A stretch of 64,000 nt of DNA, taken from assembly GCF_040126055.1 (NCBI RefSeq), contig NZ_CP143541.1, positions 372,001-436,000 of the forward strand. The letters are read 5' to 3'. This stretch comes from Pseudalkalibacillus sp. SCS-8. GTDB taxonomy: Bacteria; Bacillota; Bacilli; Bacillales; Fictibacillaceae. Below are positions 1 through 64,000 of the stretch, piece after piece; positions within the stretch are counted from its first letter, which is position 1; the number at the start of each line of letters is the position of its first letter. Made by a program: the position numbers and the translations under genes. The notes beneath the pieces were generated by a model that was not told where the DNA came from, searched no databases, and saw nothing but the letters and a program-made list of their open reading frames with translations.

Positions 1-29
1 GGAATAGATTTTAGCGAGAAGGAGTACCG

Positions 30-551
30 ATGAAAAATAAAAACACGATCCTGATTCTATTAAGCATTTTGTTAACCATCTCGGCGGGATTTCATATCTA
101 TCAGCAACAACAAATCAGGCAGCTAAACCACCAGATGATGCAGCAAGCCCATCAGTTCCCAGTTATGATGAATCATTTGGTAGAGGTTAACGAACGAATA
201 AATCGACTAACTGTGGAGAACGCAACAAGTGACGACATTGAGGATCTTTATCTATATCTCAGGCAATGTATTGCCATGAATGAACAAGCGCTACACGCCG
301 TTTCCTATTATTACGAAGTAGATACCCAAATACTCAATCATGTGTTGCTTCAGGATGTATTTGAAATGATCAATCTTTTGCCGCATAACAAACAACTCGA
401 TGATGAGACCCTCTCATCATTAAAAGAAAAGAATCAAAGGTTGTCGCTCATACTCAATACGGTCTACAAGGCTGGTGGAGAACCTTATTACCAGAATAAA
501 TTTGATCAGATACAACGCTATTTCGAAGAGCTGAATAAGCAAGAGCTATAA
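30..551 (+). CDS. Hypothetical membrane-anchored protein
   Basis: A 173-residue protein of no family I recognise. Residues about 6-22 are a hydrophobic segment after a Lys/Asn-rich start (MKNKN), so it is either a signal anchor or an uncleaved signal peptide. The rest is polar, Gln-rich and probably helical, which suggests a single membrane anchor with an extracytoplasmic helical domain. AAGGAG lies 7 bases before the ATG. It stands alone, with the next gene 76 bp downstream. The function is unknown; existence of the gene is well supported by the ribosome binding site and codon pattern. Confidence 0.75.
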   Translation: MKNKNTILILLSILLTISAGFHIYQQQQIRQLNHQMMQQAHQFPVMMNHLVEVNERINRLTVENATSDDIEDLYLYLRQCIAMNEQALHAVSYYYEVDTQILNHVLLQDVFEMINLLPHNKQLDDETLSSLKEKNQRLSLILNTVYKAGGEPYYQNKFDQIQRYFEELNKQEL

Positions 552-627
552 TACCAAAGCTTGCCAAGGTTAACGTTCCTCTTTTTAGGGAATGAACCCT
601 ATACGAACAAATTGAAGGAGGAGAACC

Positions 628-1254
628 ATGGCAAACTTACACGCACTAGTCTTGAACTGTTCATTGAAATCGAGTGATGAGACATCCAATACGCAAGCGC
701 TGATCGACCGGTCGCTTGAGATCCTGAAAAGTAAAGACGTGACAGTCGATATCGTCCGTCTAGCTGACTATAACATCGAGTACGGCATCACCGATGATGC
801 CGGAGAAGGAGACGACTGGCCGCAAATCTTTGAAAAAGTGAAAGCCGCGGACATCGTGATTTTCGGGACTCCTCTATGGCTCGGTGAAAAAAGCAGTGTT
901 GCAGCTCTTGCGATTGAACGCCTATATGGAGCAAGTGGATTCACGAACGACAAAGGACAATCCATTTTCTATAACAAAGTGGCAGGTGTCGTCATCACAG
1001 GAAACGAGGACGGTGCGAAAAATGCGGCATGCTCCATCCTTTATGCCCTTTCCCATATCGGATTCACCATCCCGCCGAACGTCGATCCATACTGGGTAGG
1101 AGAGGCTGGACCAGGACCATCCTACATAGAAGCAGGCGGTGAAGATCATGAATTCACGCAGAAAAACATCAAAACAATGAGCCACAACCTCGTCCATTTC
1201 GCCCGCATGCTGAGAGAACACCCAATTCCAGCAGAAGGCAATACGATGGAATAA
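628..1254 (+). CDS. NAD(P)H-dependent FMN reductase / flavodoxin-fold oxidoreductase
   Basis: A 208-residue flavodoxin-fold protein of the NADPH-dependent FMN reductase family. The N-terminal strand (LHALVLNCSLKSS) is followed by a phosphate-binding loop region, and the FGTPLWLGEKSS segment near residue 90 is the typical second FMN contact loop. VVITGNEDGAKN near residue 125 is the third loop. Such enzymes reduce flavin or quinones in the cytoplasm using NAD(P)H. The start is set by GAAGGAGGAGAACC just before the ATG. It appears monocistronic and ends before a strong terminator at about 1296. The exact substrate cannot be told. Confidence 0.85.
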   Translation: MANLHALVLNCSLKSSDETSNTQALIDRSLEILKSKDVTVDIVRLADYNIEYGITDDAGEGDDWPQIFEKVKAADIVIFGTPLWLGEKSSVAALAIERLYGASGFTNDKGQSIFYNKVAGVVITGNEDGAKNAACSILYALSHIGFTIPPNVDPYWVGEAGPGPSYIEAGGEDHEFTQKNIKTMSHNLVHFARMLREHPIPAEGNTME

Positions 1255-1295
1255 CGAACAAACCATAAGAGTCTACTGCAAAAAAATATCGAAGC

Positions 1296-1338
1296 AAAAC
1301 GCACTGGATTTCACAAAGAAATTCACAGTGCGTTTTTT
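1296..1338 (+). terminator. Rho-independent terminator after FMN reductase
   Basis: AAAACGCACTG pairs with CAGTGCGTTTTTT across a 19-base loop. The T-run follows the right arm, so it terminates plus-strand transcription about 40 bp after the reductase stop. Confidence 0.85.
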
Positions 1339-1519
1339 CATTGTTAAATATAGATGTTAATAAGCATATGGATTCATATCGTGTTGTGATTTTGTCGGAT
1401 GTCCCAAGAGAACTAGAAATATATGTTAAAATTCAGGTGTGCTATATTGATGATTGTTATTCAACAAAAGGTCAGTTTCGTTGAATAAGAAAAGATGAAA
1501 AACGAAAGGAACATATATT

Positions 1520-1840
1520 ATGGATTACGGTTGGCTTAACATTGCTAGTCTCATACTTGGACTTATTGCTTGGATACTTCCTGTTATTAACCTCATAAGT
1601 GATAATAAACAGGAGAATAAGAGATGGATAGTTTTTACTTTTACAAGCATTAGTGCTTGTGCTGGTTCAATATTTTTTCAACTCTACTATAATTATCATC
1701 TGGTAAGAATTGAGGATTGGTCTGCACTGATGGATACAACTGGTGCTGTTGTTTTCATTTCAGCATTACTACTTATTGTTACGATCATATCCAATGCAAT
1801 TACTTTAGTCGTATATCGTCGCAAAGCGGTTACGAAATAG
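1520..1840 (+). CDS. Small membrane protein, unknown
   Basis: A 106-residue protein with about three hydrophobic segments (residues 5-25, 36-55, 73-98) and a basic C-terminus (YRRKAVTK). It is preceded by GAAAGGAAC. I do not recognise a family. It is the first of a set of small AT-rich membrane or hypothetical genes between 1.5 and 3.9 kb that look like accessory DNA compared with the flanking genes. Confidence 0.65.
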   Translation: MDYGWLNIASLILGLIAWILPVINLISDNKQENKRWIVFTFTSISACAGSIFFQLYYNYHLVRIEDWSALMDTTGAVVFISALLLIVTIISNAITLVVYRRKAVTK

Positions 1841-2026
1841 AGGGATCATAAATATCATCGAACATAGAAAAACCATAGGGATAGATAGCACCAAAATTAA
1901 TGTTCATTGCGATTGCCCTCATATCGTTACCAGTGAAGTTTTGGTATGGGCAAACAATAGTTAAATATTATCCTTTTGATATCTTTCTTTACTCCTCAAC
2001 AGAGACAAATTTGGGAGGTGTATTAC

Positions 2027-2431
2027 ATGTTAAAAAAGAAAGTTAGAACATTAGAATATAAACAAATGGACTTTAACAATCCAAGAAATAATCACCAAAA
2101 ATTCTTTATTAGATATATGAAATTTATGCATATATTTTCATTCTTTACTAGAGGAATTACTCAGTCGGTTGCAAGAGGCGACCACACTTATACATTATTG
2201 TTCTTTTTTCAGAGAGAAGATTATGCAAATGGGAACTTTATTGAAATTACCAATGTTGAAGGGAATGGAAAAGACTCTTATATTTACTATCAAATAAAGA
2301 AAGTTGAGGATTGTGAAAAGGGTATATTAAAAATTAAAAATACTAGATATGTTTATGGACTTATTGAATATGATCAAGGCGTTAACATGAACGGTGTATA
2401 CGATTTATGTGATATTAGAGAAGATAACTAA
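2027..2431 (+). CDS. Hypothetical protein
   Basis: A 134-residue protein beginning MLKKKVRTLEYKQ. The reading frame is open further upstream, but GGGAGGTG placed 7 bases before the ATG at 2027 decides this start. It is AT-rich, with alternating aromatic and charged residues suggesting a beta-rich soluble fold, and no signal peptide. No family recognised. A U-tailed hairpin follows at about 2459. Confidence 0.65.
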   Translation: MLKKKVRTLEYKQMDFNNPRNNHQKFFIRYMKFMHIFSFFTRGITQSVARGDHTYTLLFFFQREDYANGNFIEITNVEGNGKDSYIYYQIKKVEDCEKGILKIKNTRYVYGLIEYDQGVNMNGVYDLCDIREDN

Positions 2432-2458
2432 TAAAAATATTGTTGATTACTCTAGAAA

Positions 2459-2496
2459 CGGGGCGTATCCAGAATAGGATGTGTCTTTTTTTTCTT
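2459..2496 (+). terminator. Probable terminator
   Basis: GGGGCGTATCC, a short loop, then GGATGTGTC and a T-run. The stem relies on G-U pairs but is followed by seven T residues. Confidence 0.5.
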
Positions 2497-2562
2497 ATTA
2501 AATTAATGATTGAGTTAGGTCTAATATTTTGAAATAATTGGTATTAAGTAAAGGGAAGTTTT

Positions 2563-3120
2563 ATGGGGGCTTGTATGCTTATAAAGAATAAAAAATTGGT
2601 TGTCATTATAGTTACTGTGTCTTTATTAGGGGTTATATTTCTTTATATTTATTTGAATAGTTCATTTTATCTCAATGGTAATGATAAAGAATCTATAATC
2701 AAAACAATACAATCTATAGATATGCATAAGAATTCAACTATTGAATTAATAGAGATTAAAGATATAGGGGAGCAAAGGATAGTTCCATTTGTAGATAATG
2801 GAAGACCTGGTTACATTCACTTTGTAAAAAATAAATATGGAAATTACGAGTGGAAGGGTACCGAAAGAAGTGGAGGACCTCTTTCTGATTTTTTAATTCA
2901 CAATAGAAATGGCGAAGAAGGTAAATTCAACTTATTACTTCTTATAGTAACTACCAAAGAAAATAAAGTTGCTAAAATGGAATTAAATGTTAATGGTTAT
3001 GTTTTTGTGGAACAATTTGATATGAATAAGAACTCGGCAACATGGATTGAGTTACCAAAGGAAAAAGAAATGAGATTTACTTATAATTACTACGATGAGA
3101 ACGGCAACTCAATAGAATAA
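2563..3120 (+). CDS. Hypothetical protein with N-terminal membrane anchor
   Basis: A 185-residue protein with a positively charged start and a hydrophobic stretch at about residues 10-32 (VVIIVTVSLLGVIFLYIYL), then an exposed polar domain with several beta-type segments. It is likely a membrane-anchored extracytoplasmic protein. AAAGGGAAG precedes the ATG at 2563; a second ATG at 2575 is possible. No family recognised. The codons are AT-rich like its neighbours. Confidence 0.65.
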   Translation: MGACMLIKNKKLVVIIVTVSLLGVIFLYIYLNSSFYLNGNDKESIIKTIQSIDMHKNSTIELIEIKDIGEQRIVPFVDNGRPGYIHFVKNKYGNYEWKGTERSGGPLSDFLIHNRNGEEGKFNLLLLIVTTKENKVAKMELNVNGYVFVEQFDMNKNSATWIELPKEKEMRFTYNYYDENGNSIE

Positions 3121-3222
3121 CACAAATTCTTTGCTGCTCATTCCATAATAAGAGGCGATAATCCAGGAAGAAAGTTTAAGGGGCTTAAGCCGGTATTAAA
3201 AAGTAATAAGGAGTGTTTATTA

Positions 3223-3402
3223 TTGACTTTCTTCAACGAATTTTTAATCTGGACGTTTTTAGCTTTTATTCTATTATTTTTAACAGTAATCGTATTATTT
3301 AGGGGGATTTCCCAGAGGTATAGTGAACCCAATAAAGAATTGAAAGAACGTGTTCGTAATTTAGAAAGACAGGTTAATGAACTAGATAATAATAAAAAAT
3401 AG
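3223..3402 (+). CDS. Small single-pass membrane protein (DUF4083-like)
   Basis: A 59-residue protein with a TTG start that is easy to miss. AAGGAGTG lies 5-6 bases before TTG. It has an N-terminal transmembrane helix (residues 7-26), then a charged helix with a heptad-like pattern (ELKERVRNLERQVNEL) probably forming a short coiled coil. The layout resembles the small DUF4083-type membrane proteins of Bacillus, but that assignment is inference. The antisense frame is longer yet has no ribosome binding site. Confidence 0.6.
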   Translation: MTFFNEFLIWTFLAFILLFLTVIVLFRGISQRYSEPNKELKERVRNLERQVNELDNNKK

Positions 3403-3509
3403 TAATCCATAATCGGAGCATTGTAAGTTAGCATCGAAAATAACTGGAAATTAAGGGGACAACAACGATATATGCACTACAAACGATACCATTAATATAT
3501 TTTGCTATT

Positions 3510-3836
3510 ATGCTAGGGATAATCGCGCTATATAGAATCGTAATGCTATTTTTGAGCAGATCAAAATCAGATAAGATTACTGAATGGCTTGTTATTACTT
3601 TATGTATATTCTACTCGATAACTTTCTTCTTAATCGATTTAGAAATCTTTGAAGCATCTGTACACTTATTTTGGGGAGTAGTTTTATTAGTTGTAGGTGG
3701 AATTTTTAAACAAATATATCTGTTTAGTAACGGAGCACATGATCAGCGTGTAGATGCAGGTAAAAGACTGATAAGTGTAGTAGTTATAGTCGCTGCAGCA
3801 TTGCTTGTCATTGGACTTGTTGCATTAACTGCATAA
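3510..3836 (+). CDS. Small membrane protein, start uncertain
   Basis: A 108-residue (or longer) protein with three to four hydrophobic segments and a short cytoplasmic loop (NGAHDQRVDAGKR). The ATG at 3510 has no ribosome binding site. The frame is open and hydrophobic upstream (YALQTIPLIYFAI), and a good AAGGGG site lies at 3453-3458, so translation probably begins near 3468. In frame there is only ATA there; the ATG at 3472 is out of frame and runs seven codons to a stop. Restoring one G after that ATG would join it to the main frame. No family recognised. Confidence 0.55.
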   Translation: MLGIIALYRIVMLFLSRSKSDKITEWLVITLCIFYSITFFLIDLEIFEASVHLFWGVVLLVVGGIFKQIYLFSNGAHDQRVDAGKRLISVVVIVAAALLVIGLVALTA

Positions 3837-3885
3837 TGAGATTGAACAGCTTTTACAAATATCCGAAGTTCACTAAAATTCTTTT

Positions 3886-4046
3886 CTACCGCTTAGTGTC
3901 CTTATTTTTAGAAGTCAGATAATATCCGAAATATCCTCCTGCTAACATGCCAAGTCCTGACAAAATGCCGCTTCCAAGACCGCTGAAAAAATATGCGACG
4001 ATAAAAGCGGTAACGGACATTATAACGGGGAACCAAACGAGCGCAT
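3886..4046 (-). CDS. Small glycine-rich membrane protein, 5' end disrupted
   Basis: The minus strand encodes a hydrophobic Gly-rich segment followed by YLTSKNKDTKR. The in-frame ATG at 4020 would give 44 residues but has no Shine-Dalgarno site. A good GAGGTGA site lies at 4051-4057, and the ATG at 4046 just after it is one base out of frame, giving an eight-codon peptide. Adding one G (ATGCGC to ATGGCGC) would give a continuous 53-residue protein. It is therefore either a recent pseudogene, a sequencing indel, or a protein starting at the internal ATG. Confidence 0.45.
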
Positions 4047-4085
4047 CACATCACCTCAAAAGGAATCATCATACTTCCATGATAC

Positions 4086-4121
4086 CAAAAAACAAGCCCT
4101 GAGCGACTAACGCTTAGGGCT
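4086..4121 (-). terminator. Terminator of the 4107-4286 gene
   Basis: On the minus strand AGCCCTAAGCG pairs with CGCTCAGGGCT, followed by a T-run (A-run at 4086-4092 on plus). The stem starts inside the last codons of the minus-strand gene. Confidence 0.75.
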
Positions 4122-4286
4122 GACGTTTTTCACGTTTTGAACAATCAGATGACGAAGTACTCTGTACAGAAACCCGCCAATGAAAAAGCCGATTCCATAG
4201 CTGAGGGCAGTTGGAAGACCTCCCTGGACAAAACCTGCAAAGAACCCGACGACTGCCATCATGAACGGCGCTGCAACAAATTGCAT
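4107..4286 (-). CDS. Small membrane protein, unknown
   Basis: A 59-residue protein starting [16 protein letters not shown], with two hydrophobic segments rich in Gly ([15 protein letters not shown]) and a basic tail. AGAGGTGG lies 5 bases before the ATG at 4286; a GTG nine bases upstream overlaps that site and is unlikely. It is divergent from rlmCD and terminated by a hairpin overlapping its stop. No family recognised. Confidence 0.6.
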
Positions 4287-4425
4287 GCTTACCACCTCTT
4301 CTCCTATCGTTACGATTCAGTATGCCCAAAAACATCCATGGAAAAATCATCAGCCAATTTTGTTTGCAGACCGCTATTTGTGCTACAATCAGATAAGAAT
4401 TTTACGAGCGGAAGAAGGAAAAAAC

Positions 4426-5805
4426 ATGTCCAAGAAAGCATTACCCGTCCAAAAAAACGATATCGTGAACGTCACGTTCCAGGATCTCTCCCATGATGGC
4501 GCAGGTGTAGCGAAGGTCGACGGCTATACCCTTTTCGTACCAAGAGGCTTACCAGGGGAAGAAGCGAAAGTGAAGGTCATCAAGACGAAGAAAGGCTTCG
4601 GGTTCGGCAAGCTGCTGGAGGTGACGAAGGAAAGCGAGCACCGTACAACACCACCATGCCCAATTTACAAGCAATGTGGTGGCTGTCAGCTTCAGCACCT
4701 GACGTACGAAGGACAGCTCGAATACAAGCGCAAGCAAGTCCAAGACGTATTGGAACGGATCGGGAAGCTGAAGGACGTGAATGTACTGCCGGTCTTAGGT
4801 ATGGACGACCCGTGGCGCTACCGGAACAAAGCGCAAGTCCCGGTCGGTGAGGAAGAAGGCGGACTGATCACTGGTTTCTATCAAAAAGGAAGCCACCGCA
4901 TCATCGACATGAAGGAATGCCTCATCCAGCAGGAAGCGAACGACCTTGTCGTCCAGACGGTAAAAGAGATCGCCAACCACTACGGCATCCGGGCATATGA
5001 CGAACGCTCCCATAAAGGAACGCTCCGTCACGTCGTCGCGAAATACGGCCAAAACACCGGACAGATTATGGTCGTGCTCGTTACGAAAGGAAAAGAACTA
5101 CCGAATAAGAAGAACATTGTCGCAGACATCGTCGAGCGCATTCCGAATGTGAAATCGATCGTACAAAACATCAATCCGAAGAAAACGAACGTCATTTTCG
5201 GAGACAAAACCGAAGTCCTTTGGGGCGATGAGTATATTTACGACACGATTGGGGACATCAAATTCGCGATTTCTGCCCGTTCCTTCTATCAAGTAAACCC
5301 GACCCAAACGAAAGTACTTTATGACAAAGCACTAGAATACGCACAGCTCGAAGGAAATGAAACGGTCATCGATGCCTATTGCGGCATTGGTACAATTTCG
5401 TTGTTCCTCGCGCAAAAAGCGAACAAAGTGTACGGAGTCGAAATCGTTCCAGAAGCGATTGAAGATGCAAGACGAAATGCAGAACTGAACGGAATGGAAA
5501 ACGTGGAATTTGAAGTAGGGGAAGCGGAAACCGTCATCCCAGCCTGGTATGGAAAAGGAATAAAAGCCGACACCATCGTCGTCGACCCACCACGAAAAGG
5601 CTGTGAAGAATCTCTGCTCAACACTATTCTCGACATGAAACCGAACCGCGTCGTCTACGTATCCTGCAACCCAGCAACCTTAGCCCGGGACCTCGCCATT
5701 CTAGAAGAAGGCGGATACGAAACCCAACAAGTTCAACCTGTTGATATGTTTCCACATACTACGCATGTGGAATGTGTAGCGCAAATCATAAGAAAAGTCA
5801 ACTAA
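4426..5805 (+). CDS. rlmCD: 23S rRNA (uracil-5-)-methyltransferase, RlmCD/RlmD family
   Basis: A 459-residue SAM-dependent enzyme that makes 5-methyluridine in 23S rRNA; the B. subtilis family member (YefA) has this length and modifies two sites. Residues 8-70 form a TRAM RNA-binding domain. Cysteines in [14 protein letters not shown] near residue 75 fit the iron-sulfur cluster motif. The C-terminal half has the SAM site ([14 protein letters not shown]), the DPPRKGC motif near residue 390 and the SCNP motif. The frame extends upstream to 4261, but GAAGAAGGAA before the ATG at 4426 sets the start. The AT-rich defence block begins just after it. Confidence 0.93.
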
Positions 5806-5879
5806 ATATATAGGTATTATTTTATTGTTTGTTATTAGGACTTTTAAAATACTTTATAATCTTATTAAGTAATTGAGTT

Positions 5880-5911
5880 GGCAGTGGGGATTAATAAACC
5901 CGCTGCCTTTT
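5880..5911 (+). terminator. Terminator between rlmCD and the CBASS operon
   Basis: GGCAGTGGG pairs with CCCGCTGCC, followed by TTTTAATT. It separates rlmCD from the defence operon. Confidence 0.75.
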
Positions 5912-6077
5912 AATTAGAAAAATAAGGAGATCTTTCCTATATTAATTCACATTTTATACTTTTATATATTCCTCCTTATTAACATTTCTCATTGAAATAT
6001 TACAATAAAATCTCTAATTCGAATAAAAGTTGTGTTACAATATAGAAAATTATGTAAATTTTAGGAGGGTGTTCCAT

Positions 6078-7118
6078 ATGGTGTTATGTAAAACCCAATT
6101 CAATGAATTTCACAACAAAATTAGGTTAAAAGAAGAAAATGAATTACTTAAGAGTAAACGAGATATAATCATAAAACGTATTAAGGAACATATGCCAGAA
6201 GGAAACTATAAGTCTTTTGAAATCTTTAACCAAGGATCGTATGCAATGCATACCGGTATTAAACCAATTGATGACGATTATGATATTGATGTTGGATTAT
6301 ATTTTGATATGTCAAAAGATGACATAACACCTCTAGAAGCAAAACAATTGGTGTTTGATGCTATTGGTGATCATACAAACAATGTGAAAATTAAAAAGCC
6401 TTGTGTTACAGTCACTTATTCAGCAGGATATCACGTTGATATTGCAATATATGCAGCATCTAACAGTGATGGAAAAACATATCTTGCAAAAGGAAAGCCT
6501 ACTAGTAATGAAGATGATATCTTTTGGGATTTATCTAATCCTAAAGATCTGATCAAAGAGATAAGAGACCATCTTTCTGATGTAGATGACCGCAAACAAT
6601 TTCGCCGTATAGTAAGGTATTTAAAAAGGTGGAAAGATGAAAAATTCACAAAAGGAAATGGTATGCCTACTGGGATTGCCCTTACATCCTGTATATATCA
6701 TTGGTTATGTATTCAAAAAGATGTCGATCCATTTACCGGAGCAAAATCTTATAGAGATCTAGATGCATTAATTAATGTTGTGGATCAAATACTTTCTCGG
6801 TTCACGTATGATTTTGTGGAGATTGATGGAGAATATGTTTCTATGCCTAGGCTATACGTAAATCTACCAGTTGAACCTTGGCCAGAATTATTTGAGAAAA
6901 TGACCTATAAACAAATGACTACTTTTAAGAAGAAGTTAGAAAATCTTTTAGAAGCACTGAAAGAAGCAAGAGGGAAGTCAGATCCTACAGATGCTGCAGA
7001 AATTTTACAGCAGCAGTTTGGTAATGATTTTCCTGTCCCCCCAAGACCTGCTACAGGAAAAAGATCAGCAGCAAAAGCAGTGATACCAAGTTCAGAATCT
7101 GCGAAAGAGTGGGAATAG
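6078..7118 (+). CDS. CBASS cyclic-oligonucleotide synthase (CD-NTase)
   Basis: A 346-residue CD-NTase, the sensor enzyme of a CBASS anti-phage system, which makes a cyclic nucleotide second messenger on infection. The nucleotidyltransferase core shows GS at residues 53-54, the metal-binding pair D69-I-D71 (DDDYDIDVGLYF) and the third acidic residue D121 (GYHVDIAIY). A helical C-terminal part follows. AGGAGGG before the ATG at 6078 decides the start. The stop abuts the Cap2 start with no gap. In type II CBASS the C-terminal residue is conjugated by Cap2; here the chain ends SAKEWE, so it carries Glu instead of the usual small residue. The nucleotide product cannot be read from sequence. Confidence 0.92.
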   Translation: MVLCKTQFNEFHNKIRLKEENELLKSKRDIIIKRIKEHMPEGNYKSFEIFNQGSYAMHTGIKPIDDDYDIDVGLYFDMSKDDITPLEAKQLVFDAIGDHTNNVKIKKPCVTVTYSAGYHVDIAIYAASNSDGKTYLAKGKPTSNEDDIFWDLSNPKDLIKEIRDHLSDVDDRKQFRRIVRYLKRWKDEKFTKGNGMPTGIALTSCIYHWLCIQKDVDPFTGAKSYRDLDALINVVDQILSRFTYDFVEIDGEYVSMPRLYVNLPVEPWPELFEKMTYKQMTTFKKKLENLLEALKEARGKSDPTDAAEILQQQFGNDFPVPPRPATGKRSAAKAVIPSSESAKEWE

Positions 7119-8942
7119 ATGCCTTGTTTAATTCAAAAGATAAAAGAAGAGTTAGAGTACATTGACCAAAGTATTATAAATAATATTGATTTGATAAGTA
7201 ATATTGATCCTGGAAAGTATAGGGGATGTGAAACTGTAGCTAATTTATCAATAGAAGTAAATGGCGAGCCCACTGTAATAAAGGTGGGTTTTCCTAATTC
7301 ATTTCCAAATATGCTTCCGATGTTCTTTGATAAAGAAGACCATTTTGGCATAATACCTCACAAGGAACTAGATGGTTTCCTTTGCTTTACAAGAAGCGAA
7401 ACATTAATTATTGATGAAAGGTATCCTGCATCAATTCTATTAAACTGCTTAGAGAAGGTAATTAGTGTAGTCGAAGACGGTGTAAGAGGTGACAATAAAA
7501 TAGATTTTCTCCTGGAATTTGAAGAATATTGGAAGAGAGGCGTACCCACAGTTCTATATAGTCATATAGATACAAAAAACCAAACCGTACGAATGCTGGA
7601 ACTTTGGTGGAACAAGTTAAAAGAGGATAGTTCTTTATTGATTGCAGGAGAAAAAAATCAACCTTTAAAGCAAGTAATTAAAAAAGTATTTCATATAGAT
7701 ATTGATAAAGCAGACAGATACCGTTGTATTTACTTTCCTTTAAATCCTGAGACCTTTTTGAAACCACCAATTAAAGAAGAATGGAATTTTAAAACACTTA
7801 AGGATATAATTTTTGATAATTTAACACCGTGTAATGAAAGGATCTTTCGAAAAATTCTCAAAAGTCCTGATAATAATGTTAAAGCTGGAATAGATTTTAT
7901 TGTAATAGGCTTGCCTCTTCCTAATGAGAATACAGCATTGTTTGGTTACGTAATTAGTGGACATCTGCCTAATGCCAAAAATAAAGTTATGGGAAAAATA
8001 CATCCTTTTACATTAAAGCCCAAAGACCCAAAGCTGTTAAAATTAAAAATACATCGATGGCACCCCAATCATATGATAAATCGAACCGGAGGAAATACAT
8101 TATTATCTAACAAACACGTCCTTATAGTAGGTGCCGGTTCAATTGGTAGTGAAGTTGCAATTAGATTTGCAAAATCCGGTGTAGGAAAAATCTCTCTAAT
8201 TGATGATGATGTACTTGAATTGAACAATATACACAGACACGCATTAGGTTGTGATCAAGTATTTGATGTGGATGAAAAATTAGGTTTTTATAACAAACCT
8301 AAAGTACAAGGTATTAAGGAAGAAATAAATCGGAAATATCCTTTTACACTTGTTAAATCCTTTCCAAACGAATATATGAAAGTATGGGAAGAAGGAAAGA
8401 TTGATTTAAATGAAATAGATTTAGTAGTAGTAGCCATAGGTGCTCCAAATCAAGAAATGCTTATTAATCGAAAAATGATACAACAAAATAACCCACCTCC
8501 TGTACTATACACTTGGGTCGAACCATTAGGAATAGGGGGACATACGCTTGTTACGTTAAATTCTGTAAAAGAAGGTTGTTATCAATGCTTGTTTAAGGCG
8601 GATGGAGAACAACCTATTTTCAATAGATCTGCCTTCGCTAAACCATTTCAAGAGTTTTCGAAAACTGTAACCGGATGTGGATCGGTATTTACTCCTTATA
8701 ATTTTATGGATAGTGAACGTACAGCGATGTTAACTGTAGATACGGGGATTAAAGTGTTATTGGGAAAATTAGATGATAATCCGTTACTCTCCTGGAAAGG
8801 GGAAATTGTAACATTTAAAGAACAGGGATTTGAAACAACCACTCGTTATTCATTTAGTCTAGAAGATTTGTATAAATCAAGATATCTCTACAAGGACGAA
8901 AATTGTATAGTCTGTTCAATAGAAAGGAAGGATTCACATTAA
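7119..8942 (+). CDS. cap2: Cap2, E2-E1 ubiquitin-transferase-like CBASS protein
   Basis: A 607-residue fusion of an E2-like and an E1/ThiF-like domain. Type II CBASS Cap2 conjugates the CD-NTase C-terminus to target proteins and primes the enzyme. The likely E2 cysteine is C89 (DGFLCF). The adenylation domain begins near residue 330 with GAGSIGSE at 338-345 and an acidic NTP-binding segment (IDDDVLELNNIHRH). C520 (TVTGCGS) is the candidate E1 cysteine. The pairs CYQC (487-490) and CIVC (596-599) probably bind zinc. The ATG follows directly on the CD-NTase stop, so the two are translationally coupled. Confidence 0.92.
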   Translation: MPCLIQKIKEELEYIDQSIINNIDLISNIDPGKYRGCETVANLSIEVNGEPTVIKVGFPNSFPNMLPMFFDKEDHFGIIPHKELDGFLCFTRSETLIIDERYPASILLNCLEKVISVVEDGVRGDNKIDFLLEFEEYWKRGVPTVLYSHIDTKNQTVRMLELWWNKLKEDSSLLIAGEKNQPLKQVIKKVFHIDIDKADRYRCIYFPLNPETFLKPPIKEEWNFKTLKDIIFDNLTPCNERIFRKILKSPDNNVKAGIDFIVIGLPLPNENTALFGYVISGHLPNAKNKVMGKIHPFTLKPKDPKLLKLKIHRWHPNHMINRTGGNTLLSNKHVLIVGAGSIGSEVAIRFAKSGVGKISLIDDDVLELNNIHRHALGCDQVFDVDEKLGFYNKPKVQGIKEEINRKYPFTLVKSFPNEYMKVWEEGKIDLNEIDLVVVAIGAPNQEMLINRKMIQQNNPPPVLYTWVEPLGIGGHTLVTLNSVKEGCYQCLFKADGEQPIFNRSAFAKPFQEFSKTVTGCGSVFTPYNFMDSERTAMLTVDTGIKVLLGKLDDNPLLSWKGEIVTFKEQGFETTTRYSFSLEDLYKSRYLYKDENCIVCSIERKDSH

Positions 8943-9420
8943 GGAGGAGCTATTATATAAACTACCAGATGGACGAATCTTATTTATCCGACCTGAAGCA
9001 GAAGCAAAAATGCAGAGGTACCGACAACTCAGTCAACTTGACAAAGAAGCCGGAGGAATCCTAATTGGAAGGATTCTTTTGGAGAATGAAAACTTTATTA
9101 TAGATGATACTTCAGAACCTATGCCTACCGACACAAGAAAAAGATATCGTTTTATACGGACTCCAGAAGGTCACCAAGAATATTTTAATAATATTTGGCA
9201 AAAGGCAGAAGGTCGATGCTTCTACTTGGGAGAGTGGCATACTCACCCGGAAAGAATACCTACCCCTTCTTCTATTGATAAAAAAGATTGGATGAGAATA
9301 TTAAAATTAGATTTTGAGTCGGATATTTTATTCTTTTTAATTGTTGGAACTAAGGAAATAAAAGTTTGGTATGGTCAAAAAAAGAATAAAAGAATAGTAG
9401 AGTTACCTAGGAGGGACTAA
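8938..9420 (+). CDS. cap3: Cap3, JAB/MPN isopeptidase of CBASS, likely ATT start
   Basis: A zinc-dependent JAMM peptidase of the type that removes Cap2-made conjugates. The catalytic set is E in DKEAGGILIG and H-T-H followed by ten residues and D (EWHTHPERIPTPSSIDKKD). The first ATG, at 9010, lacks a ribosome binding site and would lose a conserved-looking N-terminal strand (LYKLPDGRILFI). In frame upstream, ATT at 8938 sits 6 bases after GAAAGGAAGG and overlaps the cap2 stop by five bases, as expected for a coupled operon. No ATG, GTG or TTG is available there. With ATT the protein has 160 residues; the ATG gives 136. Confidence 0.88.
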   Translation: MKEELLYKLPDGRILFIRPEAEAKMQRYRQLSQLDKEAGGILIGRILLENENFIIDDTSEPMPTDTRKRYRFIRTPEGHQEYFNNIWQKAEGRCFYLGEWHTHPERIPTPSSIDKKDWMRILKLDFESDILFFLIVGTKEIKVWYGQKKNKRIVELPRRD

Positions 9421-9421
9421 T

Positions 9422-10531
9422 TTGAGTAGGAGACAATTAACAAGTGCAGAAAATTATCACTTATGGATGGTTTCTGGTGGAATATGTTCATTTGAAGGTT
9501 GCTCAAAAAGGTTAATTGAAAATACAAATGGTTCATTAACTAACATAGGAATTAAAGCCCACATAATTGGTCACGCTAAAAACTCTGCTCGACATCAATA
9601 TATGGAGGAATACGGTTACACACAAGCAACCTTAGAAGATGTATCTAACCTTATGCTTATGTGCTATTATCATTCAAAATTAATAGACGATGAACGTACT
9701 AGAGATCAATTTCCACCTGATCGATTATTTCAGATGAAAAAAAACCACGAAGAATGGGTGTCGTCTTGGTCAGCGGCAGAAAAGAAAAAAAGTGTTGCAT
9801 TAATTTATAAAAAATTAGGAAATCCGATAACTGAAATAAGATACGACGGAGAAATCCCATACCTATTGGTTGAAGCCTTAGAGGATCAAATCGAGTTCGT
9901 AGATTCATCTACTGAAGGTTGGAATAATGCCAAAAGAAATAATGAAGAATTACTGGATGACTTTATGGAACTCGTAAGAGAAAGAGATGTGGATGTAGCG
10001 GAAGTATTTCCATTGTCTCCGATTCCATTATTGATACATATGGGCTTCCTTCTTACAGATACTATCTCCCTTTGTGTTTATCAATTTGATAGGGAAAATG
10101 AAGTTTGGGTGATGAATAAACCAGAAGAAACTAAGAATGAAGAAATAAAAGTAGAGCAAGAATCAAAAATAAATGGGGTAGAAGACCTAGCTGTTTTGGT
10201 ATCAATAAGTGGAAAAGTCAAAGTGAAAGATGTAGAAGAGGCTATAAGCAATAACTTTGATTATCTATCTTTTACTATTAATAACCCTGGTGTAAAACGA
10301 GTACTATATCGTAATGATGTTAAATCAATTCAATCAATAGTAAAGGAGCAAGTTGAATCCTTAATACAAGATCTGGACTATGAGAGAATTCATTTGTTTT
10401 TAGCTGGTCCAGCTGGATTAGCTCTAGAAATTGGTAGAGGTATAAACCCAAGAATTTGGGGAGAGGTACGGTTATATCAGTTTGATAGAAGGGTAAAGCC
10501 TCGATATCAATATGCCTTTTCATTAAATTAA
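9422..10531 (+). CDS. cap5: HNH-SAVED effector nuclease of CBASS (Cap5 type)
   Basis: A 369-residue effector starting with TTG, 6 bases after AGGAGGG. The N-terminal 110 residues are an HNH nuclease: ICSFEGC, KAHIIGH, and NLMLMCYYHSKLIDD. The C-terminal half, after about residue 170, is a SAVED sensor domain ending with the typical AGPAGLALEIGRGINP segment and a YQFDRR strand. In Cap5 proteins, cyclic-nucleotide binding to SAVED oligomerises the protein and triggers DNA cutting by HNH, so infected cells die. One base separates it from cap3. It completes a CD-NTase, Cap2, Cap3, effector operon. Confidence 0.92.
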   Translation: MSRRQLTSAENYHLWMVSGGICSFEGCSKRLIENTNGSLTNIGIKAHIIGHAKNSARHQYMEEYGYTQATLEDVSNLMLMCYYHSKLIDDERTRDQFPPDRLFQMKKNHEEWVSSWSAAEKKKSVALIYKKLGNPITEIRYDGEIPYLLVEALEDQIEFVDSSTEGWNNAKRNNEELLDDFMELVRERDVDVAEVFPLSPIPLLIHMGFLLTDTISLCVYQFDRENEVWVMNKPEETKNEEIKVEQESKINGVEDLAVLVSISGKVKVKDVEEAISNNFDYLSFTINNPGVKRVLYRNDVKSIQSIVKEQVESLIQDLDYERIHLFLAGPAGLALEIGRGINPRIWGEVRLYQFDRRVKPRYQYAFSLN

Positions 10532-10851
10532 GTTGTAAATCGTTAGAAGAAAATAATCTGGAGTAAATTATAAATATACTAAATGTTTCTGACTATATAG
10601 GAGAAAAAAGTTATTAACATCATTATTTATTATTAAAAAGAATTGGGGGTTTAGAAAGAATACATGAAAATGTTGTAATGTGATACTAAAACTACTCCGT
10701 TTTTTGTTACTTCAATTTTCTTAATTAACTTGTGAAGCGTCTAGCAAAAAGTTCTTCGTCAGTTAGTTCTTTGGAAATATTTATTAACTTCATGTTGAAA
10801 AGAATCTAAAAAAGAAACCTAAATTAATTAGGTTTCTTTTTTAGAACTAAC
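10532..10851. other. Intergenic region after CBASS operon
   Basis: A 320-bp AT-rich stretch without a supported gene. The only clear element is the bidirectional terminator at 10808-10842. Short frames beginning with ATG stop within a few codons. Confidence 0.6.
10808..10842. terminator. Bidirectional terminator between CBASS and R-M modules
   Basis: AAAAGAAACCTAA pairs with TTAGGTTTCTTTT around a five-base loop, with A-run and T-run on both sides. It can end both the CBASS operon and the convergent specificity-subunit gene. Confidence 0.85.
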
Positions 10852-11517
10852 TTATCTAAGATAACAGGAAACAGAGTGGATTAATGCACTGCTTTTTCTT
10901 TCATATTCTCTATATTTTTTGGTAGCATTTATTACTCCATTCGATATGGAGTCCTGTTCGTTAATTAAATGAACAGGAATATTCAAAGACATAAGAACAT
11001 CTTCATTAAATCTAGGGTGCTGGCTACCTTCAACAGCGTTGGAGAGAACTTGTTGAACTTGCGGTGATAGCAAATAAGGAACTAAAAATGCGATTGACTC
11101 TTTAGTGTCAATTGGTGAAAGTACATAAAACTCAGTTGAACAAACATTGGTAATCTCATCCATATTTTCATGTATATTATCCACATAAGCAACTTGCCTT
11201 AGGTAAGGCCTTAATCGGGATATTATTATATCCCCCTGTTTTATAATTTTTTTTGTACTATTAATGTTATTTGTTAAAGGTTTGTTACCGATAATTTTTC
11301 CATCAACTACATCTCCTGTATTTATTAAATACAATTTACTTTGGAGGTTTTTTAAATTCTTTTTACTAAAAAGCTCATTTGATATTTTGGCCACCTTATT
11401 TAGTGGTATATACTCTGATGCTTTAATGGTTATATTTCTTCCAGGATGGTATCTCTCAGCAGAAAGGATAAAACCATTATCTAAATTAGATACCTGTATT
11501 GTTGTGGAAATTGCCAT
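10852..11517 (-). CDS. Half-size type I specificity subunit (HsdS-like)
   Basis: A 221-residue protein with one target-recognition domain, about half of a normal HsdS. Typical TRD landmarks are present: IIISRLRPYLRQVAY, the CSTEFYVLSP strand, and GSQHPRFNEDVLMSLNIPVH, followed by a helical segment (INEQDSISNGVINATKKYREYERKS) that forms the conserved spacer. Half-S proteins dimerise to read palindromic or bipartite sites. The start ATG overlaps the methylase stop in a TAATG junction, so the pair is coupled. No HsdR is present in the window; the neighbouring PD-ExK protein is the probable nuclease. Confidence 0.85.
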   Translation of the reverse strand: MAISTTIQVSNLDNGFILSAERYHPGRNITIKASEYIPLNKVAKISNELFSKKNLKNLQSKLYLINTGDVVDGKIIGNKPLTNNINSTKKIIKQGDIIISRLRPYLRQVAYVDNIHENMDEITNVCSTEFYVLSPIDTKESIAFLVPYLLSPQVQQVLSNAVEGSQHPRFNEDVLMSLNIPVHLINEQDSISNGVINATKKYREYERKSSALIHSVSCYLR

Positions 11518-12821
11518 TATTCGTTCACCCAACTTGAATAATTTTGACTAATGAATTGTTTAAAGTCTTTATATATCTCATCAAGATCATGATCAACATT
11601 TTCAAAAGCTTGGTCATCAGTTTTATATTGAAGATTACCTCTACTATCTTTTCCGGCTAGTTCACTGATACCGAAGAAAATCTCTTCGTTAGGAATATTT
11701 GTTACTGAATTCTTTCTCTTCTGAAGGAAGAGTATCCCTGTTTTAACTGGAGTATGTGGCATAAACACATTTCTTGGTAGTCCGATTACTCCAACGATCT
11801 TTGCATGATGAAGAATCCACTTACGTAAATAAGCCCAATTATTAGATCCAAACTTATTGTTTGGTAATATTATAGCCATCCTACCACCAGGGTTTAGCAA
11901 CTCTATACAACGTTCAATAAATAACGCATCTCGTTGAATTCTACTTTTCCCTTTTGCTACTACATAATTGTCAAGGAATTTACTTTCATTAATTTCGCCC
12001 GCAAATGGGGGATTGGTAACAATTATATCAAATTTTTTAAAGCCACATTTATTTATTCTTAAACAATCCTCTATAGATGTTATACTGGCAACATTCTCTA
12101 TAAATAAATTCTCTTGTAACTCAGGAAGGATCAGGCTATTAATTTTATGCACATTAGCTTGTGAAACACCTGAAATATACATAAGTGCTTTAGAAACACG
12201 TACGGCTTTTTCATCAAAATCAAATCCCCATAAGTTATGCCCTGTTGAATTATGGTGGTCATTATAATAGTTATAGGAGTGAAGAAGAAATGCGCCTGAA
12301 CCGCTTGCAGGATCTAAAATATTTTCATGGTAACGTGGTGCTATAATCTTAATACAAAAATCTATTATGTATCGTGGAGTGAAAAATTGTCCTTTCGATC
12401 CCTTAGAGGTTCTTGAAACAATAAATTCGAAAAAAGCATCTAAGGCTTGAAAGCTATATTCAGACAACTTATAGTTATTTAATAGTTTTACGCAGACATC
12501 AACATGTCCAGGGCTTAATTTTGTTCTATCTTCATGTAATACACCTTTCCAATGTTTATTCATCTCAAATAACAATTTATTTACTCTAGCTACGGTGTCA
12601 TCTGATGTGCCAGAATCAATATAATCTTCAGTTTCATTTTTTTCACACCAAAGCTTTGCCATGATAAGCTTTAGAATTTCTTCGAAATCATTCTCACCAG
12701 AATTCGCTAGAACAATCTCCTCTAACCTAATGAAGAGTCCTTCTAATTTATCAGGAAGGGTAACATGTCTTTTCCCCAATAGTATCACCTCAAAAACATC
12801 ATAGCATGCTTCCAAATCCAT
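11517..12821 (-). CDS. N-6 adenine DNA methyltransferase (HsdM-like)
   Basis: A 434-residue gamma-type DNA methylase. The N-terminal helical part resembles HsdM, motif I is ILDPASGSGAFLL near residue 170, and the catalytic motif IV is NPPF near residue 270. It transfers a methyl group from SAM to adenine N6 within the site chosen by the S subunit. It overlaps the S gene by one base. It is divergent from the controller and nuclease genes across a short promoter region with an inverted repeat, a layout that allows methylation before restriction. It is shorter than a usual HsdM of about 500 residues. Confidence 0.9.
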   Translation of the reverse strand: MDLEACYDVFEVILLGKRHVTLPDKLEGLFIRLEEIVLANSGENDFEEILKLIMAKLWCEKNETEDYIDSGTSDDTVARVNKLLFEMNKHWKGVLHEDRTKLSPGHVDVCVKLLNNYKLSEYSFQALDAFFEFIVSRTSKGSKGQFFTPRYIIDFCIKIIAPRYHENILDPASGSGAFLLHSYNYYNDHHNSTGHNLWGFDFDEKAVRVSKALMYISGVSQANVHKINSLILPELQENLFIENVASITSIEDCLRINKCGFKKFDIIVTNPPFAGEINESKFLDNYVVAKGKSRIQRDALFIERCIELLNPGGRMAIILPNNKFGSNNWAYLRKWILHHAKIVGVIGLPRNVFMPHTPVKTGILFLQKRKNSVTNIPNEEIFFGISELAGKDSRGNLQYKTDDQAFENVDHDLDEIYKDFKQFISQNYSSWVNE

Positions 12822-12849
12822 TTCAAGACCACGGTCTAAATTAATGAGA

Positions 12850-12868
12850 ATATTCGATTTTTGAATAT
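12850..12868. promoter_or_regulatory. Inverted repeat between divergent R-M genes
   Basis: ATATTC and GAATAT separated by seven bases lie between the methylase start and the XRE gene. The position fits an operator for the controller protein encoded next to it. This is inference from position and symmetry. Confidence 0.45.
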
Positions 12869-12910
12869 CGGAGTATGAGAAATAACATAAATAATGAGGG
12901 GATGGAAAAT

Positions 12911-13180
12911 ATGAACAATATCCATAATGAAGATTACATAGAAATAATTACACGCTTACGCTTAGCTAGGATTTCAGCTGGCATAACTCAAAAAGAATTG
13001 TCAGAGAAACTTAATATAAACCAATCCATTATTTCAAAGGTGGAAAATTGCGAGCGAAAAATTGATGTTCTGGAATTTTTTATATGGACAAATCAATTAA
13101 ATATTTCATGGAAGAGTATTATTCCAAATAAATACTTAAAATTAGGAGATGATAATTGTGAAAGCGGAATCAATGAATGA
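12911..13180 (+). CDS. XRE-family controller (C protein-like) regulator
   Basis: An 89-residue helix-turn-helix protein. RLRLARISAGITQKELSEKLNINQSIISKVENCERKID carries the classical XRE/Cro HTH. Restriction-modification controller proteins have this size and sit directly before the nuclease gene, as here. The frame extends to 12875, but GAGGGG nine bases before the ATG at 12911 favours this start. It overlaps the nuclease gene by 23 bases, so the nuclease is probably translated by coupling and delayed until controller accumulates. Confidence 0.85.
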   Translation: MNNIHNEDYIEIITRLRLARISAGITQKELSEKLNINQSIISKVENCERKIDVLEFFIWTNQLNISWKSIIPNKYLKLGDDNCESGINE

Positions 13181-13949
13181 TTCAAAAACAGTAACACAAG
13201 AAGAATTAGCCGAACTTAGAAAGATGTTAGACCCCCTAATAGGGGTGCAATTTGACATATTAGCAGTACCTGAATCTGTTCTTTTAGGATTAGAGCCATC
13301 TCAAGTTGGTACTATGGTTGGTACTTTAATGGATTCATGTATCCCGGTACTTCATACTATTCCAACAACCGAACAAGGCAAGGAATTCCCTAATATTGGA
13401 ATAACGAAACATGATGGAATCCTAGGCAATAGAGAGGGGTATCCAGATTTTTTACATGAATCAGGAAAGAGGTTGGAGTTGAAACTATTGTTTGTTGATA
13501 ACCCAGAGGTGAAAATGAAAAAGCCACCAACTCCAAGAGAGCCCTCTGCTAGATTAACACAAAAGGTCACTGTGAAAAATGTAATCCCTGATAGAGATGT
13601 ATTACTAGTTCTTGCCTACCAGCTGGAAGAAAATAAACAAAGGAAAGGGTATTACTCTCCTACAATTATGGATATAGGGTTGTTTCCAGTAATAGAATGT
13701 ATTAATGCAAGAGATAAAAGGATGGAGGATTGTGGGGGCAGATGGTTTGGAAATTACGATACGCCTACTATACTCAGTAGAATTGGTAAGGAGAAGTTAA
13801 AGAAGAACGAAAAACTTAATTTCTCTACTTACGGTAGAAAAGAAGAGGAAGGTTTAGATTTCAATGAGGATACAAATTTCGGTAAATTGAAACGAATTCC
13901 TTATCTTCCGCTACAAAAATTTATAGCACTTCATAAACAGAAAAACTGA
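13158..13949 (+). CDS. Putative PD-(D/E)xK restriction endonuclease
   Basis: A 263-residue protein I do not recognise as a named enzyme. GYPDFLHESGKRLELKL contains P96-D97 and, ten residues later, E107-x-K109, the PD-(D/E)xK catalytic pattern. Gene context with an XRE controller and a divergent methylase makes a restriction endonuclease the best reading. The upstream ATG at 13149 abuts the AGGAG site, so the GTG at 13158 (spacing nine) is the likely start. It overlaps the controller gene. It is far smaller than HsdR and lacks helicase motifs, so the system is not ordinary type I. Confidence 0.75.
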   Translation: MKAESMNDSKTVTQEELAELRKMLDPLIGVQFDILAVPESVLLGLEPSQVGTMVGTLMDSCIPVLHTIPTTEQGKEFPNIGITKHDGILGNREGYPDFLHESGKRLELKLLFVDNPEVKMKKPPTPREPSARLTQKVTVKNVIPDRDVLLVLAYQLEENKQRKGYYSPTIMDIGLFPVIECINARDKRMEDCGGRWFGNYDTPTILSRIGKEKLKKNEKLNFSTYGRKEEEGLDFNEDTNFGKLKRIPYLPLQKFIALHKQKN

Positions 13950-14629
13950 ACCAATTAACCTTATTTAGATATACAGTGGTTTGTAGCTTAATAGATTAGC
14001 TTTTTAGTAAGGCTTTATTTGATATGAAGAAGTGTAAATAAGAGAACTTATAATAAGCAAAATAAAAATTTCGAAAAAACATTGGTCAAATTACAGATCG
14101 AGTTATGTCAAAATCACATAGAATACTAAGTTAGTTGCAACAGGTTTTCATAGCGTCAATTATAATAAACAGTGTCATATCGGATTTTTATTAATATAAA
14201 GCTGGGATATTTCTAACCCAGCTTTTCTATAATAATAGAACATATTATTATTTGTCCTTTATTTAATCAAAAAACATACTGACTTTGATAATCAGTTCCT
14301 CTTCCTCAAACATAGGTTTAAAATCATCATAATTATGTAAAAAACATGATGGGACTCTTCGGCAAGGATTAATCACCTTTAATGATAAAATATGGAATAT
14401 TCATTGCTATAGAAGAGTAGATAAATGCTTTTTAGATACTATGTTATTGTGAAGTTCAAGAACAAAAAAATTATTAAAATCTAGCAAACAAATCAGGATA
14501 TGTCCATTAATACAGATAGATTAAAAATATTTGTGGCTGCATTATTATTCCTTATTTGGAAGATATAAAGTGCTCAAAACCCTCATGGTGTGAGAGTAAA
14601 GTGAACCACTAAATACTAAGTCATACCTA
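13950..14629. other. Long AT-rich gap in the defence island
   Basis: About 680 bp with no supported gene on either strand. It contains one hairpin terminator at 14198-14226. It may be decayed accessory DNA; I see no transposase remnant. Confidence 0.5.
14198..14226 (+). terminator. Rho-independent terminator
   Basis: AAAGCTGGG pairs with CCCAGCTTTT around a ten-base loop. It lies about 250 bp after the nuclease gene with no gene in between. Confidence 0.7.
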
Positions 14630-14995
14630 TCATGTTTTTATAAACTTTTTACGTTTAACGATAGGTTGCTTAATTACAAATTTATAGCATTTCTTTAAGA
14701 GTTCGTAATCAGTTTGAGATATTAAATGAGTATGGGCGATTTTATTTCTTATGGGAGTTAATTGCTGAAGCAATATTAATTGTTCTGTTTTAAAATGTGA
14801 TAGTACTTGAGGGTATCTTCCGAAAAAAGCTACAAGTTCGTGGAAGTAAGAATTATGTTCATCTCGTTTTTCGCAGAGTATGGAGACCCAATGGTAGCCA
14901 TACTGTTTTTGCATATTTGTTTTTACAATTATACGTAAGTGATTTTCGATTTCATACAGCATTGAATAAGCTTCTTTCATTACAGGTGTATTCAT
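14630..14995 (-). CDS. HEPN-domain protein (Swt1/Abi-like)
   Basis: A 121-residue helical protein. The segment MLYEIENHLRIIV and the downstream R83-N-K-I-A-H88 match the HEPN pattern (R-x4-H), the catalytic signature of many HEPN ribonucleases in defence and toxin-antitoxin loci. AAAGGAG lies ten bases before the ATG. It stands alone at the edge of the defence island with no adjacent antitoxin candidate. It could be a stand-alone HEPN nuclease, or a remnant of a longer protein that has lost its partner domain. Confidence 0.7.
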   Translation of the reverse strand: MNTPVMKEAYSMLYEIENHLRIIVKTNMQKQYGYHWVSILCEKRDEHNSYFHELVAFFGRYPQVLSHFKTEQLILLQQLTPIRNKIAHTHLISQTDYELLKKCYKFVIKQPIVKRKKFIKT

Positions 14996-15093
14996 TTTAG
15001 GAGTACTCCTTTCGAGGTTGATATTGGGGATGTAATAAATTTCTACCTTAATACATAATACCCTTTAAATCTTTTTGTAAAAAAATAAATAGG

Positions 15094-15130
15094 GCACAAT
15101 ATGCCACCCTGTAAGGGTAGTTAATTGTGC
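15094..15130. repeat. Nested inverted repeat
   Basis: GCACAAT at 15094-15100 pairs with ATTGTGC at 15124-15130, and inside it ACCCT (15106-15110) pairs with AGGGT (15114-15118) around GTA. It makes a two-tier hairpin at the edge of the defence island with no T-run. Confidence 0.6.
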
Positions 15131-15300
15131 GTTTACATGCCTTGGATTTAAATAACTATGTGTAATACTTTAGGTATACCTATTATCGAAAAATTGTATA
15201 ACTAAAAATTAAAGAGGTATATATTAATGGTAGCCTTGTAATTACGAAGGAGGTTCCTTGAGACTATAATGGATGAGGTATTTCTAAAAGAGTATAGCTG

Positions 15301-15351
15301 AAAAAACACCTTACCTAATGCCTTTTAGGCATCCCTGGAAAGGTGTTTTTT
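15301..15351. terminator. Terminator of katG
   Basis: AAAAAACACCTT pairs with AAGGTGTTTTTT, with an inner GCC/GGC stem. The A-run on plus gives the T-run for the minus-strand katG transcript. Confidence 0.8.
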
Positions 15352-15367
15352 AACATTAGTTTATATC

Positions 15368-17608
<2,241 letters not shown>

Positions 17609-17639
17609 CTAGCATGCTCCTCTCATATAGTGAAATTCA

Positions 17640-17671
17640 TTATAATTTATATTACATTATAATAATACTAA
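17640..17671. promoter_or_regulatory. Tandem PerR-like boxes upstream of katG
   Basis: TTATAATAATACTAA at 17657-17671 matches the PerR consensus TTATAATNATTATAA at 12 of 14 fixed positions. TTATAATTTATATTA at 17640-17654 is a weaker match. They lie 32-63 bp before the katG start codon, a position suited to repression. PerR itself is not in the window. Confidence 0.6.
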
Positions 17672-18009
17672 AGTAGGAATCATTTGAAAAGAAAAATGTT
17701 TTTCATCTATTTCCTATTATAGTAAAAATTTTCAGAAAAATAAAATGATAGATTAAAACATTCAGAGAAAATAATCCACTCTAGGTTAACCGTGTGATTT
17801 ATGTTGACGAAAAACGAAGGACGTTGGAAAAATTTGTTGAAATAGAGATGTAGAACCTTAATTGTTTTTTAAAAAGAAGCCGTAGATGAATGCCCTGATA
17901 GATGACCTGACCTAAAAATGATAGAGGATGGTAAAGCGATGTAATTTAATCGGTTGGTTTAAGTAACTTCATAAACGTTTAGCAGGAATCTTCGTAAGAG
18001 GTGTTAGCA
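17672..18009. other. Intergenic region between katG and MFS gene
   Basis: About 340 bp between divergent genes with no supported ORF; it should hold the promoters for both. I see no further clear element. Confidence 0.5.
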
Positions 18010-19233
18010 ATGTTCAAAGAAAGAAACTTCCTTATTTTATGGTTAGGTCAACTTGTTTCAATTTTTGGAGGTCGGTTTAGTGATCTCGTTATTCCGTGGG
18101 TTGTTCTACAAGTCACGGATTCACCGCTAAAAGCAGCTATTGTCGCAATAAGCACGCAAATTGCCCCATTATTGTTTTCTTTACCAGCTGGTGTTTGGAT
18201 AGAGAACAGATCTAAGAAGAAGATAGCAATGTTATCAGAAATGATCCGTACAATCATGATGACCTTGCTTGTTGTAGTTATTTTATTCGGTGAATTCAAT
18301 CTCTTAGTTATCTGCTCTATTCTATTTGTAACGAGTTTAGCAGGATTATTTTTTCGCATTTCACTTAACGCTTTATTGCCAGGGATAACAGGTAGAAAAC
18401 GTCTTGTTGATGCACACAATTATTTAGAAGCTGCTGATGCTGTTAGTACGTTAATAGGGCCGATCCTGGCAGGATTCCTACTCTCAGCAATCGGTGCTGC
18501 TGCAACGCTAGGGATTGATGCTTTTACATTCCTATTATCCTTTGCGAGTATTGGGTTATTAAAATTAGGGGAAAAGTCCTTCTCTAAAAGCAAAGAACGT
18601 AAAATCGACAAGAAACAATCCCTGCAAGACGGATTAGAAGGGGTAAAGCTTCTATTTTCCACGAAAATACAACGCTTTATTTCTTTCAACCATTCTGTTC
18701 TGAACTTTTCTACCCATGCAGTAACACTACTTGTGGTTATAACAGCCAAACAGGAATTAGGCTTGTCCGCTTTTCAAACAGGCATATTACTTTCTGGAGC
18801 AGGTATTGGAAACTTGATTGCTATATTTGTGATGGCACGACTGAAAGAAGCTCATTGGAACAAACTCTATGGTTCAATAATGCTTTGCTCTGGTATGGGC
18901 GTATTTCTAATCGCTATTTCTTCTACGATGTGGGGAGCATTTGTAGGCATGATCTTGTTTGATGGAGCACTTTCAATGGCCTTTGTGGTAAACGGTGCAG
19001 CAAGGCAAACGGTTACGACAAATCAATTTTTAGCGAGGATAAGTAGTGGAGGGATCCTGTTAAGTGGAATTGTTGTGATACTAGCTAATGGATTTGCGGG
19101 ATTGATATCGGAAGGGTTCAATCCAATCCTCGGCTTACTGTTTTGTGCAGGTCTATTGTTGATTAATAGTGGCATTTCATTTGCTCAACTACACTTGAAA
19201 AGATCGATTTCTTCATTAGGTTTTGAGGAATAA
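18010..19233 (+). CDS. MFS transporter (macrolide-efflux-like)
   Basis: A 407-residue major facilitator with about 12 transmembrane helices, beginning MFKERNFLILWLGQLVSIFGGRFSD, a start typical of the MFS_3/MefA-like efflux group. The G-x-x-x-D motif A region near residue 60 (WIENRSKKKIAML) is in the usual place. AGAGGTG before the ATG at 18010 sets the start over an upstream GTG. The substrate is not predictable. It is divergent from katG and not part of an operon. Confidence 0.85.
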   Translation: MFKERNFLILWLGQLVSIFGGRFSDLVIPWVVLQVTDSPLKAAIVAISTQIAPLLFSLPAGVWIENRSKKKIAMLSEMIRTIMMTLLVVVILFGEFNLLVICSILFVTSLAGLFFRISLNALLPGITGRKRLVDAHNYLEAADAVSTLIGPILAGFLLSAIGAAATLGIDAFTFLLSFASIGLLKLGEKSFSKSKERKIDKKQSLQDGLEGVKLLFSTKIQRFISFNHSVLNFSTHAVTLLVVITAKQELGLSAFQTGILLSGAGIGNLIAIFVMARLKEAHWNKLYGSIMLCSGMGVFLIAISSTMWGAFVGMILFDGALSMAFVVNGAARQTVTTNQFLARISSGGILLSGIVVILANGFAGLISEGFNPILGLLFCAGLLLINSGISFAQLHLKRSISSLGFEE

Positions 19234-19347
19234 AAATTTCATATCTTCATAGAGGCGTTGATCTTTGAAGGATTACGCCTCTTTTTGTTTAATACCTTAC
19301 TAGGAAGTATTTGGGATAAATTGCTATGTTGTACTGGGGGATTTAAA

Positions 19348-19716
19348 GTGAAATATGCAATAAACCTATTAATGATTTCTCTTCTATTCGTATCGGGGTG
19401 TTCAAATTCACTCTCAAGCTCGTTGCCAGAAACACAAATCATTGCAGAAGAACCGATCATAATCGGACATATAACGAGGATTAATAATGAAGACCAGGTT
19501 TTTCAAGTCGTTGAAAACATATCGAAAAAGAAAGCTCTAAATGGTGTAGCAAAAGATGAAGGCTATTGGGTACAGTTAAACGGCATAACCATTGATCAAA
19601 AACTTGCTATCGGAAACAAAGTAGCCGTTTGGGACTCTCCGACTGATAAAAGTCACAGTATAGAAGAAAGAAAAGCAGCACCAATAGGGAAGCATATTGT
19701 GCTGTTGGAGAAATAG
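19348..19716 (+). CDS. Lipoprotein with DUF3221-like domain
   Basis: A 122-residue lipoprotein. The signal peptide ends with lipobox FVSGC (Cys about residue 18), so the mature protein is tethered to the outer face of the membrane. The body (IIGHITRINN, VVENISKKKAL, VQLNGITIDQKLAIGNKVAVW) resembles DUF3221 proteins such as B. subtilis YobA; function unknown. The frame extends to 19258, but GGGGG before the GTG at 19348 sets the start. A strong bidirectional terminator follows. Confidence 0.75.
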   Translation: MKYAINLLMISLLFVSGCSNSLSSSLPETQIIAEEPIIIGHITRINNEDQVFQVVENISKKKALNGVAKDEGYWVQLNGITIDQKLAIGNKVAVWDSPTDKSHSIEERKAAPIGKHIVLLEK

Positions 19717-19748
19717 CCTAAAAGCTATTAGTAGAGTTTAATGAAGAG

Positions 19749-19784
19749 AAAAAAGCTTAAAGGAAGTTTCCTTTAAGCTTTTTT
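19749..19784. terminator. Bidirectional terminator
   Basis: AAAAGCTTAAAGGAA pairs with TTTCCTTTAAGCTTTTTT around a one- to two-base loop, between convergent genes. Confidence 0.9.
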
Positions 19785-19801
19785 GATGTTCCATCTGTTA
19801 C

Positions 19802-20968
19802 TTATTCCCCAAACGCCTCCGGCAGCATTTTGAACCCTTCGATCTCTGCATCTTCCTCAATTTCGATCATGATGCAGCGTTTTCCTTTGTAGTTGACTTG
19901 TCTTACGTATTCGAGGTCTTGCGGGCTGATGGAGATGTTCGCGACTTTCGTTTGGATTTTGATAGACTTCGATTTATATTTCGGTACGACGCTGCTTGCT
20001 TTCAGCTCATATGATTCGTTAGCGGTAATCCGTTCAAAAGCGGCTTTTACTTTTTCCGATTCGACTTTCTCGCTGCCGCCGCTTTGATTCAGGACGCGTT
20101 CGACGTTCTTGTAATCGAGCTTCGGTTCTTCATCCTCTTCGTTTTCCTCGACCATCGTGTTGATTTCCCGGTAGACGTTCGCGAGGGTAGAAGGGGTGAG
20201 CTGGTCGCCCATCACATCCTTGATTACTTCCTCAAACACCTCTTTGTCCTCTTTCGCGGTGATCGTATGTTCACTGTTCAACACGTCTTCGGTAAAACGA
20301 TGATCCGGTTCATTCGCTTTCTTTGCCGAATATAAAACATGGTTCACATCCGATGCGCCATTCGAAAAGCAAGGGAAGAGGAAACCGGTCATCGGGGTGT
20401 CGAGGTCAATGACGGAGTCGACGTCGATGTTGTACTTGAACGCCTTTTCCACATAGTCGAACACCAACTCCCGTTTCGCTTCTTGTGTTTTATTAATGCT
20501 GCACAGGATGAAGGGGTGGGAGTAAACCGCGTCCCGTTCACTTTCCTCGGCTTCATCATTGCGCTTTTTCATCGGCTTCAGGTATTCGGCCTTAATGAAG
20601 GTGATCACGACATCCTTTTCATACGGATTGTCCTTGATCATTTTTTCCGTCATCAGAAGCATTTGATCCATCCAATCCTCAACACCGCTGCTCAATAAGC
20701 CTTTATGTAAAATGAGCTGGCTTTCGGCTTCACGCTTGAACTTCAGCTCAAACAGCTTCTCGTTCAACTGACCGGTAAGCAGCTTTTTGAAATTCTTGAT
20801 GAAAAGCTCCTGCTGGTCCCGATCGAGCATTTCAAACGGCTGGCTCTGGTAGTGATAGATGTCTGTTGTTTCCTTCATGATATATACGTTAAAGATGTCT
20901 GAGATCTTCAATAAATCGTTATCGACTTTCAGTTGTCGGCGAAGGCCGGCAATGTCTTTTTTGTTCAT
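19802..20968 (-). CDS. DUF4317 domain-containing protein
   Basis: A 388-residue cytoplasmic protein starting MNKKDIAGLRRQLK, the typical start of the DUF4317 family found in Bacilli and Clostridia. It has an acidic stretch (VEENEEDEEPKLDYKN) around residue 290 and no membrane segments. AGGAGTGG lies ahead of the ATG at 20968; the longer frame to 21052 has no ribosome binding site. The role of the family is not known to me. Confidence 0.85.
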   Translation of the reverse strand: MNKKDIAGLRRQLKVDNDLLKISDIFNVYIMKETTDIYHYQSQPFEMLDRDQQELFIKNFKKLLTGQLNEKLFELKFKREAESQLILHKGLLSSGVEDWMDQMLLMTEKMIKDNPYEKDVVITFIKAEYLKPMKKRNDEAEESERDAVYSHPFILCSINKTQEAKRELVFDYVEKAFKYNIDVDSVIDLDTPMTGFLFPCFSNGASDVNHVLYSAKKANEPDHRFTEDVLNSEHTITAKEDKEVFEEVIKDVMGDQLTPSTLANVYREINTMVEENEEDEEPKLDYKNVERVLNQSGGSEKVESEKVKAAFERITANESYELKASSVVPKYKSKSIKIQTKVANISISPQDLEYVRQVNYKGKRCIMIEIEEDAEIEGFKMLPEAFGE

Positions 20969-21121
20969 CAACCATCCACTCCTATAATGCATTCTCATAA
21001 ACAACGATTCTTCTATTTTAACACCGTAGAGCTGTTTTAGGTATAGACACAAACATGTGAGCGTTCAGGACATACACTGGTACAAGTATAATGAAAATAC
21101 TTTGAGAAGGTGCGAAAAAAT

Positions 21122-23173
21122 ATGTCCGATGCAAAGCTAGACCCGAGCTTAAGGAAGCTGTTCAATGACTGGAACGCTTCAGTATTAGACTATCGAAACA
21201 GCATTCCAACAAAAACAAAGAATAGTACCGAAACGAATCAAGTGCGCGTCATCCGTGTGCCGAAGGATTTTACGACAATTATGGGGGCGGTAGAGGAAGC
21301 TTCATCCGGTGATACGATTCTAGTATCCGATGGCACGTATCATGAAAGCATTTCTGTTCCCTCGACGAAAACGTCCCTACGAATCATCGCGGTGGGAAGC
21401 GAAGTCATCCTGGATGGGAAGAGCCGATTGGATACAGGCTTCACCTTATCGGCTAACAACATTGAAGTGAACGGCTTCTCAATCCGAAACTTCGTAAAAG
21501 CTGGGATTGAAGTCGCGGGTGTTTATGGTGTGAAGCTGATTGGCAATACCATTTCGAAAGTAATTGAAGGTCACGGCATCCAACTGGATCAGCGGACGTT
21601 CTCTAATTTGATATGGAAAAATCATGTTACACATGCACGGCTGGACGGGATTAATCTCCAATCGAAAAACGTGTGGGTCGTTGACAATGAATTCAGCCAT
21701 AACGGTCAAAACGGTGTTCATATCCAAACGATCGGCAATCATATCGTTGGGAATCGGATACGGAACAACAAAGAGAATGGTGTGCTAGAGGACCAAGGCT
21801 TCAACCTTGTTTTTAATAATAAAATTGAAGGGAACGGGAAAGAGGGCCTCAGTCTACCATCCGGTATTGGGGGTTCGATGTCGATCGGCAATCAGCTTGA
21901 TCGGAATAAACGAAATGGCGTGCATGTTAAGACGATCGGAAACACGCTTCTCGACACTTATGTCACGGAAAATAGCAAGGCTGGGGTACGGATCGATTCA
22001 GGTTTTAATGTGATGACGTTGAACGACGTGAACCGAAATCAAAATAACGGAGTCGTACTTTCAGAGGATGCGATGAAAAACCTCCTTTTACGGAACCTGT
22101 TCAAAGGGAACCGACCAGAGGACATAGTCGTTAAAAATCCAAACAATACCCTTCTCCAGAACCATATCATCACCTCGCCATTTCTTCCTGCTGAAAAGTA
22201 TACATCCCGCAAGGTAGGTGTCCTTCATGTCCCGAAAGACTTCACAACGATTTCGGATGCGGTGAATGCTGCAGCTCCAGGGGATACAATCCTTGTGGAA
22301 AATGGGACCTATCGAGAAGAAATTACGATCCCGTTAGCGAAGTCAGGCATCAACATCATCGCCAATGGGGACAGGGTTATTCTCGATGGGGAAGGGAAGC
22401 TGAAAACGGCGCTCGACATTTCCTCCAATCTCATACAAATCCAAGGATTGAAGATCCAAAATTACACGCAAACCGGAATCAGTGTAAAAGGAATCGGGAT
22501 ATCCCTTGCGGAGAATACGATTCATAATATAACGAACGGGAACGGAATCGAGCTGTCACTCGCGTTTTCAACGTTAATGTGGAAAAACCGCATCAGCAAA
22601 GCGAAAAGTCACGGGATCACGATCAAAGCGATGAACACGTGGATTGTCGACAATGATATATCGGCGAATGGCGGGAATGGCATTAACTTTGAAGGGAGTA
22701 CGACCGTCGGCAGCACGATCACGCATAACCGGATCCAAAACAATGCTCAGAGTGGAATCGCCGACAATGCCGGCTTCAATTTTATCTATAACAATGAAAT
22801 GATCGGGAATAGACAGAACGGGGTGTATGAAGTAGCGGGTCTAGGGTCTGGTGCGATCATTGAGAATCTGTTGTATGCGAACGGAAATGGCGTCCGACTT
22901 GATAATGATGGAGCGGAGGTAGCGGGGAATACAATCCGCTCGAACTCGAAGTCCGGTGTTCTCATGAATAGCGATTTCAATAATCTTCAGAAAAACACGC
23001 TCGCACAAAATAACGGCAGCGGAGTGAAGTTGACTGTGGAAGCGACCGGCAACCTCGTTTCCAACAATACGATCGTGGAAAATAGTCCGGTCGACATTAA
23101 AGCGGAAAACCCGAACAACACGTTTCTTGATAATCGCTGTATGAAAAGCGATCCGCCTGACATATGTAAGTAA
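21122..23173 (+). CDS. Right-handed parallel beta-helix protein, internally duplicated
   Basis: A 683-residue beta-helix (pectate lyase-like, NosD/PbH1-type) protein. After about 40 residues come two homologous halves. Each starts with V-PKDFTTI, an A-rich helix, GDTILV-GTY, then ladder rungs rich in G-N/D and N-I/V motifs. Half one runs about 38-355 and half two about 362-683. There is no signal peptide, so it is either cytoplasmic, spore-associated or exported another way. Such folds bind or cut polysaccharides or act as structural proteins; I see no clear catalytic residues. A GTG at 21110 overlaps the AGAAGG site, so ATG at 21122 is preferred. Confidence 0.8.
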   Translation: MSDAKLDPSLRKLFNDWNASVLDYRNSIPTKTKNSTETNQVRVIRVPKDFTTIMGAVEEASSGDTILVSDGTYHESISVPSTKTSLRIIAVGSEVILDGKSRLDTGFTLSANNIEVNGFSIRNFVKAGIEVAGVYGVKLIGNTISKVIEGHGIQLDQRTFSNLIWKNHVTHARLDGINLQSKNVWVVDNEFSHNGQNGVHIQTIGNHIVGNRIRNNKENGVLEDQGFNLVFNNKIEGNGKEGLSLPSGIGGSMSIGNQLDRNKRNGVHVKTIGNTLLDTYVTENSKAGVRIDSGFNVMTLNDVNRNQNNGVVLSEDAMKNLLLRNLFKGNRPEDIVVKNPNNTLLQNHIITSPFLPAEKYTSRKVGVLHVPKDFTTISDAVNAAAPGDTILVENGTYREEITIPLAKSGINIIANGDRVILDGEGKLKTALDISSNLIQIQGLKIQNYTQTGISVKGIGISLAENTIHNITNGNGIELSLAFSTLMWKNRISKAKSHGITIKAMNTWIVDNDISANGGNGINFEGSTTVGSTITHNRIQNNAQSGIADNAGFNFIYNNEMIGNRQNGVYEVAGLGSGAIIENLLYANGNGVRLDNDGAEVAGNTIRSNSKSGVLMNSDFNNLQKNTLAQNNGSGVKLTVEATGNLVSNNTIVENSPVDIKAENPNNTFLDNRCMKSDPPDICK

Positions 23174-23174
23174 G

Positions 23175-23214
23175 AAAAAACGGTCCTCCTGCTCATTGGC
23201 AAGAGAACCGTTTT
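23175..23214. terminator. Bidirectional terminator, shared-sequence hairpin copy 1
   Basis: AAAACGGTCCTCCTGC pairs with GCAAGAGAACCGTTTT between convergent genes. Nearly the same stem sequence recurs at 24245-24288. Confidence 0.85.
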
Positions 23215-23227
23215 CGTATTTTGTACG

Positions 23228-24160
23228 TCATTCTGTGTATTCAGCTACAAGCTCTCGGAAGCCTTTGCTTGCTTCAATCGATTCGAATAATGGATCCGAA
23301 AACGCATATTTGCTGTACTCAGGACCATAGAAGAAAGAATATCGCAAATTGGTCAGGGCTTCTGCCGTTTTGTTTTGTACCGATAGAACCTGTGCTTTTC
23401 CGTAATAACCATGAGGCGTTTCCGGATAAAGATCAATGATGTCTTCGAAAGCCTCTATTGCAGACTGATAGGCTTGCTTTTCAAGAAGTAATTCACCTTT
23501 ATAAGCCATAGCTTCAATGTCGGTTTGATCCGATTGAATGAGATCATCAAGTGTCATAATTGCACTTTGAATATCACCGTTGCGCTCGTGGGCAATTGCA
23601 ACATACCACAGGGCGGCAGGATCATTAGGATAATAGTCAAGATACTTGTTGAAATTCTCTATTGAAGGTTCGTAAAATTCTTGCATGAATGTGGTGAGAC
23701 CTAATCCATAATAAGCATCTGCTGTTTCATGTGTGATTTCATATTGGATCGCTTGTTTGTATGAGATCATGGCTTCTACATATTCCTCCAACCAAAGGTG
23801 AGCATCCCCAAGGATGATATATTCAAAGGCATCGTTTGGTTGGATCTTGATACTCTTTTCCATTACTTCAATGGTCTCTTCAAAACGTTCCAATTGATTG
23901 AGGGCAAAACCTTTATTAACTAAAGCTGCGTTATTGTCCGGGTCTTTTTCAAGGATCACTTCTACAAGCTCTAATCCTGCTTCATAATCCTCATTGTCCA
24001 GCATAGCAACAGCTTCCTCGTTCAGACTCACTAAGTCATCCCCGTCCGAAGAAAGAGCATTGAAACTTACAAGGACGAAAATAATAAATAACGGAATAAT
24101 CGTAGAGTTTAATTGATAATTTCTAATCACATTGCTGCGATTTTTTATCGGATTCTTCAT
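23228..24160 (-). CDS. TPR-repeat protein, membrane-anchored
   Basis: A 310-residue protein. A basic N-terminus leads into a hydrophobic segment (about 19-36, IPLFIIFVLVSFNAL), then seven or so tetratricopeptide repeats, seen in segments such as AALVNKGFALNQLERFEETIEVMEKS split over several repeats. TPR arrays are protein-interaction scaffolds; here probably on the outer face of the membrane. AAAGGAG precedes the ATG. No partner is evident from neighbours. Confidence 0.85.
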   Translation of the reverse strand: MKNPIKNRSNVIRNYQLNSTIIPLFIIFVLVSFNALSSDGDDLVSLNEEAVAMLDNEDYEAGLELVEVILEKDPDNNAALVNKGFALNQLERFEETIEVMEKSIKIQPNDAFEYIILGDAHLWLEEYVEAMISYKQAIQYEITHETADAYYGLGLTTFMQEFYEPSIENFNKYLDYYPNDPAALWYVAIAHERNGDIQSAIMTLDDLIQSDQTDIEAMAYKGELLLEKQAYQSAIEAFEDIIDLYPETPHGYYGKAQVLSVQNKTAEALTNLRYSFFYGPEYSKYAFSDPLFESIEASKGFRELVAEYTE

Positions 24161-24244
24161 CTTGGACTCCTTTATCGGCTGATAGTACTTATTTCGGTAA
24201 AGGAGAAAGGATTTTTAGTGAAATTCGAAAACTGCTATAAAAGT

Positions 24245-24288
24245 AAAAAACGGTCCTCCTGCCCAAGGCAAGAGAACCGTACTTTTTT
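24245..24288. terminator. Terminator, shared-sequence hairpin copy 2
   Basis: AAAAACGGTCCTCCTGC pairs with GCAAGAGAACCGT, followed by ACTTTTTT. It ends the NSS transporter transcript on the minus strand (A-run on plus). The stem is almost identical to the one at 23175. Confidence 0.85.
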
Positions 24289-24293
24289 GTTGG

Positions 24294-25649
24294 TTAAATA
24301 AGCTTCAATGCATTTAGCATGACAATGATGATAAGGACTGGAGCGACGAATCGCAAACCTAAAATCCAGAGCTTACCCCAAATGCTAGCTTCGCTAAGTC
24401 CGCCGATTTCAAGGGACTTCTTCTTGCCAAGTGCCCATCCGACAAATAGAGCAGTCAACAATCCACCAAGTGGAAGGAGGATGTTGGATGCTAAGTAGTC
24501 GACAGCATCGAAGAATCCTAAACCGCCGATCGTGAATCCGCTCCATGCTCCAAGTGAAAGAGAGGATGGAATTCCGAACAACGTGATGATGATTCCAAGA
24601 ATCCATGTTGCCTTCTTACGTGACCACTCGAATTTGCGCATGAAGTATGCGACTGGAACTTCAAGGATCGAGATGGCAGATGTTAATGCTGCCATTGAAA
24701 TCAACAAGAAGAACAAGACAGAGAAGAATTGACCAAACGGCATCATTTCAAATACAGCTGGTAGTGTGATAAAGATCAACCCTGGTCCATCGCCTGGGTT
24801 CATTCCGAAGGCGAACACTGCAGGGAAAATCGCCAATCCAGCTAACAATGCAAATCCTGTATCGGCCAAGGAGATGCCTACTGCCGCTGTCGGAAGCTTA
24901 ACGTCTTTCGGTACATAACTTCCGTACGTGATCATCGTACCCATCCCTAAACTGAGAGAGAAGAATGCGTGCCCTAAAGCGACCAGGATCGCACTGGCAG
25001 TCAGTGATGAGAAGTCAGGTGAGAATAGGAAGGAGATCCCTTCACCTGCACCAGGTAATGTGACGGAACGAATCACTAGGATAAGTAAGAGAACACCTAG
25101 TGTCGGCATCAAGATCTTATTCCACTTCTCAATACCTTGTTTAATTCCTTTTACAACGACGATGATGACAATCGCCATGAACAACAGCTGCCACAAAATC
25201 GGACTCAGTGCTGTACTGATGAACCCGACGAAATGATCAGCCATCTGATCAGCAGGTACGGCTAGTAAATCCCCGCTCATCGCTTTTGTCGTATACGATA
25301 ATGCCCAACCTGCAACGACCCCATAGAAGGAAAGAATGAAGAATGCAGCTGCGACACCAAAAATACCGGTGATGAACCATGGTTTACCAGGAGTCAATTC
25401 CCTGAATGATCCTACAGCATCCTTTTGTGTATTTCGACCTACTGCAAATTCTGCGAGCATGATCGGAATACCGATAAGTGCGATACAAATTAAATAAACG
25501 ATAATAAATGCGGCACCGCCATTTTCCCCCGTGATGTAAGGGAACTTCCAGATGTTACCCAACCCGATTGCGGAACCCATCGCTGCTAGCATAAAGCCAG
25601 AACGCGTTTTCCATTGTTCACGAGATTGTTGCTCTAACCCTTGACCCAT
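24294..25649 (-). CDS. Sodium-dependent transporter of the NSS (SNF) family
   Basis: A 451-residue sodium:neurotransmitter symporter-type permease with about 11-12 helices. TM1 has the signature GSAIGLGNIWKFPYITGENGG that forms the sodium and substrate site; TM6 region AILVALGHAFFSLSLGMG is also typical. Bacterial members such as LeuT, TnaT and YocR import amino acids or related solutes with Na+. AAGGGGGATTTGT precedes the ATG. It is monocistronic. Confidence 0.92.
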   Translation of the reverse strand: MGQGLEQQSREQWKTRSGFMLAAMGSAIGLGNIWKFPYITGENGGAAFIIVYLICIALIGIPIMLAEFAVGRNTQKDAVGSFRELTPGKPWFITGIFGVAAAFFILSFYGVVAGWALSYTTKAMSGDLLAVPADQMADHFVGFISTALSPILWQLLFMAIVIIVVVKGIKQGIEKWNKILMPTLGVLLLILVIRSVTLPGAGEGISFLFSPDFSSLTASAILVALGHAFFSLSLGMGTMITYGSYVPKDVKLPTAAVGISLADTGFALLAGLAIFPAVFAFGMNPGDGPGLIFITLPAVFEMMPFGQFFSVLFFLLISMAALTSAISILEVPVAYFMRKFEWSRKKATWILGIIITLFGIPSSLSLGAWSGFTIGGLGFFDAVDYLASNILLPLGGLLTALFVGWALGKKKSLEIGGLSEASIWGKLWILGLRFVAPVLIIIVMLNALKLI

Positions 25650-25873
25650 TACAAATCCCCCTTTACATAGAATGCATTTAGTAGATTTCTACTATTTATA
25701 TAATACATTAACTTAATAGGAATATGACACAATTTTCTTAACTTTTAAAAATTTTGTTTGAAATCCTCTTTTTAAAGGGGTTTCTGCTATTTTTTTCGTT
25801 CTATTTTCCTGGCATGGACAATATACTTATAATTGGGTTAAACAAGCATTCAACACTAGAGGAGGTCTTCACT

Positions 25874-26302
25874 ATCAAACCACAAAACTATCAAAACCAT
25901 GCCATGATCGATCCGAAGTACCATGTTGTCTTAACACTACTCGTTCTAACATCCCTTATCTTATCGATTGCGTTCGTTGTTCAGAACATTGGCAGTCAGC
26001 TTCTGCTTAGCCTTGTCGTTATTTTTATGGTCCTTACAGTCGTCTTAATCGCCGCAATCGTCCGGATCTATGCGTTAAAGCTTCAAGACCGGATCATACG
26101 GAGCGAGGAAAATTTCCGCTACTACCGGTTAACAGGGGAGCTATTAGACCCAAATCTGAAGATCAATCAAATCATCGCGCTACGCTTTGCGGAGGATGAG
26201 GAATATGTGGAACTCGTTGAGCGCGCGAAGCAAGAAAACCTCTCCACAAAGGATATTAAAAAAGCAGTGCGAAATTGGCGTGCCGACCACCATCGCGTAT
26301 AA
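25874..26302 (+). CDS. DUF6526-like membrane protein, apparent ATC start
   Basis: A 142-residue protein beginning (I)KPQNYQNHAMIDPKYH with two transmembrane helices (about 17-38 and 45-67) and a cytoplasmic helical tail; this matches the layout of small DUF6526-type Bacillus proteins. GAGGAGG at 25858-25865 lies eight bases before an in-frame ATC at 25874, with no ATG, GTG or TTG nearby. The only upstream ATG (25814) falls inside a promoter-like TATACTTATAAT stretch. So either ATC is used, or the start codon has mutated. Confidence 0.65.
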   Translation: MKPQNYQNHAMIDPKYHVVLTLLVLTSLILSIAFVVQNIGSQLLLSLVVIFMVLTVVLIAAIVRIYALKLQDRIIRSEENFRYYRLTGELLDPNLKINQIIALRFAEDEEYVELVERAKQENLSTKDIKKAVRNWRADHHRV

Positions 26303-26316
26303 TAAAAGTAGAACCC

Positions 26317-26346
26317 AACAGCTCGACGAGGGCTGTTTCTTTTTTT
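26317..26346 (+). terminator. Rho-independent terminator
   Basis: AACAGC pairs with GCTGTT and is followed by TCTTTTTTT, separating the DUF6526-like gene from the ABC exporter operon. Confidence 0.7.
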
Positions 26347-26385
26347 CGTTATAAAATGATTGGAACGGCTAGTAGGAGGATAGAC

Positions 26386-27312
26386 ATGCAAAATGAAACA
26401 ATGGTAGATGTGAAAGGGCTTGTGAAGCGCTACGGGTCTTTTGTCGCAGTGAACGGCGTTGAGTTTCAAGTACATAAAGGTGAGATTTTCGGTCTGCTCG
26501 GACCAAACGGGGCCGGTAAAACGACGACGATCGAGATGCTCGTCGGTCTCCGAAAGCCGGATGAAGGAACGGCATCGCTTGCTGGCTTTGACGTACGAAA
26601 GCAAGTGAATCAGGTGAAAGAAGTCATCGGCGTTCAGCTTCAGTCCACCTCTTTATTTGAGCTGTTGAAGGTGGACGAGATTTTACACATGTATGCGAGC
26701 TTTTATCCGAAGAATGTAGACATTGATGAATTGGTCAGCGATATGCTTTTAACGGAAAAAAGGAGAGATCGGATCAAGGGGCTTTCTGGCGGACAAAAGC
26801 AGCGCCTCGCGATAGCGCTCGCGCTCATTCATGATCCTGAAATCGTGTTCCTTGATGAGCCGACGACGGGTCTCGATCCGCAAGCGAGAAGAACGCTCTG
26901 GGATATTGTCCTGCGCTTGAAGGAACGGGGGAAAACGGTCATCCTTTCGACGCATTATATGGATGAAGCCCATGTACTTTGTGACCGGATCGGCATCATG
27001 GATCAAGGCGAATTGATTGCGCTCGATACGCCGACCAATCTTGTGAAAAAGTTGCAGTCGACAAGCACGGTAGAATTCCGTCTGAGCAATCCACCGGAAA
27101 AAGCGTGGTTCATGGAGATGGATGGGGTAGAGGAAGTGGCGATCCGAGATACGCTCGTACAGCTTTACACCGATAATCTCCAGCTCGCACTCACTTCGCT
27201 CATTCAAGTATCCGCTGAACACGATTTAAACATTGAAGACTTGCAAACACGAACGGCGACATTAGAGGACGTGTTCATCCATATGACAGGAAGGAGTTTA
27301 CGTGAATCATGA
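26386..27312 (+). CDS. ABC transporter ATP-binding protein
   Basis: A 308-residue ATPase of the drug/antibiotic exporter (DrrA-like) group. Walker A is GPNGAGKTT, the signature is LSGGQKQR, Walker B is IVFLDEPTTGLDPQ, and the H-loop is STHYMDE. A C-terminal extension of about 90 residues is typical of this group. AGGAGG before the ATG at 26386 sets the start. Its stop overlaps the permease ATG (ATGA), so the two are one operon. Confidence 0.93.
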   Translation: MQNETMVDVKGLVKRYGSFVAVNGVEFQVHKGEIFGLLGPNGAGKTTTIEMLVGLRKPDEGTASLAGFDVRKQVNQVKEVIGVQLQSTSLFELLKVDEILHMYASFYPKNVDIDELVSDMLLTEKRRDRIKGLSGGQKQRLAIALALIHDPEIVFLDEPTTGLDPQARRTLWDIVLRLKERGKTVILSTHYMDEAHVLCDRIGIMDQGELIALDTPTNLVKKLQSTSTVEFRLSNPPEKAWFMEMDGVEEVAIRDTLVQLYTDNLQLALTSLIQVSAEHDLNIEDLQTRTATLEDVFIHMTGRSLRES

Positions 27313-28400
27313 GAGCATATTGGCAGCTAACATTGGCGCAGCTCCGGATTTTCGGGCGTAACCGCCAAGTCTTGTTCTTCACGCTCATCTTTCCGGTCAT
27401 CTTAATGCTTGCCCTCGGATCGTTTGTCGGCGGCGGAAACTCCCTCTCGTTAACGGTCGGAATCGTGGACCTCGATCAGACCGATGGATCGAAGACGTTA
27501 ACCGGATTGTTTGAGGAAAATGAAGGCGTCCAAACGGAACCATTTGAAAAAGTAGCGAGTGGAAAAGATGCAGTGGAAAGCGGCGACATCCAGCTTTTGA
27601 TCGAAATTCCTAAAGGCTATGAAGCGAGTCTGGACAACCCTGATCAAGCCTTTTCCATCCCGGTTTATTATAATGAGAAAAACCTGACGACCGCCGAGCT
27701 CGGGATGACGGTCGTAAACGGGATCATCGATCAATACAGCAAAGAGCTTGTCGACTATCAACCATTAGTGATGGTCGAAAAAGTCGGCATTGAAGCACTC
27801 AACATCCGCTACATCGATTTCCTCGTACCGGGAATCGTCGCAATGATGATCATGAGCAACAACATGAACGGGGTCGCAGGCCAAATTTCTGCCTGGCGTG
27901 AGCGCGGCATTTTACGAAGGATGCAGGGAACGAGACTGAAAGCTTCTACGTTTATCGCTGCTCAGATTACCGCACGGTTGTTTTTGAACGGGACACAAGC
28001 GTTGTTGGTCGTCCTTATCGCGGACCTTATTTTTGATATCAATGTGGTCGGCTCCTGGCTTGCCGTCATCTTTTTCATCACGTTAGGAACGCTCGCCTTC
28101 ATGGCGATCGGATTCATTATCGCCGGAATTGCGAAAAACCCGGAGAGCGCTGGGCCAATCGCTGGATTCGCATCCTTCCCGATGCTGTTCCTCGGAGGCG
28201 TGTTCTTCCCAATTAGCAACATGCCGGACTGGATCCAACCGATCGTGAAAACCTTGCCGATCGCGCACTTAAGCTCCGCGTTACGTGAAACGATGAACAT
28301 CGGAACACCGATTTTTCAGCTGGGTATTGAAACCCTGATCCTTGGTGCCTGGCTTATAGGTGGTTTTGCACTCGCGAGCTATGTTTTTAAATGGGAATAG
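27309..28400 (+). CDS. ABC-2 type permease
   Basis: A 363-residue ABC-2 permease partner of the upstream ATPase. TM1 is at about 20-40, then a 130-residue extracytoplasmic domain, then five further helices after residue 170. The conserved GLLRRMQ-type helix is present as ERGILRRMQGTRL. The start overlaps the ATPase stop by four bases. Together they form a YfiLMN/Drr-like exporter; the substrate is unknown. Confidence 0.92.
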   Translation: MRAYWQLTLAQLRIFGRNRQVLFFTLIFPVILMLALGSFVGGGNSLSLTVGIVDLDQTDGSKTLTGLFEENEGVQTEPFEKVASGKDAVESGDIQLLIEIPKGYEASLDNPDQAFSIPVYYNEKNLTTAELGMTVVNGIIDQYSKELVDYQPLVMVEKVGIEALNIRYIDFLVPGIVAMMIMSNNMNGVAGQISAWRERGILRRMQGTRLKASTFIAAQITARLFLNGTQALLVVLIADLIFDINVVGSWLAVIFFITLGTLAFMAIGFIIAGIAKNPESAGPIAGFASFPMLFLGGVFFPISNMPDWIQPIVKTLPIAHLSSALRETMNIGTPIFQLGIETLILGAWLIGGFALASYVFKWE

Positions 28401-28407
28401 AACGAAG

Positions 28408-28437
28408 ACTGAGTTGAGCAATCAACTCAGTTTTTTT
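28408..28437 (+). terminator. Terminator of ABC exporter operon
   Basis: ACTGAGTTGA pairs with TCAACTCAGT around GCAA and is followed by a run of T. Confidence 0.92.
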
Positions 28438-28523
28438 AAATGTGTTAGAGTATAGGCAAACGGTAAAAAGTAACACTAAAGACGTTCTCATAAAATGATT
28501 GAATAATGAAAGGAGAGATGGAA

Positions 28524-29990
28524 GTGACAAATGCAGGATGGAACTTTGATAACAGTTACGCGAAACTGCCGGAATCCTTCTACTCCAAGATAGAACCGAA
28601 CCCTGTACGCGACCCAAAATTAATCCTTTTTAATGAAAAATTAGCAGAATCACTCGGACTTGATAAAGAAGCGCTCCAAAAGGAAGAGGGAGTTGCGGTG
28701 TTTGCCGGAAACGAAACACCTGAAGGAGCATTGCCACTCGCACAAGCTTATGCTGGCCACCAGTTCGGAAACTTCACGATGCTTGGCGACGGACGAGCGA
28801 TGATGATCGGTGAACAGATCACCCCAAACGGCAAACGATTCGACATCCAGCTGAAAGGCTCAGGTCGAACGCCTTATTCTCGTGGAGGAGATGGGCGAGC
28901 AGCACTTGGACCGATGCTACGCGAATACATCATCAGTGAGGCGATGCATGCGCTTGGAATCCGGACAACCCGTAGCTTAGCCGTCGTAACAACGGGAGAA
29001 CCGGTCTATCGGGAGACAGCACTACAAGGCGCGATTTTAACCCGAGTGGCGGCGAGCCATATTCGTGTCGGAACATTCCAGTACGTTGCCGGAAAAGGCG
29101 ATGATGTGGATGAGTTGAAAGAACTTGCAGATTATACGATTAAACGCCATTACCCGTATATTAAAGGGGAGGGCGGAGATCGCTACCTTACCTTATTGAA
29201 GGAAGTAATCAAAAAACAAGCGGAGCTCATCGCCAAATGGCAGCTCGTCGGCTTCATCCATGGCGTCATGAACACGGACAACATGACCCTCAGCGGTGAA
29301 ACAATCGACTACGGACCTTGTGCGTTCATGGACACATTCAACATGGCAACCGTCTTCAGCTCCATCGATACTCAGGGACGCTATGCGTATCAAAACCAAC
29401 CAGCAATCGGCGCCTGGAACCTGGCACGATTTGCGGAAACCCTGCTGCCGCTTCTGCATGACGAGCAGAAGGAAGCGATCAAGATTGCGGAAAAGGAAAT
29501 CGGCCACTTTGCCGACTTTTACTATGCACACTGGCTCGATGGAATGAGGAAAAAGCTCGGTTTGTATAATGAAGAAAAAGAAGACGAAAAACTGTTTGAA
29601 GACCTGCTGAAGCTCATGCAAGAGAATGAAGCCGACTATACAAACACATTCCTGTCATTGACATTTGATAAGGAATTTGAAGGTACAGAGGAACTGCTGA
29701 AAAGCGCCCAATTTGATGAATGGAAAAAACGCTGGAATGAAAGACTCGAACGCCAAGAAAAGTCCAAGGAAGACGCACATCAACTCATGAAAAACAACAA
29801 CCCAGCAGTCATACCACGTAACCATAGAGTGGAAGATGCGTTAAAAGCAGCTGTGGAACAAGGTGACTATAGCGTTATGGAGAAATTACTTGATGCTCTA
29901 TCAAATCCATACGCTCATACAAAGGAACAGGAAGCGTATTGTACACTACCAGAAAAGGTAACGCCATACGTGACGTATTGTGGGACCTGA
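28524..29990 (+). CDS. selO: SelO/YdiU-family protein adenylyltransferase
   Basis: A 488-residue pseudokinase-fold enzyme that AMPylates target proteins, linked to redox stress in the family. It begins with [12 protein letters not shown] and ends YVTYCGT, both family landmarks. The nucleotide-binding region includes [10 protein letters not shown] and [26 protein letters not shown], and the metal site is [27 protein letters not shown] eight bases before the GTG at 28524 favours this start; an ATG at 28518 is an alternative. Length is normal. Confidence 0.92.
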
Positions 29991-30063
29991 AAAATTAGTG
30001 GGTAACAGAAAAATTTGGTAAAATATTTAATTAAGAATTCAAATGTATTTGGGAGGAAATCTA

Positions 30064-31179
30064 ATGAGTTTACAGGAAGAAATAGATGCTAAATCCAAAG
30101 AAATTTTTTCTGATGGATACCCTATGTCAATAGGAGAAATAATCAGTTTATATAAAGAAGGTGATATAGATATTCATCCAGAGTTTCAACGATTTTATAG
30201 ATGGAATCATCTTCAGAAGACTAAATTAATTGAATCTATATTATTGGGCATTCCTATTCCATCAATTTTCGTATCCCAAAGAGAAGATGGTGTTTGGGAC
30301 GTGATTGATGGTCTTCAACGTCTTTCAACCATTTTTGAATTCCTAGGAATATTAAAAAATGAAAAAGGTGAGACTCTGCCACCTTTGGAATTATTAGAAA
30401 CTGATTATTTACCTTCATTAAAAGAAAAATTATGGGAGAGTGAAAACGAAGAGAAATCGTTTACCAATATACAAAGAAGACTTTTTAAACGCCAAAAGAT
30501 AGATATTAAGATAGTTAATAAGGAGAGTGACAAAGATACAAAGTATGAATTATTTCAAAGATTAAATACTGGCGGAACTGCCTTAAGTAGCCAGGAAGTA
30601 AGAAATTGTTTATTAGTGATGATTAATAAAGAATTCTATTATTGGATTAAAGAGCTTGGGGAGTACCAGCCATTTTTAAATTGCATTTCCATTTCTGAAA
30701 AATTAAAAGATGAACAATTTCATTTAGAATTATTACTGAGATTTTTTGCATACAAAAATTCAAGCTCTGAAGAATTAAAACGATTTAAAGACTTAGATGA
30801 TTTTATTACTAGTAAGATGATTGAATTTACCAAGGAAGGTAGATTTAATAAAGAGAAAGAAGAAAAAATTTTCAAAAATACTTTTAACATGTTAAATAAT
30901 ACTTTAGGAGAAGATTCTTTTAAAAGGTATAATTCAGATATTAAAAGATTTCAGGGTCAATTTTTGATTTCGGCTTTTGAAGTAATAGCCATAGGTATTG
31001 GGTGTAACTTAGGAGGAGATTCAAAAGCATATTCTCAATCATATACAGATAAACTAACCAATAAAATAAAGAACTTATGGACAAACAAAACATTTAGAAA
31101 TAATTCTGGGAGCGGGAGTAACGCAAAAAATCGTCTTCCTAAACTAATTCCTCTAGGTAAAGAGTTGTTTAAACTATGA
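30064..31179 (+). CDS. DUF262 (GmrSD/ParB-like) domain protein
   Basis: A 371-residue protein. The N-terminal DUF262 domain has FQRFYRWNHLQKTKLIESILLG split over residues 41-62 and the ParB-like motif V80-I-D-G-L-Q-R near 80-86, which is a nucleotide-binding and hydrolysis site in the family. DUF262 proteins occur in type IV restriction (GmrS) and in abortive-infection pairs. GGGAGG before the ATG at 30064 sets the start. Its stop overlaps the start of a HEPN gene (ATGA), so they form a two-gene module. AT-rich codons contrast with selO upstream. Confidence 0.88.
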   Translation: MSLQEEIDAKSKEIFSDGYPMSIGEIISLYKEGDIDIHPEFQRFYRWNHLQKTKLIESILLGIPIPSIFVSQREDGVWDVIDGLQRLSTIFEFLGILKNEKGETLPPLELLETDYLPSLKEKLWESENEEKSFTNIQRRLFKRQKIDIKIVNKESDKDTKYELFQRLNTGGTALSSQEVRNCLLVMINKEFYYWIKELGEYQPFLNCISISEKLKDEQFHLELLLRFFAYKNSSSEELKRFKDLDDFITSKMIEFTKEGRFNKEKEEKIFKNTFNMLNNTLGEDSFKRYNSDIKRFQGQFLISAFEVIAIGIGCNLGGDSKAYSQSYTDKLTNKIKNLWTNKTFRNNSGSGSNAKNRLPKLIPLGKELFKL

Positions 31180-31826
31180 GGAAAATAAGAACCATAGAGG
31201 AATTGGAACAAGCTCTAGATGAAGATTTTGCTTGGAGAAGAAAAGAACTAACATCATTAAAAAATGAAGTTAAAAAATCAAAAGATCCAATATTAAAAAC
31301 TAAGATTAGAACAGGTATAACACTTCTTTATGCTCACTGGGAAGGGTTTATTAAGAATTCAGCTGATTTATATTTACAGTATGTTTCTTTAAGAAGATTA
31401 TCCTACCAAGAATTAAATACTAGTTTAATGGCCTTATCACTTAAAAAGAAAATGAACGAGTTTGTTGAAACAAATCAATCATCAATTCATTCTCAATTTA
31501 TTGATTATATATTAAATAACTTAAATGAACGAGCACATCTTCCTCACCAAGATATTATTAATACTCAATCAAACTTAAGTTCAAAGGTACTGAAAGAGAT
31601 TATGCATACAATTGGATTAGATTATACTGAATTTAAACTAAAAGAGAATTTAATAGATTACAAACTGCTGAATTCTAGAAACAACATAGCCCATGGTCAG
31701 TATTTAGTTATAGGTAAAGATGACTATTTAAACTTGCATGATGAAATAGTCTCTCTATTAGTCTTATTTAAGAACAAGATAAACAATTGTGCAATTAACA
31801 AATTATATTTAAATAAATCAAGTTAA
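31176..31826 (+). CDS. MAE_28990-like HEPN protein paired with DUF262
   Basis: A 216-residue helical protein. R168-N-N-I-A-H173 is the HEPN R-x4-H signature, and TKIRTGITLLYAHWEGFIKNS near residue 42-62 is typical of the MAE_28990/MAE_18760 HEPN group, which is found next to DUF262 genes. The start overlaps the DUF262 stop by four bases. It is probably an RNase effector controlled by DUF262. The pair resembles a toxin-antitoxin or anti-phage cassette. Confidence 0.82.
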   Translation: MRKIRTIEELEQALDEDFAWRRKELTSLKNEVKKSKDPILKTKIRTGITLLYAHWEGFIKNSADLYLQYVSLRRLSYQELNTSLMALSLKKKMNEFVETNQSSIHSQFIDYILNNLNERAHLPHQDIINTQSNLSSKVLKEIMHTIGLDYTEFKLKENLIDYKLLNSRNNIAHGQYLVIGKDDYLNLHDEIVSLLVLFKNKINNCAINKLYLNKSS

Positions 31827-31846
31827 ATTATAATCAACAAATACGC

Positions 31847-31887
31847 AAAACCTATTAATTCGGTATAATTACCAATAATAGGTTTTT
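31847..31887 (+). terminator. Terminator of DUF262-HEPN pair
   Basis: AAAACCTATTA pairs with TAATAGGTTTTT. It lies just before the helicase gene, whose SD follows directly. Confidence 0.75.
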
Positions 31888-31904
31888 CTTTTGGGGTGAT
31901 GTGT

Positions 31905-34900
31905 TTGTTTAAAGAGGGTTTGTATGAAGAGGTTATTAGTCAGAAGTTAAGGGAAAGTTTAACGGAGCTCGAACGGGAGCAGTTTGATATCGGTACGGAA
32001 CTGATGGATGTTGAGGAAGCACGTAAAAAGCTGGCAGCCTATATTTCCTACATAACAAGGAAAGCATTAAAATTGGCTCGTGATACTGAATCAGATGATC
32101 AAGAGGCGCTGCTTCGGCAAATTCGGGTTTGTAACGAAATCATTTCTTATCTCAGTACATATTTAGATGATCAAGAGTTTCAATCCTTACAAATTGCGGA
32201 GGAAGGGGAGATCCTGACTTCCGTTTATTCAAAATTGAACACTATTAAAAGCTTGAAAAAGGACAAACCGTTACGGCCTGTGACGCCTTTGTCGGAAAGC
32301 TCTTTGTTTACGGGTTCCAACTATGAACCCAATATGCTCAATGAATTGAAGAAAGAGATTTTGACATCCAATGAGATTAACATGCTTGTGTCGTTCATCA
32401 AGTGGAGCGGGCTTCGTTGCATTATGGAGGAGCTTCGGGATTTTACAACTCGAAAAAATGGTCGGCTTCGTGTTATCACAACTTCTTACATGGAAGCGAC
32501 CGATTTTAAAGCGATTATGGAGCTCAGCAAGTTACCGAATACAGAAATCAAGATCTCCTATGATATCAAGCGGACGAGACTGCATGCAAAAGCGTACATG
32601 TTCAAGCGTGATACAAAATTCAGCACGGCTTATATCGGCTCCTCTAATCTATCGAATCCTGCTTTGACTTCCGGGCTAGAATGGAATGTGAAGATTACCG
32701 AGAAAGATTCATTTGACGTCATGAAGAAGGTCGATGCTACCTTTGAAACGTATTGGAATGATGAAGAGTTCGTCACCTTTAATCCAGAGGATGAGAACGA
32801 CCGAAACCACCTTAGAACCACACTGAAAAAGTCTACGAAAGAAGAAACACCCATCCATTTTTCTTTTGAAATCAGACCTTACCATTATCAAAAAGAAATA
32901 CTCGAAAACCTTCAGGTCGAACGAGAAGTATATGGCCGTAACAAAAATCTTCTTGTTGCTGCGACAGGTGTTGGAAAGACGGTCATCTCAGCTTTCGATT
33001 ACCGGCGTTTTGTAAAAGAGCACGGGCATCCGCAGAGGCTTCTGTTTGTTGCCCACCGGGAGGAAATTTTAAAGCAGAGTCGTGATACGTTCAGGGCGAT
33101 TCTTCAGGACTTGAATTTCGGGGATTTGCTCGTTGGAAAAGAAAAACCTGAGGATCTCGACCATCTTTTTATCAGTATTCAAAGCTTTAATAGTACTAAG
33201 CTGTATGAAAAGACGACGCCTGATTATTATGACTTCATCATAGTCGATGAGTTTCACCATGCTGCAGCAAGTTCCTATCAAAAGCTACTGGATTATTACG
33301 AGCCGAAGATTTTACTAGGATTGACGGCGACCCCAGAGCGTATGGATGGGAAAAGTGTGCTGTCCAATTTCGACGATCGAATTGCCGCTGAAATGAGATT
33401 GACTGAAGCGATTAACCGGAAGTTACTCAGTCCTTTCCAATATTTCTGTGTGACTGATGAAGTAGACCTATCAAAGCTGAAGTGGAGCCGAAGAGGGTAT
33501 GACTTGCGTGAGCTTGAGAATGTGTATACCCACAATACGAAGCGTAGCTATCAAGTTTTGAAGAGCATCTATAAATACGTGACCGATATGGATGATGTGA
33601 AAGGACTTGGCTTCTGTGTCGGAGTAGACCATGCAAAGTATATGGCGAAGTTTTTCAATGAACAAGATGTACCTTCTATTGCTTTGCACGGGGGAACGGA
33701 TACGGAAACAAGACAATCTGCGAAACATCGGTTGTTGTCTGGGGAAATCCGGTTTATCTTTGTCGCTGATTTATATAATGAAGGTGTCGACTTACCTGAA
33801 GTAAATACGGTCTTGTTTCTGCGACCGACAGAAAGTTTGACGGTATTTTTGCAACAGCTAGGGCGGGGGTTACGTTTAGCAGAAGATAAAGAGTGCTTAA
33901 CGGTGCTCGATTTTATCGGACAAGCGCATAAAAATTACAACTTTGAAGAAAAGTTCCGTGCATTGATGGGGAAAACAAAACATTCAGTAAAGCATTATGT
34001 TGAGAATGGCTTTTCGAATTTGCCGAAGGGCTCTTTCATCCAGCTTGAAAAGCAAGCGAAGGAATACATCCTACGGAACATCAAATCTACTGCGAATACC
34101 CGGTCGAACCTTATTCAAAAGATGAAATACTTTCAGGAAGACACAGGGGTGGAGCTAACACTAGAAAACTTCCTCAATCATTACAACCTGACACTGTATG
34201 ATTTTTACGGGAAAAGTGGAGATCGATCCTTTTTCCGAATGAAAGCAGAAGCTGGATTAACAGATGAACGAGTAATTGAAAATGAAGCAATCTGGACGAA
34301 ACGATTTCCAAATCTCTTCCACTTGGATTCCAAGAGGTTGTTGGAATTCTACTTACGGTATATAGATGGGTTCAGGCCACAAAGTGAAGAAGAGAAGCTG
34401 ATGGTCAATATGCTGTACTATTCGTTTTACAATGGCCACCCTGAAAAGGAAGGATTACATTCGATAGAAGAGGGATTGGTGAAGATTTTCGCAATTCCAG
34501 TGATAAAAGAAGAAATCCGAACCATCCTTATCTACAACTATAATCTCATCAAGTTACTAGAATACGAGCATGACTTTCCGTTTGCCAATCCATTAGGTGT
34601 GCACAGCAATTATACAACTGCTCAGGTTATGGCATCTTTCGGCTATTTTAACGAAGAGAAAAGTCCTGCATTCAGAGAAGGTGTGAAGCATTTTCAAGAA
34701 AAGAATCTCGATATCTTCTTTATCACGCTGAACAAGTCTGAAAAGGATTTCTCACCGTCTACACTTTATGAAGATTATGCGATTAATGAGAGGCTGTTCC
34801 ATTGGCAATCTCAAAGTACAGTGTCTGCTACGAGTAAAACGGCACAACGTTACATCCACCACAGAGAAAACGGTCACCAAATCGCGTTATTTATCAGAGA

Positions 34901-35057
34901 GTACAAAAAAGAGAACGGCTATACTTCTCCATTTACTTTCCTTGGTACAGCGGACTATGTCCAACACTCAGGAAGCAAGCCAATGAGCATCACCTGGAGA
35001 CTAAGACGCGAAATGCCACCAATGTTAGTACCGAAAGCGAATAAGAATGTGTTGTAA
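31905..35057 (+). CDS. PLD-DEAD/DEAH helicase-DUF3427-type protein
   Basis: A 1050-residue multidomain protein. Residues about 130-290 form a phospholipase D-like nuclease half-domain with H227-A-K229 and Y-I-G-S-S-N at 243-248. A superfamily 2 helicase follows: Walker A AATGVGKTV, the DEFHH box, LTATPER, and QQLGRGLRLAE. The C-terminal 400 residues match the DUF3427 layout. Such proteins are putative DNA-processing or restriction-like enzymes. GGGGTG lies over the ATG at 31899, so the TTG at 31905 is the more likely start. Its base composition is nearer the host genes than its AT-rich neighbours. Confidence 0.88.
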   Translation: MFKEGLYEEVISQKLRESLTELEREQFDIGTELMDVEEARKKLAAYISYITRKALKLARDTESDDQEALLRQIRVCNEIISYLSTYLDDQEFQSLQIAEEGEILTSVYSKLNTIKSLKKDKPLRPVTPLSESSLFTGSNYEPNMLNELKKEILTSNEINMLVSFIKWSGLRCIMEELRDFTTRKNGRLRVITTSYMEATDFKAIMELSKLPNTEIKISYDIKRTRLHAKAYMFKRDTKFSTAYIGSSNLSNPALTSGLEWNVKITEKDSFDVMKKVDATFETYWNDEEFVTFNPEDENDRNHLRTTLKKSTKEETPIHFSFEIRPYHYQKEILENLQVEREVYGRNKNLLVAATGVGKTVISAFDYRRFVKEHGHPQRLLFVAHREEILKQSRDTFRAILQDLNFGDLLVGKEKPEDLDHLFISIQSFNSTKLYEKTTPDYYDFIIVDEFHHAAASSYQKLLDYYEPKILLGLTATPERMDGKSVLSNFDDRIAAEMRLTEAINRKLLSPFQYFCVTDEVDLSKLKWSRRGYDLRELENVYTHNTKRSYQVLKSIYKYVTDMDDVKGLGFCVGVDHAKYMAKFFNEQDVPSIALHGGTDTETRQSAKHRLLSGEIRFIFVADLYNEGVDLPEVNTVLFLRPTESLTVFLQQLGRGLRLAEDKECLTVLDFIGQAHKNYNFEEKFRALMGKTKHSVKHYVENGFSNLPKGSFIQLEKQAKEYILRNIKSTANTRSNLIQKMKYFQEDTGVELTLENFLNHYNLTLYDFYGKSGDRSFFRMKAEAGLTDERVIENEAIWTKRFPNLFHLDSKRLLEFYLRYIDGFRPQSEEEKLMVNMLYYSFYNGHPEKEGLHSIEEGLVKIFAIPVIKEEIRTILIYNYNLIKLLEYEHDFPFANPLGVHSNYTTAQVMASFGYFNEEKSPAFREGVKHFQEKNLDIFFITLNKSEKDFSPSTLYEDYAINERLFHWQSQSTVSATSKTAQRYIHHRENGHQIALFIREYKKENGYTSPFTFLGTADYVQHSGSKPMSITWRLRREMPPMLVPKANKNVL

Positions 35058-35107
35058 TCCGACATGAATTTCAAAGCAATCACTCTAATGGGAATGGGGG
35101 AAAGTAT

Positions 35108-35530
35108 ATGAAAAAGGTGGTTCTACTTTCATGTGTAAGTAAGAAAAAGGATACAGCAACCAACGCTGAAAATATGTATGATAGTACTCTTTTTAAATAT
35201 GCATTAAAGTACGCTCAATCTCACAACCCAGACAAAATATTTATATTGTCTGCACAATATGGATTATTAGAAACTTCAGATGTGATAAAACCCTATAATA
35301 AAACATTGAATAAAATGAAGAAAAATGAACAGCTAGAATGGAGTAACTTAGTTCTAAGACAAATGATCGTTAAGAAGTTGGATTTAAAAAAAGATCATTT
35401 CATTATTCTTGCTGGAAACCGTTATCGAAAATATCTCTTAGATTACATTACACATTATGAATTACCGTTAGAAGGAAAAAGAATAGGTGAACAGTTGTCT
35501 TTTCTAAAGGGAGCTGTTATCAATGAGTAA
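35108..35530 (+). CDS. DUF6884-family protein
   Basis: A 140-residue protein with VVLLSCVSKKKD at the start, YDSTLFKYALKYA, and ILSAQYGLLE, all typical of the DUF6884 family, distantly like YaaA-type proteins. Conserved Ser, Cys and Lys in SCVSKK may form an active or binding site. AT-rich codons, GGGGGAAAG ahead of the ATG, and an eight-base overlap with the next gene point to a two-gene transcript. Function unknown to me; genomic company suggests nucleic acid metabolism or defence. Confidence 0.8.
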   Translation: MKKVVLLSCVSKKKDTATNAENMYDSTLFKYALKYAQSHNPDKIFILSAQYGLLETSDVIKPYNKTLNKMKKNEQLEWSNLVLRQMIVKKLDLKKDHFIILAGNRYRKYLLDYITHYELPLEGKRIGEQLSFLKGAVINE

Positions 35531-36149
35531 TAAATGTAAGGATCTACATTATTATTTTAACGAATTGAAAAGACTTCATTTTCCTTATAAGGAAGAGCAA
35601 CTTCCTGATAACGGTATTTATATTCTGTTTGAAAAAGGTGAAAGTGCTCATAACGTAGATCGAGTTGTAAGGGTTGGTACACATACCGGTGTAGGTAAGC
35701 TTAGGTCAAGACTGAATGAACATTTTCTTGTTGAAAACAAAAACAGAAGTATCTTTAGAAAGAATATTGGTCGTGCAATCCTGAATAAACAAGAAGACCC
35801 ATATCTGAAGTTATGGGAATTAGATACAACAACAAGGAAAAACAAAGAACGATATCAAAAACTGCTTGATATGGAGTATCAAAAAGAAATAGAAAAAGAG
35901 ATAACCAGGATAATACAGAATAACTTCTCGTTTGTTGTTTTGGAGTTGACCGATAAACAGGTGAGATTAAATTTAGAAGCAAAAATTATTTCAGAAATAT
36001 CGAACTGCAAGATATGTAACTCTAGCAAATCTTGGTTAGGAAATTATTCGCCGAAAGAAAAGATACGTGAAAGTGGCTTGTGGCAAGTAAATAACTTGTA
36101 TAAACAAGGGCTATCAACTGGAGATTTAAACATCTTAGAGAGTTGTTAA
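35523..36149 (+). CDS. GIY-YIG-like nuclease-family protein
   Basis: A 208-residue protein. NGIYILFEKGE (GIY-YIL), then RVVRVGTHTG and LRSRLNEHF reproduce the GIY-x-YIG, R-x-G and basic-helix order of the GIY-YIG nuclease fold, with a candidate catalytic Glu in LEAKII near residue 160. A C-terminal part with two cysteines (CKICNSSKSWLGNYS) follows. It overlaps the DUF6884 gene by eight bases and ends before a GC-rich terminator. It could be a DNA nuclease working with DUF6884. Confidence 0.78.
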   Translation: MSNKCKDLHYYFNELKRLHFPYKEEQLPDNGIYILFEKGESAHNVDRVVRVGTHTGVGKLRSRLNEHFLVENKNRSIFRKNIGRAILNKQEDPYLKLWELDTTTRKNKERYQKLLDMEYQKEIEKEITRIIQNNFSFVVLELTDKQVRLNLEAKIISEISNCKICNSSKSWLGNYSPKEKIRESGLWQVNNLYKQGLSTGDLNILESC

Positions 36150-36196
36150 AAATATAGGACACTATATTTATTTTTAGATTTCAGCATGTCTCAATC

Positions 36197-36236
36197 CCAC
36201 CCTCACCTCATACACTTTAGGTGGGGGTGTTTTGTT
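36197..36236 (+). terminator. Terminator overlapping the next gene's ribosome binding site
   Basis: CCACCCTCACCT pairs with AGGTGGGGGTG and is followed by TTTTGTTT. The right arm is also the SD-like sequence for the MFS gene starting at 36236. Confidence 0.7.
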
Positions 36237-37402
36237 TGGGTGAGAGGCGGAGGGGCATTGTAGCGATTTACGTTGTGTTGTTTTTGTTGTCGTTGAGTTT
36301 ACATATACAGTTTCCGATCTTTACGCCTTATGCGGTGGCGCTTGGGGCGACGAGTTTTTTCATTAGTATCTTGATGAGTGTGTCTTCATTCGCAAACCTT
36401 TGTGGCAACCTGATTGCTGGTCCGCTCATCGATATGTTCGGCAAGAAACAGTTTATCGTCGTACCGCTATTTATCTCAGGGATTCTAATGGCGGGCCATG
36501 GATTTGCGACGGGGCCTGACGGTTTGTTGGTGCTGCGCTTGGTCAATGGTTTGGTGCTTGCTTTTATGACGCCTGCTTGTTTTGCGCTTTTATCGGGATA
36601 TGCACGGAACAGCCATGAACAGGGGAAGAACATGGCGTTCAATGGGCTGCTCATTACGATTGCGAACATTTTAGCACCTTTAATTGGCGGCCATTTGGTT
36701 GAGCACGTGGACTTTCGTGGGGCGTACTTCGTCATTGGATCGGCCCTTTTATTGACTGCGGTTTTCGCGCTTCTCTTTATTAAGGAATTTGAACCGATTA
36801 CGGTCCATCGTAAAAAGGTGGAGAGTGGAGGGAGATTCAGGTTTGACCAACAGCTGGTTGCAGTATATTTTGTCAGCTTCACCTTGATGTATGTGCATGG
36901 CACCCTGATGTATGAGCTGCCTTTTTTAATGGTTGAAGAAGGGGTGTCGATGAGTCATGGGGGGAAGTTGTTCAGCATCATCGGGTTAGGCACGCTTGTG
37001 GTGGTATGTATGACGTGGATCCACCGCATATCCGCCTCGATTCGGACGATGGTGGGAATGCTCGTGTTAGGGTTTTCCTTCTATCAAATGGTTATGCCAC
37101 TCGTTCCGATCACCTTCCATCAGCTGTTGTTCCTGATTGGCATGGGACTCGGAGTATTGTTTCCAGCCGTTACGACCTTACTCACAGAGAACACGGATAA
37201 AAGCAAACACGGCACAGCTTTCGGCATCCTGTCAGCCGTTTTCTCACTCGGTATGATTACGAGCTCACTGATCGCAGGTGCCTTCAGAGATATGATTTCG
37301 CCTTATTTCATTACCTTTGTGGTCATTGGTATAGCCGTCACGGTCATCGGAATGAGCCTGATTCATGTGAGGTGGAAGCCTGTACTGCATAAGAAACACT
37401 AG
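36236..37402 (+). CDS. MFS transporter
   Basis: A 388-residue major facilitator with 12 helices. Motif A after TM2 reads AGPLIDMFGKKQFIV. It resembles the YfkF/arabinose-efflux-like exporter group; substrate unknown. The start is uncertain. A TTG at 36236 lies six bases after a GGTGGGGGTG tract and gives GERRRGIVAIYVVLFLL, which keeps TM1 whole. Upstream GTG codons in the tract itself are less likely. The ribosome binding site lies inside the preceding terminator hairpin. Confidence 0.83.
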   Translation: MGERRRGIVAIYVVLFLLSLSLHIQFPIFTPYAVALGATSFFISILMSVSSFANLCGNLIAGPLIDMFGKKQFIVVPLFISGILMAGHGFATGPDGLLVLRLVNGLVLAFMTPACFALLSGYARNSHEQGKNMAFNGLLITIANILAPLIGGHLVEHVDFRGAYFVIGSALLLTAVFALLFIKEFEPITVHRKKVESGGRFRFDQQLVAVYFVSFTLMYVHGTLMYELPFLMVEEGVSMSHGGKLFSIIGLGTLVVVCMTWIHRISASIRTMVGMLVLGFSFYQMVMPLVPITFHQLLFLIGMGLGVLFPAVTTLLTENTDKSKHGTAFGILSAVFSLGMITSSLIAGAFRDMISPYFITFVVIGIAVTVIGMSLIHVRWKPVLHKKH

Positions 37403-37465
37403 CAAACTCGTTTATCGTTTTTTCGGTAGGCTCTTTTCGCATAGATTGTTGCTATTTTGACCATC

Positions 37466-37852
37466 CTTGTTTTACCTTTTAAAAAACCAGCTTCAGCAAG
37501 GAATATAGCCCCAGTTCAGACTGAAATAACCAACTTTTCCTTTTCATAATGCTTTTATTTGATTGTACTTGTTTTATAGCACGGAAAGGTCCCCCAGGAA
37601 CGACTATTACATCAAATTCGGGTGCGTTTTCGAAAAAGAAATCTGGTTGGATTATTAAACCGTTATGTACCCTTATGGCTCCAGTTTGTTCTGACACAGT
37701 ATTAACTAAAAACGGCTTATCTTTAATGTCTAATTGATTCATAAAACGTCTTCATCTGTATTAGTAGACAAGTTAAACACTTCATAGGGACCTGCAAAGT
37801 CTAATGCATCTCCATCATCAAACAACAATATACCAATGTGATATTACTTCAT
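37466..37852 (-). pseudogene. Decayed DJ-1/PfpI-family gene
   Basis: The minus strand keeps recognisable DJ-1/PfpI pieces in different frames. After GGAGGGGG and ATG-AAG comes a TAA at codon 3, then YHIGILLFDDGDALDFAGPYEVF. That frame ends in TGA near 37744, and the fold resumes in another frame from 37742 with PFLVNTVSEQTG, PEFDVIVVPGG. The nucleophile elbow normally reads S-V-C-T-G-A; here the Cys codon position reads TGA (SV-stop-TGAIFLAEAGFLKGKT), again in a shifted frame. At least two stops and two frame changes mean it is dead. The C-terminal part after GKT is lost. Confidence 0.82.
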
Positions 37853-37973
37853 ATCAACCCCCTCCTTTTTTCTCAGATTATACCAGTAGTGGGTATTTAT
37901 AAAGAGGATTTACCAGTTAGACTAATTTACCGATAAAGATTTCTATAGTTAATCAATGAGCCACCATCATTTT

Positions 37974-39248
37974 TTAATTTCCTATAGCTTTTGGTATTGG
38001 TTTAATAAATGTTGTTTCTGTAACATCTTCTGACTTAGGTAGTGATTGGGTAACTTTATCAAACATCCAAAAGATTCCAACTAAGAAAACAACTATACCA
38101 CTAATTAAAATGACATATACACTTCCAATAATAACTCCTAATAAACCACCTAATAGTGAACCTAACGGCATTGCAATACCACTTATGCTGAAAGATGCTG
38201 AAAATACTCTCCCCAATAAATGCTTTGGTATTCCTCTTTGCATACAAGTATTTATCAATATGTTTGTAACCCCGCCTGGAAACCAAGCTAGACCGTAAAT
38301 CGTTATCAATAACCAAGTCCAAGGACTAAATACGGATATAGCCCATAATAGTCCGCTAATGAAAAATGCAGTAGCATATACCTTTCCTATTCCAAATCTT
38401 TCTAGACTTAAATATGGAGCTAATAGCGCTCCTGCAAGACTCCCCAATGCCTGTGCCATTAATAAGAAACCAAATACTTCTGCTCCTCCTTGTTGTTTAC
38501 TAAATTCAGGGAGTACAACAAAAGTAGCTCCACCAGCCAGATTAATGGCAATCACACCCAATAATAGTCTAGAGAAAGTCTTATTCAGAAGAATGCTAAA
38601 GCCTTCTTTTAAATCAACTCCATACTTTTTGACGTAAGCTAAAATTGATTCCATATCCGTTACTTTTTCTTTTCTAGATTGCTTGGGTAAAATTATCAGT
38701 GAAAAAAGTAATGCGCCTATCAGAAACATAACTGAGTTTAAAAGGTAAATAGAAATTGGACCTATAGTTACCAGTAAAATCCCAGCAATTGCATTACATC
38801 CCGTTTCGATACCCTGATAAGCAAAGGTGAATAAAGAATTTGCTTTTGTTAATTCTTTTTCATCAACAAACGTAGGTAAAGCAGCCATTTGTGCAGGGTA
38901 AACTAACATATTAAAGGTTGTAATAATCGGTGATATGATTAAAACGAGTGAGACACTTAACAAGTCGAAGTAGTATGCTATCGGAATTATTAGTAACATA
39001 AAGGACTGAATGCATTGGGTGATAATTAACAAAGGACGAATTGGAATTCTGTCAATTAATGGTCCTCCAAAGAATTGAATAAATCTTGGTATAATTGTGA
39101 GGAATCCTGCTAATCCCGTATAAAAAGTTGAGCCACCTAAATCAGAAACCAACCACATGGCAGCAACAGCATATAACGTGTCACCAATATTTGTAACAAT
39201 CCTTCCTAAAAACATATATAAGAAATTCTTGTTAAAGAATATGGTCAT
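37974..39248 (-). CDS. MFS transporter controlled by adjacent ArsR-type regulator
   Basis: A 424-residue major facilitator with 12 helices, beginning MTIFFNKNFLYMFLGRIVTNIGDTLYAVA, typical of the MFS_3 efflux group. CAGGAGTGA before the ATG at 39248 sets the start, four bases after the regulator stop, so the two genes are one operon. AT-rich like its regulator, suggesting joint acquisition. The likely function is drug or metabolite efflux; substrate unknown. Confidence 0.85.
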   Translation of the reverse strand: MTIFFNKNFLYMFLGRIVTNIGDTLYAVAAMWLVSDLGGSTFYTGLAGFLTIIPRFIQFFGGPLIDRIPIRPLLIITQCIQSFMLLIIPIAYYFDLLSVSLVLIISPIITTFNMLVYPAQMAALPTFVDEKELTKANSLFTFAYQGIETGCNAIAGILLVTIGPISIYLLNSVMFLIGALLFSLIILPKQSRKEKVTDMESILAYVKKYGVDLKEGFSILLNKTFSRLLLGVIAINLAGGATFVVLPEFSKQQGGAEVFGFLLMAQALGSLAGALLAPYLSLERFGIGKVYATAFFISGLLWAISVFSPWTWLLITIYGLAWFPGGVTNILINTCMQRGIPKHLLGRVFSASFSISGIAMPLGSLLGGLLGVIIGSVYVILISGIVVFLVGIFWMFDKVTQSLPKSEDVTETTFIKPIPKAIGN

Positions 39249-39252
39249 AACT

Positions 39253-39756
39253 TCACTCCTGCTCATCTTCTGTCTTTTGTTTAGCTGAGACAATTTTTAC
39301 ACCAATACTGAATTCATCTGCTTCGGAATAATCACTAACAGATGTTTTAACAACCCATTTTTCAAGAAACTTTCTAAATTCTTCTTTTATCTCCTCTTGT
39401 TGGTCAGGAGTTAAATTTAATCGAAGGCTTAATAAGGTTGAATCTCTAGAAGGAAAATCATCATTTAATACTGGATCAATGGATGTGTCGCCTTCAGAGT
39501 TAAACCACTTTGCTTTTGATTTATAATACTTTTCTGTAACTCCTCCAAATTGTCTTTCTTCAACTAACTCAATTAGTCCACCATCATATAACTTTTTTAT
39601 ATGATAATGAACATTCCCAGGTGACTGACCTAATAGTTCTGCTACTTGCTTTGATGTTTTTGGTTTATCGATTAGCTGACTAATAATTTTTATTCTTAAT
39701 GAATTTCCGAGTAGTTTTGCTTGTTCAACCGAAACATTTAAAGGTTTGTCGTACAT
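39253..39756 (-). CDS. ArsR-like winged-helix regulator
   Basis: A 167-residue DNA-binding protein. LGNSLRIKIISQLIDKPKTS and QVAELLGQSPGNVHYHIKKLYDGGLIELVEE form a winged HTH of the ArsR/HTH_20 type (the N-V-H-Y-H-I-K-K-L recognition helix). A helical C-terminal part probably serves dimerisation or ligand sensing. AAAGGAG lies ahead of the ATG. It is the first gene of an operon with the MFS pump, which it probably represses. Confidence 0.85.
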   Translation of the reverse strand: MYDKPLNVSVEQAKLLGNSLRIKIISQLIDKPKTSKQVAELLGQSPGNVHYHIKKLYDGGLIELVEERQFGGVTEKYYKSKAKWFNSEGDTSIDPVLNDDFPSRDSTLLSLRLNLTPDQQEEIKEEFRKFLEKWVVKTSVSDYSEADEFSIGVKIVSAKQKTEDEQE

Positions 39757-39940
39757 TGAGTATTCTCCTTTTTATGGCAATCTATTTTTTTAGATTATCA
39801 ATCTGTAAAATTAGATTATCACATCCGTCTGTATTTGTATATAACTTCCAATATATTTATGCCAAAGAAAAAAAGCCACCATTCAGCAGCTTTTAAACCT
39901 TTATCCAACTAGCTTCTAAAATTCTTATTCCCAAAGAGCC

Positions 39941-40198
39941 TTACGGTAAAAAGAAGAAATTGAGCAGCATGAGGACGAGAAAGGTTGTCAGGAACAAGGC
40001 AGGAACCATGATGAGTGATCCGCCATCTTTCGCTAGCTCGCCAAATAGGCTGCCGATTACGGCTGAAACAATAAACTCTCCGATTAGGATGGGGATGAGC
40101 AAGAGGATCGATAAGCTGGTTCGTAAACGGAAGAGGATTGCCAGGACAATACAAATAATTAATGGAATTACGATATATATGGGGTCTACAATACTCAT
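39941..40198 (-). CDS. Small membrane protein, unknown
   Basis: An 85-residue protein with three hydrophobic segments (about 8-26, 30-50, 63-84). GAGGAG lies nine bases before the ATG at 40198. It follows the SgrR_N-like regulator gene by 17 bp, so they are probably co-transcribed. No family recognised. Confidence 0.65.
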   Translation of the reverse strand: MSIVDPIYIVIPLIICIVLAILFRLRTSLSILLLIPILIGEFIVSAVIGSLFGELAKDGGSLIMVPALFLTTFLVLMLLNFFFLP

Positions 40199-40215
40199 CA
40201 ATGCATGCTCCTCAT

Positions 40216-40926
40216 CTAATTAGCGATCTCATTCAAATAGGCCTCTGCCTTATCTCGACTTGCGAACGTTTGATGTGGTCCCATTTCCTCAAGGCGTGAT
40301 TCCATATAAGTTTTCAGATAAGGAGAACTCGTATAGGTGGCGATGGCTTTCAGGTCTTTTTCGGCAATCAGTTTACGAAGCTCCTGCATATCGCTTTCGA
40401 CATCAGGCGTGTTCACTTGTTCGTCGGTCATGTCCATTAGGATGGTGAAGCCAGGTCTCGTTTTGGAAAGGTTCTCTATAATCATACTCTTATAGATCTC
40501 GACGTTTTCTTTTGTGATGAGTTCCCGAAGCCGGATGTGGATCCGGTTTTTTTCTTGGTCGTAATGGACGAGGAATTTGGATTGATAATACCAGTCGGAG
40601 AGTGCCATCTTTATCGAAGGGGCCTCTGTATCGACTCGGATGAACGCTTCGTTTTCTTTCCCCTGAAGGATCATTGACTTGAAAAGCTCTAGCTGGATGT
40701 CCTCTACGTTTTTATGAAAGGTGATGGACGAAGTATTGCCGCGGCCCTTCCCAGGTTTCCACGTAATCCAGCCGAGGGTCTCCATTTTCTTGATTACAAG
40801 GCGTAGGCTGCGCATCGTGTAAAAGGAAATATCCGCTAAGTCCTGAAGCTGGATGTCGATCGGTTTTTCATTCGGTTGCTCCGAAAAATGCGTACGGATC
40901 CGGATATACAGTTCCTCAAGCTTCAT
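40216..40926 (-). CDS. SgrR_N-like HTH regulator with STAS-like C-terminal domain
   Basis: A 236-residue protein with two parts. Residues 1-75 match the SgrR N-terminal DNA-binding domain: LQDLADISFYTMRSLRLVIKKMETLGWITWKPGKGRGN, split between helices and the KGRGN wing. Residues about 130-236 have a beta-alpha pattern with FTILMDMTDEQ and LKAIATYTSSPYLKTYMESR that looks like a STAS/SpoIIAA-like fold. SgrR normally carries a solute-binding domain instead, so this is an unusual combination. GGAGG eight bases before the ATG at 40926 sets the start. Confidence 0.7.
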   Translation of the reverse strand: MKLEELYIRIRTHFSEQPNEKPIDIQLQDLADISFYTMRSLRLVIKKMETLGWITWKPGKGRGNTSSITFHKNVEDIQLELFKSMILQGKENEAFIRVDTEAPSIKMALSDWYYQSKFLVHYDQEKNRIHIRLRELITKENVEIYKSMIIENLSKTRPGFTILMDMTDEQVNTPDVESDMQELRKLIAEKDLKAIATYTSSPYLKTYMESRLEEMGPHQTFASRDKAEAYLNEIAN

Positions 40927-41098
40927 CCTTGTCACCTCCGAAAACAGGAAATCTCCACTCGTTACTTTTTCCTCTTTAAATCACATCGACCCTGCTATAC
41001 TTTTCTTAACTTCATCATAATGTTGATGGTGGATATTACTCACAATTATACCATAGGACGGCTGTTGTCTTGGTCTAGAGGAAGAGGAGGAAGAAGAG

Positions 41099-42145
41099 AT
41101 GGATGTACTTGAAACGAACATTGAGTTGGATGGTGAGATGAGAGTTTGTGGCACATTGGCCGTACCGAAAGCAAAATTGCGTGAAAAGAGTCCGGCGATT
41201 CTCATCATTGCTGGAAGTGGACCTCTGGACCGGAATGGGAACGGTCCGAAAGGGAAATATCCGACCAACTTGTATAAAGACTTGTCCGATTTCTTCACTT
41301 CTCTCGGATATATCGCGTTCCGATATGACAAGCGCGGCACGGGTGAAAGTGAGGGCAATTGGCGGAGCACAGGTTTTGTCGATTTAGTCTGTGACGCGAA
41401 ACGGGCTGTTGATTATTTGAAAACGAGAGATGAAGTTGATGCAGATAAAATCATCGTTGCTGGACACAGTGAAGGGGTAACGATTGCGACCAAGCTGGCT
41501 GAGGATGTGCGTGTTGCTGGGCTGATGTTCCTGTCCGGAGGTGCGGATAATTTGGAACAGTCGTTAAAGCATCAGCGTGAAAATGCGTATGAAGAGCTGC
41601 TTTCTCAGAAGGGCTTCAAGGGCTGGTTGTATAAAAAGTTGAAAGTGGATGAAAAAGGCGAAAAGCAAGTGAACAAGATGATGAAGAAAATCTTTTTATC
41701 GGATAAAGATGTGATCAGGTACCAGTTTGCGAAGGTGAACGCCCGCTGGTTCAGGGAGCACTTTACGTTTGATACGCGAAAAGCGCTTCGTACGATTGAC
41801 ATACCGATTCTCGCGCTCGTTGGCGATAAAGATCCGCTCGTAAACTCGGAAACATTGCCTGAATTGGAACACCTCGTGAAAGGCGAGTGTGAAACGTATG
41901 TGATTGAGGATATGGAGCACGGCTTGAAACAACAGGGGGCGGACAAATCGATTTTAAATAGTAAAAAGCTGCTGAAAGAAAGCATGGGGAAACCGATCCA
42001 CGAGCATGCTCAGCTAATCATGCAGAACTGGCTCGCTCGGGTGACCCATCCAAAAAAGGGAGTGGAACGGCATGGCAGAAGACAAGAATATGAAGAACCG
42101 GACAGTACGTCAAATCCTCTTCACGCTTCGATTCCGACATTATAA
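41099..42145 (+). CDS. Alpha/beta hydrolase (serine aminopeptidase/esterase-like)
   Basis: A 348-residue hydrolase. The oxyanion region is IIAGSGPLDRNGN, the nucleophile elbow G-H-S124-E-G, the acid in LVGDKDPLV and the histidine in EDMEHGLK. This fits the cytoplasmic X-Pro dipeptidyl-peptidase/esterase-like group, with a lid of about 80 residues between elbow and acid. GAGGAGGAAGAAGAG precedes the ATG. The last 25 residues overlap a possible small gene in another frame. Confidence 0.88.
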   Translation: MDVLETNIELDGEMRVCGTLAVPKAKLREKSPAILIIAGSGPLDRNGNGPKGKYPTNLYKDLSDFFTSLGYIAFRYDKRGTGESEGNWRSTGFVDLVCDAKRAVDYLKTRDEVDADKIIVAGHSEGVTIATKLAEDVRVAGLMFLSGGADNLEQSLKHQRENAYEELLSQKGFKGWLYKKLKVDEKGEKQVNKMMKKIFLSDKDVIRYQFAKVNARWFREHFTFDTRKALRTIDIPILALVGDKDPLVNSETLPELEHLVKGECETYVIEDMEHGLKQQGADKSILNSKKLLKESMGKPIHEHAQLIMQNWLARVTHPKKGVERHGRRQEYEEPDSTSNPLHASIPTL

Positions 42146-42311
42146 ATTCATTTTTGCCAGTATGTTCGTTTTGAAGCGGGTGGATGAGGATGAGCGTGAA
42201 AGGGAAAAAGCAAAAAAACGGGTAGTGAGGTGGAATCCGATTGGTTTTTTCAGACGGGATGCTCGAAGTAATTCTGGAGATTATCTAAGCTTTCTCAACA
42301 TTCGACATTAG
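42072..42311 (+). CDS. Possible small basic protein overlapping hydrolase end
   Basis: A 79-residue frame starting MAEDKNMKNRTVRQILF with GGGAGTG seven bases upstream. It shares its first 74 bases with the end of the hydrolase gene. It is very basic, with one moderately hydrophobic segment (HYKFIFASMFVL). No family recognised. Support rests on the ribosome binding site and length; it may be spurious. Confidence 0.4.
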   Translation: MAEDKNMKNRTVRQILFTLRFRHYKFIFASMFVLKRVDEDEREREKAKKRVVRWNPIGFFRRDARSNSGDYLSFLNIRH

Positions 42312-42382
42312 GTTCCTACAAAGTCTTCTCTCTTTTTGTGGTAAAATAAACGTCAAACTTCTGTTGCGAAAAGAGGGTTGCC

Positions 42383-42898
42383 ATGTACGATCCAACGATT
42401 TTTGAGAATTTGAAGGTTGCGGTTGAAAATTACGTGTATGATCTGGATAACCTTGCGAGTGAAATCACGATTACGAACCGTGTAGACAATATGGAGATGG
42501 CAACGATGTCGAGGTCATTCCAGCTGCAGTTCGTGTTGGCGGATGAGCCGGGTGTCGAAGCGGAGGTTGTATTGGAAGCGTCGCTTAAAGATCTTGCTGC
42601 TGAGCTGTTGGAAGTGGAGGGAGAGAATCCTGGCTGTACGTTACTCGTCCGCTTTTACATGCAGATCGATGACGTGGAGGTCGAGTGTGCGCAGATTGAA
42701 GAGCTGCTTCATTCGATTTGGGACCAGGAGAAGCCGCCGACCCAAACGATTTCATATGTATACGGGCAAGGGAGCAACGTCCTAATGAATAAGATTGAAG
42801 TCACGTTCAACCAGCGGATCAATGAGGATCAGATGGAGGATATCCCGAGCTTGATTGACCATGTGATTGAATCGCTCCAGCATTTGAATGATCTATAA
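42383..42898 (+). CDS. Conserved-type hypothetical protein
   Basis: A 171-residue acidic soluble protein with alternating beta and helical segments and no membrane span. I do not recognise a family. AAGAGGGTTGCC precedes the ATG and a terminator follows directly. Codon use is like that of the chromosome around it. Confidence 0.75.
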   Translation: MYDPTIFENLKVAVENYVYDLDNLASEITITNRVDNMEMATMSRSFQLQFVLADEPGVEAEVVLEASLKDLAAELLEVEGENPGCTLLVRFYMQIDDVEVECAQIEELLHSIWDQEKPPTQTISYVYGQGSNVLMNKIEVTFNQRINEDQMEDIPSLIDHVIESLQHLNDL

Positions 42899-42900
42899 AA

Positions 42901-42938
42901 AAGACACCTCCTGCCGGGTGGATAGCAGGGGGTGTTTC
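42901..42938. terminator. Terminator
   Basis: AAGACACCTCCTGC pairs with GCAGGGGGTGTTT around a ten-base loop, with A-run and T-run flanks between convergent genes. Confidence 0.8.
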
Positions 42939-42988
42939 TATTTGGTCGTGCTGCATACAACTTGTCCTTCATTTATCAAGATGACTTC

Positions 42989-43423
42989 CTACAACAGTAC
43001 AGGCTTGATTTGCCCGCGGATTTCTCCAGCAGGGTTTTGCTCTGTATGGACGTTGACGTAAGTCTTCTTTTTTGACATCAGTCTAAGGAGGTCTTGTACA
43101 TTCCTTACACCGACATTGTTTGGAACGATGTCATCATCCGTAATTTTACCAGTCACGACACCACGACGCGTCGAGATCCCGTTTTGCTCAGCAAGTGTTG
43201 CCAGGTCAGCCCCGAATAAAAAGGCTAACACCGGACCGTTCACACCACGCTCTCCAAAATGGATATGGGCTTGGACGAAGTCACGGATGTCGTTGACTGT
43301 CATTTCGAATTTGATGCAGTTTCCATAGTCATCTGCAACGAACTTCGCCATTCCATTTGCATTCGTTCTGACCGGGGGAACTTCTTGACCGCCTGTTAAA
43401 TCAGCCACAAAAAATTTATACAT
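42989..43423 (-). CDS. CHRD-domain protein
   Basis: A 144-residue protein that is essentially one CHRD domain: LTGGQEVPPV at the start, the HIHFGERGVNGPV strand, and NVHTEQNPAGEIRGQIKP at the end. There is no signal peptide. CHRD domains occur in chordin and in many bacterial proteins of unclear role. GGAGG before the ATG at 43423 decides the start over the upstream GTG. Confidence 0.9.
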   Translation of the reverse strand: MYKFFVADLTGGQEVPPVRTNANGMAKFVADDYGNCIKFEMTVNDIRDFVQAHIHFGERGVNGPVLAFLFGADLATLAEQNGISTRRGVVTGKITDDDIVPNNVGVRNVQDLLRLMSKKKTYVNVHTEQNPAGEIRGQIKPVLL

Positions 43424-43588
43424 ACCTTCACCTCCTCGCACGTAACTATAGTAGTTTATTCAAGTAGAGTAGGATTGGTATAGATGAAAAACTAGAATCG
43501 ATGCTAGATTTCAAAAACTAGATTTGTCACAACCGCCCAGATTGCTCATATATTGTTTGAAAGGCTATTGGAACGGGGGAGAGTAACG

Positions 43589-44062
43589 GTGAAATTCACG
43601 GTCCAGTACATTCCGTTGAGCAAAATCAAACCCGGTCAGTCCGTTAAAATGACAGAGCGTTTGAAGCGCCTGCAAGGAATTGTTTGGGATTGCATGTATT
43701 TGCTTGTCGTCAAAGAGCAGCGGAAGGACGGCACGTACGTCCTCGTAAGTGGTTTGGAGCGCTTCGAGTATTTGAAAAATTTCACAAAGCATGTGTATGC
43801 CCCGTGTCTTGTCGATGAGAGTGAGCCGAAAGGTTGGAAGGGCTGGGTGAAGCGGATGCGGAACAATCAGCCGGTGGACGATTATCCGTTGATCCCGAAG
43901 AGCTGGTCGATCGTACGCACGTTTTTGAAAAAGGAGCCCCGTTTCAAGGAGCTGTCCCGCTTCCAGCAAATCAAAGTCCTCTATTTGGGCGCCCGCTATA
44001 AACGAACCGTCATCCTATCCATGCAAAACCGCGTCAACCAACTGATGAAAGAAAATCCGTAA
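43589..44062 (+). CDS. ParB-like nuclease-domain protein
   Basis: A 157-residue protein whose first 80 residues (VQYIPLSKIKPGQSVKMTERL, VLVSGLERFEYLK split in two) look like the ParB/Sulfiredoxin fold, with GLERFEYL at the place of the G-x-R-R motif but degenerate. The C-terminal 70 residues are basic and helical (KSWSIVRTFLKKEPRFKELS). GGGGGAGAG five bases before the GTG at 43589 sets the start. It is followed by a palindromic repeat that doubles as a terminator. Confidence 0.7.
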   Translation: MKFTVQYIPLSKIKPGQSVKMTERLKRLQGIVWDCMYLLVVKEQRKDGTYVLVSGLERFEYLKNFTKHVYAPCLVDESEPKGWKGWVKRMRNNQPVDDYPLIPKSWSIVRTFLKKEPRFKELSRFQQIKVLYLGARYKRTVILSMQNRVNQLMKENP

Positions 44063-44071
44063 CCGATGGTA

Positions 44072-44135
44072 AGTGTCAGGCACCGATTTGGAACTCAGCT
44101 GTACCAAGGGTTCTGAATCGGTGCCTGACACTTTT
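44072..44135. repeat. REP-like palindrome, copy A
   Basis: AGTGTCAGGCACCGATT at 44072-44088 pairs exactly with AATCGGTGCCTGACACT at 44116-44132 across a 27-base loop, followed by TTTTT. It lies between the ParB-like and aldo/keto reductase genes. Confidence 0.85.
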
Positions 44136-44177
44136 TCATGTTAGTATATTGGTAGCTTGCGGGAAGAGGTGTTGGAC

Positions 44178-45095
44178 GTGAAGAAGATCAAACTTGGAAA
44201 TAGTGGGATAGAGGCAGGCGAGATTGCGCTCGGTTGCATGCGGATGAGCGGTCTTTCGACGAAGGAAGCTGCGGAAGTGATTGAAAATGCGTTGGAGCAA
44301 GGTGTTACGTTATTTGACCATGCGGACATTTATGGCGGGGGTGCGTCTGAGGAGCGCTTTGCTGAAGCGGTCGACATGAACTCTTCTCTCCGTGAAAAGA
44401 TGATCATCCAGACGAAGTGTGGAATCCGTAAAGGCTTTTATGACTTTTCGAAGGAACATATCCTTCAATCTGCTGAACAGAGCTTGAAGCGGTTGAACAC
44501 GGATTACATAGACATTTTCATGCTGCATCGACCGGATGCGTTGATGGAGCCGGATGAGGTGGCGGAAGCGTTCAATGAGTTGAAGGAGAGCGGAAAGGTC
44601 CGTCATTTTGGTGTGAGCAACCATAACCCGATGCAAATTGAGCTGTTGAAACGCAGTCTGGATCAGGAGCTGATCATCAACCAGATGCAGTTCAGTATCA
44701 TGCATACACCCATGATTGATGCTGGCGTGAACGTGAACATGCAGCACGAAGGAGCGAATATGCGGGACGGCAGTATGCTCGAGTACAGCCGGTTGAACAA
44801 CTTGACGATCCAAGCGTGGTCGCCGTTCCAGTATGGCATGATTGAAGGAGCTTTTGTCGGAAATGACGATTACCCAGAAGTGAACGCGAAGCTGCAGGAA
44901 TTTGCCGATAAATATAGCGTGACAGATTCAGCGATTGCGATTGCCTGGATTCTCCGTCATCCAGCGAATATCCAACCGGTCGTCGGAACGATGAACCCGA
45001 AGCGGATGACTGACATTGCCAAAGCTTCTGACATCAAACTGACACGCCAGGAATGGTATGAGCTATATAGAGCGGCGGGGAATGATCTGCCTTAA
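44178..45095 (+). CDS. Aldo/keto reductase (YdhF-like)
   Basis: A 305-residue NADPH-dependent oxidoreductase. The catalytic tetrad is visible: Asp and Tyr in FDHADIYGGG, Lys in IIQTKCGIR, His in FMLHRPD. The NADP region near the C-terminus reads PVVGTMNPKRM. AAGAGGTG six bases before the GTG at 44178 favours this start. It is most like the YdhF group. Substrate unknown. Confidence 0.93.
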   Translation: MKKIKLGNSGIEAGEIALGCMRMSGLSTKEAAEVIENALEQGVTLFDHADIYGGGASEERFAEAVDMNSSLREKMIIQTKCGIRKGFYDFSKEHILQSAEQSLKRLNTDYIDIFMLHRPDALMEPDEVAEAFNELKESGKVRHFGVSNHNPMQIELLKRSLDQELIINQMQFSIMHTPMIDAGVNVNMQHEGANMRDGSMLEYSRLNNLTIQAWSPFQYGMIEGAFVGNDDYPEVNAKLQEFADKYSVTDSAIAIAWILRHPANIQPVVGTMNPKRMTDIAKASDIKLTRQEWYELYRAAGNDLP

Positions 45096-45207
45096 CTTTT
45101 GTTAGAGTGGATTCTTATGAATCTACTCTTTTTAAATTGTTAAAATATTCGGAATATGTGGTATGATAGAAGAATAACATGTCGGTAGTATCGAGAGGAG
45201 GAGTTGG

Positions 45208-45981
45208 GTGAGTAGTATTCAAGGTGGTATGGCCGGGCTGAATTCGGTCATGTATTTTGGAAAGTCCAAGAAAGTGAAGGCGTCGCGGGATAAGAAAGGA
45301 GAAATCGTACTTAAGGTCGAAAAATTCATCCCGGATCGTCTGATGAAGTGGAAGCAAAAGATCGAGAAGATTCCTTTTCTTCGTGGCATCTGGATGATGG
45401 TGAGAACGGTGTTGATGAACTGGAAGGCGTATTTGGGCATCCTTCTCATTTTCATGCTGCCTAAAGTGACGGGCGGTAAGGTGGATGTGTTCAACAACGC
45501 GCAGGCCAATGGCTTTTTACAGAAGGTCTTGGCGATTTTTCCTGAACAGGTTCAACACATTGTCGTATTCGGTTCATTCTTTCTTCTTTTCGCATTGATC
45601 GTTAAGCTGACGCCACTCGGGAAGTATCATGGGGCCGAGCATATGGTGGATAATGCGTATGCTGCTTCTCGAAATCTATCAACAGAGAACGTCATGCAAT
45701 ACACGAGAATACATAAGAACTGTGGGACGAACCTGGTTGTGTTCATCTTCTTGTTCTACTCTGTTCTTTATCTCATGTTTGGCGGATTGTTGGCGGTATT
45801 ACTTGCATTCTTACTCGGGTATGAAGTGTTCATCCTCCGGAACAAAACGGTGAACAAGCTGTTGAAGCCGATTTATCTCGTGGGATATGCGTGTCAATAT
45901 TTATTGTTCACATCTCAACCGAGCGAACAGCACATTGAAGTTGCGGTCGCTGCGTACGATGGTGTTTTATCTGGAAACTAA
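45208..45981 (+). CDS. DUF1385 membrane protein (YqhQ-like paralogue)
   Basis: A 257-residue protein of the DUF1385 family. The core motif KYHGAEHMVDNAYAAS, then LSTENVMQYTRIHKNCGTNL is the family signature with conserved His, Glu and Cys. About four membrane helices are present. It is shorter than B. subtilis YqhQ (over 300 residues). GGAGGAG precedes the GTG start. Function unknown. Confidence 0.88.
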   Translation: MSSIQGGMAGLNSVMYFGKSKKVKASRDKKGEIVLKVEKFIPDRLMKWKQKIEKIPFLRGIWMMVRTVLMNWKAYLGILLIFMLPKVTGGKVDVFNNAQANGFLQKVLAIFPEQVQHIVVFGSFFLLFALIVKLTPLGKYHGAEHMVDNAYAASRNLSTENVMQYTRIHKNCGTNLVVFIFLFYSVLYLMFGGLLAVLLAFLLGYEVFILRNKTVNKLLKPIYLVGYACQYLLFTSQPSEQHIEVAVAAYDGVLSGN

Positions 45982-46009
45982 AAAAAGCAGGCGGGAAGCC
46001 TGCTTTTTT
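45980..46009. terminator. Bidirectional terminator
   Basis: AAAAAGCAGGC pairs with GCCTGCTTTTTT around five bases, between convergent genes. Confidence 0.9.
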
Positions 46010-46223
46010 ATTTTGCCGTTAATGATTGAACAAGCTTGACGGTTGTGATCAGGGAAATGAGGAACCATAGGATGACAATCGTCCCCATGTAAACGAGCTG
46101 GACGGCTGTTGGATTCGGAAACCATAGCGGGACGACGTACGTTTCTAATAATGTGAAAATTTGATAGTACACGAACAAAATGATGACAAACATTCCCCAA
46201 AACAAAATTCTACTCCGGTTCAT
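46008..46223 (-). CDS. Small two-helix membrane protein
   Basis: A 71-residue protein with two transmembrane segments (about 6-27 and 43-65) and a short periplasmic-side loop. GGAGG lies nine bases before the ATG. No family recognised. Its stop lies in the terminator shared with the DUF1385 gene. Confidence 0.65.
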   Translation of the reverse strand: MNRSRILFWGMFVIILFVYYQIFTLLETYVVPLWFPNPTAVQLVYMGTIVILWFLISLITTVKLVQSLTAK

Positions 46224-46324
46224 CTTCTAACCTCCGAATTCCGACCTTCTTTCCTTTAACTATCATATCATGAAAAAAGAACCAATCTCTTACATATAGT
46301 CAAAGGATTTGGAAGGTGTCATCG

Positions 46325-46381
46325 ATGGTTATTGGACATTCTAAGAAGAGTAAGAGGCAGCAAAAGTTGAGGAGAAGATGA
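46325..46381 (+). CDS. Possible 18-residue basic peptide
   Basis: ATG at 46325 opens an 18-codon frame, MVIGHSKKSKRQQKLRRR, with a GGAAGGTG site eight bases upstream and a strong terminator eight bases downstream. The tight SD-ORF-terminator layout suggests a real micro-gene, but the peptide is too short for codon evidence. Confidence 0.35.
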   Translation: MVIGHSKKSKRQQKLRRR

Positions 46382-46388
46382 ATCGGGT

Positions 46389-46417
46389 GATCCTTTCTGA
46401 GGAAAGGATCTTTTTTT
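46389..46417 (+). terminator. Terminator
   Basis: GATCCTTTC pairs with GAAAGGATC around four bases, followed by seven T. Confidence 0.8.
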
Positions 46418-46455
46418 GTATGTGGGGAGGACTGTGGGAGAGTCGGAGGATGATT

Positions 46456-46570
46456 ATGAACCTAGATCAGGAGTTATGAACCTATTTTGAGATTTATGAA
46501 CCCAGATTAGAAATTTTGAACCTAGATCAGAAATTATGAACCTATATGGTCAAAAGATGAACCTGTTTCG
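46456..46570. repeat. 20-bp minisatellite (ATGAACCT repeat)
   Basis: Units begin at 46456, 46476, 46496, 46516 and 46536 (20 bp each), then 46557 after one 21-bp unit. Consensus is ATGAACCTAGATCAGAAATT. The first eight bases are best conserved, and the last six or so vary. The rest of the 46224-46678 gap has no further gene. Confidence 0.85.
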
Positions 46571-46631
46571 ATTTTCCGCTCCTACCATAAGTAAGATTTT
46601 TGTCCAAAAATCGTCGTCCACCAATCGCAAC

Positions 46632-46672
46632 AAAAAAAGATCCAAAGGCGCGCGAAGTCACACCTTCGGATC
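46632..46672 (-). terminator. Terminator of amidinotransferase-fold gene
   Basis: On the minus strand GATCCGAAGG pairs with CCTTTGGATC, followed by a T-run (A-run at 46632-46638 on plus). Confidence 0.75.
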
Positions 46673-46678
46673 ATTCGA

Positions 46679-47605
46679 TTAATCCTCCCGTACAATCGGC
46701 AGGGTCATGCAACGGATGCTACCTGCACCGTTTTGGAGTTCATCAACATTCGCACCGATGAAATCGTGTTCTGGGAACCATTTTTCGAATTGTGCTCGCG
46801 CATTTTCGTTAATGAGCGCTGTATTTTTGTCCAGATTAATGAAATTGGTATAGTCGAGCAAATACGGTTGATCCGGTAACCAAAAGGTTTCAAAGCCATA
46901 TCTGCCGACAAACTGATCAACCGTCTCGAAATGAGGGTCCACAGCATTCTGTTTCACTACTTCCACAGGGAAAAACTTCATGGCTGGCGCTGCTAAGAAT
47001 CGGTTTTCACCTAAGATGTTACACATCACATCAAGGTGCAGGGATTCCACCGATTGTGGCAATGAAACGAAGCCGATTTCCTTAACACCAAGGTCAAGCA
47101 GGTATTCCGCAAGCTTCTCTTTATTTTGAGAACGATGACCGACATTGACTAGAACACAATCTTGATTCAGGATCATGAAATCGCCGAATTCAAGGGCAAC
47201 GGATTCAGGCAACGAGCTGAGATCCTTCGTCTCGAACAGTTCCTTCATGTAAGATTGCGAGCATTGGAAGTCTGGACTCCTGATCTCGGCTTCAGATTTA
47301 CCTAAGATGATTTTATTGCCGAACACTCCTGCGATATCTCGGACAAAGATCCGGTTTACCAGGCGCCCCCATATCTCTTCATCGCACCCTGAGCTTATAT
47401 CATGAACATGACAGCCGAATGCTTGAAGCTTGGATTTCAGCTCTTCGTGTTGGGCATGTGCTTCCTCACTATGATACTCGTTTACGAATCCGACAGCGTC
47501 TGCTGCAGATTCCGGAACATCATACGAAGTAGGTGCACACACGATTACTTCTCTCAGTGTTTTATTCTCTGAATCACAAAATGGCATCAGCTTATTCTTT
47601 AACAA
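46679..47605 (-). CDS. Arginine deiminase/DDAH-like amidinotransferase-fold hydrolase
   Basis: A 308-residue guanidine-modifying enzyme of the dimethylarginine dimethylaminohydrolase/arginine deiminase type. Landmarks are RLVNRIFVRDIAGVFG, the substrate Asp/Glu in LEFGDFMIL, the His in ESLHLDVMCNILG and the catalytic Cys near the end in GAGSIRCMTLPI. The frame extends to 47773 without a ribosome binding site; AAAGGAGG ten bases before a TTG at 47605 sets the likely start, with ATG at 47587 as alternative. No arginine-catabolism genes are adjacent. Confidence 0.85.
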   Translation of the reverse strand: MLKNKLMPFCDSENKTLREVIVCAPTSYDVPESAADAVGFVNEYHSEEAHAQHEELKSKLQAFGCHVHDISSGCDEEIWGRLVNRIFVRDIAGVFGNKIILGKSEAEIRSPDFQCSQSYMKELFETKDLSSLPESVALEFGDFMILNQDCVLVNVGHRSQNKEKLAEYLLDLGVKEIGFVSLPQSVESLHLDVMCNILGENRFLAAPAMKFFPVEVVKQNAVDPHFETVDQFVGRYGFETFWLPDQPYLLDYTNFINLDKNTALINENARAQFEKWFPEHDFIGANVDELQNGAGSIRCMTLPIVRED

Positions 47606-47913
47606 GGCCCAACATCCTCCTTTATATATGTACATTGTGATAATTAAACGTAAGGGTGTTTTTCCCGAATTTGTTGCTGTTAAACCTACCATTTGTAAAT
47701 AAATAGAAACGGGAGTGTCAGACACCATCTCGGACGCCTTGTGACACGTGCATTTGCAGATGGTGTCTGACACTTTTCAGAACCGTTGGGCCCCAGGGGG
47801 TGAATTGAAGTGCCTGACACTTATTTTTCTAAATCTAGTAGATGGGTCTATGCATTTTGTGTGCGAGTTTAATAGAATATAGTATTCCCTTTTAGAAAGG
47901 AGGGAATACGAAT
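47606..47913. other. Intergenic region with REP-like repeats
   Basis: A 308-bp gap between divergent genes. Apart from the palindromic repeat block at 47714-47822 it must hold the promoters of both flanking genes; no ORF is supported. Confidence 0.6.
47714..47822. repeat. REP-like palindrome, copy B plus half copy
   Basis: AGTGTCAGACACCATCT at 47714-47730 pairs with AGATGGTGTCTGACACT at 47758-47774, again with a 27-base loop. A further half element, AAGTGCCTGACACTT, lies at 47808-47822 after GAACCGTTGGGCC. Confidence 0.85.
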
Positions 47914-48213
47914 ATGAGTTGTTCATGTTCTCAGTCTTATTCGTGCTCATGTTCTTGCAAAAAATCTAGCTGTAATTCTTGTTCCAATTCCCACCGTCAC
48001 TCCAAGTGTAATAAATGTACAGGCTGTGCGTGTGATACGTTCCGTAAATTGACGCCTGGGACTCAGGTGACTGTCATGTTCAATGGCTCGTCAGTAACAG
48101 GGAAATTTTTGTGCTTCGATCCTAAGACGTGTTGTGTAACGATTTATCAGACAATTGGTACGTCAGTTATGACGATTGACTGCCGTGACGTAACTGCCAT
48201 CAGCTTCTCATAG
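47914..48213 (+). CDS. Cys/Ser-rich protein with small beta-barrel-like tail
   Basis: A 99-residue protein. Residues 1-46 are rich in Cys, Ser and Lys with CxC and CxxC spacing (13 cysteines). Residues 47-99 (LTPGTQVTVMFNGSSVTGKF, then FDPKTCCVTIYQ, IDCRDVTAISF) look like a five-stranded LSm-like barrel. Cys-rich proteins of this size are common in Bacillus spore coats, so a coat or crust protein is plausible but not shown. AAAGGAGGG precedes the ATG. Confidence 0.75.
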   Translation: MSCSCSQSYSCSCSCKKSSCNSCSNSHRHSKCNKCTGCACDTFRKLTPGTQVTVMFNGSSVTGKFLCFDPKTCCVTIYQTIGTSVMTIDCRDVTAISFS

Positions 48214-48230
48214 CTTTTGCACGAAATAAG

Positions 48231-48263
48231 AAAAGGACTGTCCGTTCTAAACGGACAGTCCTT
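48231..48263. terminator. Bidirectional terminator
   Basis: AAGGACTGTCCGT pairs exactly with ACGGACAGTCCTT around TTCTAA's central bases, between convergent genes. Confidence 0.85.
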
Positions 48264-48270
48264 GTTGATT

Positions 48271-50250
48271 TTATAGGTTCACCCACGTATATTCAGCTCC
48301 CCAGCTTTCTCGTGCCAGGTTTTCAATCCGAGCGACGATTTCATCTTCAACCGCGAATGCATCCCCTTGTTCGTACGGGTTGTAATGGAACGCATACAAC
48401 CGGGAGACGAACTGGTCGAATGGAAGGGAGGATTCCCCTTCGCGTTCGCCGTTTCCAGAGACACTTGGCTCGATGCCCTGGCCCCAGTTTTGCGAGCCAT
48501 CGTTATTCGGGTTGTAGAAGTAGATCCGATAATCGCCGGTCGGAACCTGTGCGATGCGTAAGATCGACACGGCGTGGAAGCCGAGCAATTTACCGTGTAC
48601 ATTCGTAATGAAAATGCCGACTGGGTTCGGATAGATCAACTCGTAATCGTCATTGTAATCCGGGTGGTGCGTCGCATAGAACAGGCGGACATACCCTTGA
48701 TAATCGGTCACGGTGCCGGTCACAGGTTCAATGACGGAGCTGAATCCACGCTGGACCCATGTTCCGTAAAACTCCGGGTTCACCCATTTATGACCGTCTT
48801 CGCCTCGTAAGGCGACACGTGTCATCATCTCGTTATAAATCCGATCAAGATGTGGAACGAGCACGAGCGAAACTGGATCGAGCTCCTTGTGGAGTTCTGG
48901 TGCCAATCCACCCTTCAAGTCCTTCGAATGGATTGCCGTTCCTTCAAATGTCAGATCGATATCCCCATCACGTGCAGCACGCGGGATCAACTCTAGGAGA
49001 TAACCTGGTGCGTGCTGAGCCCAAAGGCTTATGCCCCTTGCGGACTGACAGGTCGGGTTCAAACCTTGGCCGACGCCGAGCGGCTGACCTAACACGCTGA
49101 TCACTCCGGAAACGAGGATCGAGTTGGCTGTCAGGCCACTCCGATACTCATACGCATTGAAAAGTTCTTTGCGAACTTCCGGTCGGATATCAAGTTCGAC
49201 GAGGCGCCGCAATCCAGGAGCAACGGGTGTTGATGACAACACACCACGGTCGAGCATTTTTGCGAGTCCATAAATGGTCTGTGCTGTCGCTGGGTAGATC
49301 GCCACTTTGATCAGTTGTTTGACGAGCTCGATATGCTCCTCAAGATTCGCTTTCCCTTTGTCTGTCACCTTCAACGCGACCGGAAGCAACTCAGGCTTTG
49401 TTTTATTCAATGCACGCAAAAGGATTGCGTGGTGCGGAGCGACGATTCCAGTCCGTTGCATTGAATCGGCAAGTGCCTCTGCTTCGGTGACAAGGTCATC
49501 ACCATAGACGTTTTTCAGCTCTTTCCGGTAGTCGTTCAAGTTCGGAAACTTTTTACTTAATGGAGAGGGCCCTTCAACAGCTTCGACATATTGCTGAAGA
49601 TCCTCCGGTTTATTTTCAGGTCCTTCCGTTTCCAACAATCGCTTTGCTGTCCGGATCATGGATATGATCCGTTTTACGATAATCGGGCGTTGGGCGGTCA
49701 ACTGGTCAATTTCGACTAGAAGTGTCTTTGATAACGAGATGGAAGAGAGCTGCGTGAACAGGAACTGGAAGAAACGCTGGGCACGATCGTATTGCTCGGC
49801 ATTTTCAGCCTGTTCGATCCGTGATTCCTCTGAACCGCTCGGAAAGAGCAGGTCAAGATTCAGTGCCATCACTTCGTTCAAGAATTCTTCAGCATCCTGT
49901 TGGGTAACGGCAGGGTGGCTCACTCTTCCTTTTGCGATGGCGAGCATCCGCATATCACTCATCACTTCGATGATCGAAGCGAGTCCCTTGGATTTCAAAG
50001 ATCCGCTTACGAGAGGAGCCTGCAATTTAGCGGCTTCTTCCCACGGACCTGAAGAGAAGACGCCGGCCTCATCAAAACGGTCGGCGAATCCGTATAAGGT
50101 TTCCATGCCATCCACCGTTTCCATCAGACGCCCAGCCTCCTGGTAAACGTCGGTCTGGTACATGGACTTGGCGAAGGTTGCGGATTTTTCCAAATCGTCC
50201 AGTGCTTTGGCGAAACGTTCAACTTTCTTTTCGGTCAATTCTGAAGTCAT
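48271..50250 (-). CDS. 659-residue protein of unknown family with papain-like C-H-N residues
   Basis: I do not recognise this protein. Residues 1-370 are mostly helical. Residues about 385-600 look like a separate domain: NPTC401QSARG at the start of a helix, H559 in GKLLGFHAVSIL, and N580 in YRIYFYNPNNDG. The order Cys-His-Asn, each at the end of a strand or start of a helix, is that of papain-like or transglutaminase-like enzymes. There is no signal peptide. It lies downstream of an ATP-grasp gene on the same strand (46 bp apart in the untranslated gap), so the two probably form an operon and act on the same substrate. Confidence 0.72.
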   Translation of the reverse strand: MTSELTEKKVERFAKALDDLEKSATFAKSMYQTDVYQEAGRLMETVDGMETLYGFADRFDEAGVFSSGPWEEAAKLQAPLVSGSLKSKGLASIIEVMSDMRMLAIAKGRVSHPAVTQQDAEEFLNEVMALNLDLLFPSGSEESRIEQAENAEQYDRAQRFFQFLFTQLSSISLSKTLLVEIDQLTAQRPIIVKRIISMIRTAKRLLETEGPENKPEDLQQYVEAVEGPSPLSKKFPNLNDYRKELKNVYGDDLVTEAEALADSMQRTGIVAPHHAILLRALNKTKPELLPVALKVTDKGKANLEEHIELVKQLIKVAIYPATAQTIYGLAKMLDRGVLSSTPVAPGLRRLVELDIRPEVRKELFNAYEYRSGLTANSILVSGVISVLGQPLGVGQGLNPTCQSARGISLWAQHAPGYLLELIPRAARDGDIDLTFEGTAIHSKDLKGGLAPELHKELDPVSLVLVPHLDRIYNEMMTRVALRGEDGHKWVNPEFYGTWVQRGFSSVIEPVTGTVTDYQGYVRLFYATHHPDYNDDYELIYPNPVGIFITNVHGKLLGFHAVSILRIAQVPTGDYRIYFYNPNNDGSQNWGQGIEPSVSGNGEREGESSLPFDQFVSRLYAFHYNPYEQGDAFAVEDEIVARIENLARESWGAEYTWVNL

Positions 50251-50296
50251 TGTCCAACTCCTTTTCTAGTAAAATGGCATCACTCCGTACCAGGTT

Positions 50297-51571
50297 TTAT
50301 CGATAGAAATCGTACTTCTCATACTGTTTGAGAAGGCCGCGCATTTCTTCGCTATCTTTTCCGTAAAAGAAAATCGTACCGTAATGGTTTCCGAAACCGA
50401 CCCGCTCGGATACCTTTCCTTGTTCTGGGGTGAACATATCATGTTTTTCAAAGTACGGGTGTTCTTCAAGTTCTTCTGGAACGTTCAAGTCTTGGATGTA
50501 GTTGATGTGAGGGTGGACCATTAAGCAGCCGGCATATCCTTCTGGTTCCCGTTCATCGGAAGGGAAAAAGTTGCGGAGTTCTTCTTCGGTTGTGTTCGGA
50601 TCGCTGCAGAGAATCTGAGCTTGATAGGCATTGAAGCCGTGTGCGCGTTCAATCAAATCGAAAATGTGGCCTCCAGGGACACGGGCAGCAACTTCACCGA
50701 AATGGAGTGTGCCGTCTGGGGTGATGAAATATTCAGGGTGGATGACCCCGTACTCGATTTCAAAGGCATTAATCAGTTGTTCAATCGCTTTACGGATTTG
50801 TGGGCGTTTTTCTTCGAGGCTTGGTGAAGCAGGGACGAAGTTTGAATAACCGAGCTTCACGTATTCGGTGATGTTCAAGAATTGGATTTTACCATTATGG
50901 ACGAAGACTTCACAGGAAAATTCCTGACCGTCCAAATGACTCTCCATCAGTAGTGGGAAATCGTTATCCGTCAACGCATCAATTTCTTCCGGGTCCTCAA
51001 TGGCACGGTGACCGACAGAGCCAGCTTTATCGAGCGGTTTCACGTGAATCGGGTCGTTTTTATCACCTTCAACCTTCAATAACGCTTCGTTTACGCGTTT
51101 TAAAAATCGTTTTACATCATCTTTACTGTGAGCTTCTTCAAATACACCAACCTTGATGCCGGCGATTTGTGCTTTACGTTTCATCATCCCTTTATCTCTA
51201 AGGAGTAGGGAACGGTTGAATACCCTTGGTTCTTGTCGGAAGCGGGAATTTAAAGCACCAGCCCATTCAACACATTCTTCATATAAAGGGACGGCGACTT
51301 CAGCTCCGAGCGCCTTCAATTTTTTGAAGAGCAAGTCCGAGCCTTCATTCAAACGATCGAAATTCCATCCGATGAATGTGATGTCGTTCTTTTCTGCAAA
51401 ATGTTCAAAGTCCGGGGGTCCAACGACGACAAACGGCTTATCCAGCTTGGCACAAGCCTCAATCGCTGGGAGACTCCAACCGATCAGAGCGGTTAGATAC
51501 GGTTTCGTTTGGTCATCTCCATCTTTCTCCAAAGTTTGTGGAAGATCCATCTGTTCCAATTCCAAAGTCAT
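50297..51571 (-). CDS. ATP-grasp domain enzyme
   Basis: A 424-residue ATP-grasp ligase. N-terminal residues form a pre-ATP-grasp domain with VVVGPPDFEHF. The ATP-binding part has HVKPLDKAGSVGH (the substrate and phosphate loop), LLMESHLDGQEFSCEVFVHNG, and the metal-binding FGEVAARVPGGHIFDLIE. This class joins amino acids or peptides through acyl-phosphates. The start is ATG at 51571 (SD AAAGGAG two bases away) or TTG six bases inside. It is the first gene of a probable operon with the 659-residue protein. No biosynthetic gene cluster surrounds it. Confidence 0.85.
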   Translation of the reverse strand: MTLELEQMDLPQTLEKDGDDQTKPYLTALIGWSLPAIEACAKLDKPFVVVGPPDFEHFAEKNDITFIGWNFDRLNEGSDLLFKKLKALGAEVAVPLYEECVEWAGALNSRFRQEPRVFNRSLLLRDKGMMKRKAQIAGIKVGVFEEAHSKDDVKRFLKRVNEALLKVEGDKNDPIHVKPLDKAGSVGHRAIEDPEEIDALTDNDFPLLMESHLDGQEFSCEVFVHNGKIQFLNITEYVKLGYSNFVPASPSLEEKRPQIRKAIEQLINAFEIEYGVIHPEYFITPDGTLHFGEVAARVPGGHIFDLIERAHGFNAYQAQILCSDPNTTEEELRNFFPSDEREPEGYAGCLMVHPHINYIQDLNVPEELEEHPYFEKHDMFTPEQGKVSERVGFGNHYGTIFFYGKDSEEMRGLLKQYEKYDFYR

Positions 51572-51799
51572 CGCTCCTTTACTAGTTTGGTAGTTTTTTC
51601 CTCGTAAAACCACCTTTCAAACCCATTATCACAGTAAAATTCTGAAAATTCAAATGTAAGCTTGTGAGGGTCCTAGTACAAAAACCATTATATGGTCGAA
51701 TCGTGGTCTAAACGTTGTGAATTCATCTATTATCCTCGAATAACATCATTTTCCCCCGAATCCATTTTAGGTAAGCACATGAAAGGGGAGGAATAAATC

Positions 51800-52600
51800 A
51801 TGAAACATAAAATGAAAGCGTTAATGATGGTCTTTGTTGCGGCAGTTGTATTGATTGCAACACCATCATTCGCATCCGCAGAACTTGGAGATCGTACGTT
51901 GAGCGAAGGCGATCGAGGTTCTGATGTTGTAGAATTACAAGATTACTTGATGACTAAAGGAAAGTTTCCTTATCATACGTCAACAGGCTATTACGGACCA
52001 ATTACTGAAGAAGCGGTCAAGGATTTCCAAGCATCCCGAAACCTGAAGCAGGATGGGATTGCAGGACCGAACACGAATCACGCAATCCAGGTGCTCCGTT
52101 ACGGGGACATCGGAAAGCAAGTCATACATATCCAGAGTCAATTGAAGAAGACAGGCCATTTCAGCGGCAATCTGGATGGAATTTATGGAAGCAATACGAA
52201 GAGTGCCGTCAAGAGCTTCCAACGTGCTTATGGACTGACAGTAGACGGGATTGCAGGCCCGAATACACGCGCGAAGTTGGATAGTAAAGCGTCGAAAAGT
52301 ACAGCTGCAGGTAAGACTCTGACCGTTGAAAGTACAGCGTATACAGCAAATTGCGAGGGCTGTTCAGGCGTTACGAAAATGGGGCTTGACCTGAAAAAGT
52401 ATCCGGATGCGAAGGTCATTGCGGTAGACCCTCAAGTGATTCCACTTGGATCCATCGTAAAAGTTGAAGGCTATGGCACAGCGATTGCCGCTGACGTGGG
52501 TGGAGCTGTGAAAGGTAACCGCATCGACGTTTTCATCCCGAACCAAGATGACGCGATGCAATGGGGCCGTCGTGACGTAAAAGTAACAGTTGTAGAATAA
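51800..52600 (+). CDS. Secreted wall protein: two PG-binding domains plus 3D domain
   Basis: A 266-residue exported protein. The signal peptide (1-27) ends AFASA-like (PSFASAE). Two PG_binding_1 repeats follow at about 35-95 and 100-155, each ending DGIAGPNT. The C-terminal 3D domain begins VESTAYTA, contains CEGCSGVTKMG and ends with the conserved Asp residues in AADVGG and IDVF. Such proteins cut or bind peptidoglycan (stationary-phase or YocH-like muralytic enzymes). GGGGAGG precedes the ATG. Confidence 0.93.
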   Translation: MKHKMKALMMVFVAAVVLIATPSFASAELGDRTLSEGDRGSDVVELQDYLMTKGKFPYHTSTGYYGPITEEAVKDFQASRNLKQDGIAGPNTNHAIQVLRYGDIGKQVIHIQSQLKKTGHFSGNLDGIYGSNTKSAVKSFQRAYGLTVDGIAGPNTRAKLDSKASKSTAAGKTLTVESTAYTANCEGCSGVTKMGLDLKKYPDAKVIAVDPQVIPLGSIVKVEGYGTAIAADVGGAVKGNRIDVFIPNQDDAMQWGRRDVKVTVVE

Positions 52601-52609
52601 ATATGGAAA

Positions 52610-52637
52610 CTCCCACAGCTGATGAAGGCTGTGGGAG
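52610..52637 (+). terminator. Probable terminator
   Basis: CTCCCACAGC pairs with GCTGTGGGAG around eight bases, followed by ATTTGATT; the T-tract is weak. Confidence 0.6.
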
Positions 52638-52695
52638 ATTTGATTACTTATTTCGCCTTCCTTCTATATAATGGAAAAAGAGAGGGAGGAGCGAA

Positions 52696-53250
52696 ATGAA
52701 AAAGAAGAAGGTTTTAATCGTTGCCATTGTCGTGTCGATGGTCTGGCTCTTCTATGAGGCTTTTTATCCGATTTCAGATATTGAGCAGTTTGCTGAAGAA
52801 TTAAATGGACCGGGTGGAGTGGCTGAGGCGGCTGAGTATATTCAAACGGTACATATTGAAGGGACCAATCGTTATCTTGTTTTCTTAAGGACGATTGAGG
52901 GGTCTTCACGTATCCAATATTCTACGTTCAAAAAAGCTCCGCTGCTGAACCGCTATGAATATAAAGGTACATATTCGGGATCTAACCCAATCACACACCA
53001 ACCGGTTCAAACCGATCAAGGGGAGTACACGGTTCTAGTCGGTGAAAATATCAATCGGAAACTCGATCATATCGAGTTCACCTTATATGATGAAGTTTAC
53101 CAAATTGATGTAGCAGACGAAGATTTCTTCGTTTGGTATCAAAAAGAGCCTGGAATCGAAGAAAAACGCACAAAAATGTGGGATAACGTGTATGAAATGA
53201 AGCTTTTTGATCGTAATGATGAAGAATTGAAGTACGAGGATTTTGAGTGA
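52696..53250 (+). CDS. Hypothetical membrane-anchored protein
   Basis: A 184-residue protein with a Lys-rich start (MKKKKVLIVAIVVSMVWLFY) and one transmembrane helix, then an acidic extracytoplasmic domain. GGGAGGAGC precedes the ATG. No family recognised. The downstream DNA carries a minisatellite. Confidence 0.7.
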   Translation: MKKKKVLIVAIVVSMVWLFYEAFYPISDIEQFAEELNGPGGVAEAAEYIQTVHIEGTNRYLVFLRTIEGSSRIQYSTFKKAPLLNRYEYKGTYSGSNPITHQPVQTDQGEYTVLVGENINRKLDHIEFTLYDEVYQIDVADEDFFVWYQKEPGIEEKRTKMWDNVYEMKLFDRNDEELKYEDFE

Positions 53251-53269
53251 AGGGCTAGAAAAACCTCCT

Positions 53270-53366
53270 AAATACTTCGGAAAACGTCTCATTTACTTAG
53301 AAAAATCGCAAAATACTTCGAAAAACACCCCAAATACTTAGAAAACCATCCCAAATACTTTGAAAT
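53270..53366. repeat. 20-21 bp minisatellite (AAATACTT repeat)
   Basis: Units begin at 53270, 53291, 53311, 53332 and 53353 (21, 20, 21, 21 bp). Consensus is AAATACTTAGAAAACCATCCC, with the first half best conserved. Sequence is unrelated to the repeat at 46456, but the period and copy number are the same. Confidence 0.85.
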
Positions 53367-53384
53367 CAGTAAAATCCTACTACC

Positions 53385-53446
53385 GGTGCCTGACACTTAG
53401 GAGCGTTCCAGTCATACCAAGGGGTTGAAAACAGTGCCTGACACCG
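53385..53446. repeat. REP-like element, copy C (direct orientation)
   Basis: GGTGCCTGACACT at 53385-53397 and AGTGCCTGACACC at 53433-53445 lie in the same orientation, 35 bases apart, with TCATACCAAGGGGTTG between, similar to the loop of copy A. Confidence 0.75.
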
Positions 53447-53448
53447 AC

Positions 53449-53483
53449 AAAAAAGAGCGACCTGCAATTGGGTCGCTCTTTTC
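53449..53483. terminator. Terminator of metzincin gene
   Basis: AAAAAGAGCGACC pairs with GGTCGCTCTTTT around eight bases. The A-run on plus gives the T-run for the minus-strand gene. Confidence 0.85.
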
Positions 53484-53494
53484 CTTATATATTC

Positions 53495-54403
53495 TTAATT
53501 TCCGTACCAGCCTTTATTTGATTGGATCTGGTCGTCGTGGCTTTGGTGCCAATAGTCGACACTGTAAGAGTAGTCATAGTTCATGATGCACTTGACGCCA
53601 CTTCCTTGTTGAACGTGACCGAGACCGTAGTTGTGAGAGAACTCATGTTGTGCTGCGTGCCATGTGTTCGTCGCACCTTGATCAAGGTTGACGGAAACCG
53701 CACTACCGTATGGGGAAGAGCTGTATACGTACGCAATTCCACCTGCGTTGAAGTTCGAATCCTTCGTGAAACCGACAAGGAAGTCATGTCCTGTACCGTT
53801 CCAGTCACGGTCTAAGTCTTGTAGGATTTCAGAAGCATTTGCACCTTGAGAAGACCATTCACCGAATGCTTTCACCTGAAAGTCGATGTTGTGGTCACGT
53901 TGGAAGCCGTTGTCTGCATTCTCAACGATATTTTGGGTCAATGTCTGCCAGTCGCTGTGAGCCGCACGATATTCTTCGTCTACTGCAACGAATACAGTTA
54001 CGACACGAGCTGCACCTGGATCGGTACCGCCGTCTCCATCGCCAGGGTCACCGCCTCCACCACAGAAGAGGATGCAAAGTTCGCCTTCTTCATTTTTCTT
54101 GTTTTTCTGCTTATCTTTTTTCTCAGCCTTATTCTTCTGTTCTACGTTTTTCTCAAACTTCTTTTGCCCGATCTTTTTACCCTTTTCATTGAAAACGTCT
54201 GCGACAGTCGTGTTTTCAATTTCTGCTGGCTGATCGAATGTTTCTTTTCCTTTTGTTTTTGCTTTCGGAAGTTCGTGACCGAAGCTCACTTCATTTCCTT
54301 GTGAGTCAACCATTGTCTTCTCGGAATTGGCTGCATCCGTTAGTCCTGGAGCTAATGTTAATGATAATGCTAGAGTGAGCGCTGCAAAGCGTTTACCTTT
54401 CAT
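53495..54403 (-). CDS. Secreted metzincin-type zinc metalloprotease
   Basis: A 302-residue exported protein. The signal peptide spans about 1-25 (LTLALSLTLAPGLTDAA). A Lys/Asn/Glu-rich low-complexity region follows at 60-110. The catalytic domain holds H-E-F-S-H-N-Y-G-L-G-H near residue 255, the extended HExxHxxxxxH zinc site, and the Met-turn in KCIMNYDYS, so it is a metzincin. Two cysteines (CILFC near 110) precede a Gly/Asp-rich linker. It is probably secreted; the substrate is unknown. Confidence 0.88.
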   Translation of the reverse strand: MKGKRFAALTLALSLTLAPGLTDAANSEKTMVDSQGNEVSFGHELPKAKTKGKETFDQPAEIENTTVADVFNEKGKKIGQKKFEKNVEQKNKAEKKDKQKNKKNEEGELCILFCGGGGDPGDGDGGTDPGAARVVTVFVAVDEEYRAAHSDWQTLTQNIVENADNGFQRDHNIDFQVKAFGEWSSQGANASEILQDLDRDWNGTGHDFLVGFTKDSNFNAGGIAYVYSSSPYGSAVSVNLDQGATNTWHAAQHEFSHNYGLGHVQQGSGVKCIMNYDYSYSVDYWHQSHDDQIQSNKGWYGN

Positions 54404-54689
54404 TCCTTTTACCCCCTAAGGTTTTTTATTGTGCGTCTATTAATCTAGCACAACATTGACTCTCATTTCGGGGGGCTTTTGGTTGATTTTTGTCAATTTA
54501 TGTCTGAGAGAAAAGGACTTAGTTTCTTAACAAAAAATTTATAAAGCCAGAAGAGAATGGTGATTAAAGGGACAACCACAATGTTGAATAGGTCTGAAGT
54601 TGTGGATTTATCGTAAATGATAAAAGGGATTCCAGAGCTTGGAAGAGAAATAGTGAAACAGCATATCGACATTGGAAAGAGGGGAGTCT

Positions 54690-55247
54690 ATGAAACCAAA
54701 AGGTAACCTCAAGAGGATGAAAAAGCCTGACTTTTGGCCTAAGTACGGCGCGAAGGTTCCATCAAAGATCAAAGAGCAAATTTATCAACAGTATTATAGT
54801 AGGGATACGCTATATGTTTACTGTGACATGTCGATGCTTGCAGGTAACAGTTCAATGGCGGTAGCTTGCTCGTACGTTTCGAATGCTTCAGTTATCGTTA
54901 AACGGCAGTTCGTCTACCCACTGAAGGATAGTCTGATGGTGAATCTTTATGGAGAACTGAAGGCTGTGACTTTCGCATTGACACATTTTGAAAAATATAT
55001 CGGCTTCAACCAAAACGTGGTGATTTATTCCGATGTGAATTATATTGATGAGGTGATAAAGGAAGGGATGAATTTCAAAAAAAGACCTTCCTTAAGAAAA
55101 GCGCAGGAAGAGTTAAGTGTCCTATATAAAACACAACAAAGGAACCATCCAGGATTGATCACGGTCGAGTATCTACCTAGTGACCTAAAGAGTTTCAATC
55201 CATTTTATAAAAGTGCACATAATGCAGCTAAGAAAATGTTTCACTAA
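54690..55247 (+). CDS. RNase H-fold protein
   Basis: A 185-residue protein with RNase HI-like order: Asp in YVYCDMSM, Glu in GELKAVTFALTHF, Asp in VVIYSDVNYIDEV, then a C-terminal SAHNAAKKMF helix where RNase H has a N-x-x-A-D helix. The last acidic residue appears missing, so activity is uncertain. GAGGGGAG before the ATG at 54690 decides the start. Not linked to mobile genes here. Confidence 0.72.
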   Translation: MKPKGNLKRMKKPDFWPKYGAKVPSKIKEQIYQQYYSRDTLYVYCDMSMLAGNSSMAVACSYVSNASVIVKRQFVYPLKDSLMVNLYGELKAVTFALTHFEKYIGFNQNVVIYSDVNYIDEVIKEGMNFKKRPSLRKAQEELSVLYKTQQRNHPGLITVEYLPSDLKSFNPFYKSAHNAAKKMFH

Positions 55248-55278
55248 ACAGGCTTCCGTTGCAGGGGCTTTTTTCGAA

Positions 55279-56790
55279 TTAGGGTCGCTCGTTAACCTCG
55301 TATGCGGCTCTCACTCCTGATTGGACGGCACCTTCAATCCACCCGTGGAAGTCTGATGTGTGTTCTCCGGCAAAATGGATACGTCCTTCAGGTCTCCGGA
55401 TGACTTCAGGAAATACGGATGCTTGATTTGGTTTATATAAAGTGAAACAACCGCCTGAAAAAGGATTTTGACTCCAGCTGAATGATGTACCGTTTATAAA
55501 TTCATCATAGACTTGATTTCCATGGACTTTTGCTAAATCCTGAAGGGCCTGGCGAATACGCTCCTCATTCGTTAAACTATTCCAGAGCTTCGCATTATCG
55601 CCCCAGCTATAACTTGCAAGTACGACACCCGTCTGTTTCTTCTTATTTAGGCTGGGTGTGTAGGTGAACCGATTTGGAAAATCCGTAATAAGGTTGGCAC
55701 CCTCCAAGCCTTCCTCTTCCCAAAATTTCTTTTTGAATTCAACACCTACTTTAACAGAAGCGACATAATGCAATTCTCTAATTACCTTCCACTTATCAAA
55801 TGAAAAGGTATGATAAGGGATTACCTCTATAAATTGAAACACCGAAAATGGGATGGCCACAATCAACAGGTCTCCGGAAAAGAGATGGATTTCTTCATCT
55901 TTCATATTCAGTGTTTCAACTGTAACCTCATCTTTTCCATGAGTGATGGACTCAACCTTTTCGTTATAGTGAATATCGTCGCTGAGTTCCTTTAAAAAAG
56001 CTTTCGGTAATTGATCATTCCCACCTGTGATTTCATAAAATTGCAGATCCTCATTAAATACATTGTTAATGATGTCAAAAAGAATATCCGTAAAGGAAAG
56101 CTCTGCGAACCCTTCAAAACCCAGCATGACTTTTACCATACGTATGGCATTTGGGGATAAAGATGGTCCAATCGGATTGAATCGTAAAAAATTTTCCATC
56201 GAGTAACGATCGAACTGTCTGAGGATTACTTTACGTTGTTCAGGGCTGCTGTTTTGAAAGAGGGTCAAGAATGGAGTAACGGCCATCATCATTAATTCTG
56301 TGGCTGTTTTTCCTTTTTCATGAGGCTCAACAGGGAATCGGAGGATATCCGGATTTTTTTTGTATTCCCCTCGGGTGGTCTTCACCCCATTGGTATAGAT
56401 GATATCTTTTTCAGTGGTATTTATAAACGTATTGATAGGAAGGTTGAATTTTCTTATAAGCTCATTCACAAGGTAATGGTTTTCCGGGATTCTCATGGCA
56501 CCCATGTCTAGATAATTCTCTTCTGTAAAAGGCTCACGAACCGTATATACTCTCCCGCCTACACGGTCATTCCCTTCAAGGATCGTTACTTGATGGCCGG
56601 CTTTTTTTAATAGATACCCTGTAACAAGGCCTGCCATTCCCGCGCCGAGGATGATTACGTGTTTAGGATTTTTCGTAGTCGACAGTCCGTTCTGTAGGAT
56701 GGAAAGCATATCTTCGGGATACTTAGGCGAACGGTAAGAATACGATCGGTAAAATCTTGGATAGTACCTTCCATAGGGCAGATATCTCAT
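55279..56790 (-). CDS. Flavin amine oxidase (monoamine/L-amino acid oxidase-like)
   Basis: A 503-residue FAD enzyme. After a Tyr/Arg-rich 40-residue leader (YGRYYPRFYRSYSYRSP) comes the dinucleotide motif VIILGAGMAGLVTGYLL, then LEGNDRVGGRVYT. The C-terminal FAD motif is RIHFAGEHTSDFHGWIEGAVQSG. It oxidises an amine or amino acid to the imine with hydrogen peroxide release. GGAGGG precedes the ATG. The aromatic N-terminal leader is unusual but there is no typical signal peptide. Confidence 0.92.
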   Translation of the reverse strand: MRYLPYGRYYPRFYRSYSYRSPKYPEDMLSILQNGLSTTKNPKHVIILGAGMAGLVTGYLLKKAGHQVTILEGNDRVGGRVYTVREPFTEENYLDMGAMRIPENHYLVNELIRKFNLPINTFINTTEKDIIYTNGVKTTRGEYKKNPDILRFPVEPHEKGKTATELMMMAVTPFLTLFQNSSPEQRKVILRQFDRYSMENFLRFNPIGPSLSPNAIRMVKVMLGFEGFAELSFTDILFDIINNVFNEDLQFYEITGGNDQLPKAFLKELSDDIHYNEKVESITHGKDEVTVETLNMKDEEIHLFSGDLLIVAIPFSVFQFIEVIPYHTFSFDKWKVIRELHYVASVKVGVEFKKKFWEEEGLEGANLITDFPNRFTYTPSLNKKKQTGVVLASYSWGDNAKLWNSLTNEERIRQALQDLAKVHGNQVYDEFINGTSFSWSQNPFSGGCFTLYKPNQASVFPEVIRRPEGRIHFAGEHTSDFHGWIEGAVQSGVRAAYEVNERP

Positions 56791-57252
56791 GAGATCCCTC
56801 CATTGAGTTACATGCTACAACTAAAGTATTAGGGGGATATAAAAGATATGTGGGTTGGTTATATGTGGAAGTTAAGGGGGTTTATATTTTTTTGGCGGAT
56901 TACCCAAAAAAATAGATGAATCATTAACGGAACATAGAAAGCAGACTATAGTCTGTTTCCTGACAGGTTTTGTCGCTTCTTTAGCGCACGGAAGACAGAA
57001 TCATGGTGAATTTTGGAGAGTATTCCAGAAATAGAACCTTGATACCAGAAAATTCAGTCAATAAGGTAAAGGATTAATTATACATGGAGACAATGTAAAA
57101 AGAAACGTTTAACGGGTTGGGAAATTTGGCGTGTCGAATGGGGCCAAAAACCCACCCCTTTTTCTAGAAGTTTCCCAATATCCCATTAGCAGGAAAATCC
57201 CTCCGAATCACTGAATCTGTTAAGTAATCTTTGTGAGGGAGGAATTTGTAGG
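56791..57252. other. Intergenic region upstream of subtilase
   Basis: A 462-bp gap between divergent genes. It has a perfect 14-bp palindrome, CAGACTATAGTCTG, at 56942-56955, which could be an operator, and otherwise only the promoter region of the subtilase gene. No ORF is supported. Confidence 0.5.
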
Positions 57253-58458
57253 ATGAAATTCAAGAAGCTTGCTACACTGTCACTGGCTGCAACAATGGCA
57301 CTGTTTCCAATGGTAGGTGAGGCTGCGACCAGTAACCAATTGGAAGGGCCGAAGAAAGTCGCAAATCTGGATGCGCCTAGCATCGCAGGAGATTATGTGA
57401 AAGGGGAAGTCATCGTCAAGTTCAAAGACGGTGTCGGGAATTCTCAAAAAGAGAATGCTCTTAATAAAGTAGGGGCAAAAGAGGTTGCGGATACCGATGC
57501 TGTCAAATCGAAGTTCAAGGTTCTGAAGGTAGGAAACGTAGAAGCAGCTGTTAAAGCTCTATCGAAAAATCCAAATGTAGAATATGCAGAGCCGAATTAC
57601 AAGTTTCAATCCACCTGGACACCGAACGATACGTATTATAACGGTTATCAATATGGATTGAAGACAACATATACGAACTTGGCTTGGGATATTACAAAAG
57701 GTAGTAGCGGACAGGAAATCGCGATTCTCGATTCCGGTGTTGATTACAACCATCCTGATCTTGATGGAAAAACGATCCTTGGATATGACTTTGTCGATAA
57801 CGATTGGTACCCGATGGACTTGAATGGTCACGGAACACACGTTGCAGGAACAGCGGCTGCTGAAACAAACAATGCTCGTGGTATTGCAGGAATGGCTCCG
57901 AATACGTACATTCTTGCTGTCCGTGTATTGAATGCTCAAGGTAGCGGATCTCTAGCAGACATTGCTGATGGTATCGAATATGCCGCAGACGCAGGTGCAG
58001 AAGTCATCAACTTGTCTCTTGGATGTGACTGTAATACGACGACCCTTAAGAATGCCGTCGACTATGCATGGAACAAAGGTGTAGTCGTTGTCGCAGCTGC
58101 AGGTAACGATGGTGTGAGCACGACGTTTGAACCTGCATCTTACACGAACGCGATTGCTGTTGGTGCGGTCGATAGCAATGACCAAAAGGCATCCTTCTCG
58201 AACTGGGGATCCTGGGTTGATGTAGCGGCCCCTGGTGTTAGTATCGCCTCCACTTATCCTGGTAACCGTTATGTATACATGGATGGTACATCCATGGCCT
58301 CACCTCACGTAGCTGGACTTGCAGCATTGTTAGCAGCACAAGGACGTAGCGCTTCACAAATCCGCGCAGCGATCGAAAACACAGCTGACCCAACTAGCGG
58401 AACAGGAACATACTGGACGCACGGACGCATCAACTCCTACGATGCAGTGAACTACTAA
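57253..58458 (+). CDS. Secreted subtilisin-like serine protease
   Basis: A 401-residue S8 protease. The signal peptide runs to about residue 25. The inhibitor_I9 propeptide is at about 50-118 (GEVIVKFKDG to NVEYAEPNY). The catalytic triad is D160 (ILDSGVDYNHPDL), H193 (NGHGTHVAGT) and S346 (GTSMASPHVAG), with the oxyanion N284 (AAGND). It resembles thermitase-like subtilases. CDCN near residue 257 adds a possible extra metal or disulfide site. GGGAGGAA precedes the ATG. It is likely an extracellular degradative enzyme. Confidence 0.97.
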   Translation: MKFKKLATLSLAATMALFPMVGEAATSNQLEGPKKVANLDAPSIAGDYVKGEVIVKFKDGVGNSQKENALNKVGAKEVADTDAVKSKFKVLKVGNVEAAVKALSKNPNVEYAEPNYKFQSTWTPNDTYYNGYQYGLKTTYTNLAWDITKGSSGQEIAILDSGVDYNHPDLDGKTILGYDFVDNDWYPMDLNGHGTHVAGTAAAETNNARGIAGMAPNTYILAVRVLNAQGSGSLADIADGIEYAADAGAEVINLSLGCDCNTTTLKNAVDYAWNKGVVVVAAAGNDGVSTTFEPASYTNAIAVGAVDSNDQKASFSNWGSWVDVAAPGVSIASTYPGNRYVYMDGTSMASPHVAGLAALLAAQGRSASQIRAAIENTADPTSGTGTYWTHGRINSYDAVNY

Positions 58459-58504
58459 TATCGTAGAAGGCTAGAAAAATAGAAAACACGTAAATGAAAA
58501 TAAG

Positions 58505-58558
58505 AAAGAGGCTGATGACAGAGGAATTGACTCCTCCTCCTGTCATCAGCCTCTTTTT
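58505..58558 (+). terminator. Terminator of subtilase gene
   Basis: AAAGAGGCTGATGACAG pairs with CTGTCATCAGCCTCTTTTT; a small inner stem GAGGA/TCCTC lies in the loop. Confidence 0.92.
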
Positions 58559-58577
58559 CGCTTTAAAGAAATGCTGG

Positions 58578-58686
58578 AGTGTCAGGCACTTCCACGGAAG
58601 CCTTGCGGGGGAAGGGATTCAGATTGGTGTCAGGCACCGACAAAGAACCGTTGGTGCCCAACGGGTTCATTTCGGTGCCTGACACT
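58578..58686. repeat. REP-like elements, copy D (three motifs)
   Basis: AGTGTCAGGCACT at 58578, GGTGTCAGGCACCG at 58626 and the inverse CGGTGCCTGACACT at 58673 form a compound element. The second and third form a palindrome with GAACCGTTGGTGCCCAACGGGTTC between, itself a hairpin. Confidence 0.85.
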
Positions 58687-58813
58687 TTAAAAAGAATATC
58701 TTTATTTTTCTGTAAATATACTACTTAAGGTTGTGGGGTCTAATACAAAAGTATTACAATGGAGTTGGGGTAAACATGGAAAAATATGAAAAACGTGATA
58801 AGGGGGAAACGAT

Positions 58814-61800
58814 ATGAGGTTGTTGCAGTTATTTTTGAAACGGAAGATCATTGTTGGACTGCTATTCGTATTCGTCTTGATTACCGGAACGTTCGCAACG
58901 ATGAAGCTGGACAAAGAATTGATGCCACCCGTTGATTTTGATGGAGCATTCATCGACATCAAGGCAGGGGAGATGAATGCTGCTGAAGTGGAGCGGCTCG
59001 TCACCAATCCAGTTGAACAAAAGCTGGCAGGGATTGAAGGTGTAGAGAACGTCAATTCCCAAACGAACATTGGTCGAGTAAGTATGGACCTCTCCTTCGA
59101 AAGCGGTCGTGGAGATGAAGTGTATCGAGAGGTCGAGTCTGCTGTAAAGGGGATGCAGCCTGAACTGACGGGTGTCGAGGATATCTTTACATATAAAATG
59201 TCCACGAACCAACCGTTTGAATTCTACATGGACCTTTCAAACGGGTCTATGGAAGAAATGACAGCATTTGCTGAGGATGTGTTAAAGCCACGGCTTGAGG
59301 CATTACCAGAGGTTCGTGAAGTCGACTTCATGGGGCTTGAGAAAAACGAAGTCGTAGTCGAATTAAACCGGGATAAATTGCTGGAATACCAGCTGAATCC
59401 TAGTCAGATCATTGGTTTGATTCAAAATGAAAATGCCGAATCCTCACTTGGGACATTATCTGGTGAGGAAAATGAACCGACTCTACGTTGGGACACAACC
59501 CTGACAAATGTAGAGGAGCTTAAAGATTTACGTATCGCGACATCTAATGGTGTGGAAACGCTCGATACGTTTGCAGATATCAGCTTACAACCGGCTGAAA
59601 ATAATTCTTCCGTCTGGAAGGATGGCTCGAAAGACTTCCTTTTCATCCAAATCGGTCGTGTTTCCGATGCGACACAAATTGAAATGGCAGAGGCCGTTCG
59701 TGCCGAGGTCGAAGAAATTCGTAAGGACAATCTCATAAAAGGTTTTGAACTGAATGAAGTGGTTGCACAAGCGGATTATGTTGAGGACGCCATCAGCGGT
59801 GTATCAGACAACATTTTGATTGGGGCAGTGGTTGCCCTGGCGATTCTGTTGATCTTCCTCCGCAACTTGAGGGCGACAATCATTATCGGACTATCCATTC
59901 CAACATCCGTCCTATTGACCTTCTTGTCCATGTGGCTCCTGGACTACAGCTTTAATATGCTGAGCCTCATCGCGCTAGGTCTCGGTATCGGGATGATGGT
60001 CGATTCATCCATCGTCATACTTGAATCGATATATCGGAAAAAGGAACAAGGCTTAGAGAATGTGAAGGCAGTATTAGAAGGAACGAGAGAAGTTGCGACT
60101 GCAGTATTCGCATCTATGCTGACCACAATCGTCGTCTTCCTTCCAGTCGGTCTTATGGGTGGCGAAGTAGGGAAGTTTATGATCATCCTATCCGTCGTCA
60201 TCGCTGTAACGCTCATAAGCTCCGTCTTGATCGCGTTTACACTCATCCCGACCCTTTCTGAAAACTTTTTACGATTGAAAAAGTCGAAGGTTGGGAAGAA
60301 AGAGAGCGGACTTGTTCGAGGGTATGGTAAGACCGTTTCCTGGATGGGCCGAAAGAAACGGAATCGCTTTGCTATGCTCGGGCTGTTCTTCGTCGTACTT
60401 GTCGGTTCAATGTTCCTCGTGACAAAAATTCCGATGACGATCATGCCGGATATGTATAACCGTTATACAGAGCTCATGGTCAACCTTGAACCGGGGATTT
60501 CAACGGATGATCGTGAAGCCATTGTACAAAGTACGAATGAGCGACTTGAAACCGTAAAAGATGTGAAAAGCCACTTTGTCATTGATAATGGCAGCTTCTT
60601 CTTCATTCTGATCAATATGACAAAAGGGGAAGAGATAACTCGTGAGCAAGCTCAAGTAAACGAGGATATCATGAAGGTTCTCCGTGGTTTATCCGATGAT
60701 CTCCCGGTCAAAAGTGTAAGTGGAATGATGGGGGCAGGTGCCGGATCACCCGTTCAAATCAATGTCAAAGGGGAAGAATTTGGTGAACTACAAGCGATCT
60801 CTGATGATTTGATCAAGAAATTGAACGAGATTGAAGGCATTGTGGGAGTCACAAGCACGAATGAACGTCAATCACTCGAACAACAAGTTGTATTAAAAGA
60901 TGAGGCAATTGAAGAGGATGGATTGACCTCACAACAGATCAAACAATCCATCGAACAGCTGTCCATGGCACTCCCGATTGGACAGATGACCGTAGACGGG
61001 GAGAATGTTCCGATTAAACTTAGTCTGGATGAAAAGCTTACGACCACAGAAAAGTTGTCAGACTTAGAAATCCTGACACCAAAAGGATTACAAAAGCTTT
61101 CAAACTATGTTGAATTCAAACAAGCAGAAGTACCGAATCAGATCTCACATAAAGACGGCGAACGATATATCACCATTTCTGCCGATATAGAAGAACGTGA
61201 TTTAGGATCAATTAACCGGGATGTTCAGAAAGTCCTGGAATCGTATGAGGCACCTGCAGGCTACACGGTGTCCACAGCTGGAGATTTGGAACAGCAACAA
61301 GAGTTGATCCAGGAAATGCTGATGATTCTGTTCATCGCGATTTTCCTTGTGTATGTCGTTATGGCTGTTCAGTTCAACAGCCTCGTTCATCCGTTAGTCG
61401 TCATGTCGGTCATTCCGATGACAGTCGTAGGGGTCATCATCGGATTGTTCATCACCCAAAGCGAGCTCAGTACGATGTCCGGTATGGGTGTTATCATGCT
61501 AATCGGGATCGTCCTGAACAACGCAATCCTATTGATCGACCGTACGAAACAATTGCGTAACACAGGCTATTCGGCATCTGAAGCACTTGTTGAAGCCGGT
61601 AAAAACCGTATGCGTCCGATCTTCATGACAACATTGACAACAGCAGGAGCGATGCTTCCGTTAGCATTCGCATCCGGAGCATCCGGAAACTACCAAGCAC
61701 CACTGGCGATCGTCGTTATTTCTGGTCTCTTGTTTGCAACGATGATTACGCTCGTCCTGATTCCTGCCGTTTATATGCTGTTTGCAGATATCGGAAGAGG

Positions 61801-61870
61801 TTTCAAACGAATCTTCAGAAGAAAAAAGAAGAAAAAACAATCTGAAACGCTTGAAGAACAAGCAAGCTGA
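58814..61870 (+). CDS. RND-family efflux permease (AcrB/SwrC-like)
   Basis: A 1018-residue RND transporter with 12 helices. TM1 is at about 10-28, and large extracytoplasmic loops at about 40-330 and 550-830. The proton-relay region in TM4 reads GLGIGMMVDSSIVILESIYRKKEQG. The C-terminal tail is Lys-rich (RRKKKKKQSE). The nearest B. subtilis type is SwrC (YerP), which exports surfactin and other lipophilic compounds using the proton gradient. No periplasmic adaptor gene is adjacent, as usual in Gram-positives. The ATG is preceded by AAGGGGGAAACG. Confidence 0.93.
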   Translation: MRLLQLFLKRKIIVGLLFVFVLITGTFATMKLDKELMPPVDFDGAFIDIKAGEMNAAEVERLVTNPVEQKLAGIEGVENVNSQTNIGRVSMDLSFESGRGDEVYREVESAVKGMQPELTGVEDIFTYKMSTNQPFEFYMDLSNGSMEEMTAFAEDVLKPRLEALPEVREVDFMGLEKNEVVVELNRDKLLEYQLNPSQIIGLIQNENAESSLGTLSGEENEPTLRWDTTLTNVEELKDLRIATSNGVETLDTFADISLQPAENNSSVWKDGSKDFLFIQIGRVSDATQIEMAEAVRAEVEEIRKDNLIKGFELNEVVAQADYVEDAISGVSDNILIGAVVALAILLIFLRNLRATIIIGLSIPTSVLLTFLSMWLLDYSFNMLSLIALGLGIGMMVDSSIVILESIYRKKEQGLENVKAVLEGTREVATAVFASMLTTIVVFLPVGLMGGEVGKFMIILSVVIAVTLISSVLIAFTLIPTLSENFLRLKKSKVGKKESGLVRGYGKTVSWMGRKKRNRFAMLGLFFVVLVGSMFLVTKIPMTIMPDMYNRYTELMVNLEPGISTDDREAIVQSTNERLETVKDVKSHFVIDNGSFFFILINMTKGEEITREQAQVNEDIMKVLRGLSDDLPVKSVSGMMGAGAGSPVQINVKGEEFGELQAISDDLIKKLNEIEGIVGVTSTNERQSLEQQVVLKDEAIEEDGLTSQQIKQSIEQLSMALPIGQMTVDGENVPIKLSLDEKLTTTEKLSDLEILTPKGLQKLSNYVEFKQAEVPNQISHKDGERYITISADIEERDLGSINRDVQKVLESYEAPAGYTVSTAGDLEQQQELIQEMLMILFIAIFLVYVVMAVQFNSLVHPLVVMSVIPMTVVGVIIGLFITQSELSTMSGMGVIMLIGIVLNNAILLIDRTKQLRNTGYSASEALVEAGKNRMRPIFMTTLTTAGAMLPLAFASGASGNYQAPLAIVVISGLLFATMITLVLIPAVYMLFADIGRGFKRIFRRKKKKKQSETLEEQAS

Positions 61871-61880
61871 TCCAAACAAC

Positions 61881-61917
61881 AAAGCTGGTCGAAACCAAAC
61901 CTCGGCCAGCTTTTTCT
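61881..61917 (+). terminator. Terminator of RND gene
   Basis: AAAGCTGGTCGA pairs with CGGCCAGCTTT (one mismatch/bulge) and is followed by a T-rich tail. Confidence 0.8.
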
Positions 61918-61975
61918 TTTTCCAAATTGTGTTAAGATGTTGAGGGAAGGTCACATAAATTGGAGGGGATCGTAC

Positions 61976-62047
61976 ATGGTATTTGAAATGACGACGCAGT
62001 TTCGGGTTTCGAGCCTGGAAGACATAAGAAAGGGGGAGTCGAGTTAG
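61976..62047 (+). CDS. Possible 23-residue peptide
   Basis: ATG at 61976 follows TTGGAGGGGATCGTAC, a good ribosome binding site, and opens a 23-codon frame (MVFEMTTQFRVSSLEDIRKG...). No hydrophobic segment. It could be a remnant of a longer gene or a micro-protein; I see no continuation in other frames. Confidence 0.3.
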   Translation: MVFEMTTQFRVSSLEDIRKGESS

Positions 62048-62079
62048 TCGATTTCCCCTCTCTTAAATACATCAGCTAA

Positions 62080-62790
62080 TCAACTACCGCCTCCGAAGTT
62101 CCACCGATAATGACCAGCAATTGGCGTACGGAAGGAGGAGAGCTTCACTTCTGCAGCAAACGGATAATTGTTATGAATCACATAAGGTGTTCCGTCTTTG
62201 GCGCGCTTATCAGAAACCAGCGCCACATGATGGAAGCCGTCCAGGAACACGACGATATCACCAGGCTGCCATTCCTTTAAATTTTCAACGTCACCAGGGA
62301 TGAGTTCTGTGGTCAGCGATTGGGTAAACCGTTGGAAGTAGACGTTCTGGTTCGGAACACGTCTGAAGTCGATGTTTGGATCCGGCTTTCCATTCACCCG
62401 TGGATAAAGGTCCGTATTCGCTTCAATATCTTCGTCCATCAAATCTTTCAATGATATGTCTGCACCTAATAATCCTCGCCAAATGACATCTGTACAGACG
62501 CCTTCCTCGTCAGGAGGATAGCCGCCAGCATAATACGTACTTTTATAAGCGGTACGGTTCTCGACCTCTACTCTTGCCGCATGAACGACATCAAGCGGAT
62601 CGGCTACTCCATTTTTGTTTCGATCCACTTTTGCATATAACTCCGGGACTTCCACCTTGTTCATGAACGGTACGCTAAAATGAAGACCCAACGTATCAAA
62701 GATCAATCCATCACGAAACAAAAGTACAAAGGAAAGAAGCCCGACAAGAACGACACAGAACATAACCGTCAATCTCTTAAACCACTTCAC
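62080..62790 (-). CDS. DUF1287 domain protein, membrane-anchored
   Basis: A 236-residue protein with an N-terminal membrane anchor (about 8-28) and a DUF1287 domain: GVCTDVIWRGLLGADISLKDLMDEDI, DFRRVPNQNVYFQRF, WQPGDIVVFLDGFHHVALVSD. The Cys and two His residues suit an NlpC/P60-like cysteine hydrolase fold, facing outside. GGGGTGGG precedes the GTG start at 62790. Function not established for the family. Confidence 0.88.
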   Translation of the reverse strand: MKWFKRLTVMFCVVLVGLLSFVLLFRDGLIFDTLGLHFSVPFMNKVEVPELYAKVDRNKNGVADPLDVVHAARVEVENRTAYKSTYYAGGYPPDEEGVCTDVIWRGLLGADISLKDLMDEDIEANTDLYPRVNGKPDPNIDFRRVPNQNVYFQRFTQSLTTELIPGDVENLKEWQPGDIVVFLDGFHHVALVSDKRAKDGTPYVIHNNYPFAAEVKLSSFRTPIAGHYRWNFGGGS

Positions 62791-62895
62791 CCAATCCCAC
62801 CCCTGACAACCACGTTTGTTCCATTATAATCCAAATTGGAAGATTTCACTCGTAATCTTTTATTGTTAAAGAATCTTGTTGATATTGAACAGCTT

Positions 62896-63010
62896 CAGGC
62901 GGACGCTTTCCGCGGGCAACGCTTCAGCCTCCTCGATTTCGTGCCTCAATCTGCGGGGTCTTCAGCTGTTGCTTTTCCCGCTGGAGTCGCCGCCTTACGC
63001 TTCTGTCTTC
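62896..63010. repeat. GC-rich dispersed-type intergenic repeat
   Basis: The stretch GGCGGACGCTTTCCGCGGGC ... TGCGGGGTCTTC ... GTCGCCGCCTTACGC is far richer in GC than the DNA on both sides. Its outer parts, GGCGGAC and GTCGCCGCC, are imperfectly complementary. I recall closely similar sequences as multi-copy intergenic repeats in Bacillaceae genomes. Only one copy lies in this window. Confidence 0.7.
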
Positions 63011-63134
63011 TTTAAATAGCAACACTAAAGGCTAACAGACCCTTAAGAGCCCTATGTAAATAAATCCTCACAAATCTAGCAAAAATAATCTATTAATCTA
63101 GTGTTTCTGCCGTTCCCATATCTTATCTCGCAAC

Positions 63135-63144
63135 TATACTAATA
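63135..63144 (+). promoter_or_regulatory. Shared TATACTAATA box before Ala-rich gene 1
   Basis: TATACTAATA lies 30 bases before the ATG. The same ten bases occur 28 bases before the second Ala-rich gene. The core resembles a sporulation-sigma -10 element, but no matching -35 was found. Confidence 0.35.
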
Positions 63145-63173
63145 CTAGTCAGGACATAAAGGAGGCTTGAAGT

Positions 63174-63422
63174 ATGAGTCATGGGTATCATAAGGATGAA
63201 GTCCGTGCTGTCATCGATCGTGCGGTAGACGAGGCGATGGAATCCATAAAAAAGGGGTCCAACACGTCTGCGGCTGCGGTTCAAGAAGAAAATATCACAG
63301 CGGCAGTATCTGTGGGTATCGGTGTCGATGCAAGTGCTGCAGCTGCTGCGGCAGCAGCGAATGGAACGATTCCACCATATTGTCTTAATGTCAGAAGGCT
63401 CACCGCGCCCCCTCGTCTCTAA
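63174..63422 (+). CDS. Ala-rich small protein
   Basis: An 82-residue protein. A charged helix (HKDEVRAVIDRAVDEAMESIKK) is followed by an Ala-rich part with an A8 run (DASAAAAAAAANG) and a Pro/Arg tail. GGAGG lies nine bases before the ATG. No family recognised. It is probably related in context to the next Ala-rich gene, with which it shares an upstream box. Confidence 0.65.
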   Translation: MSHGYHKDEVRAVIDRAVDEAMESIKKGSNTSAAAVQEENITAAVSVGIGVDASAAAAAAAANGTIPPYCLNVRRLTAPPRL

Positions 63423-63493
63423 GAAATCTATCAAATAAAAGACCATTTTTGGTAGCTTTGGACAAGCGCCGTTTCTATTAAATTTCCCTTCAA

Positions 63494-63503
63494 TATACTA
63501 ATA
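63494..63503 (+). promoter_or_regulatory. Shared TATACTAATA box before Ala-rich gene 2
   Basis: Identical ten-base element 28 bases before the ATG of the second Ala-rich gene; see the copy at 63135. Confidence 0.35.
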
Positions 63504-63521
63504 GAGCAAGGAGGTGATTGT

Positions 63522-63800
63522 ATGGGTTACCGAAACAATATGGATCAAGTTGCTGGAGAAATGACGAACAACAATAACAACAACAGACGTAAAGGTGCAG
63601 CAGCAGCGGCGGCAGCGGCAGCAGCAGCAGGTAAAGGTGCAGCAGCAGCGGCAGCGGCGGCGGCAGCAGCAGGTAAAGGTGCAGCAGCATCTGCTTCAGC
63701 AGCGGCAGCAGCAGGTGGTCGTCGTAGAATGATGGAAGATGAAGAAGATTCTTTGGATATGGATATGCTGACAGCTGAAGATTTTGATTTTGACGCTTAA
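63522..63800 (+). CDS. Poly-alanine repeat protein
   Basis: A 92-residue protein. An Asn-rich start (MTNNNNNNRRK) leads into three 14-residue repeats K-G-A11-G; the third has Ser substitutions (AAASASAAAAA). An acidic tail follows (MMEDEEDSLDMDM, AEDFDFDA). AAGGAGG precedes the ATG. The repeat is encoded by mixed GCA/GCG codons, so selection acts on the protein as well as the DNA. Basic and acidic ends around a helical Ala core suggest a self-assembling or structural protein. Function unknown. Confidence 0.7.
   Translation: MGYRNNMDQVAGEMTNNNNNNRRKGAAAAAAAAAAAGKGAAAAAAAAAAAGKGAAASASAAAAAGGRRRMMEDEEDSLDMDMLTAEDFDFDA
63591..63716 (+). repeat. 42-bp tandem repeat within poly-Ala gene
   Basis: Three 42-bp units start at 63591, 63633 and 63675, each AAA-GGT followed by eleven mostly GCA/GCG codons and GGT. 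The third unit carries TCT, GCT and TCA changes. Confidence 0.9.
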
Positions 63801-63814
63801 TATAAATGTACAGT

Positions 63815-63847
63815 AAGGACTGGCTCTCTATGAGTCAGCCTTTTTTG
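63815..63847 (+). terminator. Terminator of poly-Ala gene
   Basis: AAGGACTGGCTC pairs imperfectly with GAGTCAGCCTT around TCTAT, followed by TTTTTT. Confidence 0.75.
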
Positions 63848-63943
63848 TTTAGGTAGTCTTGCTAAATTTCTGCCTGTCTGAAAGGTTTTTTTCAATACGA
63901 TCGGCATACTGTTTAAAGATGACAATATTTGAGGAGGCACAAT

Positions 63944-64000
63944 GTGAACCCCCATTCTCTTAAGAAGACTCCGCTTGTGTTCGTCCCAGGCTTGTTTGGA
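63944..64000 (+). CDS. Alpha/beta hydrolase or lipase, partial (cut by window end)
   Basis: GTG at 63944 follows GAGGAGG by six bases and opens MNPHSLKKTPLVFVPGLFG, which runs off the window. PLVFVPGLFG is the first strand and oxyanion loop of lipase/esterase-type alpha/beta hydrolases. Nineteen residues are visible, so the subfamily is unknown. Confidence 0.65.
   Translation, partial: MNPHSLKKTPLVFVPGLFG

Follow-up and report, generated by a model that had tools for sequence, protein, structure and literature searches.

The window analysed here is a 64,000-nucleotide stretch of Pseudalkalibacillus sp. SCS-8 DNA. On its minus strand lies a bicistron in which a promoter-like site is followed by an ATP-grasp gene, a gene for a 659-residue protein and a terminator-like hairpin. 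The features, in the direction of transcription, are as follows.

51674..51680, minus strand: TGTACTA, a candidate degenerate Spo0A-box-like element, at the spot occupied by TTGTCGAA in related loci
51625..51653, minus strand: candidate sigma-A-like promoter, TTGAAT-17-GATAAT with TG before the -10 (9/12 consensus matches)
51574..51580, minus strand: putative ribosome-binding site AAAGGAG of the ATP-grasp gene, from sequence
50297..51571, minus strand: predicted ATP-grasp ligase, 424 aa (438 aa from a GTG at 51613), from the open reading frame and a profile match
50258..50265, minus strand: putative ribosome-binding site AAAAGGAG of the papain-like gene, from sequence
48271..50250, minus strand: predicted papain-like gene, 659 aa, from the open reading frame
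49066..49068, minus strand: Q395, candidate oxyanion-hole glutamine, invariant
49048..49050, minus strand: C401, candidate nucleophile and first residue of helix 401–413, invariant and placed by the model
48574..48576, minus strand: H559, in strand 555–568, invariant and placed by the model
48511..48513, minus strand: N580, directly past strand 574–579, invariant and placed by the model
48233..48263, minus strand: intrinsic-terminator-like hairpin of 14 pairs, starting 8 bases past the stop codon

The open frame of the ATP-grasp gene spans 50297–51613 and begins with a GTG at 51613. We regard the ATG at 51571 as the better start, because AAAGGAG directly precedes it and a near relative (L017) has its start at the homologous methionine. 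The placement of the promoter-like site (51653–51625) fits this ATG, and the GTG would fall 12 bases past its -10. The promoter match is weak by itself, since such sites were not in excess over shuffles (the scanned region has 4, where 5.2 would be expected). Terminator-like sites number 6 there, and shuffling predicts 4.9; the hairpin at 48233..48263, which is counted on both strands, has by far the longest stem among them and lies directly 3′ of the gene. The Spo0A-box-like TTGTCGAA occupies the corresponding place in 32 of 80 related loci, and the 13-base spacing from TGTACTA to CTTACA in the window is the same in L041. A sigma-B promoter was also considered, and was set aside when its pattern, present in 11/80 loci and before 33/752 ORFs, proved too loose for use.

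The product of the upstream gene matches PF13535 (ATP-grasp_4) with an E-value of 3.9e-10 (40 bits against a cut-off of 27), and residues E294, E307 and R311 (438-aa numbering), which align to 4wd3, are invariant in 24/24 ligase rows of alignment A3, a set of 23 relatives that are mostly matched stretches rather than whole ORFs. Profile and catalytic residues together identify it as an ATP-grasp carboxylate–amine ligase. Its relatives in the PDB are the L-amino-acid ligases 4wd3 and 3vot (BL00235; profile E 3.7e-13 at best), and these PDB relatives alone suggest an L-amino-acid (dipeptide) ligase type. The window ligase shares with them an ATP-grasp domain, a similar length, and Glu, Glu, Arg and Gly residues in matching stretches; it differs in its low similarity to them and in being coupled to a papain-like gene. 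The closest solved relatives act on free amino acids.

The 659-residue protein is predicted to consist of a helical N-terminal part (~1–350), a papain-like catalytic domain (~352–624) and a C-terminal tail. No signal peptide is apparent by eye, and the protein is probably cytosolic. The initial annotation had placed it outside any known family, and our searches agree: Pfam and NCBIfam gave no family (best matches E 0.29 and E 0.056, the latter far under its cut-off), PADLOC gave no match, and a PDB search by sequence found no credible relative. Among 50 relatives (E up to 0.01), Pfam matches were scattered, with at most 2/50 for any family, and NCBIfam matches were nil.

That annotation had also picked out C401, H559 and N580, downstream of an ATP-grasp ligase, as standing in papain/transglutaminase-like order, and the residues are indeed found at these positions; C401 is the only cysteine of the protein. 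In a check set beforehand, all three, and Q395 likewise, were identical in 104/104 aligned rows, a set that takes in near-duplicates, the window protein itself and paralogues down to ~35% identity. They are also invariant in 50/50 rows of alignment A1, whose sequences go down to 35% identity with the window protein; these are four of its 63 invariant columns. Judged from the alignments, the invariance of the four exceeds chance. They stand in the order Gln-Cys-His-Asn typical of clan CA, with the glutamine six residues before the cysteine; papain has the same spacing between Q19, its oxyanion-hole glutamine, and C25.

Structure prediction places these residues where a papain-like site would have them. 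A model with mean pLDDT 86.6 contains helix 401–413 and strands 555–568 and 574–579, and in a model of the catalytic domain (pLDDT 87.6) a helix starts at residue 401 and both strands recur, so that in both the cysteine opens a helix, the histidine lies in a core strand and the asparagine follows a core strand. Confidence drops just before the cysteine, to 75 in the model of mean 86.6 and to 52 in the domain model. A fold search with the domain model put papain-superfamily chains on top (best Z 7.3, rmsd 4.0 over 196, no score reaching Z 8), and the best 50 rows, assigned from their titles, are presumably all papain-like chains. Foldseek gave a best E of 2e-3, with unrelated folds also appearing from rank 7; with the full-length model, unrelated helical chains equalled calpain at Z 7.0, and a search of BFVD returned nothing at E 0.001. 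The assignment as papain-like is supported by residue order and secondary structure, and more weakly by fold search. A transglutaminase-like protein in the strict sense did not hold up: Pfam transglutaminase-like families matched neither the window protein (E up to 1) nor 50 relatives (E up to 0.01), and the third residue is Asn, the transglutaminase-like one being Asp. With calpain, staphopain, the peptidase part of PCAT1 and the phytochelatin synthase Alr0975 the protein shares the Gln-Cys-His-Asn order and the predicted core fold, whereas it differs from papain-like peptidases and acyltransferases in having no sequence family match, a large helical N-terminal half and a place in an operon with a ligase. 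By its model it would be a new papain-like family, whose catalytic domain no Pfam or NCBIfam model covers.

The two genes are tightly linked. In 80/80 fetched loci the ligase lies directly upstream of the papain-like gene on the same strand, with a gap of -26 to 129 bases, and all 62 genomes with the ligase (E 1e-60), among 397 sampled from the order, also carry the papain-like gene. Neither of the two outcomes by which the initial annotation would have been refuted, loss of the residues or of the pairing, was thus seen. The only further carrier of the papain-like gene, G789, has a 49-position match with two stops inside, and some genomes have an extra papain-like copy without a second ligase. 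One scan yielded 543 stretches encoding the papain-like family. The same pair, adjacent, is present in a Halomonas record, where the ligase is identical to that of the window at 220/406 positions and the second protein, at 40% identity, retains the Q, C, H and N. Across the wider phylum (398 genomes, searched with the single window protein as query) one match was found beyond the window genome, and the phylum match at E 8e-4 over 119 residues was taken as chance. A search in phages gave no match, and a viral origin was dropped after none of 34 pattern matches in viral contigs was confirmed. Among the papers listed by our searches of the open PMC literature, we found no description of this gene pair.

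The absence of a biosynthetic cluster around the pair, as initially noted, is true of the window, while some relatives have extra genes, and these encode GNAT acetyltransferases. Within one lineage an AblB-like GNAT adjoins the module, in either of two arrangements; this is so for 12/64 modules of the order sample, and the gene occurs in 15/80 fetched loci. All five module-linked AblB-like proteins tested exceed the TIGR03827 cut-off. They form a clade of their own (support 1.0), found in module genomes only and with none of the 12 control-genome sequences in the tree inside it. AblB normally accompanies lysine aminomutase. A lysine 2,3-aminomutase (AblA) over the cut-off is absent in 9 of the 12 AblB-linked genomes, three of these nine having a weaker match (~214 bits against a cut-off of 525). 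Compared with the AblA/AblB route to N-epsilon-acetyl-beta-lysine, the module of this one lineage has in common a GNAT over the AblB cut-off, and differs in that its AblB is a separate clade, mostly without AblA, to which a ligase and a papain-like enzyme are added. The window genome has an ordinary AblB–AblA pair far from the module, and 12/62 module genomes have no AblB-like match.

A second, different GNAT group lies divergently beside 8/64 modules in another lineage, and in 19/80 loci. Paralogues of it, searched for with a query lacking its first residue, occur in 62/62 module genomes and also in 42/57 module-free genomes, which weakens the case for a dedicated partner. Several genomes have an extra copy of this GNAT beside the module. 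Neither GNAT is found beside 44/64 modules of the order sample, that of the window included, and the associations may trace back to about three events. Apart from the GNATs, no recurrent gene was conspicuous in the loci. EctC lies directly downstream of the module in L063 (by family search) and L068 (by membership of the same gene cluster). A link to ectoine, examined as evidence of adaptation to salt, proved weak: ectoine synthase is just slightly commoner with the module (25/62 module genomes against 92/335 others, p 0.049, not corrected for kinship).

A short peptide substrate encoded nearby was also sought. Among the 12 largest short-ORF groups near the module, none of an unfamiliar kind stays across lineages: most occur within a single genus or lineage or run antisense to an adjoining gene, and the one group that does cross lineages (11 loci) was rejected, as it looks by eye like a cold-shock protein. 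Of the proposal that the pair makes and trims an amide-linked product or a protein tag, the amide-linked product fits; the protein tag has less support, given these short ORFs and the linked genes being GNATs, one group of them close to beta-lysine acetyltransferase.

We put at about an even chance a two-gene metabolic module in which ligase and papain-like enzyme together yield a small amide or short peptide. The ATP-grasp enzyme would turn a carboxylate into an acyl phosphate and couple it with an amino group, which is the chemistry of L-amino-acid ligases. C401 of the 659-residue enzyme, with H559, N580 and Q395 in their papain roles, would attack an amide of the same compound to form an acyl-enzyme, and the acyl group would be handed to a second amine (or water) as a synthesis step; acyl transfer and plain hydrolysis seem to us about evenly balanced here. 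The product would be a small amide or short peptide rather than a protein tag, and in some lineages a GNAT, AblB-like or other, would acetylate an amino group of the product or of a building block. We envisage a possible role in the stress or late-growth physiology of salt-tolerant bacilli.

Hydrolysis is what best matches a papain fold with a full Gln-Cys-His-Asn site, and the one-to-one pairing would suit a maker and a breaker, in which the ligase builds a storage or protective dipeptide-like amide that the papain-like enzyme hydrolyses when it is not needed. One would expect a catabolic gene to go missing or come unlinked now and then, yet it is kept in 62/62 genomes, and some have an extra papain-like copy with no second ligase; we consider this arrangement possible though rather unlikely. 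Distinctly less probable is a reversible protein modification, in which the ligase would attach an amino acid to a protein, to be removed or exchanged by the papain-like enzyme, as in tubulin tyrosination and detyrosination. TTL and vasohibin are such a pair of ATP-grasp enzyme and thiol peptidase, and the large helical N-terminal half of the 659-residue protein could equally bind a protein, which counts against a small-molecule substrate. Against protein modification stand the free amino acids on which the closest solved relatives of the ligase act, the short-ORF result, and the closeness of one linked gene group to a beta-lysine acetyltransferase.

The papain-like protein might instead be catalytically dead or structural, its residues retained for folding like the 59 further invariant columns, but four residues in papain order, with the papain Gln-Cys spacing, in the right structural elements and invariant to ~35% identity, make this very improbable. 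We give marginally less credence still to a cysteine-protease-inhibitor pathway, in which the ligase would make an inhibitor and the papain-like protein would be its target or shield. A paper on the fungal E-64 pathway has ATP-grasp in its abstract (PMC12568646); here, the papain-like gene is kept as steadily as that of the ligase and is present in additional copies, and no recurrent gene other than the GNATs was noticed in the loci.

The small-amide module that we favour has partial counterparts among described systems. The N-acetylglutaminylglutamine amide pathway works with an amidotransferase instead of a papain-like enzyme. It is alike in concept, with a ligase and an acetylation giving a neutral acetylated dipeptide osmolyte, and NCBIfam found no match to its ligase/amidotransferase among five window proteins; the compound is named in PMC1224877. 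Operons predicted to pair peptide ligases with papain-like proteins are described in PMC2922099, and have in common with ours the general notion that small peptides are made by peptide ligases and papain-like transacylases. As set out there, their core, unlike that of the window operon, is a methionyl-tRNA synthetase paralogue or an oxygenase–cupin gene, further genes are added, and their papain-like family is called 'New_papain'.

A more specific and quite tentative version is that halophilic bacilli use the module to make a compatible solute, uncharged or acetylated and resembling a peptide, by a pathway so far undescribed that has spread to Halomonas. It would combine ATP-grasp ligation and GNAT acetylation with a papain-like transpeptidase that extends the chain or exchanges amides, and could also be the source of some of the acetylated diamino-acid solutes that Halobacillus is reported to contain.

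If the small-amide reading is true, a papain-like family that has no Pfam or NCBIfam model would find its place in the metabolism of many Bacillota genomes, two genes might yield a new natural amide, and papain chemistry would be seen at work alongside an ATP-grasp ligase in a pathway of minimal size.

Two open reading frames had been put forward in the initial annotation, one for an ATP-grasp enzyme and one for a 659-residue protein with C401, H559 and N580, and both are present as described. Together with a promoter-like site and a hairpin they look like a complete two-gene unit, and a 438-aa form of the ligase starting at GTG 51613 is unlikely.

Features of the module and its surroundings
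51653-51625, minus strand: promoter-like site, from a consensus scan and its position before the ligase ATG
51571-50297, minus strand: ATP-grasp ligase gene, an ORF whose ATG (51571) follows AAAGGAG
50250-48271, minus strand: gene of the 659-aa papain-like protein, an ORF whose ATG (50250) follows AAAAGGAG
48263-48233, minus strand: terminator-like hairpin of 14 pairs, 3' of the 659-aa gene
47914-48213: small gene next after the module, between it and the PF02274 gene
46679-47773, minus strand: arginine deiminase or dimethylargininase-like protein (PF02274, E 1.2e-13)
53495-54403, minus strand: reprolysin-type metalloprotease, secreted-looking, with a Lys-rich N-terminal region (PF13688, E 1.1e-27)
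55279-56790, minus strand: flavin amine oxidase that may be an L-amino-acid oxidase (PF01593, E 8e-81)

The promoter scan gave 4 sites compared with 5.2 in shuffled sequences, and the terminator scan 6 compared with 4.9, about equal in each case; the promoter-like site fits by its position, and the hairpin by its position and stem length, not by these counts.

The ligase and the papain-like gene pair strictly, bearing out the co-occurrence that had been proposed as a check. A contig scan yielded 543 encoding stretches, and in the locus set formed by the best 80 of these the ligase gene immediately precedes the papain-like gene, in the same orientation, in 80/80. In the order sample (397 genomes; ligase threshold E 1e-60), the papain-like profile matched 63 genomes and the ligase 62, all within the 63; in G789, the odd genome lacking the ligase, the papain-like match covers 49 positions and contains two internal stops. 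An extra papain-like copy follows the first within about 2 kb in 7/80 loci (L058, L076, L077, L083, L091, L094, L095); these second copies are about 590-630 aa long, and have neither the C-terminal tail nor a second ligase adjoining. In some genomes an extra copy is located elsewhere (L013, L014), with no ligase match within its 1.5 kb flanks.

Among the relatives sampled, the module was present in 3/8 genomes of the genus, this one included, and in 0/26 genomes of other genera of the family; a single-protein query of the phylum sample gave no credible match outside the window's own genome. The plasmid collection gave one match, in Halomonas sp. PA16-9 (39.8% identity across 93% of the query), where a ligase gene (220/406 identical) directly precedes the papain-like gene. 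This patchy distribution, together with the Halomonas record, suggests transfer of the gene pair, which is probably horizontally mobile. Alignment of the Halomonas homologue (L128, 9986-12070) ends at residue 611 of the window protein, and its tail beyond that point may be frameshifted or truly different.

Neither Pfam nor NCBIfam has a family describing the 659-aa protein or the relatives searched with it. The three residues singled out by the initial annotation are conserved, being identical in 104/104 rows, and in all 50 rows of an alignment of relatives as little as 35% identical to the window protein. Q395 is likewise invariant. In papain a Gln precedes the Cys by six residues, the same spacing as between Q395 and C401. 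The AlphaFold2 model made with that alignment (pLDDT 86.6, pTM 0.82) places C401 at a helix start, H559 within a long strand and N580 after the next strand; residues 352-659 modelled alone reached pLDDT 87.6. In a VIA comparison of this domain, all 50 top rows shown were chains that we take to be papain-like, including calpains (Z 7.3, rmsd 4.0 over 196), PCAT1 (Z 7.2, rmsd 2.8 over 121, presumably its peptidase part), phytochelatin synthase Alr0975 (Z 6.1), staphopains, cathepsin B and others. Because every Z was below 8, the best Foldseek E was 2e-3 and acyl-CoA dehydrogenases and lactoglobulins appeared in that list at rank 7 and below, and unrelated helical chains reached the calpain score with the full-length model, the fold call leans on the residues, the secondary structure and the uniformity of the domain list. 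The N-terminal half is helical, and its structural matches are scattered helical proteins.

The ligase exceeds the Pfam cut-off for ATP-grasp_4, and its closest solved relatives in a profile search are L-amino-acid ligases (4wd3 at 3.7e-13). Residues E294, E307 and R311, which align to the 4wd3 stretches 'hlEi' and 'GEiamRiGGG', are unchanged in 24/24 aligned rows, Halomonas among them.

Clustering of neighbouring genes in the 80 loci revealed two recurrent extras, both acetyltransferases of the GNAT type. One, of about 284 aa and resembling the beta-lysine acetyltransferase AblB, occurs in 15/80 loci (L056, L057, L060, L062-L069, L071, L072, L078, L087); in 13 of them it is co-directional with the module and upstream of it, and in 2 it lies downstream on the opposite strand. 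In L068 a 103-aa ORF separates it from the module. All 5 linked GNATs tested exceeded the TIGR03827 AblB cut-off. An AblB-type gene is present in 50/62 module genomes, compared with 24/57 module-free genomes drawn from the relatives sample; lysine 2,3-aminomutase, AblA, is above cut-off in 35/62 module genomes, and a conventional AblB-AblA pair is present in the genome that the window comes from. A tree of 54 AblB-type sequences resolved two groups (support 1.0), one of which has 31 members, every one from module genomes or loci. The tree took in 12 of the 24 positive control genomes, and 0/12 of their sequences fell in this group; the other 12 were counted outside it because they score at least 292 bits, compared with at most 257 for the group. 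The module-linked group is thus found in 19/62 module genomes (16 by tree, 3 by linkage) and 0/57 controls (Fisher p 1e-6, kinship ignored). In the order sample the gene adjoins 12/64 modules, and 9 of these 12 genomes have no AblA above cut-off (3 of the 9 match the family weakly, at about 214 bits), so that the substrate is probably something other than beta-lysine. The NCBIfam name may therefore be wrong for this clade.

The second GNAT, of about 190 aa and divergent, occurs in 19/80 loci and adjoins 8/64 modules (one a partial match); it carries less weight, since paralogues are found in 42/57 module-free as well as 62/62 module genomes. Neither GNAT is adjacent in 44/64 modules. A small protein, cold-shock-like by eye, follows the module on the opposite strand in loci of Halobacillus and Planococcus/Planomicrobium (L041, L042, L043, L045, L073, L082, L088, L089, L090, L096).

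In the 250 bases preceding the ligase gene, TTGTCGAA occurs in 32/80 loci compared with 5/752 other ORFs longer than 150 aa, a contrast whose p value is too strong because related promoters are not independent; in the reverse sense it occurs there in 0/80. It includes the Spo0A box, whose consensus is TGNCGAA (PMC7643835). By title, the loci with this sequence are from Rossellomorea, Bacillus, Halobacillus, Pontibacillus and Pseudalkalibacillus, and the corresponding site of the window reads TGTACTA, a degenerate form. These motifs suggest that Spo0A may control the module in several genera.

ATP-grasp enzymes form an acyl phosphate and then an amide, and the window ligase would do the same. 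The papain-like enzyme would form an acyl-Cys401 and pass the acyl group to an amine or to water, and in some lineages the GNAT, judged by its linkage, would acetylate an amine. We give about an even chance to the module being a small-molecule pathway. Its main rivals are that the papain-like enzyme hydrolyses the ligase product and that the module modifies a protein.

Salt-tolerant hosts are frequent, judged by names, among the best 80 of the 543 loci. Ectoine synthase lies directly downstream of the module in L063, and at that position L068 has a gene that clusters with it. Acetylated lysine and ornithine build up in Halobacillus halophilus (PMC2412884), and acetylated dipeptide osmolytes are recorded in other organisms (PMC1224877). 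Because the ectoine comparison is weak, involvement in salt stress should be taken as a lead rather than a result. The papain-like family is described in none of the libraries searched, and no account of it or of its combination with the ligase was seen in the sources searched; the type of chemistry is already known, and the pair of ligase and papain-like enzyme is real and strict.
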